A DNA stretch of 64,000 nt from Burkholderia puraquae (GTDB lineage Bacteria; Pseudomonadota; Gammaproteobacteria; Burkholderiales; Burkholderiaceae): NCBI RefSeq assembly GCF_002099195.1, contig NZ_NBYX01000015.1, positions 1 to 64,000 on the forward strand, in the 5' to 3' direction. Shown here one piece after another: positions 1 to 64,000 of this stretch. The notes beneath the pieces were generated by a model. The model had not been told where the DNA came from, ran no database searches, and saw only the letters and a program-made list of their open reading frames with translations. Within the stretch, counting starts at the first letter, position 1. Each line of letters opens with the position of its first letter. The position numbers and the translations under genes were made by a program.

Positions 1-216
1 TCGCCGGTGCGCGCCTACGGCGGCTATGGCGGCTGGGGTGCGACGCAGCGCGACGGCGCGCCGCTGCAGCGCGCGGCGGCCGCCGCGATGTGCGGCTGCG
101 CGAGTGCGTGCGGCATGCACGGTCATGCGCATGCAAGCGCATGGGGCCGCACGTTGCCGACCTCGGACGCGAAGGGCTTCTGGGGCGCGTTCGGCTGTTC
201 GTGCTGGGCGGTCTGA
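1..216 (+). CDS. C-terminal fragment of an unidentified Cys-rich protein
   Basis: An open frame enters from the left edge and stops at 214-216, two bases before the start of the DoxX gene. The visible 71 residues are rich in Cys, His and Gly, with a CGCASACG stretch at about residues 32-39 and a terminal GCSCWAV, which could bind metal. A GTG lies at position 7, but the frame is open to the edge, so this is most likely the tail of a longer gene. The tight spacing to the DoxX gene suggests one transcription unit. I do not recognise the family, and a chance open frame in GC-rich DNA cannot be excluded. Confidence 0.4.
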   Translation, partial: SPVRAYGGYGGWGATQRDGAPLQRAAAAAMCGCASACGMHGHAHASAWGRTLPTSDAKGFWGAFGCSCWAV

Positions 217-217
217 C

Positions 218-664
218 ATGGCGATCGCAACCGGCCGGTGCAGCCCCGGGTGGATTCGTGCCCTCCTTTCGCAGGCGTGGGTCGGCTCGCTGGTACGGCT
301 CGCGCTCGTTTCCGCGTTCCTGATCGGCGGGGTGAACAAGGCGATGCACTTCGGCGAGGCGGTCGCGGAGCAGGCGCATTTCGGCCTGCACCCGCCCGCG
401 CTGTGGGCGGCACTGGCGATTGCGGTCGAGATCGGCGGCTCGTTGTGCGTGCTGTTTCGCCGGTTCACGTGGATCGGCGCGGGTGGGCTCGGCGTGCTGA
501 CCGTCGTCGCGATGGCGGTGGCGAACGACTTCTGGAACCAGTCGGGTGTCGCCCGCTTCATGGCGCTCAACAGTTTTTTTGAGCACCTGGGCTTGATTGC
601 GGCGCTCGTCCTTGTCACCATCGTCGGCGATAGTCAACGTGGGGACGGCGACGGTAGTCCCTGA
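218..664 (+). CDS. DoxX family membrane protein
   Basis: This 148-residue protein has the small four-helix layout of the DoxX family. An early hydrophobic segment ends in LIGGVNKAMHF, typical of the first DoxX helix, and three more hydrophobic stretches follow at about residues 55-75, 80-100 and 120-142. DoxX proteins are inner-membrane proteins linked to redox or thiol stress, and their exact reaction is mostly unknown. The ATG at 218 follows the upstream stop almost directly, which suggests translational coupling. A longer open frame begins at 26, but its N-terminal part is arginine-rich shadow sequence of the upstream gene. Confidence 0.8.
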   Translation: MAIATGRCSPGWIRALLSQAWVGSLVRLALVSAFLIGGVNKAMHFGEAVAEQAHFGLHPPALWAALAIAVEIGGSLCVLFRRFTWIGAGGLGVLTVVAMAVANDFWNQSGVARFMALNSFFEHLGLIAALVLVTIVGDSQRGDGDGSP

Positions 665-841
665 GCGCCCGGTCGGACGTCGAAACCGAAGGAACGAAGC
701 CGTGAGGAAAGGCCGCGCTGAAGGGTTTTTCAAGGCGACGGCAAGCGGCTTCGTTGCGACGTTGACTTCCGGCGAACGCGACGCGGCGGTCGTGCAGTCT
801 TCGGGCGCCGCGTCGCCCAACCTCTACTCAAACATCACGAA

Positions 842-1534
842 TTGAAATCTGAAGACACCATTCTTTCCGCGGTCGCCGGGTTCGTCGATACGCTGAGCTT
901 CGTCTCGCTGTTCGGGTTGTTCACCGCACACGTGACCGGCAACTTCGTGCTGATCGGCGCCGGCGTTGCCGGGTTCGGGCAGGGCATCCTGCTGAAGCTG
1001 AGCGTGTTTCCCGCATTCGTGTGCGGCGTCGTCGCGGCGAGCCTGATCGCGCGGTCGCTGTCCGCGCGGCCGGCATGGCAGGGCACGCGTGCGCTGCATA
1101 CGGTGCAGGCCGTGCTGCTGCTCGGCTTCTGCGCGGCCGGTGTGTGGGCGACGCCCGTCACGCAGTCCGACAGCCTGCCGGTGCTGGTGGCCGGCATCGT
1201 CGGCACGTTTGCGATGGGCGTGCAGAACGCGCACCCGCGCGTCATCGCACGTGCCGGCGTGCCGAACACGGTGATGACGGGCAACGTCACGCAGGCGATT
1301 CTCGATGTCGTCGACCTGTTGTCCGCCGGCACGGCCGAGAGCGCACGTGCGGCCGCGCGTGCGCGGTTCGGCAAGATGTTGCCGGCGATCGTCGCATTCG
1401 CGCTCGGCGCAATGGCCGGCGCGATCGGCTTCCGCTACGTCGGATTCTGGGCGCTGCTCGCGCCGGCCGGCGCGCTCGCGGTGCTGGCATTGACCTCCGG
1501 CGCGCACGACACGGCGCCCGCCGCGCGGAGCTGA
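842..1534 (+). CDS. DUF1275 (YoaK-like) membrane protein
   Basis: About 230 residues with six hydrophobic segments. The N-terminal pattern is that of DUF1275/YoaK proteins: AGFVDTLSF, then FTAHVTGNFVLIG, with a later internal repeat VMTGNVTQ. The function of the family is unknown. The only visible in-frame start is TTG at 842, with a weak ribosome site, and the frame upstream runs back to a stop near 717-719 without an ATG. Either TTG is used or a start lies in an unusual context. The gene converges on galM, and 1535-1662 holds no gene. Confidence 0.78.
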   Translation: MKSEDTILSAVAGFVDTLSFVSLFGLFTAHVTGNFVLIGAGVAGFGQGILLKLSVFPAFVCGVVAASLIARSLSARPAWQGTRALHTVQAVLLLGFCAAGVWATPVTQSDSLPVLVAGIVGTFAMGVQNAHPRVIARAGVPNTVMTGNVTQAILDVVDLLSAGTAESARAAARARFGKMLPAIVAFALGAMAGAIGFRYVGFWALLAPAGALAVLALTSGAHDTAPAARS

Positions 1535-1662
1535 GTTGGCGTGACACGGCCCAGCGGCCGGCATGCCGTCAGGGCAATGCGGCCGAGCCTCGATACGCGC
1601 CGGGAATTTCCTCGAGCGTATCGCGGTCGTGCCGGCGCGGGCGGTCATGCAGCCCGCGCACA

Positions 1663-2751
1663 CTATGCATGAACGGCCACCCGATACCGGGTGGTCTGTC
1701 GATAGACGGCGCCCGGATCAAGGATCACGTCGTCGCGCAGGCCGGCCATGTTGACCTGGTCCGGAAAGCCGCCCGCTTCCACGCACAGCGCTGCGTGTCG
1801 CGCGCAAAGCGTGCCGCCGCTCACGCGCACGCCGTCGAGATAGTTTCCCGTATAGAGTTGCAGGCCCCGCTGATCGGTCGACACGATCAATTCGCGGCCG
1901 CTTTCCGGATCGTAGACGCGCGCAACGGGCCGGACCTCTTGCGCGCCGCCGCCCAGTACGAAGCAGTGGTCGAAGCCGCGCGCACGAGCCAGTTGCGCGT
2001 TCGGCCAGTCGAGGCGCGCGCCGATCGGCGCGCTTTGCCGGAAATCGAAGGCGGTGCCCGTCACGTCGGCCGTGCCGGTCGGGATCAGCGCGTCGTCCAC
2101 TTCGAGGAACGCGTCGGCGTCGATGTGCAGCAGATGGCCGCGCACGTCGCTGCCCGGGCGCCCGTTCAGGTTGAAGTAGCTGTGATTCGTCAGGTTCAGC
2201 GGCGTCGGTGCATCGGTCCACCCCGCATAGTCGATCGTCAGCGTGCCGTCGTCGTCGAGCGTGTAGCGAACCTGCACGGACACGTTGCCGGGAAATCCCG
2301 CGTCGCCTTCCGGCGAATCGAGCCGAAGCGTCAGCCCGCCGCAGTCGTCGATCACGTCCCAGCGCGCGCGATGAAAACCGTTCGACCCGCCGTGCAGCAG
2401 GTTGCCGTTCTCGTTGCGGTCGAGCTGGTAGCTGATGCCGTCGAGCTCGAAGCGCGCGCCGGCGATCCGGTTCGCCCATCGGCCGATCGTCGCGCCGAGG
2501 TAGACACCGGATTCGAGGTATTCGGCCGGCGTGTCGTGCGCGAGCACGATATCGGCAAAGCGCCCCGTGCGGTCGGGGGCGAGCCACGACACGACGGTTG
2601 CGCCGAGGTCGCTGACGCCGACACGCATCCCATGCGCGTTGCGCAGCGTATAGCGCCGCACGGGCTCGCCGTCGGGCAACGCGCCCCACGGCTCGGAATG
2701 CACGCGGGCCACGCCGGGCGTCAGGTGTGAAGAATCGGTATCGATGTGCAT
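1663..2751 (-). CDS. galM: aldose 1-epimerase (mutarotase)
   Basis: 362 residues, the usual length for GalM, which interconverts alpha and beta anomers of aldoses in the cytoplasm. The family landmarks are present: GATIGRWANRI near residue 87, NLLHGG near 118, the active-site His in LTNHSYFNL, and the catalytic Glu in ALCVEAGGFPDQVN near the C-terminus. It lies 27 bp downstream of xylR on the same strand and is probably co-transcribed with it. Its placement beside xylAB fits a role in supplying the right xylose anomer to isomerase or dehydrogenase. Confidence 0.92.
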   Translation of the reverse strand: MHIDTDSSHLTPGVARVHSEPWGALPDGEPVRRYTLRNAHGMRVGVSDLGATVVSWLAPDRTGRFADIVLAHDTPAEYLESGVYLGATIGRWANRIAGARFELDGISYQLDRNENGNLLHGGSNGFHRARWDVIDDCGGLTLRLDSPEGDAGFPGNVSVQVRYTLDDDGTLTIDYAGWTDAPTPLNLTNHSYFNLNGRPGSDVRGHLLHIDADAFLEVDDALIPTGTADVTGTAFDFRQSAPIGARLDWPNAQLARARGFDHCFVLGGGAQEVRPVARVYDPESGRELIVSTDQRGLQLYTGNYLDGVRVSGGTLCARHAALCVEAGGFPDQVNMAGLRDDVILDPGAVYRQTTRYRVAVHA

Positions 2752-2778
2752 GGGTGGAGGTCAGATTGGCGGCGGGCG

Positions 2779-3972
2779 TCAGTATGAGGTGGCCGCGCGT
2801 TCCTGGTATTCGCGCGGCGTGCAGCCCAGCTCGCGCCTGAACACTGCGTACATGTACTGCAGCGACGTGAACCCGCAACGGATCGCAACTTCGGCGCTCG
2901 ACGCCTGCCGGCCGGCGAGCAGCGCCTGCGCGGCCTCGAGCTTGTGGCGCAGGATTTCCTGGTGCACGGTGCGCTGCAGTTCGCGCCGGAAGTGCTCCTC
3001 GAGCAACGAGCGCGATACGCCGACATAGTCGGCGACCTGTTCGGTCTTGATTCCCTGGCACGCATACTGGCGAATGAAATGCCGAGCACGCATCACGTGC
3101 GGGCTCGCAAGCGGCTGGTGGCGCGTCGACTCGAGCACGTTGATGCCGACCGGCGGCACGAGAATGCGCTGCCCCGGAAAGCGCGCACCGCGCAGCATCC
3201 GGTGCAGCAGGTGCGCGGCGGTGCGGCCCATTTCCTCGGTGCCCTGGATCACCGACGACAACGGAATGCGAGTCAGCGTGCGCGTGAGCGGATCGTTGTC
3301 GATGCCGATGATCGCCACCTGTTCCGGCACGGCGATGCCCGCGATCAGGCACGCCTGCAGCAGGTGCCGCGCGCGCGCATCGGTGACCGCGATCACGCCG
3401 ACGGGCTTCGGCAGCGCATGCAGCCAGCCGATCAGCTGTTCGATCGCGTGATTCCAGCCCGACGCGCTCGTCGACAGCCCGCGGTAGATCGGCGCATCGA
3501 GCCCGTCGGCGCGCGCGAGCCGGTCGAACGCGAGCTCGCGCTGCTGCGCCCAGCGGTTCTCCTGCGCGACCGGCAGGCTGTACATCGCGAAGTGCGCGAG
3601 TCCCGCGCCGATCAGGTGCGTGTACGCGAGCGACACGAGCTTCGGGTTGTCAGTCGCAATATATGGGACATCGTCCGGATATTGCGCTGGATCCTCGTAC
3701 GACGAACCGACCGCGACGATGGGCAGCGACGAGCCGGCGAGCGCGTCGGCGACGGCCGGATCGTCGAAGTCCGCGATGATGCCGTCGCCGTCGAAGCGCT
3801 CGATGCCGGTGAGCCGGCAGCGGAAGTCGTCCTCGAGAAACAGGTCCCACGCGACGCGCGTCGTGTGCAGGTACTGGCCGATGCCGCTGATGATCTCGCG
3901 GTCGTAGACCTTGTTCGCGTTGAACAGCAGCGCGATGCGATGCGGTGTCTGGGCGGAAGGAACGCGTGTCAT
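2779..3972 (-). CDS. xylR: XylR-type activator of xylose genes (AraC family)
   Basis: 397 residues from the ATG at 3972. The N-terminal part (about 10-280) is a periplasmic-binding-protein-like sensor beginning IALLFNANKVYDREI, and the C-terminal 100 residues form an AraC-type double helix-turn-helix (IKTEQVADYVGVSRSLLEEHF, then SSAEVAIRCGFTSLQYMYAVF). This is the architecture of E. coli XylR, which binds D-xylose and activates xylAB and xylFGH. It is divergent from xylA. An upstream extension to 4305 is open but is arginine-rich, overlaps xylA and looks non-coding. Confidence 0.92.
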   Translation of the reverse strand: MTRVPSAQTPHRIALLFNANKVYDREIISGIGQYLHTTRVAWDLFLEDDFRCRLTGIERFDGDGIIADFDDPAVADALAGSSLPIVAVGSSYEDPAQYPDDVPYIATDNPKLVSLAYTHLIGAGLAHFAMYSLPVAQENRWAQQRELAFDRLARADGLDAPIYRGLSTSASGWNHAIEQLIGWLHALPKPVGVIAVTDARARHLLQACLIAGIAVPEQVAIIGIDNDPLTRTLTRIPLSSVIQGTEEMGRTAAHLLHRMLRGARFPGQRILVPPVGINVLESTRHQPLASPHVMRARHFIRQYACQGIKTEQVADYVGVSRSLLEEHFRRELQRTVHQEILRHKLEAAQALLAGRQASSAEVAIRCGFTSLQYMYAVFRRELGCTPREYQERAATSY

Positions 3973-4238
3973 CTCGATCTCGGGGCGCGTGCCTTGGGGG
4001 CGTCGTGCCGTTGTCTCCGGGGTGCGCCTCGGGCGGCTGGGCGCGGTGGTCTGGTGTTCGGCGATTGTAGGACGGAACGCGCGCCGCACGTAGCGGCTGG
4101 CAAGAAACATTAAGCGTGCTGCGCAATTTCGCAATTGCCGGCCGGCAGGCACGCGGGCACGATCCAGCCAACCGAATTCGGCCGCGTGCGTCGCCGCGAC
4201 GCGCGTTGCGCTGCAACAAGACCCTGCACGGAGACGCC
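3973..4238. promoter_or_regulatory. xylR/xylA divergent control region
   Basis: This 266-bp gap lies between the divergent starts of xylR and xylA and must carry both promoters. I see a direct repeat GCAATT at 4123-4128 and 4131-4136, and a perfect short inverted repeat GTTGC-GCT-GCAAC at 4205-4217, just before the xylA ribosome site (GGAGACGCC before 4239). Either could be a XylR half-site, but neither is proven and no clear -35/-10 pair stands out. Confidence 0.45.
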
Positions 4239-5561
4239 ATGTCGTATTTCGAACACATTCCCGCGATTCGCTACGAAGGCCCGCAGTCGGACAATCCGCT
4301 CGCATACCACCATTACGACCCCGCGAAGCGCGTGCTGGGCAAGACGCTCGCCGAGCATCTGCGGATCGCCGTCTGCTACTGGCACACGTTCGTGTGGCCG
4401 GGGCATGACATGTTCGGGCAAGGCACGTTCCGGCGGCCGTGGCAGCAGCCGGGCGACGCGCTCGAATTGGCGCGGATGAAGGCCGATGCGGCGTTCGAGT
4501 TCTTCACGAAGCTCGGCACGCCTTTTTATACGTTCCATGACACCGACGTCTCGCCGGAAGGCGACAGCCTGCGGGAATATGCGGCCAATTTCGCGCGGAT
4601 GGTCGACTATCTCGGCGAGCGTCAGCAGGCGAGCGGCGTGCGGCTCCTGTGGGGCACCGCGAACCTGTTCTCGCACCCGCGCTTCGCGGCCGGCGCCGCG
4701 ACGAACCCGAACCCCGACGTGTTCGCGTGGGCCGCGGCCCAGGTGTGCCATGCGCTCGACGCGACCCACCGGCTCGGCGGCGAGAACTACGTGCTGTGGG
4801 GCGGCCGCGAAGGCTACGAGACGCTGCTCAATACCGACCTGAAGCGCGAGCGCGACCAGTTCGCCCGCTTCCTGTCGATGGTCGTCGAGCACAAGCACCG
4901 GATCGGATTCAAGGGCGCGCTGCTGATCGAGCCGAAGCCGCAGGAGCCGACCAAGCATCAGTACGACTACGACGTCGCGACCGTGCATGGCTTTCTCGTG
5001 CAGTACGGACTGCAGAACGAGATCCGCGTGAACATCGAGGCGAATCACGCGACGCTCGCCGGGCACTCGTTCCATCACGAGATCGCGAATGCCTTCGCGC
5101 TCGGCGTGTTCGGCAGCGTTGACGCGAACCGCGGCGATCCGCAGAACGGCTGGGACACCGACCAGTTCCCGAACAGCGTCGAGGAGCTGACGCTCGCGTT
5201 CTACGAAATCTTGCGCCACGGCGGCTTCACGACCGGCGGGATGAACTTCGACGCGAAGGTGCGGCGCCAGAGCGTCGATCCGGAAGACCTGTTCTACGGC
5301 CACGTCGGCGCGATCGACGTGCTCGCGCTCGCGCTCGAACGCGCGGCGGTGCTGGTCGAGAACGACCGGCTCGACGCGCTGCGTCGTCAACGCTACGCGC
5401 AGTGGGACGACGCGTTCGGCCGCAAGATCCTGTCGGGCGGCTATACGCTGGAGTCGCTCGCGGCCGATGCGCTCGCGCGCGGCGTGAACCCGCAGCACGT
5501 GAGCGGCGCGCAGGAGCGGTGCGAGAACATCGTGAACCAGGCGATCTACGGGCTGCGCTGA
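4239..5561 (+). CDS. xylA: D-xylose isomerase
   Basis: 440 residues, the normal length of class II XylA, which converts D-xylose to D-xylulose with divalent metals. Typical segments are [15 protein letters not shown] near residues 46-60, the catalytic-His segment [13 protein letters not shown] near 95-110, LWGGREGYE near 185 and the metal-site region [16 protein letters not shown] near 230. The ATG at 4239 gives the standard MSYFEHIP start and has GGAGACG upstream. A longer open frame from 4116 is rejected. xylB follows 4 bp later in the same operon. Confidence 0.97.
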
Positions 5562-5565
5562 CGCC

Positions 5566-7044
5566 ATGTACATCGGACTCGATCTCGGCACGTCGGGCGT
5601 GAAGGCCGTGCTGCTCGACCGCGACGGCGCGGTGCGGGTGAGCGCGAGCCGCCCGTTGACGGTGAGCCGGCCGCGGCCGCGCTGGTCCGAGCAGGCGCCG
5701 CGCGACTGGTGGGACGCGGCATGCGGCGCGCTTGCCGCGCTCGTCTCGGATGCGCGCACCGCGGGCATCGACCCGCGCGACATCGACGCACTTGGACTGA
5801 CCGGGCAGATGCACGGCGCGACGCTGCTCGATGCGCATGGCGACGTGCTGCGCCCCGCGATCCTGTGGAACGACGGCCGGGCGGACGCCGAGTGCGACGA
5901 ACTCGAACGGCTCGCGCCCGCGCTGCGCACGGTGGCCGGCAACATCGCGATGCCGGGTTTCACCGCACCGAAGCTGCTGTGGGTGCGTCGTCACGAGCCC
6001 GACGTGTTCGCGCGCATCGCCTCCGTGCTGCTGCCGAAGGACTATCTGCGCTACCGGCTGACCGGCGCGTTCGCGACCGATCCGTCGGATGCCGCGGGCA
6101 CGCTGTGGCTCGACGTCGCGAAGCGCGATTACGACGACACGCTGCTCGCCGTCTGCGGGCTGTCGCGCGCGCAGATGCCGGCCGTGTTCGAAGGCAACCG
6201 CATCACCGGCACGCTGCTGCCGGCCGTCGCACGGGCGCTCGGCCTGCGCGAGATCCCGGTGGTGGCCGGCGGCGGCGACAACGCGGCCGGCGCGGTGGGC
6301 GTCGGGATCGTGCGGCCCGGCGATGCGTTGCTGTCGCTGGGCACGTCGGGCGTGTATTTCGCGGTGTCGGACGGGTTTCGTGCGAATCCCGAATCGGCGG
6401 TGCACAGCTTCTGTCATGCGCTGCCGGATACGTGGCACCTGATGTCGGTGATGCTGAATGCGGCCGGCTGCGTCGACTTCACCGCGCAACTGGCCGGCTA
6501 CGACGGCGTCGCGGCGCTGCTCGACGATGCCGAGACGAACGCACGCGCGAGCCGCCCGTGGTTCCTGCCGTACCTGAGCGGCGAGCGCACGCCGCACAAC
6601 GACGTGAACGCGAAGGGCGTGTTCTACGGGCTCACGCCCGACACGCAGCGCGCAGATCTCGCGAACGCGACGCTCGAAGGCGTCGGCTTCGCGCTGCTCG
6701 ACGGAATCGACGCGCTGCATGCGGCCGGGCTCGCACCCGACAGCATCACGGTGATCGGCGGCGGCTCGCGCAGCGCGTACTGGACGCAGATGCTCGCCGA
6801 CCTGAGCGGCCGCGCGCTGACGCTGCGCGCGGGCGGCGAAGTGGGGCCGGCGCTCGGCGCCGCGCGCCTCGCGCATCTGGCGGTCGAACCGCATGCGCGG
6901 CTCGGCGACGTGTGCCCGCAGCCGCCCGTCGTCGCGGTGCGCGAGCCCGATCCCGCGCGGCATGCGTGGTATCGCGACGTGCGCCGACCGACGTTTCGCG
7001 CGCTCTACCGCGCGCTCGAACCGGTGTTTGCAACGGGCGGATGA
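5566..7044 (+). CDS. xylB: D-xylulokinase
   Basis: 492 residues of the FGGY sugar-kinase family; it phosphorylates D-xylulose to xylulose 5-phosphate for the pentose phosphate pathway. It begins with the phosphate-binding MYIGLDLGTSGVKAVLLD. The substrate-loop region GLTGQMHGATLLD lies near residue 75, LWNDGRAD near 100, and the C-terminal ATP-site pattern VIGGGSRSAYWTQMLAD near 400. The 4-bp gap after xylA shows one operon. Together they form the isomerase route of xylose use. Confidence 0.96.
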   Translation: MYIGLDLGTSGVKAVLLDRDGAVRVSASRPLTVSRPRPRWSEQAPRDWWDAACGALAALVSDARTAGIDPRDIDALGLTGQMHGATLLDAHGDVLRPAILWNDGRADAECDELERLAPALRTVAGNIAMPGFTAPKLLWVRRHEPDVFARIASVLLPKDYLRYRLTGAFATDPSDAAGTLWLDVAKRDYDDTLLAVCGLSRAQMPAVFEGNRITGTLLPAVARALGLREIPVVAGGGDNAAGAVGVGIVRPGDALLSLGTSGVYFAVSDGFRANPESAVHSFCHALPDTWHLMSVMLNAAGCVDFTAQLAGYDGVAALLDDAETNARASRPWFLPYLSGERTPHNDVNAKGVFYGLTPDTQRADLANATLEGVGFALLDGIDALHAAGLAPDSITVIGGGSRSAYWTQMLADLSGRALTLRAGGEVGPALGAARLAHLAVEPHARLGDVCPQPPVVAVREPDPARHAWYRDVRRPTFRALYRALEPVFATGG

Positions 7045-7151
7045 ACGGCGGCCCGCCGCTGGGCCGTCCGTAGCAGTGACTCGATGCGGGCGGCGCATTC
7101 CGGCGCCGGCCCGGCGTTCGTGAGGTTGTCCAATAACAAGGAGTTGGAGAC

Positions 7152-8180
7152 ATGAAATCCGTGACGCGTCGTACCGTATTGAGTTCGCTTGCCGGCGCCG
7201 CCGCGCTGGCGATCGTCGCATTGGGCATGCCGCTCGCGCATGCGAGCAAGGACAAGCCCGAAATCGGCTTCTGCATCGACGACCTGCGCGTCGAGCGCTG
7301 GTCGCGCGATCGCGACTATTTCGTCGCGGCCGCGACGAAGCTCGGCGCGAAGGTGTCGGTGCAGTCGGCCGACGCGAGCGAAGAGCGGCAGATCTCGCAG
7401 ATCGAGAACCTGATCTCGCGCGGCGTCGACGTGATCGTGATCGTGCCGTTCAATTCGAAGACGCTCGGCAACGTCGTCGCCGAAGCGAAGAAGGCCGGCA
7501 TCAAGATCGTGTCGTACGACCGGCTGATTCTCGACGCGGACGTCGACGCGTATATCTCGTTCGACAACCAGAAGGTCGGCGAGCTGCAGGCGCAGGGCGT
7601 CTACGATGCGAAGCCGAAAGGCAATTACTTCCTGCTGGGCGGCGCGCCGACCGACAACAACGCGAAAATGCTGCGCGAAGGGCAGTTGAAGGTGCTGAAG
7701 CCCGCGATCGACCGCGGCGACATCAAGGTCGTCGGCCAGCAGTGGGTGCCCGAGTGGAGCGCGTCGACCGCGCTGCGGATCGTCGAGGATGCGCTGACCG
7801 CGAACAACAACAAGATCGATGCGATCGTCGCGTCGAACGACGGCACGGCCGGCGGCGCGATCCAGGCGCTCGCGGCGCAACATCTGGCCGGCAAGGTGCC
7901 GGTATCCGGGCAGGACGCGGATCTCGCGGCGGTCAAGCGCGTGATCGCCGGCACGCAGACGATGACTGTCTACAAGCCGCTCAAGCTGATCGCGAGCGAA
8001 GCGGCGAAGCTCGCGGTCGATCTCGCGAAGGGCACGAAGCCTGCGTTCAATGCGCAGTACGACAACGGCCGGAAGAAGGTCGACACGGTGCTGCTGCAGC
8101 CGACGCTGCTGACCAAGCGTAACGTCGACGTCGTCGTGAAGGACGGTTTCTATACCCAGGCCCAGCTGGCGAGCCAGTAA
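7152..8180 (+). CDS. xylF: D-xylose ABC transporter, periplasmic binding protein
   Basis: 342 residues with a Sec signal (positive start KSVTRRT, hydrophobic core, cleavage near AHAS at about residue 31). The mature part is a type I sugar-binding fold: IGFCIDDLRVERWSRDRDYF, VDVIVIVPFNSKTLG and ASNDGTAGGAIQAL match XylF. It captures xylose for XylGH. A 107-bp gap after xylB carries a good ribosome site (AAGGAGTTGGAGAC) and may hold its own promoter. A strong hairpin follows the gene. Confidence 0.94.
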   Translation: MKSVTRRTVLSSLAGAAALAIVALGMPLAHASKDKPEIGFCIDDLRVERWSRDRDYFVAAATKLGAKVSVQSADASEERQISQIENLISRGVDVIVIVPFNSKTLGNVVAEAKKAGIKIVSYDRLILDADVDAYISFDNQKVGELQAQGVYDAKPKGNYFLLGGAPTDNNAKMLREGQLKVLKPAIDRGDIKVVGQQWVPEWSASTALRIVEDALTANNNKIDAIVASNDGTAGGAIQALAAQHLAGKVPVSGQDADLAAVKRVIAGTQTMTVYKPLKLIASEAAKLAVDLAKGTKPAFNAQYDNGRKKVDTVLLQPTLLTKRNVDVVVKDGFYTQAQLASQ

Positions 8181-8198
8181 GCGTACGACGGACGCGAC

Positions 8199-8225
8199 GC
8201 GCGGCCGCCGCGACGGCGGCCGCGC
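8199..8225 (+). terminator. xylF-xylG intergenic hairpin (stabiliser or attenuator)
   Basis: A perfect 12-bp inverted repeat: GCGCGGCCGCCG at 8199-8210, a 3-base loop, and CGGCGGCCGCGC at 8214-8225. Only two T residues follow, so full termination is unlikely. Hairpins in this position often protect the upstream binding-protein mRNA from 3' decay or cause partial termination, giving more binding protein than ATPase and permease. That role is inferred here. Confidence 0.6.
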
Positions 8226-8246
8226 TTACTGCGAGGCAATGAACGA

Positions 8247-9806
8247 ATGACGGAACCCTTGCTGACGATGCGCAGCATCGTCAAGGAATTCGACGGCGTG
8301 AAAGCGCTCGACGGTATCGACCTCACCGTGCGGCCCGGCGAATGCGTCGGGCTGTGCGGCGAGAACGGCGCGGGCAAATCGACGCTGATGAAGGTGCTGT
8401 CGGGTGTCTATCCGCATGGCACGTGGGACGGCGAAATCCGCTGGGAAGGCGCGCCGCTCGCGGCATCCGGCGTGCGCGACACGGAGCGGGCGGGCATCGT
8501 GATCATCCACCAGGAGCTGATGCTCGTGCCCGAACTGTCGGTTGCCGAGAACATCTTCCTCGGCAACGAGATCACCCTGCCGGGCGGGCGCATGCACTTC
8601 TCGGCGATGGTCCGGCGCGCCGAGGAGCTGCTGCGCGAGTTGCGGATCGACTCGATCAACGTCGCGCAGCCGGTCATGAACTACGGCGGCGGCCACCAGC
8701 AGTTGATCGAGATCGCGAAGGCGTTGAACAAGGACGCGAAGCTGCTGATCCTCGACGAACCGTCGTCGTCGCTGAGCGCCGCCGAAACGCGCATCCTGCT
8801 CGACATCGTGCGCGACCTGAAGCGGCGCGGCGTGGCGTGCGTGTACATCTCGCACAAGCTCGACGAGGTGGCGGCCGTCTGCGACACGGTCACCGTGATC
8901 CGCGACGGCCGTCATGTCGCGACCGAGCCGATGGACGCGCTGACCACCGACCGGATCATCGCGATGATGGTCGGCCGCGAGATCCGCGACCTGTATCCGC
9001 GGGAGGCGCACGAGATCGGCGACGTCGTGCTGGAAGCCCGCCACGTGACGTGTCGCGACGTGACGAACGCGCGCCGCAAGCGGGTCGACGACGTGTCGTT
9101 CAGCGTGCGGCGCGGCGAGATCCTCGGCGTCGCCGGGCTCGTCGGCGCGGGCCGCACCGAGCTGATGCAGGCGATCTTCGGCGCGTATCCCGGCGCGTGC
9201 ACGGCGACCGTGACGATGAACGGCCGCCCGCTGTCGATCCGCTCGCCGGCCGACGCGATCCGCGCAGGCATCGCGATGGTGCCGGAGGACCGCAAGCGCC
9301 ACGGCATCGTGCCGCAGCTCGGCGTGGGCCACAACATCACGCTGGCGGTGCTGCGGCGCTTCGCGGCACGCGGGCGGATCGACGCGGCCGCCGAACTCGA
9401 TGCGATCCGCACCGAGATGCAGCGGCTGTCGGTGCGCGCCGCGCATCCGTTCCTGTCGATCGCGAGCCTGTCGGGCGGCAATCAGCAGAAGGCGGTGCTC
9501 GCGAAGATGCTGCTGACCGAGCCGCAGGTGCTGATCCTCGACGAACCGACGCGCGGCGTCGACGTGGGCGCGAAGGTGGAGATCTACCGGCTGATCTTCG
9601 CGCTTGCGAAGCGCGGCGTCGCGCTGATCGTCGTGTCGTCGGAGCTGCCGGAGGTGCTCGGTCTCGCCGATCGCGTGCTGGTGATCGGCGAAGGCGAGCT
9701 GCGCGGCGATTTCGTCAACCAGGGCCTCACGCAGGAACAGATTCTCGGCGCCGCGCTGAAGCCCGCGCGGCTGCCCGCCGAACCCACCGCAGCGAGTGCG
9801 ACATGA
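8247..9806 (+). CDS. xylG: D-xylose ABC transporter, ATP-binding protein
   Basis: 519 residues with two tandem ABC ATPase domains, as in XylG, RbsA and MglA. Domain 1 has Walker [10 protein letters not shown] near residue 39 and Walker [12 protein letters not shown] near 165. Domain 2 has the divergent Walker [10 protein letters not shown] of this class, signature [13 protein letters not shown] near 408 and Walker [14 protein letters not shown]. It powers xylose import through XylH. It overlaps xylH by 4 bp (ATGA), so the two are translationally coupled. Confidence 0.96.
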
Positions 9807-11014
9807 ATTCCGAACTTTCTTCCTCGACCCCGGCGACGCCGGATACCGATGCGCGCCGTCCCGACGGGCGCGGGCCGCGGCTGGCGTTGCGCCACGTCTT
9901 CACGCGCTACAAGCTGCTTGCGCTGCTGTTCGCGGTCGTCGCGATCTGGGCGTTCTTCTCGGTGCTGACGGACGGCGCGTTCGTCACGCCGCGCAACGTA
10001 TCGAACCTGCTGCGGCAAATGTCGATCACCGGCATGCTCGCGTGCGGGATGGTGTTCGTCATCATCGCGGGCGAGATCGACCTGTCGGTCGGCTCGCTGC
10101 TCGGGCTGCTCGGCGGCGTCGCCGCGATCCTCGACGTCAACCGGCACTGGCCGGTCGCGGCCACGGTCCCCGTCGTGCTCGCGCTCGGCGTGCTGATCGG
10201 GCTCTTCAACGGCTGGTGGTCGACCTATCGGCGCGTGCCGTCGTTCATCGTCGGGCTCGGCGGGATGCTCGCGTTTCGCGGCATCCTGCTCGGCGTGACG
10301 GGCGGCTCGACGATCGCGCCGGTGTCGGACGGCTTCGTGTTCATCGGGCAGGGCTATCTGCCGCGCGTCGCCGGGGACGGCCTCGCGGTGCTGCTGTTCG
10401 TGGTCGCGACGCTGCTGGTGGTGCGGCAGCGCGGCACGCGGCGGCGCTACCGGCTCACGGTCGCCCCGCTGTGGCAGGACGTCGCGAAGATCGTCGGCGC
10501 GGGCGCCGTGCTGTTCGCGTTCGTTGCGACGCTCGACCGTTACGGCGGCATTCCGGTGCCCGTGCTGCTGCTGCTCGTGCTGCTCGGCGTGTTCTCGTGG
10601 ATCGCGACGCAGACGGTATTCGGCCGGCGCATCTATGCGGTGGGGTCGAACCTGGAGGCGACGCGGCTGTCGGGCGTGGACACCGATCGCGTGAAGCTCG
10701 TGATCTTCGCACTGATGGGGCTGATGTGCGCGTTTGCCGGCCTCGTCAACACGGCGCGGCTCGCGGCCGGGTCGCCGTCCGCCGGCACGATGGGCGAGCT
10801 CGATGCGATCGCCGCGTGCTTCATCGGCGGCACGTCGATGCGCGGCGGGTCGGGCACCGTCTATGGTGCGCTGATCGGCGCGCTCGTGATGGCGAGCCTC
10901 GACAACGGGATGTCGATGCTGGACGTCGACGCGTACTGGCAGATGATCGTCAAGGGCGCGGTGCTGGTGCTGGCGGTATGGATCGACGTGGTATCGCGGT
11001 CGAACCGGCGGTGA
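9803..11014 (+). CDS. xylH: D-xylose ABC transporter, permease
   Basis: 403 residues, hydrophobic, with about ten predicted membrane segments after a polar N-terminal tail of some 45 residues. Family landmarks are [24 protein letters not shown] near residues 80-105, [17 protein letters not shown] near 280, and [23 protein letters not shown] near 340. It forms the inner-membrane channel of XylFGH. The start at 9803 overlaps the xylG stop. A small unknown gene follows 37 bp downstream. Confidence 0.95.
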
Positions 11015-11051
11015 CGCGCCGGTCGGTCGCGAGTCGACGAAGAGGAAGACC

Positions 11052-11369
11052 ATGGAACGAAACACGATGCGCGTGCCGGACGTTGCCGTGCGGGCGGCCG
11101 GGCCGTTCGCGATACCGGATGCCGGTTCCGTGCTGGGCCTGGATGATCCGCGCGACCGGCAGGTGATCGCGGATGCGCTGCGCGCGCTGCTGCGTGAGCG
11201 TTCCGAAGCGCTCGCGTTCGCGATGCGCATGGCCGACCAGTGCGGCCGGCCCCGGCCCGATGCGGCCGATTTCGCGCTGACCGACATCATTCGGCTCGCT
11301 CGTATCGTCGAGCGGATCGAGCGGGACGGCGCGTCGCAGCGCGCTGCCGTGCCCGCGGACGCGCGCTGA
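11052..11369 (+). CDS. small unknown protein, last gene of the xylose operon
   Basis: 105 residues with AGAGGAAGACC upstream of the ATG as a ribosome site. It is the last gene before the terminator at 11460, in line with xylH. Residues about 35-90 look helical and mildly amphipathic (ALRALLRERSEALAFAMRMA), followed by DAADFALTDIIRLARIVERI. I do not recognise a domain. The same pattern occurs in the small protein at 41932-42210, which also ends a sugar operon: both have AxALRxL, then A(L/F)...PD..DF.L..II.L. Paralogy is inferred by eye. No signal peptide or membrane segment is seen. A role in sensing or adapting sugar metabolism is only a guess. Confidence 0.7.
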   Translation: MERNTMRVPDVAVRAAGPFAIPDAGSVLGLDDPRDRQVIADALRALLRERSEALAFAMRMADQCGRPRPDAADFALTDIIRLARIVERIERDGASQRAAVPADAR

Positions 11370-11459
11370 CAGGCGAGGCGGCCGCCGCGCGGGCCGCAGG
11401 CTAAAAAAGCGCCACGCATGCCGTGTGCTCAACGCGGCGCACGCTGCAATGGGGTGATA

Positions 11460-11494
11460 CGCCCGACGTCGGACTCCCGGCGTCGGGCGTTTTT
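11460..11494 (+). terminator. Rho-independent terminator of the xyl operon
   Basis: A perfect 9-bp stem CGCCCGACG (11460-11468) with CGTCGGGCG (11481-11489), extended inward by TCGG/CCGG pairing including one G-T pair, with a 4-base loop (11473-11476) and a T5 run at 11490-11494. It closes the xylAB-xylFGH-small ORF unit and is one of the clearest terminators in the window. Confidence 0.9.
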
Positions 11495-11711
11495 GTTGGC
11501 GGCTGAGGGCGCATCAGTGCCTCGCCGATCCCAAGGGTTAACCCATATTCGACATTATTTCTGGCGTCGTATAGTGCAGCCGTAGATACAAATATCCACT
11601 ATTACACAAACCTTTCATTCGAGATCGAACGGAAGTTCGCGAGCCTGCCATGCGCCTTCGGTGTGCGGGCATTTGGCGGCGATGCCGACGTTCCGCGAAA
11701 GAGGTCATTGC
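11495..11711. promoter_or_regulatory. promoter region of the GntR-led amine/amino-acid locus
   Basis: This AT-richer stretch precedes the GntR gene. It contains a spaced inverted repeat ATAGTG (11571-11576) and CACTAT (11597-11602) that encloses GATA-CAAA-TATC (11585-11596), a possible regulator site. No gene is seen between 11370 and 11711. The ribosome site AAAGAGG ends at 11703. Confidence 0.4.
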
Positions 11712-12389
11712 ATGAACATGGACACACGTACGCCGCCGCTGCATCCGCAATTTCCCGCCACGGCCGAGGAAGAGGCCTACGCACACGTGCTCTACCGTAT
11801 CCGGATGGGGACGTACAAGGCCGGCGATCGCCTGATTCCCGAGGACATCGCCGCCGAGATCAATACGAGCCGCATGCCGGTGAGGGAGGCGTTCCGTCGG
11901 CTCGCCAGCGAAGGGCTGGTCGCGATCCGTCCGAATCGCGGCGCGATCGTGCGGGGGCTCGACGTCGACGAGATGGAGGTGGTGTTCGGCATGCGCGGCG
12001 TACTCGAAGGGCTGGCGGCGCGCATGGCGCTGCCGAACATCACGCCGCGGCATGTCGACGAACTGACGCGCCTGATCGACGTGATGGAGCGCGCCGAGCC
12101 GGACGGCCAGCAGTGGGTGACCGCGCATCGCAGCTTTCACGAGTATCTGTGTCAGCTGTGCGGGCGCCAGCGCCTGATCACGCAGATTGCCGGGCTGCAC
12201 ACGGTGGTGGAACCGCACATGCGTCTGTGGCTCGAGCGGGCCTACAAGCCGAAGACGTCGCGCGACGACCACATGGGGCTGATCGACGCGATCCGGGGCT
12301 GCGATCCTGCCGCGCTCGAGGCCGCGGTGCGCGAGCACATCGAAGCGACCGTCCCGGCCGTGCGCGACTGGATGACGGGCGGGCACTGA
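11712..12389 (+). CDS. GntR family regulator (FCD/FadR-type)
   Basis: 225 residues. A winged helix-turn-helix lies at about residues 18-85 (YAHVLYRIRMGTYKAGDRL, then EDIAAEINTSRMPVREAFRRL), followed by an all-helical FCD ligand domain with metal-type residues such as HRSFHEYL and HTVVEPHMRLWLERA. FCD regulators are usually repressors that respond to small carboxylates or amino acids. It precedes an amino-acid ABC transporter and amine catabolic genes and probably controls them. A candidate TTGTCGGACAA operator lies downstream at 12450. The start at 11712 is chosen over the frame from 11661 because of AAAGAGG. Confidence 0.88.
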   Translation: MNMDTRTPPLHPQFPATAEEEAYAHVLYRIRMGTYKAGDRLIPEDIAAEINTSRMPVREAFRRLASEGLVAIRPNRGAIVRGLDVDEMEVVFGMRGVLEGLAARMALPNITPRHVDELTRLIDVMERAEPDGQQWVTAHRSFHEYLCQLCGRQRLITQIAGLHTVVEPHMRLWLERAYKPKTSRDDHMGLIDAIRGCDPAALEAAVREHIEATVPAVRDWMTGGH

Positions 12390-12399
12390 CGGAAACAGG

Positions 12400-12423
12400 A
12401 CGAGGCGATGGTTGTCGCCTCGT
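12400..12423 (+). terminator. hairpin after the GntR gene
   Basis: Perfect 9-bp stem ACGAGGCGA (12400-12408) and TCGCCTCGT (12415-12423) with a six-base loop. It lies 11 bp after the GntR stop. No T run follows, so it is either a weak or Rho-assisted terminator or an mRNA end stabiliser. Confidence 0.5.
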
Positions 12424-12449
12424 GCCTATCGATAAGTGATCCGAACGAA

Positions 12450-12460
12450 TTGTCGGACAA
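12450..12460. promoter_or_regulatory. candidate GntR operator TTGTCGGACAA
   Basis: An 11-bp perfect palindrome (TTGTC-G-GACAA) about 59 bp before the binding-protein gene. GntR regulators of the FCD group commonly bind TTGTnnACAA-like palindromes, so this is a plausible site for the adjacent GntR protein. No binding evidence can be seen from sequence alone. Confidence 0.45.
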
Positions 12461-12518
12461 AACACCTGCAACACGATCACGCAGTCATTTCCCACGAAAC
12501 ACGTTACGGAGTGTCGAT

Positions 12519-13316
12519 ATGAAACGACCCATGATGAGATTCCTGCTGCTCGTCGCCGTCCTGCTGGCGGCCGCGCAGGCCCACGCGAAAGAGTGGAAGG
12601 ACATCCGGATCGGCTATGAAGGCGCGTACCCGCCGTTTTCGTCGATGCAGCCCGACGGCACGCCGGTGGGCTTCGACATCGACGTCATCCATGCGCTGTG
12701 CGCCCAGATGCACGCCAATTGCACGCTGGTGCAGATCGGCTGGGACGGCCTGCTGCCCGCCCTGATGGCCGACAAGGTCGACGCGATCGTCGCGTCGGTC
12801 GCGATCACCGCCGAGCGCAAGCAGAAGGTCGCGTTCACCGACAAGTACTACAACACGCCGCGCCGGCTGGTCGTCGCGAAGAACAGCCCGATCAAGGACG
12901 CGACGCCGGCGGAACTCAAGGGCAAGCGCGTCGGCGTCCAGCGCGGCACGCTGGCCGACAAGTACGCGAGCGCGTACTGGGTGCAGAACGGCGTGCAGCT
13001 GGTGCGCTACCCGACCCAGGACGAGGTCTATCTCGATCTGCGCTCGGGCCGCATCGATGCCGCGTTGCAGGATGCGACCGCCGCCTATTCCGCGTTCCTG
13101 ACGAAACCGGAAGGCGCGAACTTCAAGTTCGTCGGCACGCCGATCGTCGGTACGACGCCCGAGCAGAAGACGCTGCTGGGCGAGGGTTACGGCATTCCGG
13201 TGCGCAAGACCGACGACGATCTCCGGCAGCAGCTGAACCAGGCGATCACGGCCATTCGCGCGAACGGCGTGTACCAGTCCATCGAGAAGAAGTACTTCGA
13301 TTTCGACATCTACTGA
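12519..13316 (+). CDS. polar amino-acid ABC transporter, periplasmic binding protein
   Basis: 265 residues with a Sec signal ending near AQAHAK (about residue 23). The mature region is the type II amino-acid binding fold (SBP_bac_3): IRIGYEGAYPPFSSM, then PVGFDIDVIHALCAQM, VDAIVASVAITAERKQKVAFTD and GKRVGVQRGTLADKYA. This is the HisJ/ArgT/ArtJ group for cationic or other polar amino acids. It leads the transporter genes. The ATG at 12519 is preceded by TTACGGAGTG. The downstream ureohydrolase suggests a guanidino or amine substrate, but this is inferred. Confidence 0.92.
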   Translation: MKRPMMRFLLLVAVLLAAAQAHAKEWKDIRIGYEGAYPPFSSMQPDGTPVGFDIDVIHALCAQMHANCTLVQIGWDGLLPALMADKVDAIVASVAITAERKQKVAFTDKYYNTPRRLVVAKNSPIKDATPAELKGKRVGVQRGTLADKYASAYWVQNGVQLVRYPTQDEVYLDLRSGRIDAALQDATAAYSAFLTKPEGANFKFVGTPIVGTTPEQKTLLGEGYGIPVRKTDDDLRQQLNQAITAIRANGVYQSIEKKYFDFDIY

Positions 13317-13401
13317 TCGTCCGTCGATCGGCATCGCGCCGGCGTGCAAGTATGCGCCGGTGCGGCCGGAACGAACCGCTAGAGCGCGGGAAAGGAGCGT
13401 C

Positions 13402-14100
13402 ATGTCCGCATTACAGCAATACCTGCCGGCCCTGTTGCGCGGCGCCCAGGTGACGATCGTGCTCGCCGTGCTGTCCGTCGCGCTCGCCGTGTGCATCGGC
13501 ATGGCGGGCGCGATGGCCAAGCTGTCGGGCTCGCGCGTGCTGGTGTCCGCCGCCACCGCGTATACCACGCTGATTCGCGGCGTGCCGGAGTTCGTGATGA
13601 TGCTGCTGGTGTTCTATGGCGGCCAGATTCTGCTGAACCGGCTGTCGGCCGCGTTCGGCCTGCATGCGCCCGACGTCGACGCGTTCGCCACCGCGGTGCT
13701 GACGATCGGTTTCATATTCGGCGCGTACTACACGGAGACGTTCCGCGGCGCGATCCTCGGTGTGCCGCGCGGCCAGATGGAGGCGGCGCGCGCATACGGA
13801 TTCTCGGGCTGGCTCGCGTTTCGCCGCATCCTGTTTCCGCAGATGGCGCGGCTCGCGTTGCCCGCCGCCCTGAACAACTGGCTGGTGCTGCTCAAGACCA
13901 CGGCGATCGCGTCGCTGATCGGCCTGCACGACGTGATGTTCATCTCCGACCAGGCCGGCCGCACGACCCAGGCGCCGATGACGTTCTATCTCGCCGCCTG
14001 CGCGGTGTATCTGCTGGTGACGTCGGGATCGACGGCGTGCGTGGCGCGTGCCCGCGTAAGGCTGAACCGCGGCATGCGCGAGGGGAGGCTGCACGGATGA
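13402..14100 (+). CDS. amino-acid ABC transporter permease (HisQ-like)
   Basis: 232 residues with five or so membrane segments and the permease EAA loop: YYTETFRGAILGVPRGQMEAARAYGF near residues 110-137. GAQVTIVLAVLSVALAV at the N-terminus is typical of HisQ/ArtQ. The ribosome site AAAGGAG lies just before 13402. It forms a heterodimer with the next permease and overlaps it by 4 bp (ATGA). Confidence 0.92.
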   Translation: MSALQQYLPALLRGAQVTIVLAVLSVALAVCIGMAGAMAKLSGSRVLVSAATAYTTLIRGVPEFVMMLLVFYGGQILLNRLSAAFGLHAPDVDAFATAVLTIGFIFGAYYTETFRGAILGVPRGQMEAARAYGFSGWLAFRRILFPQMARLALPAALNNWLVLLKTTAIASLIGLHDVMFISDQAGRTTQAPMTFYLAACAVYLLVTSGSTACVARARVRLNRGMREGRLHG

Positions 14101-14837
14101 GCCATGAGCAATGGATGTCGCTGCTTGGTGCGTACACAGGCGGGCTGTGGGTGACGGTACAGCTGACCGTGGGTTCGCTTGCTCTCGGGCTGCTGCTCGC
14201 GATTCCGCTCGCCGTGCTGCGCGTGTCGCCGAACCGTTTCGTGCACGGCCCGGTGGCGGTCTATACGTGGTTCATGCGCGGCACGCCTTTGCTCGCGCAA
14301 CTGATGATCGTGTATTACGGCTTCGGCCAGTTTCAGTGGGTGCAGGACGCGTGGCAGCGCGGCAATCCGCTGCTGTTGCTGCTGCGCGATCCGTTCGGCT
14401 GCGCGATGATCGCGCTGACGGCGAACACCTGCGCGTACACCGTCGAAATCCTCGCCGGTGCGATCCGCGCGATCGCGTACGGCGAAATCGAAGCGGCGCA
14501 GGCGTACGGGATGTCGCGAGCGACCGCCTGGCGCCGCATCGTGTTGCCGTCGGCGCTGCGCCGCTTCCTGCCCGCTTACAGCAACGAAGTCATCCTGATG
14601 TTGCACGGCACGTCGCTCGTCAGCGCGATCACGCTGATCGACCTGACGGGCGCGGCGCGCGATTTCTACGCGAACTACTACGCACCGTTCGAGGCGTTCA
14701 TTTCTGTCGGCACCGTCTATTTCGCGTTGACCGGGCTCGTCGCGCTGCTGATCCGGGCAACCGAGCGCCGCCTGCTCGTTCACTTGCGGCCGCTGCAGCT
14801 TTCCACGCTCGCCCAATCGCGGAGCCACGCCACATGA
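14097..14837 (+). CDS. amino-acid ABC transporter permease (HisM-like)
   Basis: 246 residues, second permease of the importer. [20 protein letters not shown] opens the first membrane segment, [17 protein letters not shown] lies near 60-76, and the EAA loop [19 protein letters not shown] lies near 115-135. The start overlaps the previous stop, and its own end overlaps the ATPase start (14834), so the three genes are translationally coupled. Confidence 0.92.
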
Positions 14838-15598
14838 ATGCACTGTCCGTCGAGAATCTCCACAAGCGCTACGGCGACAACGAGGTCCTGAAAGGCGTCT
14901 CGCTGGCCGCCCACCCGGGCGACGTGATCAGCGTGATCGGCTCGTCGGGGTCGGGCAAGAGCACGCTGCTTCGATGCATCAATTTCCTGGAATCACCATC
15001 GTCGGGCCGCGTCTCGCTCGGCGGCGGCGAGGTCAGGACGTCGCTCGACCGCAGCGGCCGGATCAGGATCTCGGATCCCGTCCAGTTGCGCCGGATGCGC
15101 ACGCGGCTCGCGATGGTGTTCCAGCATTTCAATCTGTGGGCGCACATGACGGTAATGCAGAACGTCGTCGAGGCGCCGCTGCACGTACTGAAGCTCGGCC
15201 GCGCGGAGGCGCGCGAGCGGGCGGAACGCTATCTCGAGCAGGTGGGCATGACGCGCTTTGCCGATGCGTATCCGGCGCACCTGTCCGGCGGCCAGCAGCA
15301 GCGTGTCGCGATCGCCCGCGCGCTCGCGATGGAGCCCGATGCGCTGTTGTTCGACGAACCGACGTCGGCGCTCGATCCGGAGTTGGTCGGCGACGTGCTC
15401 AAGGTGATGCGCGATCTCGCGCGCGAAGGCCGCACGATGATCGTCGTCACGCACGAGATGGGCTTCGCGCGCGAAGTGTCGAACCACGTGATGTTCCTGC
15501 ACGAGGGCATCGTGGAGGAGGAAGGCCATCCGCGTGACATATTGAAGACGCCGAAAAGCGGACGGTTGCAGAAGTTCCTGTCCGGCGGGCTCAAATAG
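14834..15598 (+). CDS. amino-acid ABC transporter ATP-binding protein (HisP-like)
   Basis: 254 residues, single ABC domain. Walker A is GSSGSGKST near residue 38, the Q-loop is [13 protein letters not shown], the signature is [15 protein letters not shown], Walker B is [14 protein letters not shown] and the switch His is in [12 protein letters not shown]. The inserted stretch after Walker A ([15 protein letters not shown]) is typical of HisP/ArtP. It energises the two permeases. The 79-bp gap after it holds an imperfect hairpin (ACCGG...CAGGCCGGT, 15604-15625). Confidence 0.94.
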
Positions 15599-15677
15599 CG
15601 GGAACCGGCGGCCTGTTCAGGCCGGTGCCGTACACGCAAGACACGACCATGGAAGAGACGAAACCAGGAAGGTACTC

Positions 15678-17048
15678 ATGCACACTCTGAAGCAGAACGA
15701 CATCGATCACGTCCTTCATCCGTACACGAACCTGAGCCGCCATCGCGATGTCGGGCCGATGGTGATCGAGCGCGGCGAGGGCGTCTACGTGTACGACACG
15801 GAAGGCAACCGTTATATCGAGGCGCTGAGCGGCCTGTTCTGCGCGTCGCTGGGGTTCAGCGAATCGCGGCTCGCCGACGCGGCGGACCGGCAAATGCGCA
15901 AACTGCCGTTTTATCACGCGTTCGGTCATAAGTCGTCCGAACCGTTGATCATGCTGGCCGAGAAACTGATCGCGATGGCGCCCGTTCCGATGTCGAAGGT
16001 GTTCTTCGCGAACTCGGGTTCCGAAGCCAACGACACCGCGATGAAGCTGATCTGGTATTACAACAACGCGCTCGGGCGGCCGCTGAAGAAAAAGATCATC
16101 GCACGCACGCGGGCGTACCACGGCGTGACGATCGCGTCCGCGAGCCTGACCGGCTTGCCGAACAATCATCGCGACTTCGACCTGCCGATCGACCGCATCC
16201 TGCATACGGATTGCCCGCACTACTACCGTCATGCGCTGCCTGGCGAATCGGAAGAGCAGTTCGCGACGCGCTGCGCCGAGTCGCTCGAGCAACTGATCCT
16301 GCGCGAAGGGCCCGACACGATCGCCGCGTTCTTTGCCGAGCCGATCATGGCGTCGGGCGGGGTGATCGTGCCGCCGGCCACCTATATGGAGAAGATCCAG
16401 CGCGTGCTGAAGCAGTACGACATCCTGCTCGTGGCCGACGAGGTCATCTGCGGGTTCGGTCGCACCGGCAACATGTTCGGCTCGGAAACCTTCGGCATGC
16501 AGCCCGACATGATCGTCGTCGCCAAGCAGCTGTCGGCCGGCTACCTGCCGATCTCGGCGCTGATGGTCAACGATGCGATCTATCGCGCGCTCGTCGCCGA
16601 AAGCGAGAAGATCGGCACGTTCGGCCACGGCTTCACGTACAGCGGCCATCCGGTTTGCGCGGCCGTCGCGCTCGAGACGCTGCGTATCTACGACGAAGAC
16701 GGCGTGCTCGACCACGTGCGCAGCGTGATCCCGCACTTCCAGCAGCGCGTGGCCGATCTCGCCGGGCATCCGGTCGTGGGCGAAGCGCGCGGGGCCGGGC
16801 TGCTCGCGGCGGTCGAACTGGTTGCCGACAAGGCGACGAAAACGCCGTTCCCGCCGTCCGAAGGCGTGGCCGCCCATGCCGGCGAGCGGGCGCTCGCGTA
16901 CGGCGTGATCACGCGCGCGCTCGGAGATGCGTTCAATTTCTGCCCGCCGCTGATCATCACGCACGACGAAATCGACCAGTTGTTCGACGCGTCGAAACGG
17001 GCGCTCGACGACACGCTCGCGTGGCGCCGGTCGCTGGCGGCACGCTGA
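15678..17048 (+). CDS. class III PLP aminotransferase (omega-aminotransferase type)
   Basis: 456 residues, normal for class III aminotransferases such as putrescine-pyruvate, beta-alanine-pyruvate and GABA enzymes. Features are NSGSEANDTAMKL near 112 (PLP phosphate binding), RTRAYHGVTIAS near 150, VADEVICGFGRTGNMF near 255 (PLP Asp) and the PLP lysine in IVVAKQLSAGYLPISAL near 287. Ribosome site AGGAAGG lies before 15678. Its place between an amino-acid importer and a ureohydrolase suggests it transaminates the amine product of the pathway. The exact amine cannot be told from sequence. Confidence 0.9.
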   Translation: MHTLKQNDIDHVLHPYTNLSRHRDVGPMVIERGEGVYVYDTEGNRYIEALSGLFCASLGFSESRLADAADRQMRKLPFYHAFGHKSSEPLIMLAEKLIAMAPVPMSKVFFANSGSEANDTAMKLIWYYNNALGRPLKKKIIARTRAYHGVTIASASLTGLPNNHRDFDLPIDRILHTDCPHYYRHALPGESEEQFATRCAESLEQLILREGPDTIAAFFAEPIMASGGVIVPPATYMEKIQRVLKQYDILLVADEVICGFGRTGNMFGSETFGMQPDMIVVAKQLSAGYLPISALMVNDAIYRALVAESEKIGTFGHGFTYSGHPVCAAVALETLRIYDEDGVLDHVRSVIPHFQQRVADLAGHPVVGEARGAGLLAAVELVADKATKTPFPPSEGVAAHAGERALAYGVITRALGDAFNFCPPLIITHDEIDQLFDASKRALDDTLAWRRSLAAR

Positions 17049-17062
17049 ATCGGGAGCGCACC

Positions 17063-18652
17063 ATGAGGAATTTCGAACAACCGGGCCGCTCGCTCGTGAT
17101 GTCGACCGGCGCGATGGCCGCGACGTCGCATCCTGCGTCGACGCTGGCTGCCGTCCGGATCCTGGAAGCGGGCGGCAACGCGATGGACGCCGCGATTGCC
17201 GCGTGCGCGGTGCAATGCGTCGTCGAGCCGGGCTCGACCGGCATCGGCGGCGACTGCTTCGCGCTCTATTCGCGCGGCGGCGGCGACGACATCGTCGGCT
17301 TCAACGGGTCGGGCTGGGCGCCGGCCGCCGCCAGCGTCGAGCGGCTGAGCGCGCTCGGCGTCACGGCGATCGAGCGCCACTCGCCGCACGCGGTGACGGT
17401 GCCCGGAGCGGTCGACGCATGGGCGACGCTCGCGCGCGACCACGGCTCGCTGCCGCTTTCCGCGTTGCTCGCGCCCGCGATCCGGTTCGCCCGTGACGGC
17501 TATGCGGTCGCGCCGCGCGCGGCGGCGGACTGGGCGCATCAGGCGCAACTGCTGTCGCTGGACGCCACGAGCCGCGCGCAGATGCTGGTGGCCGGCCACG
17601 CGCCGCGGGCAGGCAGCGTGCATCGGCAGCCGCTGCTTGCACGCACCCTTGAGGCGATCGCGCAAAGGGGCCCGCGCGTGTTCTACGAAGGCGGGGTCGC
17701 GGAGGACATCGTGGCGCGCCTGCGCAGCATGGGCGGCCTGCATATGATGGACGACTTCGCGGCGTTCCATGGCGAATACGTGACGCCGATCACCGCGCGC
17801 TTTCGCGGCTACGACGTGCACGAGTGCCCGCCGAACGGGCAGGGCGTCATCGCGCTGCTGATGCTGAAGCTGCTCGAAGGCTTCGACGCGAACGACGATC
17901 CGCTCGGCGCCGAGCGCCTGCACCGCGAGATCGATGCCGCGCGCGTCGCGTATGCGCTGCGCGACGTGCTGCTGGCGGATCCGCGCCGGCGGCCGATGGA
18001 CGTCGATACGCTGTTGTCGGAGGCATCCGTCGAATCGCTGCGTACGCGCATCGCGGCGCTGCACGCGATCGGCGCGCCGGTCGCGGCGCCGGTGGAGCAC
18101 AAGGACACGGTCTACATCTGCGTGGTCGACAAGGATCGCAACTGCGCGAGCTTCATCAACTCGCTGTTTCATCCGTTCGGCAGCGGCATCATGTCCGCGC
18201 AAACGGGCGTGATGCTGCACAACCGCGGCCAGAGCTTCACGCTCGAAGCCGGCCACCCGAACGCGATCGCGCCGCACGCGAGGCCGATGCACACGATCAT
18301 TCCCGGCATGGTGACCCGCGACGGCAAGGTGCAGATCACGTTCGGCGTGATGGGCGGCCACTATCAGGCGATGGGGCATGCGCACTTCCTGTCGAAGGTG
18401 CTCGACTACGACCTGGACCTGCAAACGGCGATCGACCTGCCGCGCATTTTTCCGCGGCCGGGCACCGATCAGGTCGAGGTCGAATGCACGATGCCCGCGG
18501 CGGTGCGTGAAGCGCTCGCGCGTCGCGGCTTCAACCTCGTCGCGCCGAGCTGGGCGATCGGCGGCGCGCAGGCGATCCGGATCGACTGGGAGGCCGGCAC
18601 GCTGATCGGCGCGTCCGACCATCGCAAGGACGGCTGCGCGCTGGGCATCTGA
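17063..18652 (+). CDS. gamma-glutamyltransferase family protein
   Basis: 529 residues of the Ntn-hydrolase gamma-glutamyltranspeptidase family. The N-terminal pattern AGGNAMDAAIAACAVQCVVEPGSTGIGGD and the substrate-loop VTVPGAVDAW are clear. The expected nucleophile Thr is Thr349 in HKDTVYICVVD, which would start the small subunit after self-cleavage. FGVMGGHYQAMGH near the C-terminus is also typical. There is no signal peptide, unlike classical periplasmic GGT, so it probably acts in the cytoplasm on a gamma-glutamyl or related amide. It lies 14 bp after the aminotransferase. Confidence 0.88.
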   Translation: MRNFEQPGRSLVMSTGAMAATSHPASTLAAVRILEAGGNAMDAAIAACAVQCVVEPGSTGIGGDCFALYSRGGGDDIVGFNGSGWAPAAASVERLSALGVTAIERHSPHAVTVPGAVDAWATLARDHGSLPLSALLAPAIRFARDGYAVAPRAAADWAHQAQLLSLDATSRAQMLVAGHAPRAGSVHRQPLLARTLEAIAQRGPRVFYEGGVAEDIVARLRSMGGLHMMDDFAAFHGEYVTPITARFRGYDVHECPPNGQGVIALLMLKLLEGFDANDDPLGAERLHREIDAARVAYALRDVLLADPRRRPMDVDTLLSEASVESLRTRIAALHAIGAPVAAPVEHKDTVYICVVDKDRNCASFINSLFHPFGSGIMSAQTGVMLHNRGQSFTLEAGHPNAIAPHARPMHTIIPGMVTRDGKVQITFGVMGGHYQAMGHAHFLSKVLDYDLDLQTAIDLPRIFPRPGTDQVEVECTMPAAVREALARRGFNLVAPSWAIGGAQAIRIDWEAGTLIGASDHRKDGCALGI

Positions 18653-18697
18653 CACGGGCGTGCGCGTTATCGGCACACGAAAAAGGGGTGATGCATC

Positions 18698-19672
18698 ATG
18701 CAGAAGCAGTCGGTCGTACGCGGAGACGGCGCGATCCGTCGCGAATCGCCCTATGGTTCGTCGAAGGAGAACACCTATGCGGGCGTGGTGTCGTTCATGC
18801 GGCGCCTGTATACGAAGGAACTGGCCGGCATCGATCTCGCGGTGACCGGTGTGCCGCTCGATATCGCGACGACCAACCGTCCGGGCGCACGGCTCGGCCC
18901 GCGCGCGATCCGTGCGGCGAGCAGCCAGCTCGGCGTGCTGCTGCCGTATCCATGGGGGATCAATCCGTTCGACGACTATGCAGTGATCGACTACGGCGAC
19001 TGCTGGCTCGACCTGCACAATCCGTCGACCGTCAAGGAGACGATCGTCACGCATGCGCGCACGATTCTCGATGCCGGTGCCCGGATGTTGACGCTCGGCG
19101 GCGATCACTACATCAGTTATCCGTTGCTCGTGGCCCATGCGGAAAAGTACGGCAGGCCGCTGGCGCTGATCCATTTCGATGCGCACTGCGATACCTGGCC
19201 CGACGATCAGCCGGACAGCCTCAATCATGGGTCGATGTTCTACAAGGCGATCAAGGACGGGCTGATCGATCCCGCCCACTCGGTGCAGGTCGGCATCCGG
19301 ACATGGAACGACGATTTCATGGGCGTGTCGGTGCTCGATGCGGCTTGGGTGCATGAGCACGGCGTGAACGCGACCATCGCGCGCATCGTCGAGATCGTCG
19401 GCGCGCGGCCGACTTATTTCACCTTCGACGTCGACGGGCTCGATCCGGCGTTCGCGCCCGGCACCGGCACGCCCGTGCCGGGCGGCCTGTCGAGCGCGCA
19501 GGCGCTGTCGATCATCCGCGGGCTCACGTCGGTCGACCTGGTCGGCGCGGACGTGGTCGAGGTCGCACCCGCCTACGATCATGCGGACATTACCGCGCTG
19601 GTCGCCGCGCACGTGGCGAGCGAACTGATCTGCCTGTTCAGGCACCGCGCTCGCGCGGTACGGTACAGGTAG
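18698..19672 (+). CDS. ureohydrolase (agmatinase / guanidino-acid hydrolase type)
   Basis: 324 residues of the arginase-agmatinase family, which splits guanidino compounds into urea and an amine. The binuclear manganese motifs are all present: GGDHYISYP near 131, FDAHCDTW near 155, and FDVDGLDPAFAPGTGTP near 245. PLDIATTNRPGARLGPRAIR is typical of agmatinase-like members. The substrate could be agmatine, guanidinobutyrate or a related compound. With the importer, aminotransferase and GGT-like enzyme it suggests a complete route for a guanidino compound. RBS AAAAGGGGTG lies upstream. Confidence 0.9.
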   Translation: MQKQSVVRGDGAIRRESPYGSSKENTYAGVVSFMRRLYTKELAGIDLAVTGVPLDIATTNRPGARLGPRAIRAASSQLGVLLPYPWGINPFDDYAVIDYGDCWLDLHNPSTVKETIVTHARTILDAGARMLTLGGDHYISYPLLVAHAEKYGRPLALIHFDAHCDTWPDDQPDSLNHGSMFYKAIKDGLIDPAHSVQVGIRTWNDDFMGVSVLDAAWVHEHGVNATIARIVEIVGARPTYFTFDVDGLDPAFAPGTGTPVPGGLSSAQALSIIRGLTSVDLVGADVVEVAPAYDHADITALVAAHVASELICLFRHRARAVRYR

Positions 19673-19832
19673 AACCTCGGGACGCGCCGGCGCTGCGTGT
19701 CGCCGTCGCGTTCAGCGGAAATGCAGCGACCCGTATCGCCTTAATCAATTCGTTATCCAAATCAAATGACGAATGATGTCCGAAGCACGTCAATCAGATG
19801 GATCAACCACGCAACGACAGGAGAGAACGGCA

Positions 19833-20954
19833 ATGAAATGGATCGCATCGACCACCCTCGCATGCGCGGCCGGCATGTGCGGCAACGCATTCGCGCAAAG
19901 CTCGGTCACGCTTTACGGCGTCATCGACGAATCGATTCAGTACACGCACAACACCGGCGGCGCGAGCAACCAGGTCAAGCTGCAGTCGGGGCAGATGTCC
20001 GTCAGCCAGTGGGGGCTGAAAGGCACGGAGGATCTCGGCGGCGGCCTGAGCGCGCTGTTCAACCTGCAGAACGGCTTCAACGTGAACAGCGGCAAGATGA
20101 GCGGCGGCCTGCTGTTCGGGCGCAAGGCGTTCGTCGGGCTGGCTGGCGGATTCGGCACGGTGACGGCCGGCCGTCAGCAGGATACGTTGCAGGATCTGGT
20201 GTTGCCGGTGCAGGGCAACAATTTCCTCGAGTACTTCACGGCGCCCGGCGACGTCGACAATGCCGACGGCTCGGTTCGCAACAGCAATGCGGTCAAATGG
20301 GTGAGCCCGTCGTGGGGCGGCCTTCAGGTGGCCGCGATGTACGGGTTCGGCGGCGTGGCCGGCTCGGTCGGCTCGGGGCAGGCGTACAACGCGGCGATGT
20401 CGTACACGGCCGGGCCGTTGACCGTCGCGGCCGGTTACGCGCATCTGGACAACGGGAACGCGGTGCTGTCGACGCGCGGCACAAGCAGTGCCGATACGAT
20501 TTTCCTGTCGCCGGTCAACAACGCGTACGCGACGGCCAGCGCGGTGAATATCGCGCGCGCCGGCGTGAGCTACGTGCTCGGCGCATTCACGGTGGGCGGA
20601 CACTACAGTTATGCCGAATACCTGCGCGACGGGAATTCGACGTTCGGGACGGCCGAGCGCTACAACAACGGCTCGGTGTTCGTCGCGTGGCAGGCTTCGT
20701 CCGCGCTGCTGTTCGAGACGGGTTACAACTACCTGAAATCGCACGGCGATTCGTCGGCCACGTACCAGCAGGTCACGCTCGCGGCCGACTACGCGCTCAG
20801 CAAGCGCACCGATCTCTACGCGACGATGAGCTACGGGCACGCGTCGGGCAGCAACGGCGCGGGCCCCGCGCAGGCGGTGATCGCGGACGCCTACGTCGAT
20901 GGCGGCAAGGCGACCCAGGAGCTTGCGATCATCGGCATTCGCCACCGATTCTGA
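19833..20954 (+). CDS. outer-membrane porin (OmpC/Gram-negative porin family)
   Basis: 373 residues with a signal peptide ending near NAFAQ (residue 20) and the Burkholderia porin start SSVTLYGVIDESIQYTHN. Alternating beta-strand pattern, GLKGTEDLGGGLSALFNLQ, GRKAFVGLAGGFGTVTAGRQ, and a terminal aromatic GIRHRF are standard for trimeric 16-strand porins. It sits directly after the ureohydrolase and probably lets the same substrate cross the outer membrane. Ribosome site AGGAGAG is close to the start. The frame opens earlier (19773), but the signal peptide fixes the start at 19833. Confidence 0.95.
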   Translation: MKWIASTTLACAAGMCGNAFAQSSVTLYGVIDESIQYTHNTGGASNQVKLQSGQMSVSQWGLKGTEDLGGGLSALFNLQNGFNVNSGKMSGGLLFGRKAFVGLAGGFGTVTAGRQQDTLQDLVLPVQGNNFLEYFTAPGDVDNADGSVRNSNAVKWVSPSWGGLQVAAMYGFGGVAGSVGSGQAYNAAMSYTAGPLTVAAGYAHLDNGNAVLSTRGTSSADTIFLSPVNNAYATASAVNIARAGVSYVLGAFTVGGHYSYAEYLRDGNSTFGTAERYNNGSVFVAWQASSALLFETGYNYLKSHGDSSATYQQVTLAADYALSKRTDLYATMSYGHASGSNGAGPAQAVIADAYVDGGKATQELAIIGIRHRF

Positions 20955-20970
20955 TCGAATGCGCCGCGCA

Positions 20971-21927
20971 TCATGGCAGCGGCGCGCCCCATGCCGCCGT
21001 GACGTCGCCGCCGAGCCGCCATTCGCTGAACGGGCGGCGCGGCGCGATGATCGCCGGCAGGCGGCGATCGTGAAAGCGCGCGTAGTACGGCTCGACCCAG
21101 CTCAGCTCGTCGCGGAACGTCCACGGAAACAGGTCCTGCTTGATCGGCGTGATCTTCCTGAAACTCGCGGGATCTTCCACCGCGTCGATCACGAAGCTCG
21201 CGAGGCGGCCGATCGCACCGTCGTTTTCTCGGTAGAGATCGATGTTGCGCCGCTGAACGAGTTCGGCCGCGAACACGAGCGGCAGCAGCGCAAAGGTGTG
21301 ATAGTGGAGCGCGCGGTCGCCGCGCTTGACCTCGCGCTCGAGCGAACCGTCCGGGCGGATGTCGCGAATGCCTTCGCGCACCCGCGGCAAGCCGGAATCG
21401 ATCAGGCTTGCATTGTCGGTGACGGTGCCGATCGCGATCAGATTGAGCCCTGCCCAGTACACGAGATTGTTGTGCAGGTGGTTGATCGCTTCCGCATTGC
21501 GGGTCGCGATCGCGATGCGTTCGAGCCATGGGTCGATCGCGTTGAATTTCCCGCGGTTCGCGTCGCGCAACCCGCGCGGCATGCGCAGGATCACCATCGC
21601 GAAATCGGTGCCGGCCCACGAGCGCTCGTAGTACCCCTGATAACCGGAGATGGTACCCATCAACGCATCCGATTGCGCCCAGCTGTCGAGCAGCGTCAAT
21701 GCGCACGACCAGTCGCCGTGATCGGCCGCCGTGTTCCGCTTGGCGACGAAGTCGCGCATCGGCTTCACGTCGCGCGCATAACCGGTGGGGTCGTCGTAGT
21801 AGCCGGGCGGGTCGATCGTCCGCACGGGGGAAGGCACTTCGCATGCGTGGCTGGCGGAGGCCGTGCCGATGAGTGTACCGGCGGCGAACAGGACGGCGAA
21901 CAAGGTTCGAACGGAACGGGCGCGCAT
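20971..21927 (-). CDS. alginate lyase family protein (PL5-like), catalytic His missing
   Basis: 318 residues with a signal peptide ending near SASHAC (about residue 29). The alpha/alpha-barrel mannuronate-lyase pattern is seen at AINHLHNNLVYWAGLNL (about 145-160) and GDRALHYHTFALLPL (about 205-220). The Arg and Tyr of the second segment match the conserved catalytic RALxYHNxAL. In known PL5 lyases the first segment reads NNHxYWA and its His is catalytic; here it reads NNLVYWA, so that His is Leu. Activity on alginate is therefore doubtful. It converges with the porin, 16 bp apart, and stands alone. Confidence 0.75.
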   Translation of the reverse strand: MRARSVRTLFAVLFAAGTLIGTASASHACEVPSPVRTIDPPGYYDDPTGYARDVKPMRDFVAKRNTAADHGDWSCALTLLDSWAQSDALMGTISGYQGYYERSWAGTDFAMVILRMPRGLRDANRGKFNAIDPWLERIAIATRNAEAINHLHNNLVYWAGLNLIAIGTVTDNASLIDSGLPRVREGIRDIRPDGSLEREVKRGDRALHYHTFALLPLVFAAELVQRRNIDLYRENDGAIGRLASFVIDAVEDPASFRKITPIKQDLFPWTFRDELSWVEPYYARFHDRRLPAIIAPRRPFSEWRLGGDVTAAWGAPLP

Positions 21928-22121
21928 GGGGGGCTCGACGGTGATGTTCCGGCTGGACGCTGGACCGAAGGCAGTCTAGCGCCCGAGGCTTTCGCCCGCC
22001 TTTCCGGGGCGAGCCGGTGCCGCCGGCCCGGCAGGACACCCGTGCGACGCATGGCGATCGTGTCGGCTTCGCATGACAGGCAATACGCTATTCTGTCGTC
22101 CTCAACCGCCAGCCCGATCTA

Positions 22122-23612
22122 ATGAAGCGTCCGTCGTTTTCCACCCAACTCGTCCTGCTCTGGGCACTCGTCGCGGCGCTGTGCGCGACGCTGGTCGCGG
22201 TCGTCTGGGTCACGGCGAGTTCCGCCGAGAGTCAGCAGGTGGCCGGCGCGAAGGCCGCCGGCGCGTCGGCATGCGAGGCGGTCGCGTCGCGTTACAGCGC
22301 GTCTTCCGCGTCGCCAGGCGCCGGGCCCTCCCCGGAGCTGATGCACGCGATCCTCGACATCGTGCTCTCCCGCGCGCCCGACATGGAGGGCGGGTTCTGG
22401 ATGCCCGGCGCCGCCCCTGCGGCGAGCGGCTTTCTCGCATATTCCTTTCCCACCTACCAGGGCAGCGGCGTCAAACACGACGTTCCGGAAGCGGAAACAC
22501 CGCTGATCGTCCGCACGCTGCGCGCCGCGGCCGCGACGCATGCCGCGACGGCGAACGTCGTCGAAGGCGCGCAGGATGCCGTGATCGCGGCGGCCTGCCC
22601 GGTTCGCGGCGGATCGGGGCTGTACGTGTGGATGCTGACGCGTGCGCGCCCGCCGCTGGGCCGGCACGGCGAGTTGCTGGCCACGGGCCTCGCGGCCGTA
22701 CTCGCCGTGATTCTGGCGATCGCGGCGGCGCTGGCCGTGGCGCTGCGCCGATGGAAGCGCAATCTCGCGCGGATCGAGAGCGGGCTGGGGCCCGACGGTC
22801 GCGAGCATCACCTGCCGTACGTCGGCGAGCCCGATCTCGATCGCGTCATCGATGCGTTCAACGAGCGGGCGCGGCGCGCGGACCTGCTGCAACAGCAGGC
22901 CGACGAACTGCGCACGCGCCTCGCGCAGGCCGAACGCTTCGGCATGCTGGGGAAGCTTGCCGCGCAGGTCGCGCACGAGATTCGCAATCCGATGGGCGCG
23001 ATGCGGCTGAAGGCGGAAAACGCGCTGGCCGGCGATGGCCGGCGGCAGCAGGACGCGCTGCGCGTGATCCTCGCGCAGATCGAGCGCATCGATGCGCAAT
23101 TGTCGAGCCTGCTCGCGTTGACGCAGCCGGTGCGCCCGCATGCGACACGGGTCGACGTCGATGCGTGGCTCGCGCAGGTCGTCGACGCGCACCGCGAACT
23201 GGCGCAGCGGCAAGCGACCGACCTGACGCTGTCGCTCGCGGGGCAGGGCGAACGGCTTGCGTGGCCGTCGGATTTTCCCGCGTTCGATCCCGACCAGATG
23301 CGGCGGGCGCTCGACAATCTGCTGCTCAACGCGCTGCACCACGCGGGCGACGGCGGCGCGGTCACGCTCGCCGCCGAGCGGCGCGCGTTCGCCGGGCGCG
23401 ACTGGCTGTGCATCACCGTGTCGGACAGCGGCCCCGGCGTGCCGGCCGCGCAGCGCGAGCGTATTTTCGAGCCGTTCGTGACGGGCCGCGCGGATGGCAC
23501 GGGCCTCGGCCTTGCCGTCGTCCGCGAAGTGGCGGCGGCGCACGGCGGGCACGCGCGCCTCGACGGGGGCGCCGCATTCGTGATTGAAATTCCATGGCAA
23601 ACATCCTCATAG
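22122..23612 (+). CDS. NtrB-type sensor histidine kinase
   Basis: 496 residues. Membrane segments lie at about 9-31 and 185-208 and bracket a periplasmic sensor region without a domain I can name. A HAMP-like linker follows, then the HisKA motif AAQVAHEIRNPMGAM with phospho-acceptor His285, and an ATPase domain with DNLLLNALHHA (N box), SDSGPGVP (G1) and GTGLGLAVV (G2). It should phosphorylate the sigma-54 activator encoded next, which it overlaps by 19 bp. The divergent lyase gene ends the gap upstream (21928-22121). Confidence 0.93.
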   Translation: MKRPSFSTQLVLLWALVAALCATLVAVVWVTASSAESQQVAGAKAAGASACEAVASRYSASSASPGAGPSPELMHAILDIVLSRAPDMEGGFWMPGAAPAASGFLAYSFPTYQGSGVKHDVPEAETPLIVRTLRAAAATHAATANVVEGAQDAVIAAACPVRGGSGLYVWMLTRARPPLGRHGELLATGLAAVLAVILAIAAALAVALRRWKRNLARIESGLGPDGREHHLPYVGEPDLDRVIDAFNERARRADLLQQQADELRTRLAQAERFGMLGKLAAQVAHEIRNPMGAMRLKAENALAGDGRRQQDALRVILAQIERIDAQLSSLLALTQPVRPHATRVDVDAWLAQVVDAHRELAQRQATDLTLSLAGQGERLAWPSDFPAFDPDQMRRALDNLLLNALHHAGDGGAVTLAAERRAFAGRDWLCITVSDSGPGVPAAQRERIFEPFVTGRADGTGLGLAVVREVAAAHGGHARLDGGAAFVIEIPWQTSS

Positions 23613-24970
23613 TCGACGACGACGCGGCCTTTCGCGACAGCCTCGCCGAAACGCTCGCCGATCTCGGTCATCGGGCCGTCGAGGCTGCAACCGGCCCGGC
23701 CGCGCTCAGCACGCTGCGCGACGGCGGTGGCGTCGAATGCATCTTTCTGGATTTCCGCCTGCCGGATCTGGACGGGCTGGCCGTGCTCGCGCAACTGCGC
23801 GACGATCCCGCGCTGGCCGCGATTCCGGTCGTCATGCTGACGGCCCATGCGACCAGCGACAACACGATCGAAGCGATGCGGCTCGGCGCATTCGATCACC
23901 TGACGAAGCCGATCGGGCGTCGCGACATCGCGCAACTGCTCGAACGCATCGTGTCGGCGAATCAGCCGCCCGCGCTCACGCCGCGCGACAGCGATTTCGC
24001 GGGCGAACCGTCAGCGGACCGACCGCGACTGCTGGGCGTGAGCGCCGCGATGCGCGACGTGCAAAAGCAGGTCGGCCGCGCCGCGATGAGCGACGCGACC
24101 GTGCTCCTGACCGGCGAGACGGGCACGGGCAAGGAGGTGGCGGCCCGCGTGCTGCATGCGGCATCGGCCCGGCATGCGGAGCCGTTCGTCGCCGTGAACT
24201 GCGCGGCCATCCCGGCCGACCTGCTCGAAAGCGAGTTGTTCGGCCATCGTCGCGGCGCGTTCACGGGCGCGCATGCCGATCGCGCGGGCCGCCTCGTCGA
24301 GGCCGACGGCGGCACGCTCTTTCTCGACGAGATCGGCGACATGCCCGCCGCGATGCAGGCGAAGCTGCTGCGCGCGCTGCAGGAGCGCCAGGTGATGCCG
24401 CTCGGCGCAGATCGCGCCACGGCAATCGACATTCGCGTCGTGGCCGCGACGCACCGCGACCTCGTCGCGGCCGTCGCGAACGGCACGTTCCGCGAAGACC
24501 TCTTCTATCGGCTGAACGTCATTCCGCTGCACCTGCCGCCGCTCGCGGAGCGTGTGGCCGACATCCTTCCGCTCGCCGCGCATTTCCTGCGCAACGCGGC
24601 GGGCATGCGCGCGCTGCATCTGACGAACGACGCCCAGCGCGCGCTGCTCGATCACCGCTGGCCGGGCAATGTGCGGGAACTGCGCAACGTGATGGAGCGG
24701 GCGGCCGCGCTCGCCCCCGGGCCGGCCGTCAGCGCGGCCGATCTCGGCCTGGCCGCCGTGCCGGCGCGTGAATCGGTCTCCGATGCGGTGCCGGCGCACC
24801 TGCTCGACATGTCGCTGCCCGATGCGCTGGCGACGGTCGAGCGCGCGGCGATCCTGCGCGCGCTCGAGCGCGCGAACGGCAACCGCGCGGAAGCCGCGAG
24901 GCAGCTCGGCATCGGCCGCCAGTCGCTCTATGCGCGCATGGCGAATCTCGGGATCGAGCGCGACGACTAG
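23594..24970 (+). CDS. NtrC-type sigma-54-dependent response regulator
   Basis: 458 residues in three parts. The receiver domain (1-120) has acidic residues VDDD and phospho-acceptor Asp53 in FLDFRLPD. The AAA+ domain (about 148-380) has Walker A GETGTGKE at 174-181, the sigma-54 contact loop GAFTGA at 221-226, and Walker [12 protein letters not shown]. The C-terminal Fis-type helix-turn-helix is [20 protein letters not shown] near 430-450. It is coupled to the kinase gene. A sigma-54 promoter with two palindromes lies directly downstream and is its obvious target. Confidence 0.95.
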
Positions 24971-24985
24971 GCGTGCCGTTTCGAC

Positions 24986-25002
24986 TGTCGGGAATGCCGA
25001 CA
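24986..25002. promoter_or_regulatory. upstream activator site 1, TGTCGG-N5-CCGACA
   Basis: Perfect 6-bp arms TGTCGG and CCGACA around GAATG. A near-identical copy lies 32 bp downstream (centre to centre), about three helical turns, so both face the same side of DNA. They sit 84-116 bp before the -12 element of the sigma-54 promoter at 25086, the usual position for NtrC-type enhancer sites. Confidence 0.8.
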
Positions 25003-25017
25003 TCGGGTGAAGCGACG

Positions 25018-25034
25018 TGTCGGGAAATCCGACA
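25018..25034. promoter_or_regulatory. upstream activator site 2, TGTCGG-N5-CCGACA
   Basis: Second copy of the palindrome with the same arms around GAAAT. Thirteen of thirteen arm and flanking bases TGTCGGGAA/CCGACA agree with the first copy except for the central spacer. The pair suggests cooperative binding of the response regulator encoded at 23594. Confidence 0.8.
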
Positions 25035-25085
25035 TGTTTCGCGCGCGTCGTCGTTCGGCGCATGGCTACGCGGGGCGTCGCGGGT

Positions 25086-25100
25086 TGGCACGGGTATTGC
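25086..25100 (+). promoter_or_regulatory. sigma-54 (-24/-12) promoter
   Basis: TGGCACGGGTATTGC matches the consensus TGGCACG-N4-TTGC exactly, with GG at 25087-25088 and GC at 25099-25100. Transcription should begin near 25111-25112. This rules out the ATG at 25109 as the start of the next gene and supports 25139. Confidence 0.9.
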
Positions 25101-25138
25101 GGATATCGATGCATCGCAACCCGTCGCCGGAGCCCGTC

Positions 25139-25906
25139 ATGAAGTCGTACCTGCCTGTCGTTCGATCGCGGCCGCCGTGCCGTGCCGCCGTGCGCCGCTC
25201 GTATCGCATGCTCTGCGCTGCCGCACTCGTTGCCGTCGCAACGGTCAGCCTGGCGCAGGTGCCGCCGGCGCCGCGCGCGGACGACCCGGCCGGCGCCATG
25301 CCGCCGCCTCCTGCTCCTCCTCGGCCTCGCGCGCCTGTGCCTGCCGTACCCGGAAACGACACCGCCTCGGATGCGCTGGTGTCCGGCACGCTGTCGCGCC
25401 TGACGATCAATCCGGAAGGCACCGTCGACGGCTTCGTGCTCACCGACGGCACGCTCGTCCGCCTGCCGCCGCATCTCGGTTCGCAACTGACTGCGCTCGT
25501 GAAAACGGGCGACCGCGTGACGGTAGCCGGCGAACGACGCGTCGACGATGAAATCCGTGCCCGCGTAGTCCGCAACGACGGCACCGGCGCGTCGCTGTCC
25601 GATCAGCCGCACGCGCCGCCGCCCATGCTGCGCGGCGTCAACCTTGCCCGCCTGAGCGTGTCCGGCGTCGTGCGCCGCGTGACGCGCGCGCCGCGCGGCG
25701 AGCCGGACGGTGTGATGCTCGACAGCGGGGCGATCGTCAAGCTGACCGTTCCGGCCGCCCAGCAATTCGGCGCGCTGCTCGTCCCCGGCGAGCGCGTGGC
25801 CGCGGTCGGCTACGGCACGCGCAACGCGTACGGCGAAGCGCTGCAGGCGACGGCGTTCGGCGCGCCGGGCCATGTCGTGAATCTCTATGACGATGTCGCG
25901 CGCTGA
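25139..25906 (+). CDS. secreted repeat protein of unknown function, sigma-54 controlled
   Basis: 255 residues. A long signal peptide (positive start, hydrophobic core AAALVAVATVSLAQ) ends near residue 40, followed by a proline-rich linker. Two repeat units follow: unit 1 (about 80-155) contains VSGTLSRLTINPEGTVDGFVL and RLPPHLGSQLTAL, and unit 2 (about 175-245) contains VSGVVRRVTRAPRGEPDGVML. Each has short beta-strand patterns and a terminal GDRVTVAG or GERVAAVG, suggesting small OB-like barrels. The protein encoded next has the same units without the signal. The family is unknown to me. Confidence 0.8.
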   Translation: MKSYLPVVRSRPPCRAAVRRSYRMLCAAALVAVATVSLAQVPPAPRADDPAGAMPPPPAPPRPRAPVPAVPGNDTASDALVSGTLSRLTINPEGTVDGFVLTDGTLVRLPPHLGSQLTALVKTGDRVTVAGERRVDDEIRARVVRNDGTGASLSDQPHAPPPMLRGVNLARLSVSGVVRRVTRAPRGEPDGVMLDSGAIVKLTVPAAQQFGALLVPGERVAAVGYGTRNAYGEALQATAFGAPGHVVNLYDDVAR

Positions 25907-25948
25907 GCGCGCGGCGCTTTTCCCCAATCCATCGAAAGGAGTCCTGCC

Positions 25949-26497
25949 ATGCATTGGATCGATCCCGCCTGCCTGCCCGAAACGCGCGGCCGCGTCACGC
26001 AGTTCCTGCTCAATCCGCACGGAGACATCGACGGCCTGATCCTGAACGGCGACCTGCAGGTTCACGTGCCGCCGCATCTGGGCCGCGAACTGGCGCGCCG
26101 TGTCGCGGTTGGCGACCGCATCCGCGTGCGGGGCGTCAAGCCGCGTCGCGCGGCGATGATCGCGGCCGTGCAACTGACCGGCCGCGACGGCGTCGACATC
26201 GTCGACGACGGGCCCGCGCACGCTGCACCGCCGAAGCCGACGCACGCCGCTCGAAAACCGATGGAATCGAGCGGCGAAGTCGCGTTCGCGCTGCACGGCC
26301 CGAAAGGCGAGGTGAACGGCGCGTTGCTGACGAGCGGCGTCGCGTTGCGGGTGCCGCCGCATGCGGCTGAAGCGCTGCACGATTATCTGCGTCCCGGTGT
26401 CCATGTGCAGGCGTGGGGGCAAGGTGTCGTCACGCCGCACGGCACGACGCTCGACGTGAGCGAGATCGCCGAGCTCGTCGATGCGGATGCCGAATGA
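25949..26497 (+). CDS. cytoplasmic paralogue of the upstream repeat protein
   Basis: 182 residues with AAAGGAG before the ATG. It carries two copies of the unit seen in the previous protein: TRGRVTQFLLNPHGDIDGLIL with VHVPPHLGRELARRVAVGDR, and SSGEVAFALHGPKGEVNGALL with LRVPPHAAEALHDYLRPG. The shared core is G.(V/L)..(L/F)..(P)xG..(D/N)G..L, then VPPH. No signal peptide is seen, so one paralogue is exported and this one is probably not. The two genes are 42 bp apart and presumably one sigma-54 transcript. Function unknown; the OB-like fold is a guess. Confidence 0.78.
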   Translation: MHWIDPACLPETRGRVTQFLLNPHGDIDGLILNGDLQVHVPPHLGRELARRVAVGDRIRVRGVKPRRAAMIAAVQLTGRDGVDIVDDGPAHAAPPKPTHAARKPMESSGEVAFALHGPKGEVNGALLTSGVALRVPPHAAEALHDYLRPGVHVQAWGQGVVTPHGTTLDVSEIAELVDADAE

Positions 26498-26518
26498 TTG
26501 AGCGACGGTGAGGCGGCC

Positions 26519-27778
26519 ATGAGACCGGCGCGCGCGCTCGAAGCGCTCAACTTCTTCCTGGCCGACGTGCAGGCCGGCATCGGCCCGTTCATCGGCGTCA
26601 TCCTGCTGTCGCGCGGCTGGGGCGCCGATGCGATCGGCTCGGTCATGACGCTGGCGGGGCTCGCCGCGATGGCCGCGACGCCGTTGGCCGGCGCGCTCGT
26701 CGATGCGGTGCGCGCGAAGCGGGCGCTGATCGTCGTGGCGACCGCGGTGACGGCGCTTGCGTCGCTGGCGATGATGTTCGTCCACGGCTATCCGGCGGTG
26801 GCGGCGTCGCAGATCGTGGCGGCGGTCAGCGGCGCGGTGCTCGCGCCGGCCGCCGCGGGCGTGACGCTCGGCATCGTGCGCCGGCAGGGTTTCGACCGGC
26901 AGTTCGGGCGCAACCAGATGGCGAACCACGCCGGCAACGTCGCCGGTGCGGCGCTCGCCGGGTGGCTCGGCTGGCATGTCGGATTCGACGCGGTGTTCGC
27001 GCTGGTCGGCGTGTTCACGGTCCTCGCCATCGTGAGCACGCTGGCGATCCCCGGGCACGCGATCGATCACGCGTCCGCACGGGGTCTCGATCCTGCCGGT
27101 GCCGCACCGGGAACGGTTGCTGCGCATCCGCAGGCGTCGGACGCGGCGTCGCGCGTCGGCGGCCTGCGCACGCTCGCCGAGAATCGGCCGCTGGTGCTGC
27201 TCGGCGCGTCGCTCGCGCTGTTTCATCTCGGCAACGCCGCGATGCTGCCGCTCTACGGGATGGGCGTCGTCGTCACGCATCGCAGCAACGCGAGCGCATT
27301 CACCGCACAGACGATCGTCATCGCGCAGTGCGTGATGATCGCGGCGGCGTGGCTCGCGCCCCGGCTGATTCGCGCGCACGGTTACTGGCGGGTGCTGCTG
27401 TTCTCGTACCTCGTGCTGCCGGTGCGCGGGCTGGTCGCCGCGGCGTGGATGAGCGAAGCGGGCGTGTGGCCGGTGCAGGTGCTCGACGGCATCGGCGCCG
27501 GGCTGCAAAGCGTGGTCGTGCCCGCGCTCGTCGTTCACCTGCTGCACGGTTCCGGCCGCGTGAATGCCGGGCAGGGCGCCGTCGCGACCGCGCAGGGCAT
27601 CGGCGCGGCGCTCAGTCCCGTGCTGGGCGGCGTGCTCGCGCAGCACTTCGGCTATCCGGCCGCGTTCGTCGTGCTGGGCGCCGTGTCGACAGGCTCGCTC
27701 GCGCTGTGGCTCGGTCATGCACGCTCGCTGAGCAGCGTGTGCGGCAAGCCCGCGGATCTATCGGCGACATCGTCGTGA
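26519..27778 (+). CDS. MFS transporter
   Basis: 419 residues, about twelve membrane segments. The start ARALEALNFFLADVQAGIGPFIGVILLSRGW is typical of a group of Burkholderia MFS proteins of unknown substrate. GALVDAVRAKRALIV corresponds to the loop 2-3 motif. The ATG at 26519 with GTGAGG upstream is preferred over a TTG at 26498. It lies 21 bp after the repeat protein and is likely co-transcribed. Export of a small molecule is possible. Confidence 0.85.
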   Translation: MRPARALEALNFFLADVQAGIGPFIGVILLSRGWGADAIGSVMTLAGLAAMAATPLAGALVDAVRAKRALIVVATAVTALASLAMMFVHGYPAVAASQIVAAVSGAVLAPAAAGVTLGIVRRQGFDRQFGRNQMANHAGNVAGAALAGWLGWHVGFDAVFALVGVFTVLAIVSTLAIPGHAIDHASARGLDPAGAAPGTVAAHPQASDAASRVGGLRTLAENRPLVLLGASLALFHLGNAAMLPLYGMGVVVTHRSNASAFTAQTIVIAQCVMIAAAWLAPRLIRAHGYWRVLLFSYLVLPVRGLVAAAWMSEAGVWPVQVLDGIGAGLQSVVVPALVVHLLHGSGRVNAGQGAVATAQGIGAALSPVLGGVLAQHFGYPAAFVVLGAVSTGSLALWLGHARSLSSVCGKPADLSATSS

Positions 27779-27815
27779 AGGCGATGTCGATTCCCATCCC
27801 TCCGTCCACTTGCCC

Positions 27816-29069
27816 ATGAATCCTGTTTCGCTTGCCTGGCTGATTTCCGCGCTCGCCACCGCGGGCGTCATCACGCGTCCGTTCGGTTGGCCCGAGGCCA
27901 CATGGGCCGTGAGCGGCGCGCTGCTGCTGGTCGTGTTGAACCTGTTGCCTGCTGCCCAGGCGCTGGACGCCGTCGCGAAAGGCGGCGACGTGTACCTCTT
28001 CCTGACGGGCATGATGCTGCTGTCGGAGGCGGCCCATCGCGAGGGGCTGTTCGACTGGGTCGCGACGCACGTCGTGAATCTCGCGCAGGGCTCGCCGCGG
28101 CGGTTGTTCGCGCTGATCTACGGCGTCGGCGTCGTCACCACGGTGTTCCTGTCGAACGATGCGACCGCCGTCGTGCTGACGCCCGCGGTCCTTGCCGCCG
28201 CGCGCCGCGCGAAGGCCGACCCGATGCCGCTGCTGTACAGCTGCGCGCTCGTCGCCAATGCCGCGAGTTTCGTGCTGCCGATTTCGAATCCGGCGAACCT
28301 GGTGCTGTACGGCGCGCACATGCCGGCGCTCGGCGTATGGCTCGCGCACTTCGCGGCGCCGTCCGTCGCGTCGATCGTCTGCACGTTCGTGATGCTGCGG
28401 ATCGTGCAGCGACGTGCGCTGTCCGGCCGTTGCGAGTCCGGGCTGCCGGTGCAGCCGCTGACGCGCGGCGGGCGCATCGCGCTGGCGGGCATCGCCGCGA
28501 CGGCCGTCGCGCTGATGGCGGTGTCGGTCGCCGATCGCCCGCTCGGGTTGCCGACCGCGCTGGCGGGCGTCGTCACGGTCGCGTGCGTCGCGATGCGGGA
28601 TCGAGCGGCGTGCGTGCCGATCGTTCGCGCGATTTCATGGAGCGTGTTGCCGCTCGTGGCGGGGCTGTTCGTCGTCGTCGAGACGCTCGACCGGACCGGC
28701 GCGGTGCGCGCGCTGGCGGGCCTGCTGCACATGCTGATGCAAAGCGGCGAGCACGTCGCCGCGGCCGTGGCCGGCGTCGCGGTCGCGCTGGTGTCGAACG
28801 GGGTCAACAACCTGCCCGCCGGGCTGATCGCGAGTTCGACGATCCACGCCGCGCACAGCCCGCAAACGGTGGTCGACGCGATTCTGATCGGCGTGGATCT
28901 TGGCCCGAACCTGTCGATCACCGGATCGCTCGCGACGATCCTGTGGCTGGCGGCGATCCGGCGCGAAGGGCTGCGAGTCGGTTTCCGCGAATTTCTCGCG
29001 GTCGGCGCGTGCGTGATGCCGCCTGCGGTGCTGCTCGCGCTGGGCGCGCGGTTCGTGATCGGCGGCTGA
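27816..29069 (+). CDS. ArsB/NhaD/CitMHS-type anion permease
   Basis: 417 residues with about eleven membrane segments. FLSNDATAVVLTPAVLAAARRAK near 108-130 and FVLPISNPANLVLYG near 150 are hallmark motifs of the ArsB/NhaD ion-transporter superfamily, and a second inverted motif VSNGVNNLPAGLIAS lies near 328. Substrate could be arsenite or an organic anion; no other ars genes lie nearby. The start is ATG 27816. It ends the transcription unit and meets the TonB receptor gene tail to tail. Confidence 0.82.
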   Translation: MNPVSLAWLISALATAGVITRPFGWPEATWAVSGALLLVVLNLLPAAQALDAVAKGGDVYLFLTGMMLLSEAAHREGLFDWVATHVVNLAQGSPRRLFALIYGVGVVTTVFLSNDATAVVLTPAVLAAARRAKADPMPLLYSCALVANAASFVLPISNPANLVLYGAHMPALGVWLAHFAAPSVASIVCTFVMLRIVQRRALSGRCESGLPVQPLTRGGRIALAGIAATAVALMAVSVADRPLGLPTALAGVVTVACVAMRDRAACVPIVRAISWSVLPLVAGLFVVVETLDRTGAVRALAGLLHMLMQSGEHVAAAVAGVAVALVSNGVNNLPAGLIASSTIHAAHSPQTVVDAILIGVDLGPNLSITGSLATILWLAAIRREGLRVGFREFLAVGACVMPPAVLLALGARFVIGG

Positions 29070-29084
29070 CGCGCGAGGCGCGTC
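29068..29084. terminator. hairpin between convergent transporter and receptor genes
   Basis: GACGCGC (29068-29074), loop GAG, GCGCGTC (29078-29084). It starts at the permease stop and lies 22 bp from the end of the receptor gene. No long T run is present, so it is a probable bidirectional but not classical terminator. Confidence 0.5.
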
Positions 29085-29105
29085 GCGTCAGCCGTCCCGG
29101 CCGCG

Positions 29106-31211
29106 CTAGAACGAGTACGCGAGCGACGCGAACAGGCTGCGCGGCGCGCCCGGCGTGACCCACAGGCTGTTGTACGAGCTGACGTAGGTGGTGCGATTGA
29201 ACAGGTTGTTCAGCACGACCGACGCACGCAGGTGCTTGTTGACCTGCACGTAGCCGTTGAGCTGCACGGTCGCGTAGGCCGGCAGTTCGAAGCCGTCCTG
29301 CGTGTTGGCCGTGTTGCCGGCGCGGCGCCCGACATAGATCACGCCGGCGCCGGCACCGGCCTTGTCCGCGAACGGCAGGGTGGTCTCGTACATCAGCAGC
29401 GCGCTGCCGCTCAGGCGCGGTACGTCGACGAGGCGCGAGCCGGGCGCGAGCACGGTATCGCGCGTGACCTCGGCGTCGACGTACGCGAAGTTCGCGATGC
29501 CGCGCAGGCCGTGCCCGAGGTCGCCGCTCCATTCGAATTCGACGCCGCGGCTGCGTACTTCGCCGGCCGCGCGCGAGAAGCCGGCATTCGCCGGATCGGC
29601 GGTGAGCACGTTGCGCTTGGTCACGTAGAACGCCGAGACGGTCGTGAGCGAGCGCGCGCCCGCCCATTTCGCGCCGGCTTCGTAGCCGTGGCCTTTCTCG
29701 GGATCGAACGCGTTGCCGCCGACGTCGGCGCCGTTGTTCGGCCGGAACGAATACGCGGTGTTCGCATAGAACGACCACGCGGGGCTCATTTCATACACGA
29801 CGCCGATACGCGGGCTCACCGCGGTCTGCAACTGGCTCGTCGTCACGCCCTTCAGGCGGTTGTCGATCGACTGGTGGAAGCGATCCCAGCGCAGCCCGGC
29901 CAGGATCTTCCAGTGCGGCCCGAACGCGAGCGTGTCCTGCGCGTAGACGCCTTGTCCGTCATCGCGTTCGAGCAGGTTGGTCGCGGTGCGCGGCGTCGGC
30001 GCGGGCTGGCCGTAGACCGGATCGAAGATGTCGATCGCATACGGCGCGGCGGCACTCGGCGTCGAGCGCGCGACGAACTGGTCGTAGTTGAAGCGATACG
30101 CGTCGACGCCCATCACGAGCGTATGGCCGATGCCGCCCGTGCGGAACGAGCCGGTGGTTTCGACGCGGCCTTGCAGGTCGTTCGAGTGAAACGCGACTTG
30201 CCGGTAGCGGCGCCATAGCGTGCGGCCGTCCGGCTGCAACGCGAATGCCTCGGACGAGCGCCCCGTCAGGTCGGTGTTGCGTTGCGCGACGCCCGCGTTG
30301 ATCGACCAGCTTGAATCGATGCGATGCTCGAGCGTGAACTGGTGGCCCGTGTTGCGCACGTCGTAATCGCCGTCGCGCGGCTCGCCGAGGAAGCGCGACG
30401 CGGGGATCACGCCGAGCTGGCCGTTGACCGCCAGCACGCCGCGATCGAGCGGCGCACGCTGACGCGCGCTCTCGAATTCGTAGTGGAGCGTCGTGTCCGC
30501 GCCGATGTCCCACGTGAACGACGGCGAGAACAGGTAGCGTTTGCTCGACACCGTGTCGCGGAAGCTGCCGTTGTTCTCGTTCATCGCGACGAAGCGGTAT
30601 GCGAGCGATTTCGTGACGGGGCCGGTCGAATCGAGCGTCTGGCGCAATGCGCCGTAGCTGCCGGCCGACACGCCGATGGTGTTCGCGCGCGCAAACTGCG
30701 GCTGCTTCGTCGTATAGCTGATGATCCCGCCCGGATCGCCGCGGCCATACAGCGCGGACGCGGGCCCCTTGAGCACTTCCATGCGCTCGAGGTTGACGGT
30801 GTCGCGCGGCACGCTCATCCCGCGATTCCACGAAAAGCCGTTGACCAGGTAGTCGGTGCCGGACGTGTTGCCGTCGCCGGCGAAGCCGCGCACCGCGTAG
30901 TTGTCCCACAGGCCGCCGAAGTTGTTCTGGCGCGACACGCCCGCGACCCAGTCGTAAAGATCGTCGCCGCGCGTGGCGGCCACGGTCTGGATCAGCTTCG
31001 TATCGACGCTGCTGACCGCGAACGGAATCTCCATCACGTCCGCCTCGCTGCGCGTCGCGCTCGTCGATTCGCGCGTGCGGAACGGCGCCGTCGCGCGTTG
31101 GGCGGACACCTCGATGGTGGGTAGCGCCGTTTCCTGCGCGTCGGCGGCGCCCATGCCGGCCGTGCCGACGACGATGGCCATCGGTGCGGCCGCCCAGTTC
31201 CTCCTGCTCAT
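29106..31211 (-). CDS. TonB-dependent siderophore receptor
   Basis: 701 residues. Signal peptide ends near AADAQE (about residue 26). The plug domain begins PTIEVSAQRA, with DDLYDWVAGVSRQNNFGGLWDNYAVRGF (about 85-112) and VEVLKGPASALYGRGDPGG-type residues near 145-165. A 22-strand barrel follows and ends in the aromatic ASLAYSF. This is the FhuA/FoxA class for ferric siderophores. The ATG at 31211 is preceded by a perfect AGGAGG. A Fur-like box at 31306-31326 fits iron repression. No siderophore synthesis or periplasmic uptake genes lie nearby. Confidence 0.94.
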   Translation of the reverse strand: MSRRNWAAAPMAIVVGTAGMGAADAQETALPTIEVSAQRATAPFRTRESTSATRSEADVMEIPFAVSSVDTKLIQTVAATRGDDLYDWVAGVSRQNNFGGLWDNYAVRGFAGDGNTSGTDYLVNGFSWNRGMSVPRDTVNLERMEVLKGPASALYGRGDPGGIISYTTKQPQFARANTIGVSAGSYGALRQTLDSTGPVTKSLAYRFVAMNENNGSFRDTVSSKRYLFSPSFTWDIGADTTLHYEFESARQRAPLDRGVLAVNGQLGVIPASRFLGEPRDGDYDVRNTGHQFTLEHRIDSSWSINAGVAQRNTDLTGRSSEAFALQPDGRTLWRRYRQVAFHSNDLQGRVETTGSFRTGGIGHTLVMGVDAYRFNYDQFVARSTPSAAAPYAIDIFDPVYGQPAPTPRTATNLLERDDGQGVYAQDTLAFGPHWKILAGLRWDRFHQSIDNRLKGVTTSQLQTAVSPRIGVVYEMSPAWSFYANTAYSFRPNNGADVGGNAFDPEKGHGYEAGAKWAGARSLTTVSAFYVTKRNVLTADPANAGFSRAAGEVRSRGVEFEWSGDLGHGLRGIANFAYVDAEVTRDTVLAPGSRLVDVPRLSGSALLMYETTLPFADKAGAGAGVIYVGRRAGNTANTQDGFELPAYATVQLNGYVQVNKHLRASVVLNNLFNRTTYVSSYNSLWVTPGAPRSLFASLAYSF

Positions 31212-31305
31212 ACCCCTCCTTTTTTGTGTGATTCGCGTTCGGGCACGGCGGGCGGCCTCGCGCCGACATCTGTGTTCCAAACAGTACATTTGCGCGGCAA
31301 TTTAA

Positions 31306-31326
31306 TGCAAATGAGAGGCATTTGCA
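31306..31326 (-). promoter_or_regulatory. Fur-like box upstream of the TonB receptor
   Basis: TGCAAATG (31306-31313), AGAGG, CATTTGCA (31319-31326): perfect 8-bp arms. The central 19 bases match 12 of 19 positions of the classical Fur consensus, including AATGA and CATT halves. It lies about 95 bp before the receptor start. It should repress the receptor when iron is plentiful. Confidence 0.75.
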
Positions 31327-31653
31327 ATCGTAATTTCAGGATGGGCGATGGGCAGGACCGCCGACGGGTGCGGCGATAGTCTCGGAAGATGTGGGGGCCC
31401 GGCTTACACGACATTCCGGGCTGCCGGAATCCGCTTCGCCGCGCGGCAAGTCGTCGATCGGCAATGTTCAGTTCGTCGCGTCTTGCGCCGTTCGATTTCC
31501 GCGAGTCGACGTCAACCGATGTAACGCCGGCGCGCGTCGCGGCACTTTTTTCGAATCACGCATCGACGGATTTCATGAAAATCGACGCCGTCCCGCCGTC
31601 GTGATGCCGTGCGTTTTCCAGTGACGACGAGCGTGCCGGTACCCATGCGCGGC
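31327..31653. other. gene-free stretch between receptor promoter and GntR gene end
   Basis: I see no convincing gene in this 327-bp stretch. Short open frames on the plus strand lack ribosome sites and protein-like composition. It contains one inverted repeat, ATTCCGG-GCTG-CCGGAAT at 31413-31430, which could be a terminator stem or a repetitive element unit. It cannot be assigned further. Confidence 0.4.
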
Positions 31654-32355
31654 TCAATCCGGATCGGCTTTCAGCCCACCCTCGATCCACCGCGCTTCCG
31701 ACGCGCGAAGATGCGCACGAATGGCCGTCTGCGCCGCGATCGGATCGCCGGCTTGCAATGCGAGCAGCACGTCCTCGTGCTCGCGCACGGCGGCCGTCCA
31801 CGTCTGCGGATTCTCCGCGTGGCCGCGCATCGCGGTCGCGATCGGGTCGTGGCGGCTGTCGAACAGCTCGCCGACGAAGCGGGTGAGCACCGAGTTGCCG
31901 GCGGCTTCCGCGATCAGCATGTGGAACTGCCGGTCGGCTTCGACCGGGGATTTGCCGGCCTCCGCGAGCCGCTTCATGCGCTGCACCGTGCGGCGCAGTC
32001 GTTCGAGCATCGCAGCCGTCATCCGCGCGGCGGCCAGTGCGGCGACGCTGCCTTCGACGGCCGCGCGAGCCTGCATCAATTCCGACGGACTGTCGCCGAG
32101 CGTGGCCATCGGGCCGACGGCGTCGGCCGCGGTGTCGCGCACATACACGCCGGAGCCCATCCGGATCTCGATCTGGCCGCCGATTTCCAGCGCGATCAGC
32201 GCCTCGCGAAGCGACGGACGCGATACGCCGAGCGTCAGCGCCAGCTCGCGCTCCGGCGGCAGCCGCTCGCCGATCGCGAATTCGCCCTGACGAATCAACG
32301 CGACGATCTGGGCCGCGACCGATTGGTAAAGCCGCTTGGGTTCTGTCGATTTCAT
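31654..32355 (-). CDS. GntR family regulator (FadR/FCD type) of the L-galactose-like operon
   Basis: 233 residues from the ATG at 32355. The N-terminal winged helix (RLYQSVAAQIVALIRQGEF, then ELALTLGVSRPSLREALIALEIGG) and the FCD ligand domain (ARAAVEGSVAALAA..., ADRQFHMLIAEAAGNSVL, HEDVLLAL) are clear. E. coli LgoR, which controls L-galactonate use, is also of the GntR type, so the context fits. It is divergent from the ABC-transporter operon, and two repeat sites lie between them (32495-32552). An open frame to 32412 is less likely to be used. Confidence 0.9.
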   Translation of the reverse strand: MKSTEPKRLYQSVAAQIVALIRQGEFAIGERLPPERELALTLGVSRPSLREALIALEIGGQIEIRMGSGVYVRDTAADAVGPMATLGDSPSELMQARAAVEGSVAALAAARMTAAMLERLRRTVQRMKRLAEAGKSPVEADRQFHMLIAEAAGNSVLTRFVGELFDSRHDPIATAMRGHAENPQTWTAAVREHEDVLLALQAGDPIAAQTAIRAHLRASEARWIEGGLKADPD

Positions 32356-32494
32356 CCGATTGATTGGGATCAATGCGCTTTGGGCGCAAGCGCGTGTCGC
32401 GGAGTCTATCACGCTTGCCGCATTACCCCGTGCGGCGGGGCGTTCATCCAGATGTCCGGGTTTTCACCATTGGTAAGATCAGATGTGAATAGTT

Positions 32495-32552
32495 AAATTG
32501 GCTTGACCAAAAGTGGTTTGATTGCTGTAATTCATCCAAATTGGACTGACCA
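32495..32552 (+). promoter_or_regulatory. operon promoter with two repressor half-sites
   Basis: Two copies of AAATTGG-NN-TGACCA lie at 32495-32509 and 32538-32552 (13 of 15 bases identical, 43 bp apart, about four turns). The first covers a possible -35 box TTGACC (32504-32509); a TGTAAT -10 (32526-32531) follows after 16 bp. The second copy covers the likely start of transcription. This is the layout of a repressor that blocks the promoter, most likely the divergent GntR protein. Confidence 0.65.
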
Positions 32553-32588
32553 GATAGCGCCGAGGTCGATCCAACCCAAGGAGACGCA

Positions 32589-34133
32589 ATGGCAATGCCT
32601 CGCAATCTGCCCGGTCAGGCCGCGCACGATGAATCGGACCGGGAGATCCTGCGCCTAGACGGGATTCGCAAGCGCTTCCCGGGCGTCCTCGCGCTCGACG
32701 GGATTCGCCTCGACCTGCGCCGCGGCGAGGTGCATGCGGTGTGCGGCGAGAACGGCGCGGGCAAATCGACGCTGATGAAGATCATCAGCGGGCAGTACCT
32801 GCCCGACGACGGCGTCGTTCACTATCGCGGCGCGCCGGTGCGCTTTCGTTCGGCCTCCGAAGCGCAGGCGGCGGGCATCTCGATCATTCACCAGGAACTC
32901 AATCTCGTCCCGCACCTGAGCGTGGCGGAGAACCTGTTCCTCGCGCGCGAGCCGCGGCGCGGGCCTTTCGTCGATACGAAACGCATGAACGCGGATGCGG
33001 CGCGCTGCATCGCGCGCATCGGGCTGAACGTGGCTCCGACGACGAAGGTCGGCGTGCTGTCCATCGCGCAGCAGCAGATGGTCGAGATCGCGAAGGCGCT
33101 GTCGCACGACGCGCGCGTGCTGATCATGGACGAGCCCACGTCGTCGCTGACGGAAGCGGAAACGGTGCAGCTCTTTCGCATCATCGAGGAACTGCGTGCC
33201 GGCGGCGTGGCGATTCTGTACATCTCGCACCGGCTCGACGAAATGGCGCAGATCGTCGATCGCGTGACGGTGCTGCGCGACGGGCGCCACATTTCGACGG
33301 ACGATTTCGCCGACGTGAGCATCGACGACATCGTCGCGCGCATGGTCGGACGCACGCTCGACGACGCCTATCCGTCCCGGCAATCGGTGCCGACCGACGA
33401 GGTGCTGCTCGACGTGCGGGACCTGCGCCGCGACGGCGTGTTCGGGCCGGTGTCGTTCGCGCTGCGCCGCGGCGAGATCCTCGGTTTCGCGGGATTGATG
33501 GGCGCCGGGCGCACCGAGATCGCCCGCGCGATCTTCGGCGCCGATCGCTCCGACGGCGGCACGATCGCGCTGCACGGCCGGCCCGTGACGATCCGCTCGC
33601 CGCGCGAGGCAATCCGGCACGGGATCGCGTATCTGTCGGAGGACCGCAAGACGGAGGGGCTCGCGCTGCCGATGCCCGTCGCGGCGAACCTCACGCTCGC
33701 GAACGTGCGCGGCATCACGTCGCGCTTCGGGTTCCTGCGCTTCGACGACGAACTCGACGTCGCGCGCCGCTACGTGCAGGACCTCGCGATTCGCACGCCG
33801 TCCGTGCACCAGCGCGTGCGCAACCTGTCCGGCGGCAACCAGCAGAAGGTCGTCATCGGCAAATGGCTCTATCGCGGCTCGAAGATCCTGTTCTTCGACG
33901 AGCCGACGCGCGGGATCGACGTCGGCGCGAAATTCGCGATCTACGGGCTGATGGACCGGCTCGCCGCCGATGGCGTCGGCGTGGTGCTGATCAGTTCTGA
34001 GCTGCCGGAGCTGCTCGGCATGACCGACCGGATCGCCGTTTTTCACGAAGGTCGATTGACCGCGTTTCTCGACACGAAACACACCAGTCAGGAGGAGATC
34101 ATGCACTATGCGTCGGGGCGTACCCATGCTTGA
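32589..34133 (+). CDS. sugar ABC transporter, ATP-binding protein (RbsA type)
   Basis: 514 residues with two ABC domains. Walker [10 protein letters not shown] near 55, QQQMVEIAKAL and Walker B VLIMDEPTSSL near 175, then the degenerate Walker A GLMGAGRTE of domain 2, signature [15 protein letters not shown] near 415 and ILFFDEPTRGIDVG. AAGGAGACGC before the ATG is a strong ribosome site. It heads an operon for import and oxidation of a hexose. It overlaps the permease start. Confidence 0.95.
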   Translation: MAMPRNLPGQAAHDESDREILRLDGIRKRFPGVLALDGIRLDLRRGEVHAVCGENGAGKSTLMKIISGQYLPDDGVVHYRGAPVRFRSASEAQAAGISIIHQELNLVPHLSVAENLFLAREPRRGPFVDTKRMNADAARCIARIGLNVAPTTKVGVLSIAQQQMVEIAKALSHDARVLIMDEPTSSLTEAETVQLFRIIEELRAGGVAILYISHRLDEMAQIVDRVTVLRDGRHISTDDFADVSIDDIVARMVGRTLDDAYPSRQSVPTDEVLLDVRDLRRDGVFGPVSFALRRGEILGFAGLMGAGRTEIARAIFGADRSDGGTIALHGRPVTIRSPREAIRHGIAYLSEDRKTEGLALPMPVAANLTLANVRGITSRFGFLRFDDELDVARRYVQDLAIRTPSVHQRVRNLSGGNQQKVVIGKWLYRGSKILFFDEPTRGIDVGAKFAIYGLMDRLAADGVGVVLISSELPELLGMTDRIAVFHEGRLTAFLDTKHTSQEEIMHYASGRTHA

Positions 34134-35157
34134 AATGACATCGGATCGAAGCCAGGCCGACGAACGGGCGGCGCGACAGCGGCGGCGCGACCTGATCCAG
34201 AAGTTCGCGGCGCTGGGCAGCCTGGTCGTGCTCGTGTTCGCGTTTTCGGTATCGAGCGCGGCGTTCTTCTCGGTCGACAATCTGATGACCGTCGGCCTGC
34301 AGGTGACTTCCATCGCCTATCTGGGCGTGGCCGCCACCTGCGTGATCATCACGGGCGGCATCGACCTGTCGGTCGGCTCGGTGCTCGCGCTGGCCGGCGT
34401 CTGCGCGGCGCTGCTGGTCAAGGCCGGCGTGCCGGTGCCCGCCGCGATGGCGGCCGGGATTCTGGTCGGCGCGCTGTGCGGGCTCGTCAACGGCATCTGC
34501 GTGACGCAGATGGGCCTGCCGCCGTTCATCGCGACGCTCGGCATGATGCTCGTCGCGCGCGGCATCGCGCTCCAGATCACCGGCGCGCGGCCGGTATCGG
34601 ATCTCGGCGACGCGTTCGGCGCGCTGGGCAACGGCGCGCTGCTGCGGATCTCGCGCATCGGCGCGGACGGGTTCCCCGACACGACATTTCCCGGCATTCC
34701 GTATCCGGTCGTGATCATGGTCGTGCTGTTCGTCGTGGTGTCGGTGCTGCTGTCGAGAACGTCACTGGGCCGCCATATCTACGCGGTCGGGTCGAACGCG
34801 GAAGCGGCCCGGCTGTCGGGCGTGAACGTGCAGGGCGTAAAACTCTTCACCTACGTGCTGTCCGGCGCGCTCGCGGGCGTGACCGGCTGCGTGCTGATGT
34901 CGCGGCTCGTCACCGGGCAGCCGAACGAGGGCGTCATGTATGAACTCGACGCCATCGCCAGCTCGGTCATCGGCGGCACGTCGCTGATGGGCGGCGTCGG
35001 GACGATTTCCGGCACGGCGATCGGCGCGTTCGTGATCGGCGTGCTGCGCAACGGCCTGAACATGAACGGCGTATCGAGCTTCATCCAGCAGATCATCATC
35101 GGCGTCGTGATCCTCGGCACGGTGTGGATCGACCAGTTGCGCAATCGCCGGCCCTGA
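34108..35157 (+). CDS. sugar ABC transporter permease (RbsC type)
   Basis: About 349 residues (343 if the ATG at 34126 is used instead; both overlap the ATPase gene). AGGAGG at 34090 fits the first choice. About ten membrane segments and the family motif ITGGIDLSVGSVLALAG near 90-106, HIYAVGSNAEAARLSGV near 225, and IGGTSLMGGVGTISGTAIGA near 285. It forms the channel with the ATPase before it and the binding protein after it. Confidence 0.93.
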   Translation: MRRGVPMLEMTSDRSQADERAARQRRRDLIQKFAALGSLVVLVFAFSVSSAAFFSVDNLMTVGLQVTSIAYLGVAATCVIITGGIDLSVGSVLALAGVCAALLVKAGVPVPAAMAAGILVGALCGLVNGICVTQMGLPPFIATLGMMLVARGIALQITGARPVSDLGDAFGALGNGALLRISRIGADGFPDTTFPGIPYPVVIMVVLFVVVSVLLSRTSLGRHIYAVGSNAEAARLSGVNVQGVKLFTYVLSGALAGVTGCVLMSRLVTGQPNEGVMYELDAIASSVIGGTSLMGGVGTISGTAIGAFVIGVLRNGLNMNGVSSFIQQIIIGVVILGTVWIDQLRNRRP

Positions 35158-35199
35158 CCGGCAGCAAGCAGTCCCCACCAACGAGAAGCGGAGCGAGAC

Positions 35200-36147
35200 A
35201 TGAACAAATCCATCCTGCTGGCGGCCTCGGCGTGCGTGTTCGCGGTGTGCAGCAGCGGCGCGTATGCGGCGGGCGGAGAGATCGCGGTGATCGTCAAGAC
35301 GGTCAATTCGAACTACTGGCAGAACGTGCAGAAAGGCGCGAAGGCGGCGCTCGACGGGGCCAAGGGCTACACGATGACGTTCCAGGGGCCGGCGGCCGAG
35401 TCGGACATCAGCGGCCAGGTCAACATGGTCGACAACGCGGTCACGCGTCACGTGGCAGGCATCGTGCTCGCGCCGTCCGATCCCGATGCGCTGGTGCCCG
35501 CGATCAAGAAGGCATGGGAAGCGCACATTCCCGTCGTGCTGATCGACTCGGCGATCGCGGACGCCGGCAAGCCGTACTACCAGGCATTCCTGTCGACCGA
35601 CAACGAGAAGGCGGGTGCACTGTGCGCGAAGGCGCTGATCGACCGCGTCGGGCAGTCGGGCAAGATCGCGATCATGTCGTACGTGCCGGGCGCGGGGTCC
35701 GAGGTCAGCCGCGTCGGCGGGTTCCGCAAGTACATCGAGAGCCATTCGAAGCTGCAGGTCGTCGGCCCGTACTACTCGCAATCGCAAATGGCGACCGCGC
35801 TGAACCAGACGACCGACGTGCTGTCGGCGAACCCAGACCTGAAGGGCATCTTCGGCGCGAACGAGCCGACCGCGGTCGGGATGGGCCGTGCGTTGAAGCA
35901 GTCGGGCAAGGCGGGCAAGGTGGTGGCGATCGGGTTCGACGGCAACGAGGACCTGCAGGGCTTCGTGCGCGACGGCACCGTACAGGCGATCGCCGTGCAG
36001 GGCTCGTGGCAAATGGGGAACCAGGGCGTGCGTACGGCGCTCGACGTGATCGAGCGCAAGCCCGCGCCGAAGCTGATCGATACCGGCGTCGTGATGGTCG
36101 ACAAGCAGAACCTCGATTCGGAGGCGGCGAAGAATGTCCTGTACTGA
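35200..36147 (+). CDS. sugar ABC transporter, periplasmic binding protein (RbsB type)
   Basis: 315 residues with a signal peptide ending near AYAAGG (about residue 24). The mature type I fold has IAVIVKTVNSNYWQNVQKGA, MVDNAVTRHVAGIVLAPSDP, FLSTDNEKAGALCA, and GFDGNEDLQGFVRDG-type residues. This group binds ribose, fucose, galactose-like or related sugars. Ribosome site GAAGCGGAGCG precedes 35200. It is followed by catabolic enzymes, so it probably captures their aldose substrate. Confidence 0.93.
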   Translation: MNKSILLAASACVFAVCSSGAYAAGGEIAVIVKTVNSNYWQNVQKGAKAALDGAKGYTMTFQGPAAESDISGQVNMVDNAVTRHVAGIVLAPSDPDALVPAIKKAWEAHIPVVLIDSAIADAGKPYYQAFLSTDNEKAGALCAKALIDRVGQSGKIAIMSYVPGAGSEVSRVGGFRKYIESHSKLQVVGPYYSQSQMATALNQTTDVLSANPDLKGIFGANEPTAVGMGRALKQSGKAGKVVAIGFDGNEDLQGFVRDGTVQAIAVQGSWQMGNQGVRTALDVIERKPAPKLIDTGVVMVDKQNLDSEAAKNVLY

Positions 36148-36221
36148 GCGGCCCCGCCAGCCGCCCGCGCGCGGGCGGCGACCGGCGGCCGTGCCTCTTT
36201 TTTCGCATCCAGTCACGACTC

Positions 36222-37238
36222 ATGAACGCAAACGATACGCGCACATTGCCGCGCAGCGGGCTGACGGTGTCCGCACTCGGCCTCGGCTGCTCGCAGCTCG
36301 GCGGCCTTTATCGGCCGATGTCGGCCGCCGATGCCGCCGCGCTCGTCGACGCCGCGTGGGCGGCCGGCCTGCGCTATTTCGACACCGCGCCGTATTACGG
36401 CTACACGCTGTCCGAGCGGCGCGTGGGGGCGGGGCTCGCCCCGCGCGAGCGTCGCGCCTTCACGCTCAGCACGAAGGTCGGGCGGCTGATGCGGGCCGAC
36501 GCGAGCGTGCGGCCGGGCGACGACGGCTGGGCGGAGCCGCTGCCGTTCCGGCCGGTCTACGACTACAGCTACGACGGGATCATGCGCTCGCACGACGACA
36601 GCCGGCAACGGCTCGGGCTCGCGCGGATCGACATGCTGTACGTGCACGACATCGGCGCGATGACGCACGGCGATCGTCACGCGCACTACTGGGACCAGTT
36701 GACCCGCGGCGGCGGGCTTCGCGCGCTGGATGCGCTGCGCTCGGGCGGCGAGATCGGCGGGTTCGGTCTCGGCGTGAACGAATGGGAGGTCGCGGCCGAC
36801 GCGCTGAACGAAGCGGCGCTCGATGCGGTGCTGCTGGCCGGCCGCTATACGCTGCTCGAACAGACGGCGCTCGAACCGCTGCTCGACGCGTGTGCCCGTG
36901 AAGGGACGGCGATCGTGATCGGCGGCGTGTTCAATTCCGGTTTGCTCGCCGGCAACGGCAAGTTCAACTATGCGGACGCGAGCGCCGACGTGATCGACAA
37001 GGCGACGCGGCTCGGCGCGCTGTGCAACCGCTTCGACGTGCCGCTTCCGGCCGCGGCCTTGCAGTTCCCGTTCGGCCATCCGGCCGTCGTGTCGTGCGTG
37101 GTCGGCGCGCGCAGCGTGGCTCAACTGAAGCAGAACATCGCATGGTTCGAGCGCCCCGCGCCGGCCGAACTGTGGGATGCGCTGCGCGACGAAGGGCTGA
37201 TCGATGCGCACGCGCCGGTGCCGGGAGCACGCGCATGA
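36222..37238 (+). CDS. aldo/keto reductase family aldose 1-dehydrogenase (L-fucose / L-galactose type)
   Basis: 338 residues, TIM-barrel aldo/keto reductase. N-terminal TVSALGLGCSQLGGLYRP, catalytic Tyr region FDTAPYYGYTLSERRVG (about 45-60), and IDMLYVHDIGAMTHG near 140 match D-threo-aldose 1-dehydrogenase and plant L-galactose dehydrogenase. It would oxidise the aldose C1 to a lactone with NAD(P). It overlaps the lactonase by 4 bp, which supports consecutive steps. Exact sugar unproven; L-fucose and L-galactose are usual substrates of the class. Confidence 0.88.
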   Translation: MNANDTRTLPRSGLTVSALGLGCSQLGGLYRPMSAADAAALVDAAWAAGLRYFDTAPYYGYTLSERRVGAGLAPRERRAFTLSTKVGRLMRADASVRPGDDGWAEPLPFRPVYDYSYDGIMRSHDDSRQRLGLARIDMLYVHDIGAMTHGDRHAHYWDQLTRGGGLRALDALRSGGEIGGFGLGVNEWEVAADALNEAALDAVLLAGRYTLLEQTALEPLLDACAREGTAIVIGGVFNSGLLAGNGKFNYADASADVIDKATRLGALCNRFDVPLPAAALQFPFGHPAVVSCVVGARSVAQLKQNIAWFERPAPAELWDALRDEGLIDAHAPVPGARA

Positions 37239-38110
37239 CCGCACGGATCGACGCCCATCAGCATTACTGGCGCATCGGCGCGCGGGCCGGCTGCTGGCCG
37301 CCGGCCGAGCTCGATGCGATTCACCGGGATTTCGGCCCCGCCGATCTGGCGCCGCTGCTCGACGCCGCGCGCATCGACACCACCGTCCTCGTGCAGTCGC
37401 TGCCGAGCGAAGCCGACACGCGCTTTCTGCTCGATCTCGCGGCTGAAACGCCGAGCGTCGGCGCCGTGGTCGGCTGGGTCGACCTGAAGGCCGACGACGC
37501 ACCCGCGCGGATCGCGGCGTTCGCATCCGCGCCGAAGGCGCGCGGCTTGCGACCGATGCTGCAGGATCTGCCCGACGACGCGTGGATCGACGATCCGCGG
37601 CTGGATCGCGCGGTTGCCGCGATGCTCGAGCACGGGCTGCGCTTCGATGCGCTGGTGATGCCGCGCCATCTCGATGCGCTGCTCGCATTCGCGCGACGCC
37701 ATCCGGATCTGCCGATCGTGATCGACCACGGCGCGAAGCCGTTCATCGAGCGCGGCGAGATGCAGCCGTGGCTAACGTCGATGCGCCGGCTCGCGAACCT
37801 GCCGAACCTGCATTGCAAGCTGTCCGGCCTCTGGACGGAGGCCGGGCCGTCGGCCGGCCCGGATGCCGTGCGCACACGCACGCGGCTGTATGTCCACGCG
37901 CTGGCCGATCTGTTCGGGCCGGCGCGCTTGATGTGGGGCAGCGACTGGCCGGTGCTTAGGCTGGCGTCGGCGTGCGGCGGCTACGGCGAATGGCTGGCCG
38001 CGTGCGAGGACGATTGCGCGCAGTCGCTCGGCGCCGCGGCGCTCGACGGCCTTTTCGGCGGCAACGCGCGCCGCTTCTACCGGATCGACACCGCACGCCA
38101 CGACGAATGA
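37235..38110 (+). CDS. sugar lactonase, COG3618 amidohydrolase (L-fuconolactonase type)
   Basis: 291 residues of the amidohydrolase superfamily. It opens IDAHQHYWRI (the metal-binding HxH pattern), has VIDHGAKP near 165, and ends with the catalytic MWGSDWPVLRL near 235. This is the family of L-fucono- and related lactonases. It should hydrolyse the lactone made by the upstream dehydrogenase to an aldonate. ATGA overlap with the upstream gene shows translational coupling. Confidence 0.9.
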   Translation: MTARIDAHQHYWRIGARAGCWPPAELDAIHRDFGPADLAPLLDAARIDTTVLVQSLPSEADTRFLLDLAAETPSVGAVVGWVDLKADDAPARIAAFASAPKARGLRPMLQDLPDDAWIDDPRLDRAVAAMLEHGLRFDALVMPRHLDALLAFARRHPDLPIVIDHGAKPFIERGEMQPWLTSMRRLANLPNLHCKLSGLWTEAGPSAGPDAVRTRTRLYVHALADLFGPARLMWGSDWPVLRLASACGGYGEWLAACEDDCAQSLGAAALDGLFGGNARRFYRIDTARHDE

Positions 38111-38132
38111 ACCAGAACGAAAGGAAACCGAC

Positions 38133-39143
38133 ATGCTCAGCGTGATTTGCGAATCCCCCGGCGTGCTGCGCGTGCAGCATCGCGAGCTGCCCGTGCGCGG
38201 CAGCGGCGAAGTGCTGTTGCGCGTGCAACGGGTCGGCATCTGCGGCACCGATCTGCACATCTTCACCGGCAACCAGCCGTACCTCGACTATCCGCGCGTG
38301 ATGGGCCATGAGCTTTCGGCGGTCGTCGTCGAGGCGGAAGCCGAATCGGGGCTCGGCGCCGGCGACGCGGTGTACGTGATGCCGTATCTGTCGTGCGGAC
38401 ACTGCGTCGCCTGCCGGCACGGCAACACGAACTGCTGCGTGAACATCAAGGTGCTCGGCGTGCATCGCGACGGCGCACTCGCCGAATACCTGAGCGTGCC
38501 CGCGCAGTTCGTTCACAAGGCCGACGGCATTTCGCTCGACCAGGCGGCGATGCTCGAATTTCTCGCGATCGGCGCGCATGCGGTGCGGCGCGCGGACATC
38601 CGCGCCGGGCAGCGCGCGCTGGTCGTCGGCGCGGGGCCGATCGGCATGGCCGCGATGATCTTCGCGAAGCTGCGCGGCGCCGACGTCACGTGCCTCGACA
38701 CGCGGGCCGACCGGCTGGCGTTCTGCCGCCAGCATCTGGCTGTCGATGCGGCGGTGGAGGTCGGGGAAGGCGACGCGGAGCGTCTCGCGTCGTTGACGAA
38801 CGGCGAGTATTTCGACGCGGTGTTCGACGCGACCGGCAACCTCGATGCGATGAATCGCGGTTTCGAATTCGTCGCGCACGGCGGCAAATACACGCTGATC
38901 TCGATCGTGCGCGGGCATGTCGCGTTTTCGGATCCCGAATTCCACAAGCGGGAAACCACGCTGCTCGCGAGCCGCAACGCGACGGCCGAGGATTTCGCGA
39001 CGGTGCTCGACGCGATGCGCGCGGGGCGCATTCCGGACCGCGCGCTGAACACGCACCGGATGCGGCTCGATGAGGTGCCGGACGCGCTGCCGCGTTTGCT
39101 GGATGCCGGGCAGACCGTCGTGAAGGCGCTCGTCGAATGCTGA
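38133..39143 (+). CDS. zinc alcohol dehydrogenase, L-galactonate 5-dehydrogenase (LgoD) type
   Basis: 336 residues of the medium-chain zinc dehydrogenase family. Catalytic zinc pattern GICGTDLHIFTGNQPYLDYPRVMGHE with a Cys, and the structural-zinc Cys cluster CGHCVACRHGNTNCC, are intact. The nucleotide-binding turn is VVGAGPIGMAAM near 165. The sequence style resembles E. coli LgoD (YjjN), which oxidises L-galactonate to D-tagaturonate. The tagaturonate reductase-like gene next to it supports this. Could also act on L-fuconate or L-idonate. Confidence 0.8.
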   Translation: MLSVICESPGVLRVQHRELPVRGSGEVLLRVQRVGICGTDLHIFTGNQPYLDYPRVMGHELSAVVVEAEAESGLGAGDAVYVMPYLSCGHCVACRHGNTNCCVNIKVLGVHRDGALAEYLSVPAQFVHKADGISLDQAAMLEFLAIGAHAVRRADIRAGQRALVVGAGPIGMAAMIFAKLRGADVTCLDTRADRLAFCRQHLAVDAAVEVGEGDAERLASLTNGEYFDAVFDATGNLDAMNRGFEFVAHGGKYTLISIVRGHVAFSDPEFHKRETTLLASRNATAEDFATVLDAMRAGRIPDRALNTHRMRLDEVPDALPRLLDAGQTVVKALVEC

Positions 39144-39174
39144 TCCGTCGAATCCGCCACGCGGAGCGCACGCG

Positions 39175-40356
39175 ATGACGCCGCCGATCCTGCAGTTCGG
39201 CACGAGCCGCTTCCTGCTCGCGCACGTCGACCTGTTCGTCTCCCAGGCGCTGGACGACGGCAACGCGATCGGCGGCATCGGCATCGTGCAGACGACCGGC
39301 AATCCGGCCAGCCGCGCCCGCATCGACGCGTTGCGCGCCACCGGCCGCTATCCGGTGCGGATTCGCGGGCGCGAGCGCGGCGGCGTGGTCGACGAAGTCG
39401 TCGAGTGCCGCGCCGTGCAGCGCGCGTGGGACGCCGAGCGCGACTGGGCAGAAATACGCGGCGCCGCGATCGAGACGGTACGCGTGATCGTGTCGAACAC
39501 CGGCGACGCAGGCTATCGCGCCGATCCGCGCGACGCCGCGGACCTGCTGGCCGAGCCCGAGCACGCACCGCATGGTTTTCCGGCGAAGCTGCTCGCGCTG
39601 CTGCATGCGCGCTGGCAGGCGCGGCCCGATGACGGCGTTTCCATCCTGCCTTGCGAACTGGTGACGAACAACGGCGACACGCTGCGCGACATCGTGCTGG
39701 GCCTCGCGCGCCAGTGGCGGCTGCCCGACGCGTTCGCCGACTATCTGGGCAACTGCTGCATATGGGTCAACTCGCTCGTCGACCGCATCGTGTCCGAGCC
39801 GCTTCATCCGGTCGGCGCGATCGCGGAGCCTTACGCGCTATGGGCGATCGAACGGCGTGCCGGCATGGCGCTGCCGTGCCGGCACGCGCAGATCGTCGTC
39901 ACCGACGATTTGCGCAGCCACGAGCGCCTGAAGCTGTTCTTCCTCAATCTCGGGCACAGCTGGCTCGCGGAGCAGTGGCTCGCGGCGGGGCGCGACGCAT
40001 CGGAAACGGTGCTGAACGCGATGAACGATGCGCGGCTGCGCGACGGTCTCGAGGCCGTGTGGCGCGATGAAGTCGCGCCGGTATTCGTGGCGCTGGGCTT
40101 GCGCGAAACGGCCGAACGCTACGTCGACAGCGTGCGCGAGCGCTTGCTCAATCCGTTTCTCGCGCATCGCATCGCCGATATCGCGGTCAACCATCGCGAG
40201 AAGGTGGCGCGGCGGATCGAGCCGCTGCTCGCGCTCGCGGATTCGCTGGCGCTGCCGGCCGAACAACCGCGGTTGCGGCAACTCGTCGCCCGCTATGAAC
40301 CGGCGGCCGGCGCTGCGGCGGCCGGCATCGCAACGACAGGGAGAGAGGCATCGTGA
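39175..40356 (+). CDS. tagaturonate reductase-like (UxaB / mannitol dehydrogenase family)
   Basis: 393 residues of the long-chain mannitol dehydrogenase family. ILQFGTSRFLLAHVD at the start and VSNTGDAGY near 105 resemble UxaB, and the domain linker ILPCELVTNNGDTLRDIV and VNSLVDRIV (about 160-205) are typical. It is about 90 residues shorter than E. coli UxaB. It would reduce D-tagaturonate to D-altronate, the next step after LgoD. It overlaps the dehydratase by 4 bp. Confidence 0.82.
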   Translation: MTPPILQFGTSRFLLAHVDLFVSQALDDGNAIGGIGIVQTTGNPASRARIDALRATGRYPVRIRGRERGGVVDEVVECRAVQRAWDAERDWAEIRGAAIETVRVIVSNTGDAGYRADPRDAADLLAEPEHAPHGFPAKLLALLHARWQARPDDGVSILPCELVTNNGDTLRDIVLGLARQWRLPDAFADYLGNCCIWVNSLVDRIVSEPLHPVGAIAEPYALWAIERRAGMALPCRHAQIVVTDDLRSHERLKLFFLNLGHSWLAEQWLAAGRDASETVLNAMNDARLRDGLEAVWRDEVAPVFVALGLRETAERYVDSVRERLLNPFLAHRIADIAVNHREKVARRIEPLLALADSLALPAEQPRLRQLVARYEPAAGAAAAGIATTGREAS

Positions 40357-41876
40357 AGCAACCGGCAATCGTGATTCTTCACGGCAACGACAACGTCGCC
40401 GTCGCGCTCGACGCGCTGGCGCCCGACGTGCCGATCGACGTGCGCGGCGAACCGTTGCGACCGGCGGACGCGATACCGGCCGGCCACAAGGTCGCCACCG
40501 CGCCGATCGCGCGCGGCGACGCGATCGTCAAATGCGGGCAGCCGATCGGCGTCGCGCTGCGCGACATCGCCGCGGGCGAGCACGCGCACGTGCACAACGT
40601 CGGGATGCCCGACCGGCATGCGCACGACGACGGGCCGATCGGCGACGCGCATGAGGTCGAGACGGATCGCCGCGATACCTTCGACGGCTTCGTGCGGCCC
40701 GGCGGCAGCGTGGGGACCCGCAACTACGTCGGCGTGATCGCGAGCGTCAACTGTTCGGCGAGCGTCTGTCATGCGATCGCCGATGCATACCGGCACGGCG
40801 CGCTCGATGCGTTCGGTCACGTCGACGGCGTCGTCGCGATCACCCATCAGAGCGGCTGCGGCATGTCGGCGACCGGGGACGGCATCGAACTGCTGCGGCG
40901 CACGCTCGTCGGCTATGCGCGGAACCCGAATTTCGCCGGCGTGCTGCTCGTCGGTCTCGGCTGCGAGGTCAACCAGGTCGGCGCGCTCGCGCAACGGCTC
41001 GACGCGGCAGCGCCCGGTACCGTGCGCACGCTGGTGATCCAGGACGAGGGCGGCGTGCGCGACACCGTGGCCAAAGGCGTGTCGATCGTGCGCGAATTGG
41101 TGGAGGCGGCCGACGGCGCGCGTCGCAGCGCCGTGCCGGCCTCGCGGCTGACGGTCGGCCTGCAATGCGGCGGGTCGGACGGCTACTCGGGCATCACCGC
41201 GAACCCGGCGCTCGGCGCGGCCGTCGATCTGCTGGCCCGCAACGGCGGCACCGCGATTCTGTCCGAGACGCCCGAGATCTACGGCGCCGAGCATCTGCTG
41301 ATCGCGCGGGCGGCGTCGCGCGACGTGGCCGAGCGCTTGCTCGGCCGGTTGCAGTGGTGGGAGCGCTACGTCGCCGACAACGGCGGCGAAATGAACAACA
41401 ACCCGTCGCCCGGCAACCTCGCCGGCGGCATCACGACGATTCTCGAGAAGTCGCTCGGTGCGGTGTCGAAGGGCGGCCGCTCGCCGCTGCGCGCGGTCTA
41501 CGACTATGCGGAGCCGGTGCGGCAAGCCGGGCTCGTGTTCATGGATACGCCGGGTTACGACCCGGTGTCGGCCACCGGGCAGATCGCCGGCGGCGCGAAT
41601 CTCGTGTGCTTCACGACGGGCCGGGGTTCGGTGTTCGGCTCGAAGCCGGTGCCGACGATCAAGATCGCGACGACGACCGGACTGTTCGAGCGGATGCAAT
41701 CGGACATGGATTTCGACAGCGGCGGGATCGTCGCCGGTTCGCTCTCGGTCGGCGAAGCGGGTGAGCGGCTGTTCCGGCTGATGCTCGACGTCGCGTCCGG
41801 GCGACGGTCCCGCAGCGAGGACAACGGCATCGGCGAACGCGAGTTCGTGCCGTGGCTGCGCGGCGCGGTCATGTGA
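40353..41876 (+). CDS. altronate dehydratase (UxaA family)
   Basis: 507 residues, close to full-length UxaA. An N-terminal SAF-type region (VKCGQPIGVALRDIAAGEHAHVHN) is followed by the catalytic region with VGTRNYVGVIASVNCSA, THQSGCGMSATGDGIELL, and LVGLGCEVNQ, containing the conserved Cys residues of the iron-dependent dehydratase. It would turn D-altronate into 2-keto-3-deoxy-D-gluconate, completing the pathway suggested by the operon. No KDG kinase or aldolase is present in the window. Confidence 0.87.
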   Translation: MKQPAIVILHGNDNVAVALDALAPDVPIDVRGEPLRPADAIPAGHKVATAPIARGDAIVKCGQPIGVALRDIAAGEHAHVHNVGMPDRHAHDDGPIGDAHEVETDRRDTFDGFVRPGGSVGTRNYVGVIASVNCSASVCHAIADAYRHGALDAFGHVDGVVAITHQSGCGMSATGDGIELLRRTLVGYARNPNFAGVLLVGLGCEVNQVGALAQRLDAAAPGTVRTLVIQDEGGVRDTVAKGVSIVRELVEAADGARRSAVPASRLTVGLQCGGSDGYSGITANPALGAAVDLLARNGGTAILSETPEIYGAEHLLIARAASRDVAERLLGRLQWWERYVADNGGEMNNNPSPGNLAGGITTILEKSLGAVSKGGRSPLRAVYDYAEPVRQAGLVFMDTPGYDPVSATGQIAGGANLVCFTTGRGSVFGSKPVPTIKIATTTGLFERMQSDMDFDSGGIVAGSLSVGEAGERLFRLMLDVASGRRSRSEDNGIGEREFVPWLRGAVM

Positions 41877-41931
41877 CGGGAAAGGCGGTGTGCGTCCGCG
41901 TGCGTAATCGGACAGCGAAGGAGAACCCGCG

Positions 41932-42210
41932 ATGGAAACCAGCATGAGCGAGCCGATGATCGGCGAAACCGGCCACGACGGCTCGCTGTCGGAACTCGAG
42001 AAGGGCTTGCTGGCCGAGGCGCTGCGCTTGCTCGCCGAGACGCGCGCGCGTGCGCTGGAACTCTGTGTCGAGGTCAGCCGGCGGCAGGGCGGCGCCGCGC
42101 CGGACGTCCACGATTTCAACCTGCCGACGATCATCGAACTGCAACGGCGCTTCGGTGCGCGATCCGGCCCGGACGGCGCCGGCATGACAGCGTCCGGTCG
42201 CTTCGCGTAG
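41932..42210 (+). CDS. small unknown protein, last gene of the L-galactose-like operon
   Basis: 92 residues with GGAG upstream of the ATG (GAAGGAGAACC before 41932). It is the last gene of the operon. The core (about 20-70) is helical: LLAEALRLLAETRARALELCVEV, then DVHDFNLPTIIELQRRF. It matches the small protein at 11052-11369, the last gene of the xylose operon, across the region AxALRxL to DF.L..II.L. No known domain, signal peptide or membrane segment is seen. Function unknown; the recurring position suggests a regulator or accessory of sugar metabolism. Confidence 0.7.
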   Translation: METSMSEPMIGETGHDGSLSELEKGLLAEALRLLAETRARALELCVEVSRRQGGAAPDVHDFNLPTIIELQRRFGARSGPDGAGMTASGRFA

Positions 42211-42227
42211 CCCGACCCGAAGCCGGA

Positions 42228-42243
42228 GCCGCCCGTGGGCGGC
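42228..42243. terminator. hairpin between convergent genes
   Basis: GCCGCC-CGTG-GGCGGC stem-loop (with G/C extension to GCCGCCC/GGGCGGC) 18 bp after the small gene and about 30 bp before the end of the PAP2 gene on the other strand. No T run; probable weak or bidirectional terminator. Confidence 0.45.
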
Positions 42244-42272
42244 GCCGTTGCAGGAACGCTCTTCGCTGCCGG

Positions 42273-44234
42273 TTACGCCGCCGACAGCGTGATCGACACG
42301 CCCGTCGCGGTATAAACGGGCGTTGCCTTGAACCCGTCGACCGTCACCGTCGAGAACTTCGCGGCAGCCGCCGCGCCGTCGATCAGCGCGATGGTGTCGC
42401 CGGCCTTCGGCGTGTAGCCGTTCACGAATTTCACATGCAGCGTGCCGCCCGTGACGGTGAGCGGGCCGCCCACGCGCAGGCGTCCGCCGCCGTTGCCGTC
42501 GATGTCGAGTTCGAGCGTCGTGTTGTCGAGTTGCGTATAGCGGGTCGCGATCGTCACCGGTGCATTGGCCGCGATCTTCACGCCGCCGCCCGAGCCGACG
42601 TACACGTCGCCCTTGCCGAACGCCGTCGCCGACGTGGCCGCGAGCGTGCCGCCGCTCACCTGCGTGCCGCCCGTGTAGCTGTTGTTGCCCGCCAGCGTCA
42701 GCGTGCCGCTGCCTTGCAGCGTCAGCTTGCCGGCGCCCGCGACGTCGTTGCGCCACAGGTCGGCCGCATTGAGCCCGCCCTGCGACGCATCCATCGACAC
42801 GATCACGTTGCCGTTGAACGCGCCGTAGCCATCGGCTGCCGCGAACAGGTTCAGGCGGCCCCAGCCTTCCGCATCGTCCATGACCGGATACCCGGACGAC
42901 AGTTCGGTCGTTTTCAGCACGACGCGCCGCTGGTCGGCGCTCAGGTACGGGAAGCGCGTCTGCAGCAGGATCTCCGCGCCTTTCGGCACGACCGGCGGTG
43001 CGTTCGTCGATTCGATCGCGCCGAAGCCCAACGTCATGCGGCGCAGGAACGCGGCCTGGTTCGTCGTGTAGTCGGCGAACCGGTCGGTGGCCGTCGTGCC
43101 GGAGTGGGCGAATGCGGAGAAGGTCGTGGCGCTCGTCCCCGTCAGTTGTTGCAGCGTCTGATGGGCTTGCGTGTACGCGGCCTGCGCGTCGCCGGCATAC
43201 GCGGTCAGGTTCGCCGCGCTGACGGCCAGCGCGAGCATGCGCCCGCCGATCACGTCGAGCGGCGAATGCATGCCGGCGAGGATCCGGTTCTCGCCGAGCT
43301 CGAGGCCGCGGCTGATCATTTCCTGGAAGCGCTCCGGCACGAGCCACGCCATCGTCGTCGCATCGCGCACAGCCTCGGCCGTATGGCCGCTGATGAAACC
43401 GCCGTCCGTCGCGGGCGTCGTGCTTTCCGCCGGCACGAGCGTCGGCGCGACGATCACGCTCGTGCTCCAGCGGTACGGGCGCGCATATTTGAAGAAGCGC
43501 TTCGACGGTTCGGTCGACGCGTTGTTGCCCATTTCGTTGAGCAGGTCGACGACCTTCCCGAAGCTGGCGTTGCCGCTGCTGCTGCCGACGCCGACGTTGT
43601 TGCCCGAGTCGTTGTACAGCACGGTGGTCGCATCGGCGGGCACGCTGGTGATGCTGGTCGTCTGCTGGGCCGCGGTGCGCCACGCGGCGGTGAGCGGGCC
43701 CATGCCGTCGGTCACGCTGTAACCCTTGCCGCGCCGGTCGTCGTAGTACGCGGCATCGGCCTGCTGCGGCGTGCGGGCGGTCGTCGCGTTGATCACGTAC
43801 TGCACGTTGGCCGACAGCACCGCATCGTTCAGGATCGTGCCGCACGGCACGCCGCTGTTCGGCAGCCCGGAGCAGGTCGACGGCGAGATGGCCGGGAACG
43901 CGCCGTTCGCCGGCGCGCTCACGCCCGCGTCGACCAGCATCGTCGCCGGCTGCCAGAGATCGAGGAAGCGGCTCAACACGCGCACCGCTGCGTTGGTCGA
44001 CAGCGTCGCATAGCGCGCATCGCCGCGCTGGTTGGTCGCGACGTTGTCGACGAAAGCGGGCGCGCTCGGAATCGGCGCGCTGTCGACGAAGCCGGGGTCG
44101 GCGGGCGGCGCGGGAACGGCCGCGGCGATCGTGCCGGTCGACACGACATCATCGCCGCCGCCGCAGGCAGCCAGCACGATCGCACTCGACAAGGCTGCAA
44201 CGTGCAGCGGGAAACGGCTTCGTGACGCAAACAT
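42273..44234 (-). CDS. PAP2-type acid phosphatase lipoprotein with autotransporter-like repeats
   Basis: 653 residues. The signal ends in a lipobox (LAAC, about residues 20-23), so it is probably a lipoprotein. The PAP2 phosphatase motifs are complete: KRFFKYARPYR (about 237-247), GGFISGHTAEAV, and NRILAGMHSPLD with the catalytic His. The last 150 residues are an autotransporter-associated beta-strand region (GTLTLAGNNSYTGGTQVSGGTLAATS). This joins a phosphatase to a beta-helical tail. Start 44234 chosen over 44246 because of GGAG spacing. Confidence 0.85.
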   Translation of the reverse strand: MFASRSRFPLHVAALSSAIVLAACGGGDDVVSTGTIAAAVPAPPADPGFVDSAPIPSAPAFVDNVATNQRGDARYATLSTNAAVRVLSRFLDLWQPATMLVDAGVSAPANGAFPAISPSTCSGLPNSGVPCGTILNDAVLSANVQYVINATTARTPQQADAAYYDDRRGKGYSVTDGMGPLTAAWRTAAQQTTSITSVPADATTVLYNDSGNNVGVGSSSGNASFGKVVDLLNEMGNNASTEPSKRFFKYARPYRWSTSVIVAPTLVPAESTTPATDGGFISGHTAEAVRDATTMAWLVPERFQEMISRGLELGENRILAGMHSPLDVIGGRMLALAVSAANLTAYAGDAQAAYTQAHQTLQQLTGTSATTFSAFAHSGTTATDRFADYTTNQAAFLRRMTLGFGAIESTNAPPVVPKGAEILLQTRFPYLSADQRRVVLKTTELSSGYPVMDDAEGWGRLNLFAAADGYGAFNGNVIVSMDASQGGLNAADLWRNDVAGAGKLTLQGSGTLTLAGNNSYTGGTQVSGGTLAATSATAFGKGDVYVGSGGGVKIAANAPVTIATRYTQLDNTTLELDIDGNGGGRLRVGGPLTVTGGTLHVKFVNGYTPKAGDTIALIDGAAAAAKFSTVTVDGFKATPVYTATGVSITLSAA

Positions 44235-44425
44235 GCAAGACTCCATCCTGATGGTAGAAGATGGAGGATTGTGGTGAGCGATCGTTACGCGGCCGTTACG
44301 GAATTGTTTCGTTTCGCACGCAGCGGGCGAAAGTTCCCACTATTTGGTTAATTTCCAGTGCTGACCATGACGGACACCGGAATTCATGCGTCGTCCGTCA
44401 TCGAGACAGGGCGCCGGGCACCGGC

Positions 44426-46012
44426 CTATGCGCCGGCCGCCCGCGTGTCGAGCCGGAACAGCAATACCGCCTCGGCAAGCCGGCCTCCCTGTTCTTCGAG
44501 CGACTTCGATGCGGCGGCCGCCTGTTCGACGAGCGCGGCGTTCTGCTGGGTGACTTCATCCATTTGCGTAATGGCCAGATTCACCTGCTCGATGCCGCGG
44601 CTCTGCTCGTTCGACGCGGCAGCGATCTCGCCCATGATGTCGGTCACGCGCGAGATCGCGTGCGTGACCTGGTTCATCGTCTCGCCCGCGTTGTTCGCGA
44701 TATGCGAGCCGTCCTGGATCTTCCTGACCGATTGCGAGATCAGCTCGCGAATTTCCTTCGCGGCGCTCGACGAGCGCTGCGCGAGACTCCGGACTTCGCT
44801 GGCCACCACCGCAAAGCCGCGGCCCTGTTCGCCGGCGCGGGCGGCCTCCACGGCCGCGTTGAGCGCGAGGATGTTGGTCTGGAATGCGATCCCTTCGATG
44901 ATCGCGGTGATCTCGGCGATTTTGGCGGAGCTGGCGCTGATGTCCGTCATTGTGTCGACCATCAGGCCGACTGCCGTGCTGCCGCGCTGGGCGACTTCCG
45001 ATGCGTTGTTGGCCAGCCCGCTCGCCTGCTGCGCGTTATCGGCGTTCAGGCGCACGGTGGAGGTCAGTTGCTCCATGCTCGACGCGGTTTCCTGCAACGA
45101 GGCGGCCTGCTGTTCCGTGCGGGACGACAGGTCCTGGTTGCCGGACGCGATTTCGCCGGCGCCCGTCGCGACGTTGCTCGATGCGGTACGGACCTCCGAG
45201 ATCAGGCGGATCAGGTTCGCCTGCATGTCGCGCATCGAAGCCAGGACGCTGCCGGCGGGCGCGGCGCCGGTCGTGGATTCGGCGCCGAGATCGCCGGCGG
45301 CGATATGGCCGGCGATCTCGCTGAGCACGGCAGGCTCCGTGCCCAGCGAGCGCAGCAGGCCGCGGGTGATGAAGAGGCCCGAGATCGCGGCCGCCGCGGC
45401 GGCGGCGATGCAGATCGCGATCAGCATCAGTCGCCGCGACGTATAACGGTCGTCCGAGTCCTTCACCAGTTGGGCGGCCAACGTACGCGAGAACGTCGCA
45501 TACGCGTCGGTGGCCGCGACGAGCTGGGCCAGCAGCGGTCGGCACTGTTCGTTGATCATCGTGATCGCCTGATCGCGCTGGTTGTTCGCCGCTGCTTCGA
45601 CGATGGCGCGCGCCACGGGGCCGTATTGCGCCTCGACCGCCCCGATTTGCCGAACCAGTTCGCGGGCCTTGTCGGTCGCGCCGCTGCCCTCGCGGACTGC
45701 ATTCGTCAGTTCGCCCAGCAGCGCGCCGACTTCGCGATCCGCCCGCAGCGCCGCTTCCTTCTCGATGTCCGCATCGCGCGTCCCGTTCGCCAGGACTTGG
45801 TTGCGGGCGGCGATCGCACGCCGGTCGACCGCCGCGAGAATCTTGTCCGCCAGGGTCGCGCGGGCGTTGATGCCGTTGACATAGTTCTCGAATGCCGCGT
45901 TCGCATTGCCGAGCGATACGACGCCGAGAATGGAGACGAGCAGAACCATGCACGTCAGGAGACTGAAAGCCAGCGTCAGCTTCGTGCGAACCGTTAATCG
46001 TTGATCATTCAC
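44426..46012 (-). CDS. methyl-accepting chemotaxis protein
   Basis: 528 residues of the Tar-like class. A first membrane segment at about 10-32 is followed by a periplasmic four-helix sensor region to about 188, a second membrane segment near 190-210, a HAMP region, and the signalling coiled coil with the hairpin EIRELISQS... and [44 protein letters not shown]. The start is GTG at 46012. It follows a diguanylate cyclase on the same strand, 138 bp apart. Ligand unknown. Confidence 0.94.
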
Positions 46013-46150
46013 GTGAAAAGTCCAGTTTCGTTGACATCGAGTAGTTTTCCTTATTATCTGAATGGTACATGAACAATTTGGGACAGTTTTCGAAGCAATC
46101 GTTTGCGTATGCTCCGCTGCCGAAAAAATGCGGGCCCGCTGCGTGGCCGG

Positions 46151-47671
46151 TCAAGCCCGGTGAGCGATTTGCTCCGTTTCCGCGCAACACACCCGATTCC
46201 TGCCTTCGCGCTTCGCACGATAAAGCGCCATGTCCGCCTGATGCGACAGCGCATGCACGGACGGTGGGCGCGCGCGATGGCCGGTCGCGCAGCCGATGCT
46301 GACGGTGAAGGCCGGAACGGTTTCCGCGAACCCGTCGAGCCGGTTGCGTTCGACTTCGCGGCGAATCGCCTCCGCGACCTGCGCGGCACCGCTTTCGTCC
46401 GTATCCGGCAGCACCGCGACGAACTCCTCGCCGCCGTAGCGCGCGGCGAGATCGCCGCGCCGCCGCGTGTGCGCGCGGATGCATTCGGCGAGAAAGCGCA
46501 GTGCCGTGTCGCCCACCGCATGACCGTGCCGGTCGTTGTACTGCTTGAAGTGGTCGGCATCGATGAACAGGATCGACAGGCTGCCGTTGTTGCCCCGCTG
46601 CAGCCGTTCCCATTCGTCGGCCAGCGCGATATCGAGCGCGCGGCGGTTGCACAGGCTCGTCAGCGGATCGGTCCGGGTGAGGTCCGTGAGCAGCGTCTGC
46701 TTGCGCAGGTTGTCCCGCAGCGAAAACGCGAGCAGCCAGACCACCGCGCAGAAGAGCGCGCTGATCATGGTGGCGGACACGCCTACCGTCCACGACAGGC
46801 GCGCGATGCTCGCCAGCACGTCGCGCTCGGCCGGCGCGACGACGGCGATCAGCGGCGTGCCCGGCACCCGTTGGTACGTATACAGCCGCACGGTGCCGTC
46901 GATGACCGAACGAGCGGGGTAGAAGCCCGATTCGCTGTGCACCATCCGGTCGAAGGCTTTCGAGCGACGCAGGTGGTTCATCTGGTTGTCGTTCAACGAC
47001 GGATTTCTCGCGAGGATCGTGCCGTCCGCGCGCAGGATCGCGCTGACTCCGTTCGGCCCGACATCGAGACCGGCCAGGAGCTGCTCGAAATAGGCGATGT
47101 CGACGGCGACCACCGCGATGCCGTTGAACGTATGATCCGGCCGGTCGATGCGCCGCGACAGCGCGATCGATTCCTTGCCGCCGCGCGAGCGTGCGCGATA
47201 GGCCTCGGACACGTAGAGGCCGACGTTGTCGGCATCGCGATGGACCTTGAAGTAGTCGCGATCGCTGAAATCCCAACGATGGGTCGTGCCGCAGCATCCG
47301 TCGATCAACCGGCCGTGCCGGTCGGTCACGCCCATGCCGGTCACGTATTGCGCGGCGGTGCGCTCGAACAGCAGATCGTGCCGCAGCCCGGCATCCATGC
47401 GTCGCACCGCGGGGTTGCCGAGATCGGACGCGAGCGCGACCAGCGCGTCGTTCGACGTTTCGACGGTGCGCGCGATCTGGCTCACCAGTACGGCGGCGAC
47501 GTTGCGCGACGTCTCGTGCGCGTGGTCGATCACTTCGCTGCGCCCGACCCACAGTGTCGCCGCGCTGATCCCGAGCGCCGCCAGCGACATCAACGTGCCC
47601 AGTGCCCCGACGACAAGATGGTTGCGTCCGGCCCAGTCGGCGATTTTCTCGATCGAGGTGGTTGCGGCCAT
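46151..47671 (-). CDS. diguanylate cyclase with periplasmic sensor
   Basis: 506 residues. Membrane segments at about 20-42 and 275-300 enclose a periplasmic Cache-like sensor ([21 protein letters not shown] near 210). The C-terminal GGDEF domain begins [14 protein letters not shown] near 330 and carries the active GGEEF near 425 with an inhibitory RRGD site five residues before it. It makes cyclic di-GMP and should be active and feedback-regulated. Two GGTTAAC sites lie upstream (47726 and 47738). Confidence 0.93.
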
Positions 47672-48030
47672 GCTCGTGCTCGTATGGGATGCCGGCGGCA
47701 GTGGGGCCGGCGCGGGTCAAACCTGGGTTAACGGCACGGTTAACAGAAAATCGAGGTCCGCAGGGCCGTCCGTGGGCGCGAGCGATCGCGCACGGGCGCG
47801 CAAACGTGTGCGAGCCCGTCTGGCTGGTCCTGCAAAGCCCTGCATCGGGCGTTCGCCGTGCGCGGAACGATGTGCGGCGACACGCGCCGATACCCCGTCG
47901 ATTGATAACCCATCGACATCAATCCTTCCAAAAATTGCACTTATCGTTTGCCTGGCGACGAGCGAACATGCCGGAAAACGACAATCGATCCACCCTCCCG
48001 CGTATTTCCGGATTTTCAGGAGACACCCCG
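47672..48030. promoter_or_regulatory. divergent control region with GGTTAAC repeats
   Basis: This 359-bp gap separates the cyclase gene and the CitA-like gene and holds no convincing gene. GGTTAAC occurs at 47726-47732 and 47738-47744, a 12-bp period, and each contains a palindromic GTTAAC. They lie 55-73 bp before the cyclase start and may be a regulator site. The ribosome site of the transporter is CAGGAGACACCCC just before 48031. Confidence 0.4.
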
Positions 48031-49326
48031 ATGCACCCCTCGTCCAGCCTTCCGAACGAACGTTCGAAGGCCGCTGCAGTTTTCCGCGTCACCGCCGGGA
48101 ATTTTCTCGAGCAGTTCGACTTCTTCCTGTTCGGCTTCTACGCCACGCAAATCGCCAACGTTTTCTTTCCCGCGCAAAGCGAGTTCGCTTCGCTGATGAT
48201 GACCTTCGCCGTGTTCGGCGCCGGCTTCCTGATGCGGCCGCTGGGCGCAATCGTGCTGGGCGCGTACATCGACGACGTTGGCCGGCGCAAGGGCCTGATC
48301 GTCACGCTGTCCATCATGGCGAGCGGCACCATCCTGATCGCGTTCGTGCCGGGCTACGCGACGATCGGCCTGCTGGCACCCGCGCTCGTGCTGTTGGGGC
48401 GGCTGCTGCAGGGCTTCTCCGCCGGCGCCGAACTGGGAGGCGTATCGGTCTATCTCGCCGAGCTGGCCACGCCCGGCCGCAAGGGCTTCTTCACGAGCTG
48501 GCAGTCCGCCAGCCAGCAGGTCGCGATCGTCGTTGCCGCGGGCCTCGGCTTTGCGCTCAATCAATGGCTGAGCGCGTCGGCCATCGCCGCATGGGGATGG
48601 CGCGCGCCGTTCTTCGTCGGCTGCATGATCGTGCCGTTCATCTTCATGCTGCGCCGCAACCTGGAGGAAACCCAGGAGTTCAAGGCGCGCAAGCATCGTC
48701 CGGGCATGAAGGAAGTGTTCGGTACGCTGGTCCAGAACTGGGGCATCGTGATTGCCGGCATGATGCTGGTCGCGATGACTACCACGAGCTTCTATCTGAT
48801 CACGGTCTACGCGCCGACCTTCGGCAAGACGGTGCTGCATCTGAGCACCGCCGACAGCCTGCTCGTGACGCTCTGCGTCGGCGTGTCGAACTTCGTGTGG
48901 CTGCCGATCGGCGGTGCGTTGTCCGACAGGATCGGCCGCCGGCCGCTGCTGGTCGGCATGACGGTGCTCACCATCGTGACCGCCTACCCGGCGCTGTCGT
49001 TGCTCGCTCACGCGCCGTCGTTCGTCAACATGCTGCTCGTCCTCCTCTGGCTCTCGTTCATGTACGGGATCTATAACGGTGCGATGGTCGTGGCGCTCAC
49101 GGAAGTGATGCCGGTGCAGGTGCGTGTCGCGGGCTTCTCGCTCGCCTACAGCCTCGCGACGGCCGTGTTCGGCGGCTTCACGCCTGCCATCTCGACCGCG
49201 CTCATTCACATGACGGGCGACAAGGCCGCCCCGGGCTACTGGATGAGCTTCGCCGCGGTGTGCGCGCTTCTTGCGACGTTCGCGCTCTATCGGCACCGTG
49301 CCGCGACGCTGACGCCGGCGCATTGA
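48031..49326 (+). CDS. CitA-like MFS proton symporter (citrate / tricarballylate type)
   Basis: 431 residues with twelve membrane segments and N-terminal [19 protein letters not shown], typical of the metabolite:H+ symporter family (CitA, TcuC, ShiA). [17 protein letters not shown] is the loop 2-3 motif, and [15 protein letters not shown] near 125-140 is another hallmark. Length and start match citrate/tricarballylate transporters. It is followed 71 bp later by a soluble binding protein. The frame extends upstream to 47602, but the strong RBS fixes the start. Confidence 0.9.
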
Positions 49327-49397
49327 TGCCCGCCCCACCCGGAATGCTCAGGAAACCACACGAACCCATGCGAATCCGCACGACCAAGACCACGACC

Positions 49398-50180
49398 ATG
49401 AGAAATCTGCTCCTGAAATTTTGTGCGACCGCGCTCGTTGCCACCACGGCGGTTGCGGCCAACGTGCAGGCTGCCGAACTGCACGTGATGAGCTCGGGCG
49501 GCTTCACCGCCGCGTACAAACTGCTCGGCCCCCGGTTTGCGACGACGACGGGCAATACGCTCGATACCGCGCTCGGCCCGTCGATGGGCAAGTCGCCCGA
49601 AGCGATTCCGAACCGGCTCGCGCGCGGCGAGCCCGCCGACGCCGTCATCATGGTCGGCTACGCACTCGACGAGCTGATCAAGCAGGGCAAGGTCGTCCCC
49701 GGATCCCGGGTCGAGCTGGCCGACTCGCGCATCGGCATGGTCGTGCGCGACGGGGCGGCCAAGCCCGACATCAGCTCCGCCGACGGCCTCAAGCAGGTGC
49801 TGCTGCACGCGAAGTCGATCGCCTACTCGGACAGCGCAAGCGGCGTCTATATCGAACGCGAGCTGTTCAGGAAGCTCGGCATCGAGGACCAGGTGAAGTC
49901 GAAGGCGAAGATGATTCCGCGGATTCCGGTGGCATCGGTCGTCGCGAACGGCGACTACGAAATCGGCTTCCAGCAGGTGAGCGAGCTGCTGCCGGTCAAG
50001 GGGGCGACCTTCGTCGGCAAGATTCCCGAATCGTTGCAATCGGTCACGCGTTTCGCGGCCGGCATCCCCGTTGGCGCGCAGCATCCCAAGGAAGCGAAGG
50101 CGCTGCTCGACTATCTTGCGTCGCCCGATGTGCAGGCGGACGTGAACTCGACCGGGCTCGATTCCGTTTCCGCTCACTGA
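49398..50180 (+). CDS. ModA-like periplasmic substrate-binding protein without ABC partners
   Basis: 260 residues with a signal peptide ending near VQAAE (about residue 25). The mature part is a type II binding fold of the ModA/extracellular solute group: LHVMSSGGFTAAYKLLGPRF, ADAVIMVGYALDELI, and PRIPVASVVANGDYEIGFQQVSELL. No ModBC genes are nearby; instead it sits with a citrate-type symporter. It may bind an organic acid. ATGs at 49344 and 49368 are also possible starts. Confidence 0.82.
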   Translation: MRNLLLKFCATALVATTAVAANVQAAELHVMSSGGFTAAYKLLGPRFATTTGNTLDTALGPSMGKSPEAIPNRLARGEPADAVIMVGYALDELIKQGKVVPGSRVELADSRIGMVVRDGAAKPDISSADGLKQVLLHAKSIAYSDSASGVYIERELFRKLGIEDQVKSKAKMIPRIPVASVVANGDYEIGFQQVSELLPVKGATFVGKIPESLQSVTRFAAGIPVGAQHPKEAKALLDYLASPDVQADVNSTGLDSVSAH

Positions 50181-50189
50181 GTCCAACCG

Positions 50190-50221
50190 ACGGGAGGGCT
50201 TGCGTCAGACGGCCTTCCCGT
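50190..50221. terminator. bidirectional hairpin between convergent genes
   Basis: ACGGGAGGGC (50190-50199) pairs with GCCTTCCCGT (50212-50221) with one G-T pair and a 12-base loop. It overlaps the last codons of the DctA gene and begins 10 bp after the binding-protein stop. Confidence 0.5.
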
Positions 50222-51533
50222 TACCGTCCGCATCTGCCGCGACACGGTCTTCATCGGCCCCATTCAGGGATGCCGAACCGCCCACGGCGAGCCTCTGCGC
50301 AAGACGCGCGCGATCGCACGCGCCTTCCCACATCGAAACGAAGATCACCGCGCAGGCATTGCTGATCACGCTCGTCAGCGCGCGCGCCTCGGACATGAAG
50401 CGGTCGATCCCGACCAGCAGGGCCACCCCGGCAACGGGCAGGTCGGGCATGACGGCGAGCGTGGCGACCAGCGCAACCAGCCCGCTACCGGAAACACCGG
50501 CCGCGCCCTTGGACGTGAGCAGCATGACGGCGAGCATCATCGCGATCTGCGTTGCGGAAAGGGGCACGTCGCACGCCTGCGCGATAAACAATGCGGCGAG
50601 CGTCAGATAGATCGCGGTACCGTCCAGATTGAACGAATAGCCTGCCGGCAGCACGAGCCCCACGACGCCTTTGTCGCAGCCGAGCGACTCCAGCTTGACG
50701 ATCAGGCGCGGCAGAACGGGCTCCGAAGAGGACGTCGCGAGGACGATCAGCAACTCTTCGCGCAGGTAGCGCAACAGCCGCCACAGCGCGAAGCCGTGCA
50801 GCCGCGCGAGCGGTGCGAGCACCAGCGCGACGAACAGCGCGCACGCCACATAGAAGGACACCACCAGCTTCGCAAGCGAGCCGACCGAGCCGATCCCGAA
50901 GCGGCCCACCGTGAAGGCCATCGCGCCGAATGCGCCGAGCGGCGCGAGCCGCATGATCATCGCCAGCACGCGAAAGACAACCTGGGCCACACCGTCGATC
51001 AGTGCAAGAACGGGCCGGCCGGCCTTCCGGTGCGCATTCAGCGAGAAGCCGAACAGCAGCGACAGCAGCAGTACCGGCAACACTTCGCCTTGCTCGAACG
51101 CGCCGAGCATCGTATCGGGAATCACGCTCAGCGCGAACGCCACGAGCCCGCGTGGCTGCGCCTCCCTCGCGTACTGAGCCAGGACGCTCGAATCGAGATG
51201 GTGCACATCGATGTGCAGGCCGGCGCCCGGCCGCAGCACGAACGCGGCGGCGAGCCCGATCGCGAGCGCGACGGCGGTCAGCAGATAGAAAAGTGCCAGC
51301 GCCCGAACGATCGTGCGGCCGATGGCCTTCCCGTTCGCCAGCGACGTGATGCCCGACACGATCGTGCAAAAGACGATCGGCGCGATGGTCATCCGCACGA
51401 GGCCGACGAACGCATCGCTGAGGGGCTTGAGCATCGCGCCTGCTCCCGGCCATGCGTGACCGACGGTCACGCCGAGCATCATCGCGAGCAGGACCTGCAC
51501 GTAAAGCGATTTAAGCAGCCTGGCCAGCCTCAC
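50205..51533 (-). CDS. C4-dicarboxylate/proton or sodium symporter (DctA family)
   Basis: 442 residues of the dicarboxylate/amino acid:cation symporter family. Early LKSLYVQVLLAMMLGVTVG, MTIAPIVFCTIVSGI near 55, LATSSSEPVLPRLI near 270 (serine-rich hairpin), PAGYSFNLDGTAIY near 300 and KGAAGVSGSGLVALVATL near 350 are all typical. It imports succinate, fumarate, malate or a related acid. GTG at 51533 with AAGGAAG upstream is preferred over an ATG at 51581, which would overlap the LysR gene. Likely co-transcribed with LysR. Confidence 0.9.
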   Translation of the reverse strand: MRLARLLKSLYVQVLLAMMLGVTVGHAWPGAGAMLKPLSDAFVGLVRMTIAPIVFCTIVSGITSLANGKAIGRTIVRALALFYLLTAVALAIGLAAAFVLRPGAGLHIDVHHLDSSVLAQYAREAQPRGLVAFALSVIPDTMLGAFEQGEVLPVLLLSLLFGFSLNAHRKAGRPVLALIDGVAQVVFRVLAMIMRLAPLGAFGAMAFTVGRFGIGSVGSLAKLVVSFYVACALFVALVLAPLARLHGFALWRLLRYLREELLIVLATSSSEPVLPRLIVKLESLGCDKGVVGLVLPAGYSFNLDGTAIYLTLAALFIAQACDVPLSATQIAMMLAVMLLTSKGAAGVSGSGLVALVATLAVMPDLPVAGVALLVGIDRFMSEARALTSVISNACAVIFVSMWEGACDRARLAQRLAVGGSASLNGADEDRVAADADGNGKAV

Positions 51534-51567
51534 TGGACGGTCTTCCTTCGTGTCTCGTCTGTCGTTG

Positions 51568-52491
51568 TCACACCGATGCATCGCTGCTTGCGATACCGCC
51601 GCGCTTCGCGTCGACGATCATCCGGTGAAATGCTTCGGCGGCCGGTGTGAGCGGTCGTCCGCGCCGTTTCACGATGCCCACGCGGCGTTTGACGACCGGC
51701 TCGACGAGCGGCACGCTCGTGAGAATCGGGTGGTCGTGCCCGGGCATCGCCATCGAGGGCACCGCGGCGACGCCGAGCCCCGCCTCGATCAATCCGAGCA
51801 GGGTCGTCACGTGGCGCGCTTCGCATACGCTCGGCCCACGCGGCGCCACGGCGGCAAGCGCCTGGTCGAGCAACAGACGGTTACCGGAAGTCTTGTCCAC
51901 CGACACGTAATCGTGCTCGTACAGTTCGTTCCAGGTCACGCGCTTCTTGCGCGCGAGCGGATGGTCGCGGCGGCAGGCAGCAACGAACCGCTCCTGGAGC
52001 AACACCTTGAATTCGATGTCGGATTCCTGGCTGCCCATGAAACTCACGCCGAAATCGGCCTCGCCGCTGATGACGGCGCCCAGCACCTCGTTCGCGCTCG
52101 CGTCCAGCAGCTTGACCCGGATGCGCGGAAAGCGGTGATGATAGCGCGCGATGATGGCCGGCAGAAAGTAGTAGGCAACCGAGGGCACGCACGCGATGGT
52201 CACATGGCCCAGGCGGCTCGACGACACGTCGCGAATGCCGAGCAGGGCCGCATCGAGATCGTCGAGCAGCTGTTCCGCGCTCTGGGCGAACACGCGGCCG
52301 ACCGTGGTGAGCGCGACGCGACGCGTGGTGCGCTCGAACAGGCGCACGCCGAGCGCTTCCTCGAGCTTGTCGATCCGGCGGCTCAACGCGGGCTGGGAAA
52401 TGCTGACCGATTCCGCGGCCTTTCGGAAACTGCCCGTTTCCACGACCGCGCGAAACGCCTGCAAGTCGTTCAAATCGAAGTTGATTCCCAC
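51568..52491 (-). CDS. LysR family transcriptional regulator
   Basis: 307 residues. Helix-turn-helix at about 5-65: FDLNDLQAFRAVVETGSFRKAAE and ISQPALSRRIDKLEEALGVRLFERT. The effector domain follows (VTIACVPSVAYYFLPAIIARY). The start is GTG 52491 with GGGGAG upstream, giving the usual short LysR N-terminus; an ATG at 52530 is possible. It lies directly upstream of the DctA-type gene on the same strand and probably controls organic-acid transport here. Confidence 0.9.
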   Translation of the reverse strand: MGINFDLNDLQAFRAVVETGSFRKAAESVSISQPALSRRIDKLEEALGVRLFERTTRRVALTTVGRVFAQSAEQLLDDLDAALLGIRDVSSSRLGHVTIACVPSVAYYFLPAIIARYHHRFPRIRVKLLDASANEVLGAVISGEADFGVSFMGSQESDIEFKVLLQERFVAACRRDHPLARKKRVTWNELYEHDYVSVDKTSGNRLLLDQALAAVAPRGPSVCEARHVTTLLGLIEAGLGVAAVPSMAMPGHDHPILTSVPLVEPVVKRRVGIVKRRGRPLTPAAEAFHRMIVDAKRGGIASSDASV

Positions 52492-52663
52492 GGGCGCGTC
52501 TCCCCATCTCAGATGGGGCGTATTTTGCATGATTTCGCCGGGCGGCCGCATCGGCGCGGCACGCATCCGCGCAACCCTTGATCGCAACCGCGTGCGTGAG
52601 CGTGCGGCCTGGCCGTCGATCCGCTGCGCGTCGATGTCGATGGGGGCGTCGAGGCTGCGTCTC

Positions 52664-53845
52664 TTACGGCGCAAGCAGGCCGCGTGCGGCCAGATTGGCA
52701 TACAGCGCGCGCACGCCGAAGGTCCACGGCGCGATCTCGGTGCACAGCCGCACGGTGTTGACGAGTGCGCCGAGCGCGGGCGTGGAGATGGTGACGCGGT
52801 CGCCCAGGTGATGCGTGAATCCGCCGCCGGGCGCGTCGCGGTCCTGGATCGGCGAGAACATCGTGCCGAGGAACAGCATGAAGCCGTCCGGATACTGGTG
52901 ATGCGCGCCGCAGGTCTGGGCGACGAGGTCGGCCGGGTCGCGGCTGATCTCGCGCATGTGGCTGATGCCGTCGAGCACGAAGCCGTCGTCCGCGCCTTCG
53001 ACGTGCAGCGACACGCTGGCCTGCCGTACGCTATCCAGCGTGAAACCGTCGTCGAACAGCCGCACGAACGGGCCGATCGCGCACGAGCCGTTGTTGTCCT
53101 TGCATTTGCCGAGCAGCAGCGCCGAGCGGCCTTCGATGTCGCGCAGGTTCACGTCGTTGCCGAGCGTGGCGCCCACCGGCCTGCCGTCGCTGGAAACCGC
53201 GAGCACGATCTCCGGTTCGGGGTTGTTCCATACCGATACCGGCAGCAGCCCCACGTCCGCGCCGAAGCCCACCGCCGACATCGGCTGCGCCTTCGAGAAC
53301 ACCTCGGCATCGGGGCCGATGCCGACTTCCATGTATTGCGACCACGCGCCGCGGCGCTCGAGTTCCGCCTTCAACCGCATCGCGGCGTCCGAGCCCGGCA
53401 CGATCTTCGACAGATCGGTGCCGATGGTGGCTGCGATGGTCGCGCGCACGTCCGCTGCTTTCACGGGGTCGCCGCCGGCCTGTTCCTCGATCACGCGCTC
53501 GATCAGGCTGACGGCGAAGGTGACGCCGCATGCCTTGACGGCCTGCACGTCGCACGGTGCGAGCAGGGGGGTCGCGCCGCGCGTGCCGTCGAGCGCCGCC
53601 TGCAGCAGCGGCTCGACGCGGCCGAGCGATTCGCCGGGCGCCGTGCGAGCGATGGCGGCCGCGTCGGGGCGGTCGAACAGGTCCGCGGTGGTCGGTACGG
53701 TGCGCGTGATGTCGATCACTTCGCCGTCGCGCACGGCAACGACGCTCGGGCCCGCATGGGCGCCGTCGTGCCGCCACACACGGCCGATCAGCAGCGCTTG
53801 CGCCAGGTCGTGCGGCAGGCAGTCGGAAACGGAAAGAGTACGCAT
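52664..53845 (-). CDS. xylX: 2-keto-3-deoxypentonate dehydratase (XylX-like, FAH family)
   Basis: 393 residues of the fumarylacetoacetate hydrolase superfamily, in the long form seen in Caulobacter XylX. Metal-site and fold segments EVFSKAQPMSAVGFGADVGLLPVSVWNNPEPEIVL and GNDVNLRDIEGRSALLLGKCKD are clear. XylX dehydrates 2-keto-3-deoxy-D-xylonate to 2-ketoglutarate semialdehyde. It follows the XylD-like gene by 33 bp, so these two steps are adjacent. The last Weimberg enzyme (semialdehyde dehydrogenase) is not in the window. Alternative: the L-arabinonate analogue. Confidence 0.8.
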   Translation of the reverse strand: MRTLSVSDCLPHDLAQALLIGRVWRHDGAHAGPSVVAVRDGEVIDITRTVPTTADLFDRPDAAAIARTAPGESLGRVEPLLQAALDGTRGATPLLAPCDVQAVKACGVTFAVSLIERVIEEQAGGDPVKAADVRATIAATIGTDLSKIVPGSDAAMRLKAELERRGAWSQYMEVGIGPDAEVFSKAQPMSAVGFGADVGLLPVSVWNNPEPEIVLAVSSDGRPVGATLGNDVNLRDIEGRSALLLGKCKDNNGSCAIGPFVRLFDDGFTLDSVRQASVSLHVEGADDGFVLDGISHMREISRDPADLVAQTCGAHHQYPDGFMLFLGTMFSPIQDRDAPGGGFTHHLGDRVTISTPALGALVNTVRLCTEIAPWTFGVRALYANLAARGLLAP

Positions 53846-53878
53846 GGTCAGCTCGGCAAGGGTCGTGGACAGGGAGGG

Positions 53879-55660
53879 TCAGTGCGAATGGCGCGGGTTG
53901 CCGCGTTGTTCGATCACCTTCAGGTACAGCGTGGCGGGCTCGAGGCAGCCGCCGGTGGACAGCTGGCCGACGAACTGGCGATAGAGTGCCTGCCACGGCG
54001 TTTGCGCCTGCGGCACCGTGAAGCTCGCCGTCTCGCGACGGCGCGCGAGTTCATCCTCGTCCACGAGCACGTCGACGCTGCGGCGGTTCAGGTCCACGCG
54101 AATGCGGTCGTTCGTGCGCAGCAGCGCCAGGCCGCCGCCGACCGCCGCCTCGGGCGACACGTTCAGGATCGACGGGCTGGCCGACGTGCCGCTCTGGCGC
54201 CCGTCGCCCATGCAGGGCAGCGAGGTCACGCCGCGCTTCACGAGTTCGGCCGGCGGCGCCATGTTGACGACTTCCGCGCTGCCCGGGTAGCCGACCGTGC
54301 CGCAGCCGCGAATCACGAGGATGCAGCGCTCGTCGATGTGCAGCGCGGGATCGTTGATGCGCGCGTGGTAGTCCTCGGGGCCTTCGAACACGATCGCGCG
54401 GGCCTCGAACGTGTTCTCCGCGCCCGGCTCGGCCAGATAGGTCCGGCGGAACGCTTCACCGACCACCGACATCTTCATGATCGCGCTGTCGAAGAAGTTG
54501 CCCGACAGCACCATGAAGCCCGCACCATGCTTGAGCGGTGCGTCGGGCGTGCGGATCACGTCGCTGTCGGCGTCGGGCGCGGTGTCGGCGATTTCGCCGA
54601 TCGCGCGCCCGGAAACGGTCGCGCAGTCGCGCCGCAGCAGGCCGGCCGCATCGAGCTGGCGCAGTACCGCCGGCACGCCGCCGGCGCGGTGGAAGCTCTC
54701 GCCGAGGTACTCGCCGGCCGGCATGCAGTTGACGAGCAGCGGCACGGCCTCGCCGAGGCGCTGCCAGTCGTCCAGGCCCAGTTCGACGCCCATGTGGCGT
54801 GCGATCGCGATCAGGTGCGGCGGGCAGTTGGTCGATGCGCCGAGCGCGGACGCGACGACGATCGCATTCTCGAACGCCGCGCGCGTCATGATCGCCGACG
54901 GGCGCACGTCTTCGCGCACGAGCTCGACCGCGCGCTTGCCGGTCGCGTACGCCATCTGGCCGCGCTCGCGGTACGCGGCGGGGATGCTCGCGCAGCCCGG
55001 CAACGACATGCCGAGCGCCTCGGCCAGACTGTTCATCGACAGCGCGGTGCCCATGGTGTTGCAATGGCCGATCGACGGCGACGAAGCCGTGGTCAGCTGC
55101 ATGAAGCCTTCGTAGTCGATCTCGCCGGCGGCGAGCAGGTTGCGCGCATGCCAGATCACCGTGCCCGAGCCGACGCGCTTGCCGTCGTGCCAGCCGTCGA
55201 GCATCGGCCCGCCCGACAGCACGATCGCCGGCATGTCGACGGTCGCGGCCGCCATCAGGCAGGCGGGCGTGGTCTTGTCGCAGCCGGTCGTCAGCACCAC
55301 GCCGTCCAGCGGAAAGCCGTGCAGCACTTCCACCAGCCCGAGGTACGCGAGGTTGCGGTCGAGTGCGGCGGTCGGCCGGCGGCTTTGCTCGGCCAGCGGA
55401 TGCACGGGGAATTCCATCGGAATGCCGCCCGCATCGCGGATGCCCGCCTTCGTGCGCTCGGCCAGTTCAATGTGGTGGCGGTTGCACGGCGCGAGGTCGC
55501 TGCCCGTCTGCGCAATGCCGATCACGGGGCGGCCCGACTGCAACTCCTCGCGCGTCAACCCGTAGTTCATGAAGCGCTCGACATAGAGCGCGGTCATGTC
55601 GGCATGCGCGGGATCGTCGAACCATTCCTGGCTGCGCAGGCGGCGAGGGGTGTGTGACAT
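53879..55660 (-). CDS. xylD: D-xylonate dehydratase (XylD-like, IlvD/EDD family)
   Basis: 593 residues, the length of pentonate dehydratases, which use an iron-sulfur cluster and magnesium. TGSDLAPCNRHHIEL near 70, VVLTTGCDKTTPACLMAA near 130 and SIGHCNTMGTALSMNSLAEALG near 200 carry the cluster Cys residues. From memory the N-terminus (RRLRSQEWFDDPAHADMTAL) and the ending PRHSH are very like Caulobacter XylD. It turns D-xylonate (or L-arabinonate) into the 2-keto-3-deoxy acid. A GTTACCGGTAAC site lies 46 bp upstream. Start 55660 follows a GGAG. Confidence 0.88.
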   Translation of the reverse strand: MSHTPRRLRSQEWFDDPAHADMTALYVERFMNYGLTREELQSGRPVIGIAQTGSDLAPCNRHHIELAERTKAGIRDAGGIPMEFPVHPLAEQSRRPTAALDRNLAYLGLVEVLHGFPLDGVVLTTGCDKTTPACLMAAATVDMPAIVLSGGPMLDGWHDGKRVGSGTVIWHARNLLAAGEIDYEGFMQLTTASSPSIGHCNTMGTALSMNSLAEALGMSLPGCASIPAAYRERGQMAYATGKRAVELVREDVRPSAIMTRAAFENAIVVASALGASTNCPPHLIAIARHMGVELGLDDWQRLGEAVPLLVNCMPAGEYLGESFHRAGGVPAVLRQLDAAGLLRRDCATVSGRAIGEIADTAPDADSDVIRTPDAPLKHGAGFMVLSGNFFDSAIMKMSVVGEAFRRTYLAEPGAENTFEARAIVFEGPEDYHARINDPALHIDERCILVIRGCGTVGYPGSAEVVNMAPPAELVKRGVTSLPCMGDGRQSGTSASPSILNVSPEAAVGGGLALLRTNDRIRVDLNRRSVDVLVDEDELARRRETASFTVPQAQTPWQALYRQFVGQLSTGGCLEPATLYLKVIEQRGNPRHSH

Positions 55661-55705
55661 GGCGGGCTGTCTCCGAAGGGGCTTTTCGTTCTGGCGCACC
55701 GGATA

Positions 55706-55717
55706 GTTACCGGTAAC
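55706..55717. promoter_or_regulatory. LacI-type operator upstream of xylD-like gene
   Basis: GTTACCGGTAAC, a perfect 12-bp palindrome. LacI-family regulators of the GntR/IdnR group bind ATGTTACCGGTAACAT-like sites. Two further copies lie before the MFS transporter gene (57059 and 57121), linking these units to the LacI gene between them. Confidence 0.75.
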
Positions 55718-55857
55718 ATCGGTTGGATGTTAGCACGGGTTTTTTGTACGGAGGAAGGGAGTGTTGTGCGCGACGGGCGGCGCGAGGGCAGGGGACGGGG
55801 CGTTGTTGCGTGCATCGCGACCCGCCGACGCGCCGCCCCGCCCCGATCGTCAGCGCA

Positions 55858-56895
55858 TCACGCGCTTTCTCGCGCGACGATCGTATAGTCGATGCGGATG
55901 CTTTGCGGCTCGATGCGCTCGCCGCCGTCGCGCGCCTGCAGCGCGGCCAGCAACGCTTCGCCCGTGCGTCGCCCGATGCCGTACGCGTCGACCGACACGG
56001 TCGTGATGGCCGGGTGGCAGCATGAGGCCACTTCGAAATTCCCGAATCCGGCCACGGCCATGTCCGCGGGCACGGACAGCCCGCGCCGGTGGCATTCCAT
56101 GATCGCGCCGAACGCGGACATGTCGCTCACGCACATCACCGCATCGGTATCCGGCCATTGTTCGAGCAGGGCGGCCATCGCGGGCCCGCCATGGCCCATC
56201 GTGATCGGCGATTCGCCCAGCCGCACGATGCGCGGCTCACCGAGTTTCAGCGCCTTGATCTCCGCCTGGTATCCCTTGAGCCGGTCGAGGCCGCGCCGAT
56301 CCAGCTCGCTCGCGCCGCCCAGAAAACCGATGCGCCGGTAGCCGCGCTCGGCCAGGTGGCGCACCATCGCCCGGGCGGCGCGCACGTTCGAGAAGCCGAC
56401 GGCGGTGTCGATCGGATGCGTGGGCAGGTCCCACATCTCGACCACCGGGATCGCCGAGCGTTCGAGCACCTTGCGTGTCGCATCGGTGTGCTGCGCCCCC
56501 GTCAGCGCGATGCAGCGCGGCTGGTGCCGCAACATCGAGCGCACGAGCCGCTCCTCGCGTTCGAGATCGTAGTCGGTGTCGCCGAGCAGCAGCTGGAGAC
56601 CTTCGGGTTCGAGCGCGTCGGTCAGGCCGCGCACGGTGTCGGAGAAGTTGGAGCTCGACAGCGACGGCACCAGCACCGCGACGAATTCCGACCGTCCCGA
56701 CGACAGCGCGCCTGCGGCCGCGTCCGCCACGTAGCCGAGCTGGTCGATCGCCGCGCAGACCCGCGCGCGCGTCTCGGCGGCCACGCTGTGGCCGGCGAGC
56801 ACGCGCGACACCGTCATCTTCGATACGCCGGCGAGGCGGGCTACGTCGGACATGCGGGGCGGCCCGGCAGGCCGGACGGCGGTGGGACTGGGCAT
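55858..56895 (-). CDS. LacI family repressor
   Basis: 345 residues. Helix-turn-helix MSDVARLAGVSKMTVSRVLAG at 15-35 and hinge VADAAAGALSSGRSEFVAVLV, followed by the periplasmic-binding-like ligand domain (LLLGDTDYDLEREERLVRSML and AVMCVSDMSAFGAIMECHRRG). The style is that of gluconate-type LacI regulators. Start 56895 (ATG) or 56853. Its likely targets are the XylD/XylX genes on its left and the divergent transporter on its right, by the three shared palindromes. Confidence 0.92.
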   Translation of the reverse strand: MPSPTAVRPAGPPRMSDVARLAGVSKMTVSRVLAGHSVAAETRARVCAAIDQLGYVADAAAGALSSGRSEFVAVLVPSLSSSNFSDTVRGLTDALEPEGLQLLLGDTDYDLEREERLVRSMLRHQPRCIALTGAQHTDATRKVLERSAIPVVEMWDLPTHPIDTAVGFSNVRAARAMVRHLAERGYRRIGFLGGASELDRRGLDRLKGYQAEIKALKLGEPRIVRLGESPITMGHGGPAMAALLEQWPDTDAVMCVSDMSAFGAIMECHRRGLSVPADMAVAGFGNFEVASCCHPAITTVSVDAYGIGRRTGEALLAALQARDGGERIEPQSIRIDYTIVARESA

Positions 56896-57058
56896 CGGAA
56901 TCGCGATCGGACGGAAGCTGGAAAGGCTACATCATACCGGTGCCGCATCCGCGTTCATGCGTGCCGCGCCGCTCCGTCGCGGCGATGCGCGCACTAGGGG
57001 AAACCACGCGTTCGCCGGCCCTTGTACGCGCCGGTTGACGCGTGCTACCTTCCGGTTC

Positions 57059-57070
57059 GTTACCGGTATC
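57059..57070. promoter_or_regulatory. LacI-type operator, transporter promoter, copy 1
   Basis: GTTACCGGTATC matches 11 of 12 bases of the perfect palindrome upstream of the dehydratase gene. TTGACG at 57035-57040 could be a -35 box whose -10 would overlap this site. Confidence 0.65.
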
Positions 57071-57120
57071 ACTGCGTCGATTGCTCCCCGCTGCCTCGTC
57101 GGCGTTTTTTTTGCCACGAA

Positions 57121-57136
57121 ATGTTATCGGTAACAT
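57121..57136. promoter_or_regulatory. LacI-type operator, transporter promoter, copy 2
   Basis: ATGTTATCGGTAACAT has 8-bp arms with one mismatch in the inner pair and fits the gluconate-type LacI consensus. It lies 64 bp centre to centre from copy 1, about six turns, so both could be bound on one DNA face or looped. Confidence 0.72.
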
Positions 57137-57194
57137 CGATGTGTCGAAGAACCCGCCGGTACGAAGAAGACCTACACAATCAGGAGACAGACCG

Positions 57195-58541
57195 ATGCCA
57201 TCCATTACGCAGGCCGCTGCCGCCCCGGCCGCGGCCGATTCATCCGACGACGCCCTGTATCGCAAGGTGATGCGGCGCATCCTGCCGTTGCTGCTGCTCT
57301 GTTACGTCGTGGCCTATCTGGATCGCGTGAACGTGGGCTTTGCGAAGCTGCAGATGCTCGACGACCTGAGCCTGAGCGACGGCGTCTATGCGCTCGGTGC
57401 CAGCATTTTCTTCTGGGGCTATTTCCTGTTCGAGATGCCCAGCAACCTGTTGCTGCACCGCTACGGCGCGCGCTTCTGGATCGCGCGGATCATGGTCACG
57501 TGGGGCATCGTGTCGTCGTCGATGGCGTTCATCGTGCCGCTCGCGCAGTTCTTCCACGTGCAGACGTCCACGATGTTCTACGCGCTGCGCTTCCTGCTGG
57601 GCCTGTGCGAAGCCGGCTTCTTTCCGGGCGTGATCCTGTACATGAACTACTGGTTCCCGGCGCGCCGCCAGAGCGTGGCCATGTCGGGCTTCCTGGTCGC
57701 GATCCCGCTGAGCCTGACGCTCGGCAGCGTGGTGTCCGGCTGGCTGATGGAGCACACGCACGGCCTGTCGGGCATGAGCGGCTGGCAATGGATGCTGCTG
57801 CTCGAAGGGCTGCCGTCGATCGTGGTGGCGTTCATCGTGCTCGCGTGCCTCGGCGACGGCCCGCAGTCGGCGAAGTGGCTGTCCGGCGACGAAAAGGCGC
57901 GGCTGGCGCGCAACCTCGAAACCGAAGCCGCGCACAAATCGCACAGCATCGGCGCCGCGCTGCGCAGCCCGCGCGTCTGGCTGCTCACCTTCATCCTGCT
58001 CACATTCAATACCGGCTTCTACGGGCTGGCGTTCTGGCTGCCGTCGATCATTCGCGCGTCGGGCGTGCAGAGCCCGCTGCATATCGGCGCCCTGACCGCC
58101 ATTCCGTACCTGACGGCAATCTTCGCGATGGTGTGGAACGCGTCGCACTCGCGCAAGACCGGCGAGCGCCGCCTGCACGCGGCGATTCCCGCGCTGATCG
58201 GCGGGGTCGGCCTGATCGCGAGCGCGGCGTTGGCGCACAACGTTGCGCTGTCGATCGTATTCCTGACCATCGCGACGTGCGGCATCCTCGCGCTGATGCC
58301 GATCTACTGGACCTTCCCGGGGCAGATACTTTCCGGCACGGCCGCGGCGGCCGGCATTGCGCTGATCAATTCGGTGGGCAACCTGTCCGGGTTCACGGGC
58401 TCGATGATCACCGGCGTCGCCAAGCAGATGACCGGCGACATCAACAACGGTACCTATGCGCTGGGCGCGTGCCTGCTGGTCAGCTGCGTGCTGATCGCAG
58501 CGATTCCACGCGACATCCTGCAGCCGCCGGCAGGGCGGTAG
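57195..58541 (+). CDS. MFS transporter (anion:cation symporter, sugar-acid type)
   Basis: 448 residues with twelve membrane segments. LLLLCYVVAYLDRVNVGFAKLQM near 35 and WGYFLFEMPSNLLLHRYGARFWIARIMVTWG near 75-105 are hallmarks of the ACS family (GudP, TtuB, phthalate transporters), which often import sugar acids. AGGAGACAG before the ATG is the ribosome site. The two LacI operators upstream link it to the pentonate dehydratase genes, so it probably imports xylonate or arabinonate. Confidence 0.93.
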   Translation: MPSITQAAAAPAAADSSDDALYRKVMRRILPLLLLCYVVAYLDRVNVGFAKLQMLDDLSLSDGVYALGASIFFWGYFLFEMPSNLLLHRYGARFWIARIMVTWGIVSSSMAFIVPLAQFFHVQTSTMFYALRFLLGLCEAGFFPGVILYMNYWFPARRQSVAMSGFLVAIPLSLTLGSVVSGWLMEHTHGLSGMSGWQWMLLLEGLPSIVVAFIVLACLGDGPQSAKWLSGDEKARLARNLETEAAHKSHSIGAALRSPRVWLLTFILLTFNTGFYGLAFWLPSIIRASGVQSPLHIGALTAIPYLTAIFAMVWNASHSRKTGERRLHAAIPALIGGVGLIASAALAHNVALSIVFLTIATCGILALMPIYWTFPGQILSGTAAAAGIALINSVGNLSGFTGSMITGVAKQMTGDINNGTYALGACLLVSCVLIAAIPRDILQPPAGR

Positions 58542-58619
58542 GGCGCTCGGCCGATGTGACGGTCGGCGGGGCTGCGCATCTCGCCGCCCGGCGTTGGATG
58601 TCTCACGGCACGTGGATCG

Positions 58620-58748
58620 TCACAAGCGAGACTTTCGGCAGAAACAGGATCTCTCGTGAGTTCGTTCGACCATCACACGCGGCATGCCGGGTACCTCGAG
58701 CCACGGACGCTTGGCGCAATACTCGGCTGTCTCGTCGACGGCCGTCAT
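58620..58748 (-). CDS. tiny ORF coupled to the aminotransferase gene
   Basis: 42 residues. Its ATG (58748-58746) overlaps the aminotransferase stop as ATGA, and GGAGG lies 3-4 bases from the ATG, a very good ribosome site. It contains EYCAKRPWLEVPGMPRV and later Cys residues. I do not recognise it. The next reading frame downstream of about 58670 encodes a more protein-like ending (KVSLVTIHVP, stop near 58603), so this may be a gene broken by a one-base shift rather than an intact small protein. Confidence 0.4.
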   Translation of the reverse strand: MTAVDETAEYCAKRPWLEVPGMPRVMVERTHERSCFCRKSRL

Positions 58749-59911
58749 GCGTCCTCCAGTGCGAGGCGCACCTTGTTTCCAAGCGTGCGCAGCCGTTCGA
58801 CAGGTTCGTTCGAGAACACGAAACGGACATACTGCTCGCCGTGTGCGACGCCCCATCCGGTCATCGCTGTCGCACATACGCCGCGGCTCAGCAACCGCTC
58901 CGACATCTGCGATCCGGTCAGGCCGAAGTCGGAGACACGCAGTAGCATCGACCAGCCGCCCGCCGGCATGCCGAACGGGAGCCCGGACAGTTCGGCGGCG
59001 ATCGTGTCCCGCCGCTTTTCGAGTTCGCTCACGTAGCCGGGCAGATCGGACGCCGAATGTTCGAGCGCAACCGCCGCAGCCTCCTGGGCAATGCCGACCG
59101 GTACCACGACATTGGCGAGCGACACGGCCACCAGATCGGGAATCAGCCATTCCGGCGCGACGATCCAGCCTACCCGCCAGCCAATCATGCGGAGCTCTTT
59201 CGACGCCGCGCCGACCGTCACCGTCCGCTCGGCCATGCCGGGCAGGCCGGCGGGATGGATGACCGTGCGTCCATCGAACAGCAGCCGCTCCATCGCACTG
59301 TCGAGGATCAGCAGCAGATCGTTCCGTACACACAGGCTCGCGATCAGTTGCCAGTCGGACGCGTCGAAGACACCGCCCGAAGGCATCGACGGAGACATCA
59401 GCAGCATGACCCGCGTTTTCGGACCGATTGCCGCCCGCAGCGCGGCCTGGTCCAGCTTCCATTCGCCGCCCGGCGTGAAGGCGAACGGGACTTGCCGCGG
59501 CACGCCGCCCGCCAGGCGGACGCGGTTCAGCAGGCCCGCGTACGTCGGATCGGTGACGATCACTTCGTCGCCGGTCTCGACGGTGGCAAGCAGCGTGTTC
59601 AGAATGCCGGAGAGCCCGCCCGCCGACACCACCACCTGGTCGGCGGTAAAGCGCTGCCCCGAAAGCGCCGACACGTGGGCGGCGGCGCTCGCGCGCAGCC
59701 GATCCTGACCGACGAATGGCAAATAGGAGTTGGCCGAGTCTCGCTCGATTGCCTCTCGGGTGAAGGCGAGCGCCTCTGCAGTGGGCGGGATGTCGGTATC
59801 GAGATTTTCGAGTCGCAAAAGGTCGACGTCGGCATGATCGGCAATCGAACCCATGCGATCGACCCCGATGCCGGCAATGTGCTGCAGACGCGCAGGACGG
59901 TGGTGGCGCAT
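58745..59911 (-). CDS. class I/II PLP-dependent aminotransferase
   Basis: 388 residues, fold type I. N-terminal LENLDTDIPPTAEALAFTREAI, VSAGGLSGILNTLLATVETGDEVIVTDPTYAG near 95-125, and the PLP lysine in VGAASKELRMIGWRVGW near 235. Substrate unknown; similar proteins act on aromatic or branched amino acids. It is divergent from a GntR regulator gene with 41 bp between, and that regulator probably controls it. A tiny ORF overlaps its stop. Confidence 0.9.
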   Translation of the reverse strand: MRHHRPARLQHIAGIGVDRMGSIADHADVDLLRLENLDTDIPPTAEALAFTREAIERDSANSYLPFVGQDRLRASAAAHVSALSGQRFTADQVVVSAGGLSGILNTLLATVETGDEVIVTDPTYAGLLNRVRLAGGVPRQVPFAFTPGGEWKLDQAALRAAIGPKTRVMLLMSPSMPSGGVFDASDWQLIASLCVRNDLLLILDSAMERLLFDGRTVIHPAGLPGMAERTVTVGAASKELRMIGWRVGWIVAPEWLIPDLVAVSLANVVVPVGIAQEAAAVALEHSASDLPGYVSELEKRRDTIAAELSGLPFGMPAGGWSMLLRVSDFGLTGSQMSERLLSRGVCATAMTGWGVAHGEQYVRFVFSNEPVERLRTLGNKVRLALEDA

Positions 59912-59924
59912 CGAGCCTCCGGTT

Positions 59925-59933
59925 TTGTTACAA
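59925..59933. promoter_or_regulatory. candidate GntR operator in the aminotransferase/GntR gap
   Basis: TTGTTACAA, a 9-bp palindrome (TTGT-T-ACAA) of the type used by FCD-group GntR regulators, in a very AT-rich 41-bp gap between two divergent starts. It should affect both promoters. Confidence 0.5.
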
Positions 59934-59952
59934 TTTAATAGATAATATATGC

Positions 59953-60615
59953 ATGGTGGTCGGCATGAACTTTGAAGTCAAGGAAGATCGCTCACTGGCC
60001 GACCGGATCGCTGGCGCATTGGCGGATCGAATCATCTCGGGCGTCATCGCACCGGGGGAGTGGCTGCGTCAGGACCACATCGCCGCCGAATTTGGCGCGA
60101 GCCATGTGCCGGTACGCGAGGCGTTCAGACGGCTGGAAGCGCAAGGGCTGGCCGTGGTGGAGCCGCGAAGGGGCGTGCGGGCGGCGCCGCTCGAGCCGGC
60201 GGACGTGCTTGAAATGGCAAAGATGCGCGCTGCTTTCGAGGCGCTGGCGCTGCGCGAGGCGATTCCCGCTCTCGACGCCCGTGCGCTGGAGGAACTCGAT
60301 GCGATCCTCGATCAGGAGTCGGCGGCGCGTGGCATCGCCGTGCTCGCGACGCTGAACCTCAGGTTTCATCGCGCATTGACCGCGCGGTGCGGGATGCCGC
60401 GGCTCATCGACGCAATCGGCGACATGCATCGGGCCAGCTCACGGCATCTGTACGCGACGTGGCAGCAACTCGACTGGCAAGATCGCTCGAACGACGAGCA
60501 TCGGAACATCGTCAGGGCGATACGCGATGGCGATGTGGACGCAGCGTGTGCGGCGCTGTCCGCGCACATTCTGGCTGCGGGCGACGCACTGGCTCAGGCG
60601 TTGCGTAGCCGGTAG
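59953..60615 (+). CDS. GntR family regulator (FCD type)
   Basis: 220 residues. Winged helix RSLADRIAGALADRIISGVIAPGEWL, then HIAAEFGASHVPVREAFRRLEAQGL; FCD domain with LNLRFHRALTARCGMPRLIDAI and DEHRNIVRAIRDGD. The short divergent spacing from the aminotransferase gene suggests local control of amino-acid use. Two starts are possible (59953 and 59965). Confidence 0.88.
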   Translation: MVVGMNFEVKEDRSLADRIAGALADRIISGVIAPGEWLRQDHIAAEFGASHVPVREAFRRLEAQGLAVVEPRRGVRAAPLEPADVLEMAKMRAAFEALALREAIPALDARALEELDAILDQESAARGIAVLATLNLRFHRALTARCGMPRLIDAIGDMHRASSRHLYATWQQLDWQDRSNDEHRNIVRAIRDGDVDAACAALSAHILAAGDALAQALRSR

Positions 60616-60937
60616 GCGCGCTTCGGCGGTGATACCCGCCTGCGGCTATAGCGTTTCCTCCGGGTATCCGGATCGGAGTGTTCGAATTGCCTACGTATTG
60701 CAACAACGTCGATGGCAACATTTGGATGGCCGCTTTGTAGAGGAGTGAATGTCTCCTTCGGGCCGTTCAGACCCGTTCACGTCGCCCAACACCTGCCATT
60801 CGCGATCGCGAAACACCCCCCATTTTTTTCACCACTGCGCTCATCTGCATGAGCGCATGCGTTGCACGACGTGTGCCCTTGACCGCAACCAGGGCGACGG
60901 CACCCCGTGGCGTGACATCTTCATCTCGATCGACGGC
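60616..60937. other. gene-free stretch with one inverted repeat
   Basis: No convincing gene in this 322-bp stretch. A perfect 9-bp inverted repeat TGCGCTCAT-CTGC-ATGAGCGCA lies at 60836-60857. It may end the transcript of the membrane-protein gene to its right, although no T run follows. The stretch is otherwise unassigned. Confidence 0.4.
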
Positions 60938-61513
60938 TCACGACGCGCTGCGTCGTGCCCGCCGCAGCTGCAGCCACAGGGCCGATATCAGGAAATAGGC
61001 GGCGCCTACTGCCGCGTAGCCCGCGATCTTCACGATGGCGGGCGGCATGGACGCGTGGCGTTGGGCTATGAACAGCACGCCCGCCAGCGCGGATTGCGCG
61101 CCGCTCAGGATCATCGCCCACTGCGCGCCGACCTGCTTCCAGCGGCGCAGCGCCGTGCCGAGCTGCAGCCCGCCGGAAAGAATCGCCCAGATGCCGAACA
61201 CCGTGAGCACCGCATGCATGCCGGCATTCAAAGCGGGAAATACCGCCAGCGTCGTGGCCGCGCTGATCGCGACGTTGACCGCCTGGGTGCGGTTCGTCGC
61301 CGCTCCGCCGCTGCGGGCGAGGTCGGCGAAATTGGCGAGCGCATCCCAGGCCGGATAAACGATCAGCAGGATCGCTGCGCCGGCCGCGCTCTGCCGGCCG
61401 ACGGAAAACGCCAGTGCGACCCAGAGCAGCGAGAATATCGCCCGGGAAAAGTAGTACCGTTTCAGCCATTGTGCGTCGGCGGGGGCACGGAATTCGGGGG
61501 AGTGGTCAGCCAT
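60938..61513 (-). CDS. DUF308-like membrane protein
   Basis: 191 residues with about six membrane segments, for example LLWVALAFSVG (25-45), AAILLIVYPAWDALANF, FGIWAILSGGLQLG and YAAVGAAYFLISALWLQL. Helix-rich short membrane proteins with this pattern are often assigned to DUF308 (HdeD-like), but I am only fairly sure of that. Ribosome site AAGGA lies before the ATG at 61513. An upstream extension to 61735 is arginine-rich and rejected. No link with neighbours is visible. Confidence 0.7.
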   Translation of the reverse strand: MADHSPEFRAPADAQWLKRYYFSRAIFSLLWVALAFSVGRQSAAGAAILLIVYPAWDALANFADLARSGGAATNRTQAVNVAISAATTLAVFPALNAGMHAVLTVFGIWAILSGGLQLGTALRRWKQVGAQWAMILSGAQSALAGVLFIAQRHASMPPAIVKIAGYAAVGAAYFLISALWLQLRRARRSAS

Positions 61514-61781
61514 TTGCATTCCTTCGTCTATCGGATCGTCGTTCCGGCCGGCGTGCAGCGCGTCCGCCGTGCGGACGTCGTGCCGACCGGATCTCCAGTG
61601 CACCGAGTATCGCCATCGTGACGGCCGCCCGCCATCGGTCGGATGTCCGATGGCGAAGGCGCGCCGGCCGCGCGTACCGACAGGCACCAAAATCGCCTCC
61701 GGCCGGTGCAGCGCGCGGCCGATCCGCACGCGCATGCAAGGCGCGACGTCGTCGCGTATGATCGTTTTCCCGTTCTCGTGA

Positions 61782-63275
61782 ATGCCCGCACCCCATCCGA
61801 TGCCCGACGCCGAAGCCCGTCACGCCCCGCTGCGCATATTCGACGCCGTACGCGCGCTGGCCTTCATCGGCGATCTCAGCATGGGGCAGCCGACCGATCA
61901 TTCGTTGCGCACCGGCTGGCTGGCGGCACAGCTCGCGCACGCGGCGGGATTCGACGCGTCGGTGTGCGACACGGCTCGCGAAGTGGCGCTGTTGCGCTGG
62001 TCGGGCTGTACCGCGAACGCCGCGGGTTTCGCTCAGGCGTTCGGCGACGATGTCGCGATTCGCGCCGCCATGCTCGAGAACCGGCCCGGCCTCGCCGAAG
62101 CGGTCGGCCGCGCCGGCGCCGCGATGATCCCGCTCGCGCAAATCCATTGCGAAGTGTCGGGCGAAGTCGCGCGAATACTAGGCCTCTCCAGCGCCACGGA
62201 AACCGCGCTGCGGCACATTTTCGAAAGCTGGGACGGCAACGGGCTGCCCGCACGGCTCGCGCGGGAACAGGTGCCGGCCGCCGTGTCGATCGTCACGCTC
62301 GCGGGCGATCTCGACGTATTCAGCCGCACGTACGGCATCGAGCAGGCTATCGAATGGATCGGGCAACGCGCGGGCGCACGCTATCCGAGCGCGCTCGTCG
62401 AGGCAGCCGCGCACGACGCCGCGCGCTGGCTCGCAGCGCTCGATCACCTGTCGCCCGACGATCTCGATGCCGCATTGGCCACGCCCGGCATGCAAGGCGC
62501 GACCTCCGCCGAATTGATCGCGGACGTCATCGATCTGAAACTCCCGTGGATGACCGGGTTCTCGCGTTCGGTCGCCGCGACGGCGGCCGCGTGTTACGAG
62601 CGTCTGTCGCCGGATGCGGCCGCGCGCGAACGCGTCTACCGCGCCGGGCTGATTCATGGCATCGGCCGGGCCGCGGTGCCGAACGACGTGTGGAATCTTC
62701 CGGCGCGGCTGCCGGCGAGCGCGTGGGAAAAGGTGCGGCTCGTGCCGTACTGGACCGAGCGTGCCGGCAGGCAGACCGGCGCGCTCGGTGAAGCCGCGGT
62801 GTTGGCGTCGTATGCGTACGAGCGGCAGGACGGTTCCGGCTATTTTCGCGGCGTGCGCGATGCGGCGCTGACGCTGGAAGCGCGCGTACTCGCGGCATCG
62901 CTGGCGTGGGTCGCGTTGCGCTCGGCGCGCCCGTGGCGGGCGGCGCTCAGCGATGCGGCCGCCGCCGGCCAATTGCAGGAAGAAGCGGCGCGCGGCCGGC
63001 TATGCGGCGACGTGGTCGCGGCGCTCGTCACGGGTGGCGCGCCAGCGGCCCGGCGCATGGCCGCACGCGCGTCGCACGACGGCCCGCGCCTGTCGCCACG
63101 GGAAATCGACGTACTGCGGGCAATCTCCCGAGGGGCGAGCAACAAGCAGGTCGCGCAGGCGCTCTCGATGAGTCCGAGCACGGTGCGCACCCATGTCGAG
63201 AAGGCGTTTCGCAAGCTCGAATGCTCGACACGCGCCGCGGCGACGCTCAAGGCGTCGGCGATGGGCTTGCTCTGA
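61782..63275 (+). CDS. degenerate tandem HD-GYP protein fused to a LuxR DNA-binding domain
   Basis: 497 residues. Two HD-GYP-like halves are seen. Half 1 (about 20-190) has HSLRTGWLAAQLAHAAG and HIFESWDGNGLPARLARE. Half 2 (about 255-390) has GLIHGIGRAAVPNDVWNLP and YERQDGSGYFRG. The usual catalytic HD is lost in half 1 (SGCTAN) and reads HG in half 2, so cyclic di-GMP hydrolysis is doubtful. A LuxR/GerE helix-turn-helix (LSPREIDVLRAISRGASNKQVAQALSMS) ends the protein. It may be a regulator that senses a nucleotide or other ligand. An ATG at 61800 is also possible. Confidence 0.8.
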   Translation: MPAPHPMPDAEARHAPLRIFDAVRALAFIGDLSMGQPTDHSLRTGWLAAQLAHAAGFDASVCDTAREVALLRWSGCTANAAGFAQAFGDDVAIRAAMLENRPGLAEAVGRAGAAMIPLAQIHCEVSGEVARILGLSSATETALRHIFESWDGNGLPARLAREQVPAAVSIVTLAGDLDVFSRTYGIEQAIEWIGQRAGARYPSALVEAAAHDAARWLAALDHLSPDDLDAALATPGMQGATSAELIADVIDLKLPWMTGFSRSVAATAAACYERLSPDAAARERVYRAGLIHGIGRAAVPNDVWNLPARLPASAWEKVRLVPYWTERAGRQTGALGEAAVLASYAYERQDGSGYFRGVRDAALTLEARVLAASLAWVALRSARPWRAALSDAAAAGQLQEEAARGRLCGDVVAALVTGGAPAARRMAARASHDGPRLSPREIDVLRAISRGASNKQVAQALSMSPSTVRTHVEKAFRKLECSTRAAATLKASAMGLL

Positions 63276-63446
63276 CGCGACGCACGACGCGCGATGTGCA
63301 TACGCTTCCGTGCATGTGTCGACGCACGCCCCGGCCGACATGAGGTTCAAGGTTCGCCGGTCCAGCCGTATACGTCGTGAATCGAAAATGACGTTACGCC
63401 ATTCAGGTCGGCCAGTCGCTCGTCGGTCCCCTGAGACCAGCGGCAT

Positions 63447-63755
63447 TCATTCGACGCGCGAGAACACGTCCGTGATGTAGCGATCGGGCGCGATATCGGT
63501 GAACGCGTCGATATCGGCCATGATGTCGGCCGTCTCCACGGACGCGAACGCGGCGTCGAGCGCTGCCCGATCCGTGAAGCGGCACATGGCCACGACGGCC
63601 ACCTCGCTGTCCTGCCGTGCGGGGAAGAACGCGTCGACGGATTCGAGCCCGTACGGTTTCCACGACTTTTCCACCAGAGGAATGTGCTGCTCGACGTAGT
63701 AGCGGGCATCGAATCGCGTACCCGTTGCGCGGCGATAGGAAACGACGAAAACCAT
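63447..63755 (-). CDS. EthD family protein
   Basis: 102 residues. Small ferredoxin-like dimer of the EthD/Dabb type: FVVSYRRATGTRFDARYYVEQHIPLVEKSWKPYGLESV, then VAVVAMCRFTDRAALDAAF. EthD proteins accompany many degradation genes and their reaction is usually unknown. It is upstream of the HD-GYP gene on the opposite strand and follows an MFS gene on the same strand. Confidence 0.85.
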   Translation of the reverse strand: MVFVVSYRRATGTRFDARYYVEQHIPLVEKSWKPYGLESVDAFFPARQDSEVAVVAMCRFTDRAALDAAFASVETADIMADIDAFTDIAPDRYITDVFSRVE

Positions 63756-63815
63756 GAGGAACCTCCGGGTTGGACGGATGCAACGTTGAATGTCGATACG
63801 GGCGATCTCGGGCGA

Positions 63816-64000
63816 TCACGGTCGTTTGCGCGCGGGGCCGAAGGCCGGCTGGCCGGCGGAGCGCACCGACGACGGTGCGGCCGGTGCACGCGCGAGCGAG
63901 ATGCCCAGCGCGGCGCCGACGGCGAGAAACGCCGAGATCGACAGGAGTGCGACGATGAACGCGTGCGCAATGGCTGCCGGATCCTGGCGCGCGCCCAGAA
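63816..64000 (-). CDS. C-terminal fragment of an MFS transporter
   Basis: The reading frame runs in from the right edge and stops at 63818-63816. The visible 61 residues contain the last membrane segment AHAFIVALLSISAFLAVGAALGISL and a short polar tail, the usual end of a drug-efflux-type MFS protein. It lies 60 bp before the EthD gene and may be co-transcribed with it. Confidence 0.65.
   Translation of the reverse strand, partial: LGARQDPAAIAHAFIVALLSISAFLAVGAALGISLARAPAAPSSVRSAGQPAFGPARKRP

Follow-up and report, generated by a model that had tools for sequence, protein, structure and literature searches.

The locus occupies the plus strand of a 64,000-nucleotide window, by which we mean the whole stretch of DNA analysed. 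It carries, in order, genes for a sensor histidine kinase and an NtrC-type response regulator, two palindromes, a -24/-12 promoter, and genes for two small proteins (A and B), an MFS transporter and an ArsB-like permease. The kinase (22122..23612, plus strand) has a membrane or extracytoplasmic sensor region at its N terminus, followed by HisKA and HATPase domains. Its gene overlaps that of the regulator (23594..24970, plus strand) by 19 bp. The regulator consists of a REC domain, a sigma-54 AAA+ domain and a Fis HTH, with PF00072, PF00158 and PF02954 all above their cut-offs and GAFTGA legible in the sequence, as an earlier note on this DNA had described for an NtrC-type protein. Protein A (25139..25906) combines a signal-peptide-like start, a Pro-rich linker and a double repeat homologous to B, while B (25949..26497), of the MHWIDP family, has two predicted OB-folds and lacks a signal peptide. 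The MFS transporter (26519..27778) and a permease of the ArsB/CitMHS superfamily (27816..29069) follow; all four genes lie on the plus strand, and both transporters are assigned to the regulon from their relatives, as described below.

The co-directional genes are closely spaced, with gaps of 42 nt (A/B), 21 nt (B/MFS) and 37 nt (MFS/ArsB-like). Between 24900 and 29400, the single terminator-like site falls inside the MFS gene, with shuffled sequences giving more such sites, and the single sigma-70-like site is on the opposite strand. An Rfam scan of 20000-32000 returned no match at the gathering score. The source genome is 8.1 Mb in size and of Burkholderia type, and the closest named relatives of protein B come from Burkholderia contaminans and B. 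cenocepacia.

Two palindromes of the form TGTCGG-N5-CCGACA separate the regulator gene from A. Both are predicted regulator sites, site 1 being TGTCGGGAATGCCGACA (24986..25002), which conforms to TGTC-N9-GACA, and site 2 TGTCGGGAAATCCGACA (25018..25034), with 32 bp between their centres. They are followed by a predicted sigma-54 -24/-12 promoter, TGGCACGGGTATTGC (25086..25100, plus strand), with a predicted transcription start near 25111. Relative to this start, the dyads are centred at about -117 and -85, and site 2 is centred 60 bp upstream of the -24 T. As a sequence pattern, this is the NtrC-type arrangement, in which a -24/-12 promoter is preceded at 80-150 bp by tandem sites. Palindromes, promoter, regulator and paralogous gene pair all lie where the earlier note had placed them, and the 32-bp spacing agrees with it.

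The palindrome has two matches in the window at up to one mismatch, both at this locus; at least two matches also arose in 5 of 100 shuffles of the window, making this weak evidence taken alone. Across the 8.1-Mb genome, the exact palindrome is found in four places, two of them here, and the double site TGTC-N9-GACA-N2..18-TGTC-N9-GACA occurs only once, with no match to the control pattern. TGGCACGGGTATTGC is the sole exact TGGCAC-N5-TTGC match in the window. At one mismatch, four promoter matches were seen and 4.6 expected, so the promoter alone is not significant in the window; it becomes convincing because its position relative to the sites is kept in other genomes.

For this comparison, we kept 80 of 113 confirmed loci, each encoding a relative of B, with one genome per species. 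Between the regulator gene and A, the related loci conserve two copies of TGTC-N9-GACA and, after them, ATGGCAY-N5-TTGCA. TGTC-N9-GACA, rather than the TGTCGG arm of the earlier description, is the conserved recognition unit. The site pair and the sigma-54 site precede the output genes at all 58 loci with two-component genes, the opposite of the loss of palindromes that the earlier note had named as counting against its proposal. These 58 comprise 56 loci whose regulator gene lies immediately upstream, one with broken frames (L035) and one with the two-component genes on the other side (L062). All 56 loci of the first kind have a sigma-54 site differing from the consensus at no more than two positions (two at L019, L065, L067 and L076), and the best site pair ahead of it was taken. 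The best pairs departed from the consensus at 0-4 of 16 positions, compared with a mean of ~6 and minima of 2-4 in single-base shuffles of the region; among 55 loci, 21 had no mismatch, 22 had one, 5 had two, 6 had three and 1 had four. At 5 of the 56 loci, namely L016 and L081-L084, of which four are from Bradyrhizobium, between 1 and 6 shuffles in 100 equalled the observed pair; these pairs keep the usual distances, and the evidence there is therefore the distance rather than the match.

The distance between site 2 and the promoter emerged freely, with no constraint set in the search. It was scored at 55 of the 56 loci, leaving aside L050, for which the automatic choice fell on a wrong pair and in which site 1 appears by eye to carry a 1-bp deletion. 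Measured from the middle of site 2 to the -24 T, it was 60 bp at 23 loci, 61 bp at 24 and 62 bp at 6, so that 53 of 55 fall within 60-62 bp; the outliers are L029 (72 bp) and L038 (83 bp). The site-to-site distance at the same loci is 22 bp in 48, 23 bp in 1, 31 bp in 1 and 32 bp in 5. The 31-32-bp spacing coincides exactly with L005-L010, which are Burkholderia proper; four loci with 22-bp spacing that are listed under the older name Burkholderia (L020, L027, L061 and L069) we take to be Caballeronia or Paraburkholderia. The 32-bp spacing noted in the window thus holds for Burkholderia proper and not elsewhere, where most genera have 22 bp. With the promoter distance fixed, the change between 22 and 31-32 bp amounts to one helical turn gained or lost with the phase kept. 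Many of these loci are related and are therefore not independent events.

Tandem upstream sites, a -24/-12 promoter and an AAA+ GAFTGA regulator are shared with other NtrC-family sigma-54 promoters. The present system differs in its TGTC-N9-GACA site and in the switch between 22 and 32 bp at fixed promoter distance, and we know of no report of this site with a one-turn spacing switch between genera.

Where the fetched stretch contains no two-component genes, the unit is present at 2 of 22 loci (L039 and L041), both of which end at a contig end just upstream, and absent from the other 20. Of the latter, 13 carry B on its own and the rest also carry the MFS gene, A or both; L043 and L053 are cut just upstream and therefore carry little weight.

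The operator also proved specific when whole genomes were searched for the palindrome pair near sigma-54 promoters, a check the earlier note had proposed. An exact pair whose centres lie 30-33 bp apart was present in 10 of 65 Burkholderia genomes, always at the cassette, and the control pattern had no match. Three more Burkholderia genomes with B (G049, G155 and G298), apparently from the same species as L006, L005 and L009, have this layout with 1-3 mismatches. The composite of operator and promoter in its 22-bp form was found at 40 sites in 34 of 299 family genomes, again with no control match. By comparison of coordinates, 38 of the 40 sites belong to this cassette, lying at A, B, a divergent MFS gene or a moved ArsB-like gene, and the other 2 lie at a sister system. 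The bare operator pair is less specific than the composite: the exact 22-bp pair without a promoter gave 22 sites in 21 of the 299 genomes, of which 15 belong to the cassette, 6 adjoin a different sigma-54 activator and 1 is probably a chance match, and its control pattern matched in 4 genomes. Of 66 family genomes with an A/B-family match, 43 are accounted for by these searches: 33 contain the strict 22-bp composite, and 10 have the form seen in Burkholderia, 7 of them exactly and 3 with 1-3 mismatches.

Whether the transporters share this control, as the earlier note had thought possible, can be judged from loci in which they have separated from A and B. At six of the 80 loci (L034, L046, L059, L066, L068 and L076), the MFS and kinase genes diverge and an extra operator lies on the MFS side; including L197, divergent MFS genes have the operator in 7 of 7 cases. 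A sigma-54 site follows 59-63 bp from the operator in 6 of the 7 (five of the six plus L197), the MFS-side operator of L059 being closer to the kinase and without a well-placed promoter. At L197, an operator with two mismatches and a promoter at 61 bp precede a divergent metallophosphoesterase-MFS-ArsB-like-DMT block. Genome G095 has a metallophosphoesterase gene ~90 kb away from A/B, together with the genes for the ArsB-like permease and a YdcZ-type small exporter, and this moved block has its own operator and promoter. A Methylocystis plasmid has one operator before an OB gene and another before an MFS-anion transporter-DMT block. Other extra operators in 1.09 Mb of loci, at up to two mismatches, were confined to one before the kinase gene of L029 and one inside B of L040, both without a promoter. 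The divergent-MFS cases come from related Paraburkholderia and Caballeronia and therefore represent few independent events. Nevertheless, because the divergent MFS genes and the moved ArsB-like gene possess their own operator, we assign the transporters to the regulon, a firmer position than the one first put forward. At the level of sequence, comparison between loci shows the operator grammar, its phase, the linkage to the regulator and the inclusion of both transporters.

These displaced transporters also bear on the idea that A and B are the main output and the transporters passengers, with A and B protecting the envelope or nucleic acids under stress, much as ZraP serves ZraSR. We consider this rather unlikely. 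The transporters keep operator and promoter when apart from A/B; similarity to OB-folds shows no function; and nucleic-acid binding is unlikely for A because A appears to be exported. Weighing against our own assignment of the transporters, the MFS gene is in the fetched stretch at 52 of the 58 two-component loci and the ArsB-like gene at 30, with neither in 6, and paired MFS and ArsB-like genes are also found where this regulator and A/B are missing. The transporter block occurs without the regulator in Sphingomonas, Acetobacter, Rhizobium and Spirosoma (in the last with no MFS gene directly adjacent), and it therefore looks like a module that was placed under the switch.

The sensor region of the kinase is marked by C51, E89-G90-G91, W93, Y107, P110, Y112, K118 and C159, all invariant in 43 sequences. 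By sequence profile, the kinase core is closest to ZraS (E 2.7e-45, next 8e-38); the structure model of the kinase is of low confidence (pLDDT 73.9, pTM 0.40), and its fold comparison spanned the kinase core. At E up to 1e-30, a single kinase of the source genome matches the family profile over its full length, and two further kinases match the catalytic core of that profile alone. With one operator pair and one full-length kinase match in the genome, the proposal that A and B are the dedicated output of this kinase and regulator fits.

The cassette resembles ZraPSR (HydHG) of Escherichia coli, a zinc and envelope-stress two-component system with the sigma-54 output zraP, in its ZraS-like kinase core, its sigma-54 NtrC-type regulator and its very small regulon. 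According to the accessible part of one report, the targets of ZraR are zraP, zraR, zraS and mgtA and include a small envelope-acting protein (PMC7657598). The present proteins differ in missing the curated cut-offs for ZraS (129 versus 479 bits) and ZraR (357 versus 760 bits).

The same composite also precedes an MdtABC-like RND pump, at a locus with a sister kinase (41%) and regulator (56%). The MdtABC efflux pump is known to be under BaeSR-type control, and BaeR is not known to be a sigma-54 activator. The sister system shares the MdtABC-like pump with BaeSR-MdtABC, whereas the cassette described here carries the MFS and ArsB-like transporters.

The permease, annotated in relatives as 'arsenic transporter' or 'anion transporter', allows more than one reading. 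It is above the gathering score of PF02040 ArsB (81.3 versus 22.2 bits), among solved chains it comes closest to an arsenical pump (E 8e-26), and the sensor region of the kinase offers two invariant cysteines (C51 and C159). Were the permease a true ArsB, the locus would be an arsenic operon with an unusual regulator, conferring arsenite or antimonite resistance. We find this improbable: the permease, although of the same superfamily as the ArsB arsenite pump, falls far short of the NCBIfam ArsB cut-offs (155 versus 457 and 129.7 versus 415 bits), no arsR/arsC-type family was recognised by eye among the listed recurrent neighbour clusters, and C51 and C159 could equally form a disulphide.

The permease scores higher against CitMHS (140 bits) than against ArsB (81 bits) and also matches DASS anion symporters, and the best family matches of kinase and regulator include AtoS/AtoC. 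DctBD and AtoSC combine organic-anion sensing with transporter induction, and the present system might likewise sense a usable organic anion and induce uptake, with A as a periplasmic ligand-binding helper. This alternative deserves consideration but is unlikely, given that the sister kinase and regulator would govern an RND efflux pump, that the kinase core is closest to ZraS and that the neighbourhood of the cassette shows no recurring catabolic family (the top other neighbour cluster is present at 13 of 80 loci).

Proteins A and B are paralogues with 31% identity (E 2e-19), in agreement with their earlier description as two small paralogous genes. By sequence, A has a signal-peptide-like start ending in SLA-Q, with A39 and Q40 invariant in 22 sequences including A, and B begins MHWIDP with no such stretch. 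These starts suggest that A is exported to the periplasm and that B is cytosolic, matching the earlier expectation that one product is exported and the other not. The comparison with OB-fold families succeeded directly for B, whose model shows the five-stranded barrel topology with a helix after strand 3 and predicts two OB domains; A is assigned a putative double OB-fold by homology to B. OB-fold family PF01336 matches 34 of 60 A/B members at E up to 0.1, and DUF5666 (PF18914) matches 14 of 22 A-family members at E up to 1, the best at 2.1e-5. A from the window nonetheless scores 12.5 bits against DUF5666, below the gathering score of 27, and B is not among the listed DUF5666 matches. A had no match in Pfam or NCBIfam at the thresholds used, and a search of solved structures by sequence with the A/B alignment gave nothing below E 0.09. 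The histidines of B resembled a metal site in an alignment of 20 sequences, but among 49 B members only H2 (0.98) and H43 (1.0) reach at least 95%.

Taken as a whole, the locus is probably best explained as a two-component switch of a sigma-54 export (or anion-clearing) operon, A-B-MFS-ArsB-like. The extracytoplasmic region of the kinase would sense an envelope signal, and the kinase would phosphorylate the NtrC-type regulator. The regulator would bind the two TGTC-N9-GACA sites on the same face of the DNA and activate the single sigma-54 promoter near 25086, from which A, B, MFS and ArsB-like genes would be transcribed as one operon. The output would be an inducible export (or anion-clearing) cassette of two inner-membrane transporters with two accessory double-OB-fold proteins from a single family, periplasmic A and cytosolic B. 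Here we infer the phosphorelay, the operon mRNA, the protein locations and the direction of transport. The wiring put forward in the earlier note is well supported at the sequence level as far as the comparison across Alpha- and Betaproteobacteria reaches, and it is seen again in related bacteria from soil and plants. More tentatively, and with the balance of probability against it, A and B could be a new kind of export accessory, homologous double-OB-fold proteins that flank the inner membrane, handle the same ligand and feed or protect the MFS and ArsB-like pair, the helical-phase-locked sigma-54 switch acting as a plug-in cassette that moves between replicons and classes.

A literature search, mostly without subscription journals, found no description of the cassette or experiment on it in the sources accessible, and the accessible parts of two sigma-54 regulon papers make no mention of it (PMC5979394 and PMC12316311). 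The 'BiofilmReg' operon of Burkholderia contaminans, as described in the accessible part of its report, is of OmpR/CreB type with another gene order and is a different system (PMC5192318).

These findings place two orphan protein families, A and B, under a precisely defined regulation and in a setting linked to export, and the cassette defines a small, cleanly testable sigma-54 regulon. Nature has altered the operator spacing by 10 bp while leaving the promoter distance unchanged, which provides a ready evolutionary test of face-of-helix binding by NtrC-type activators. Since the sister system ties the same sensor family to RND efflux, its signal, once identified, could explain the way in which many plant- and soil-associated Burkholderiales and Bradyrhizobium detect a toxicant at the envelope.

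Downstream, the cassette borders on a TonB-dependent receptor gene on the minus strand (window 29106-31289), which converges on the ArsB-like permease gene. The receptor cluster was found in just 4 of the 80 loci, so this gene does not belong to the cassette. An optional member is a calcineurin-like metallophosphoesterase of ~370 aa, present in relative loci L028, L029, L036, L039, L041, L058, L061, L148 and L197, some of which also carry a YdcZ-type DMT exporter. A further copy of the ArsB-like gene, 81% identical with the match beginning at residue 61, lies on a Burkholderia cenocepacia plasmid (L195, 6869-8068), neighboured by desuccinylase, cupin and semialdehyde dehydrogenase genes.

Thirteen loci contain a solitary B-family gene in varied contexts, lacking A, the two-component genes, the operator-promoter unit and the transporters (L012, L018, L022, L023, L032, L037, L040, L049, L052, L071, L073, L074 and L075). 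Decaying copies were also observed: the kinase and regulator frames are split in L035, and the A/B-family matches in genomes G055, G195 and G297 contain stop codons.

The operator grammar, TGTC-N9-GACA-N5-TGTC-N9-GACA, recurs in L150, L151 and L153 (G079, G296, G281) and in L124-L126 (G115, G152, G131). At these places it separates an operon of carboxylase type from a sigma-54 activator (~600 aa) of the single-component kind; three of these loci were read by eye, the other three being known from 3-kb stretches only. A sister two-component system (L184, 1272-8885, and L185; G164:C3 and G044:C2), with 41% identity for the kinase and 56% for the regulator in L184, accompanies a divergent MdtABC-like RND pump, which in both loci is preceded by a cassette-type composite of operator and sigma-54 promoter.

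Two loci hold an additional operator pair 5' of the kinase gene (L029, 2509; L152, 8735), with no good sigma-54 site near either pair. This kinase-side placement possibly reflects autoregulation in one clade.
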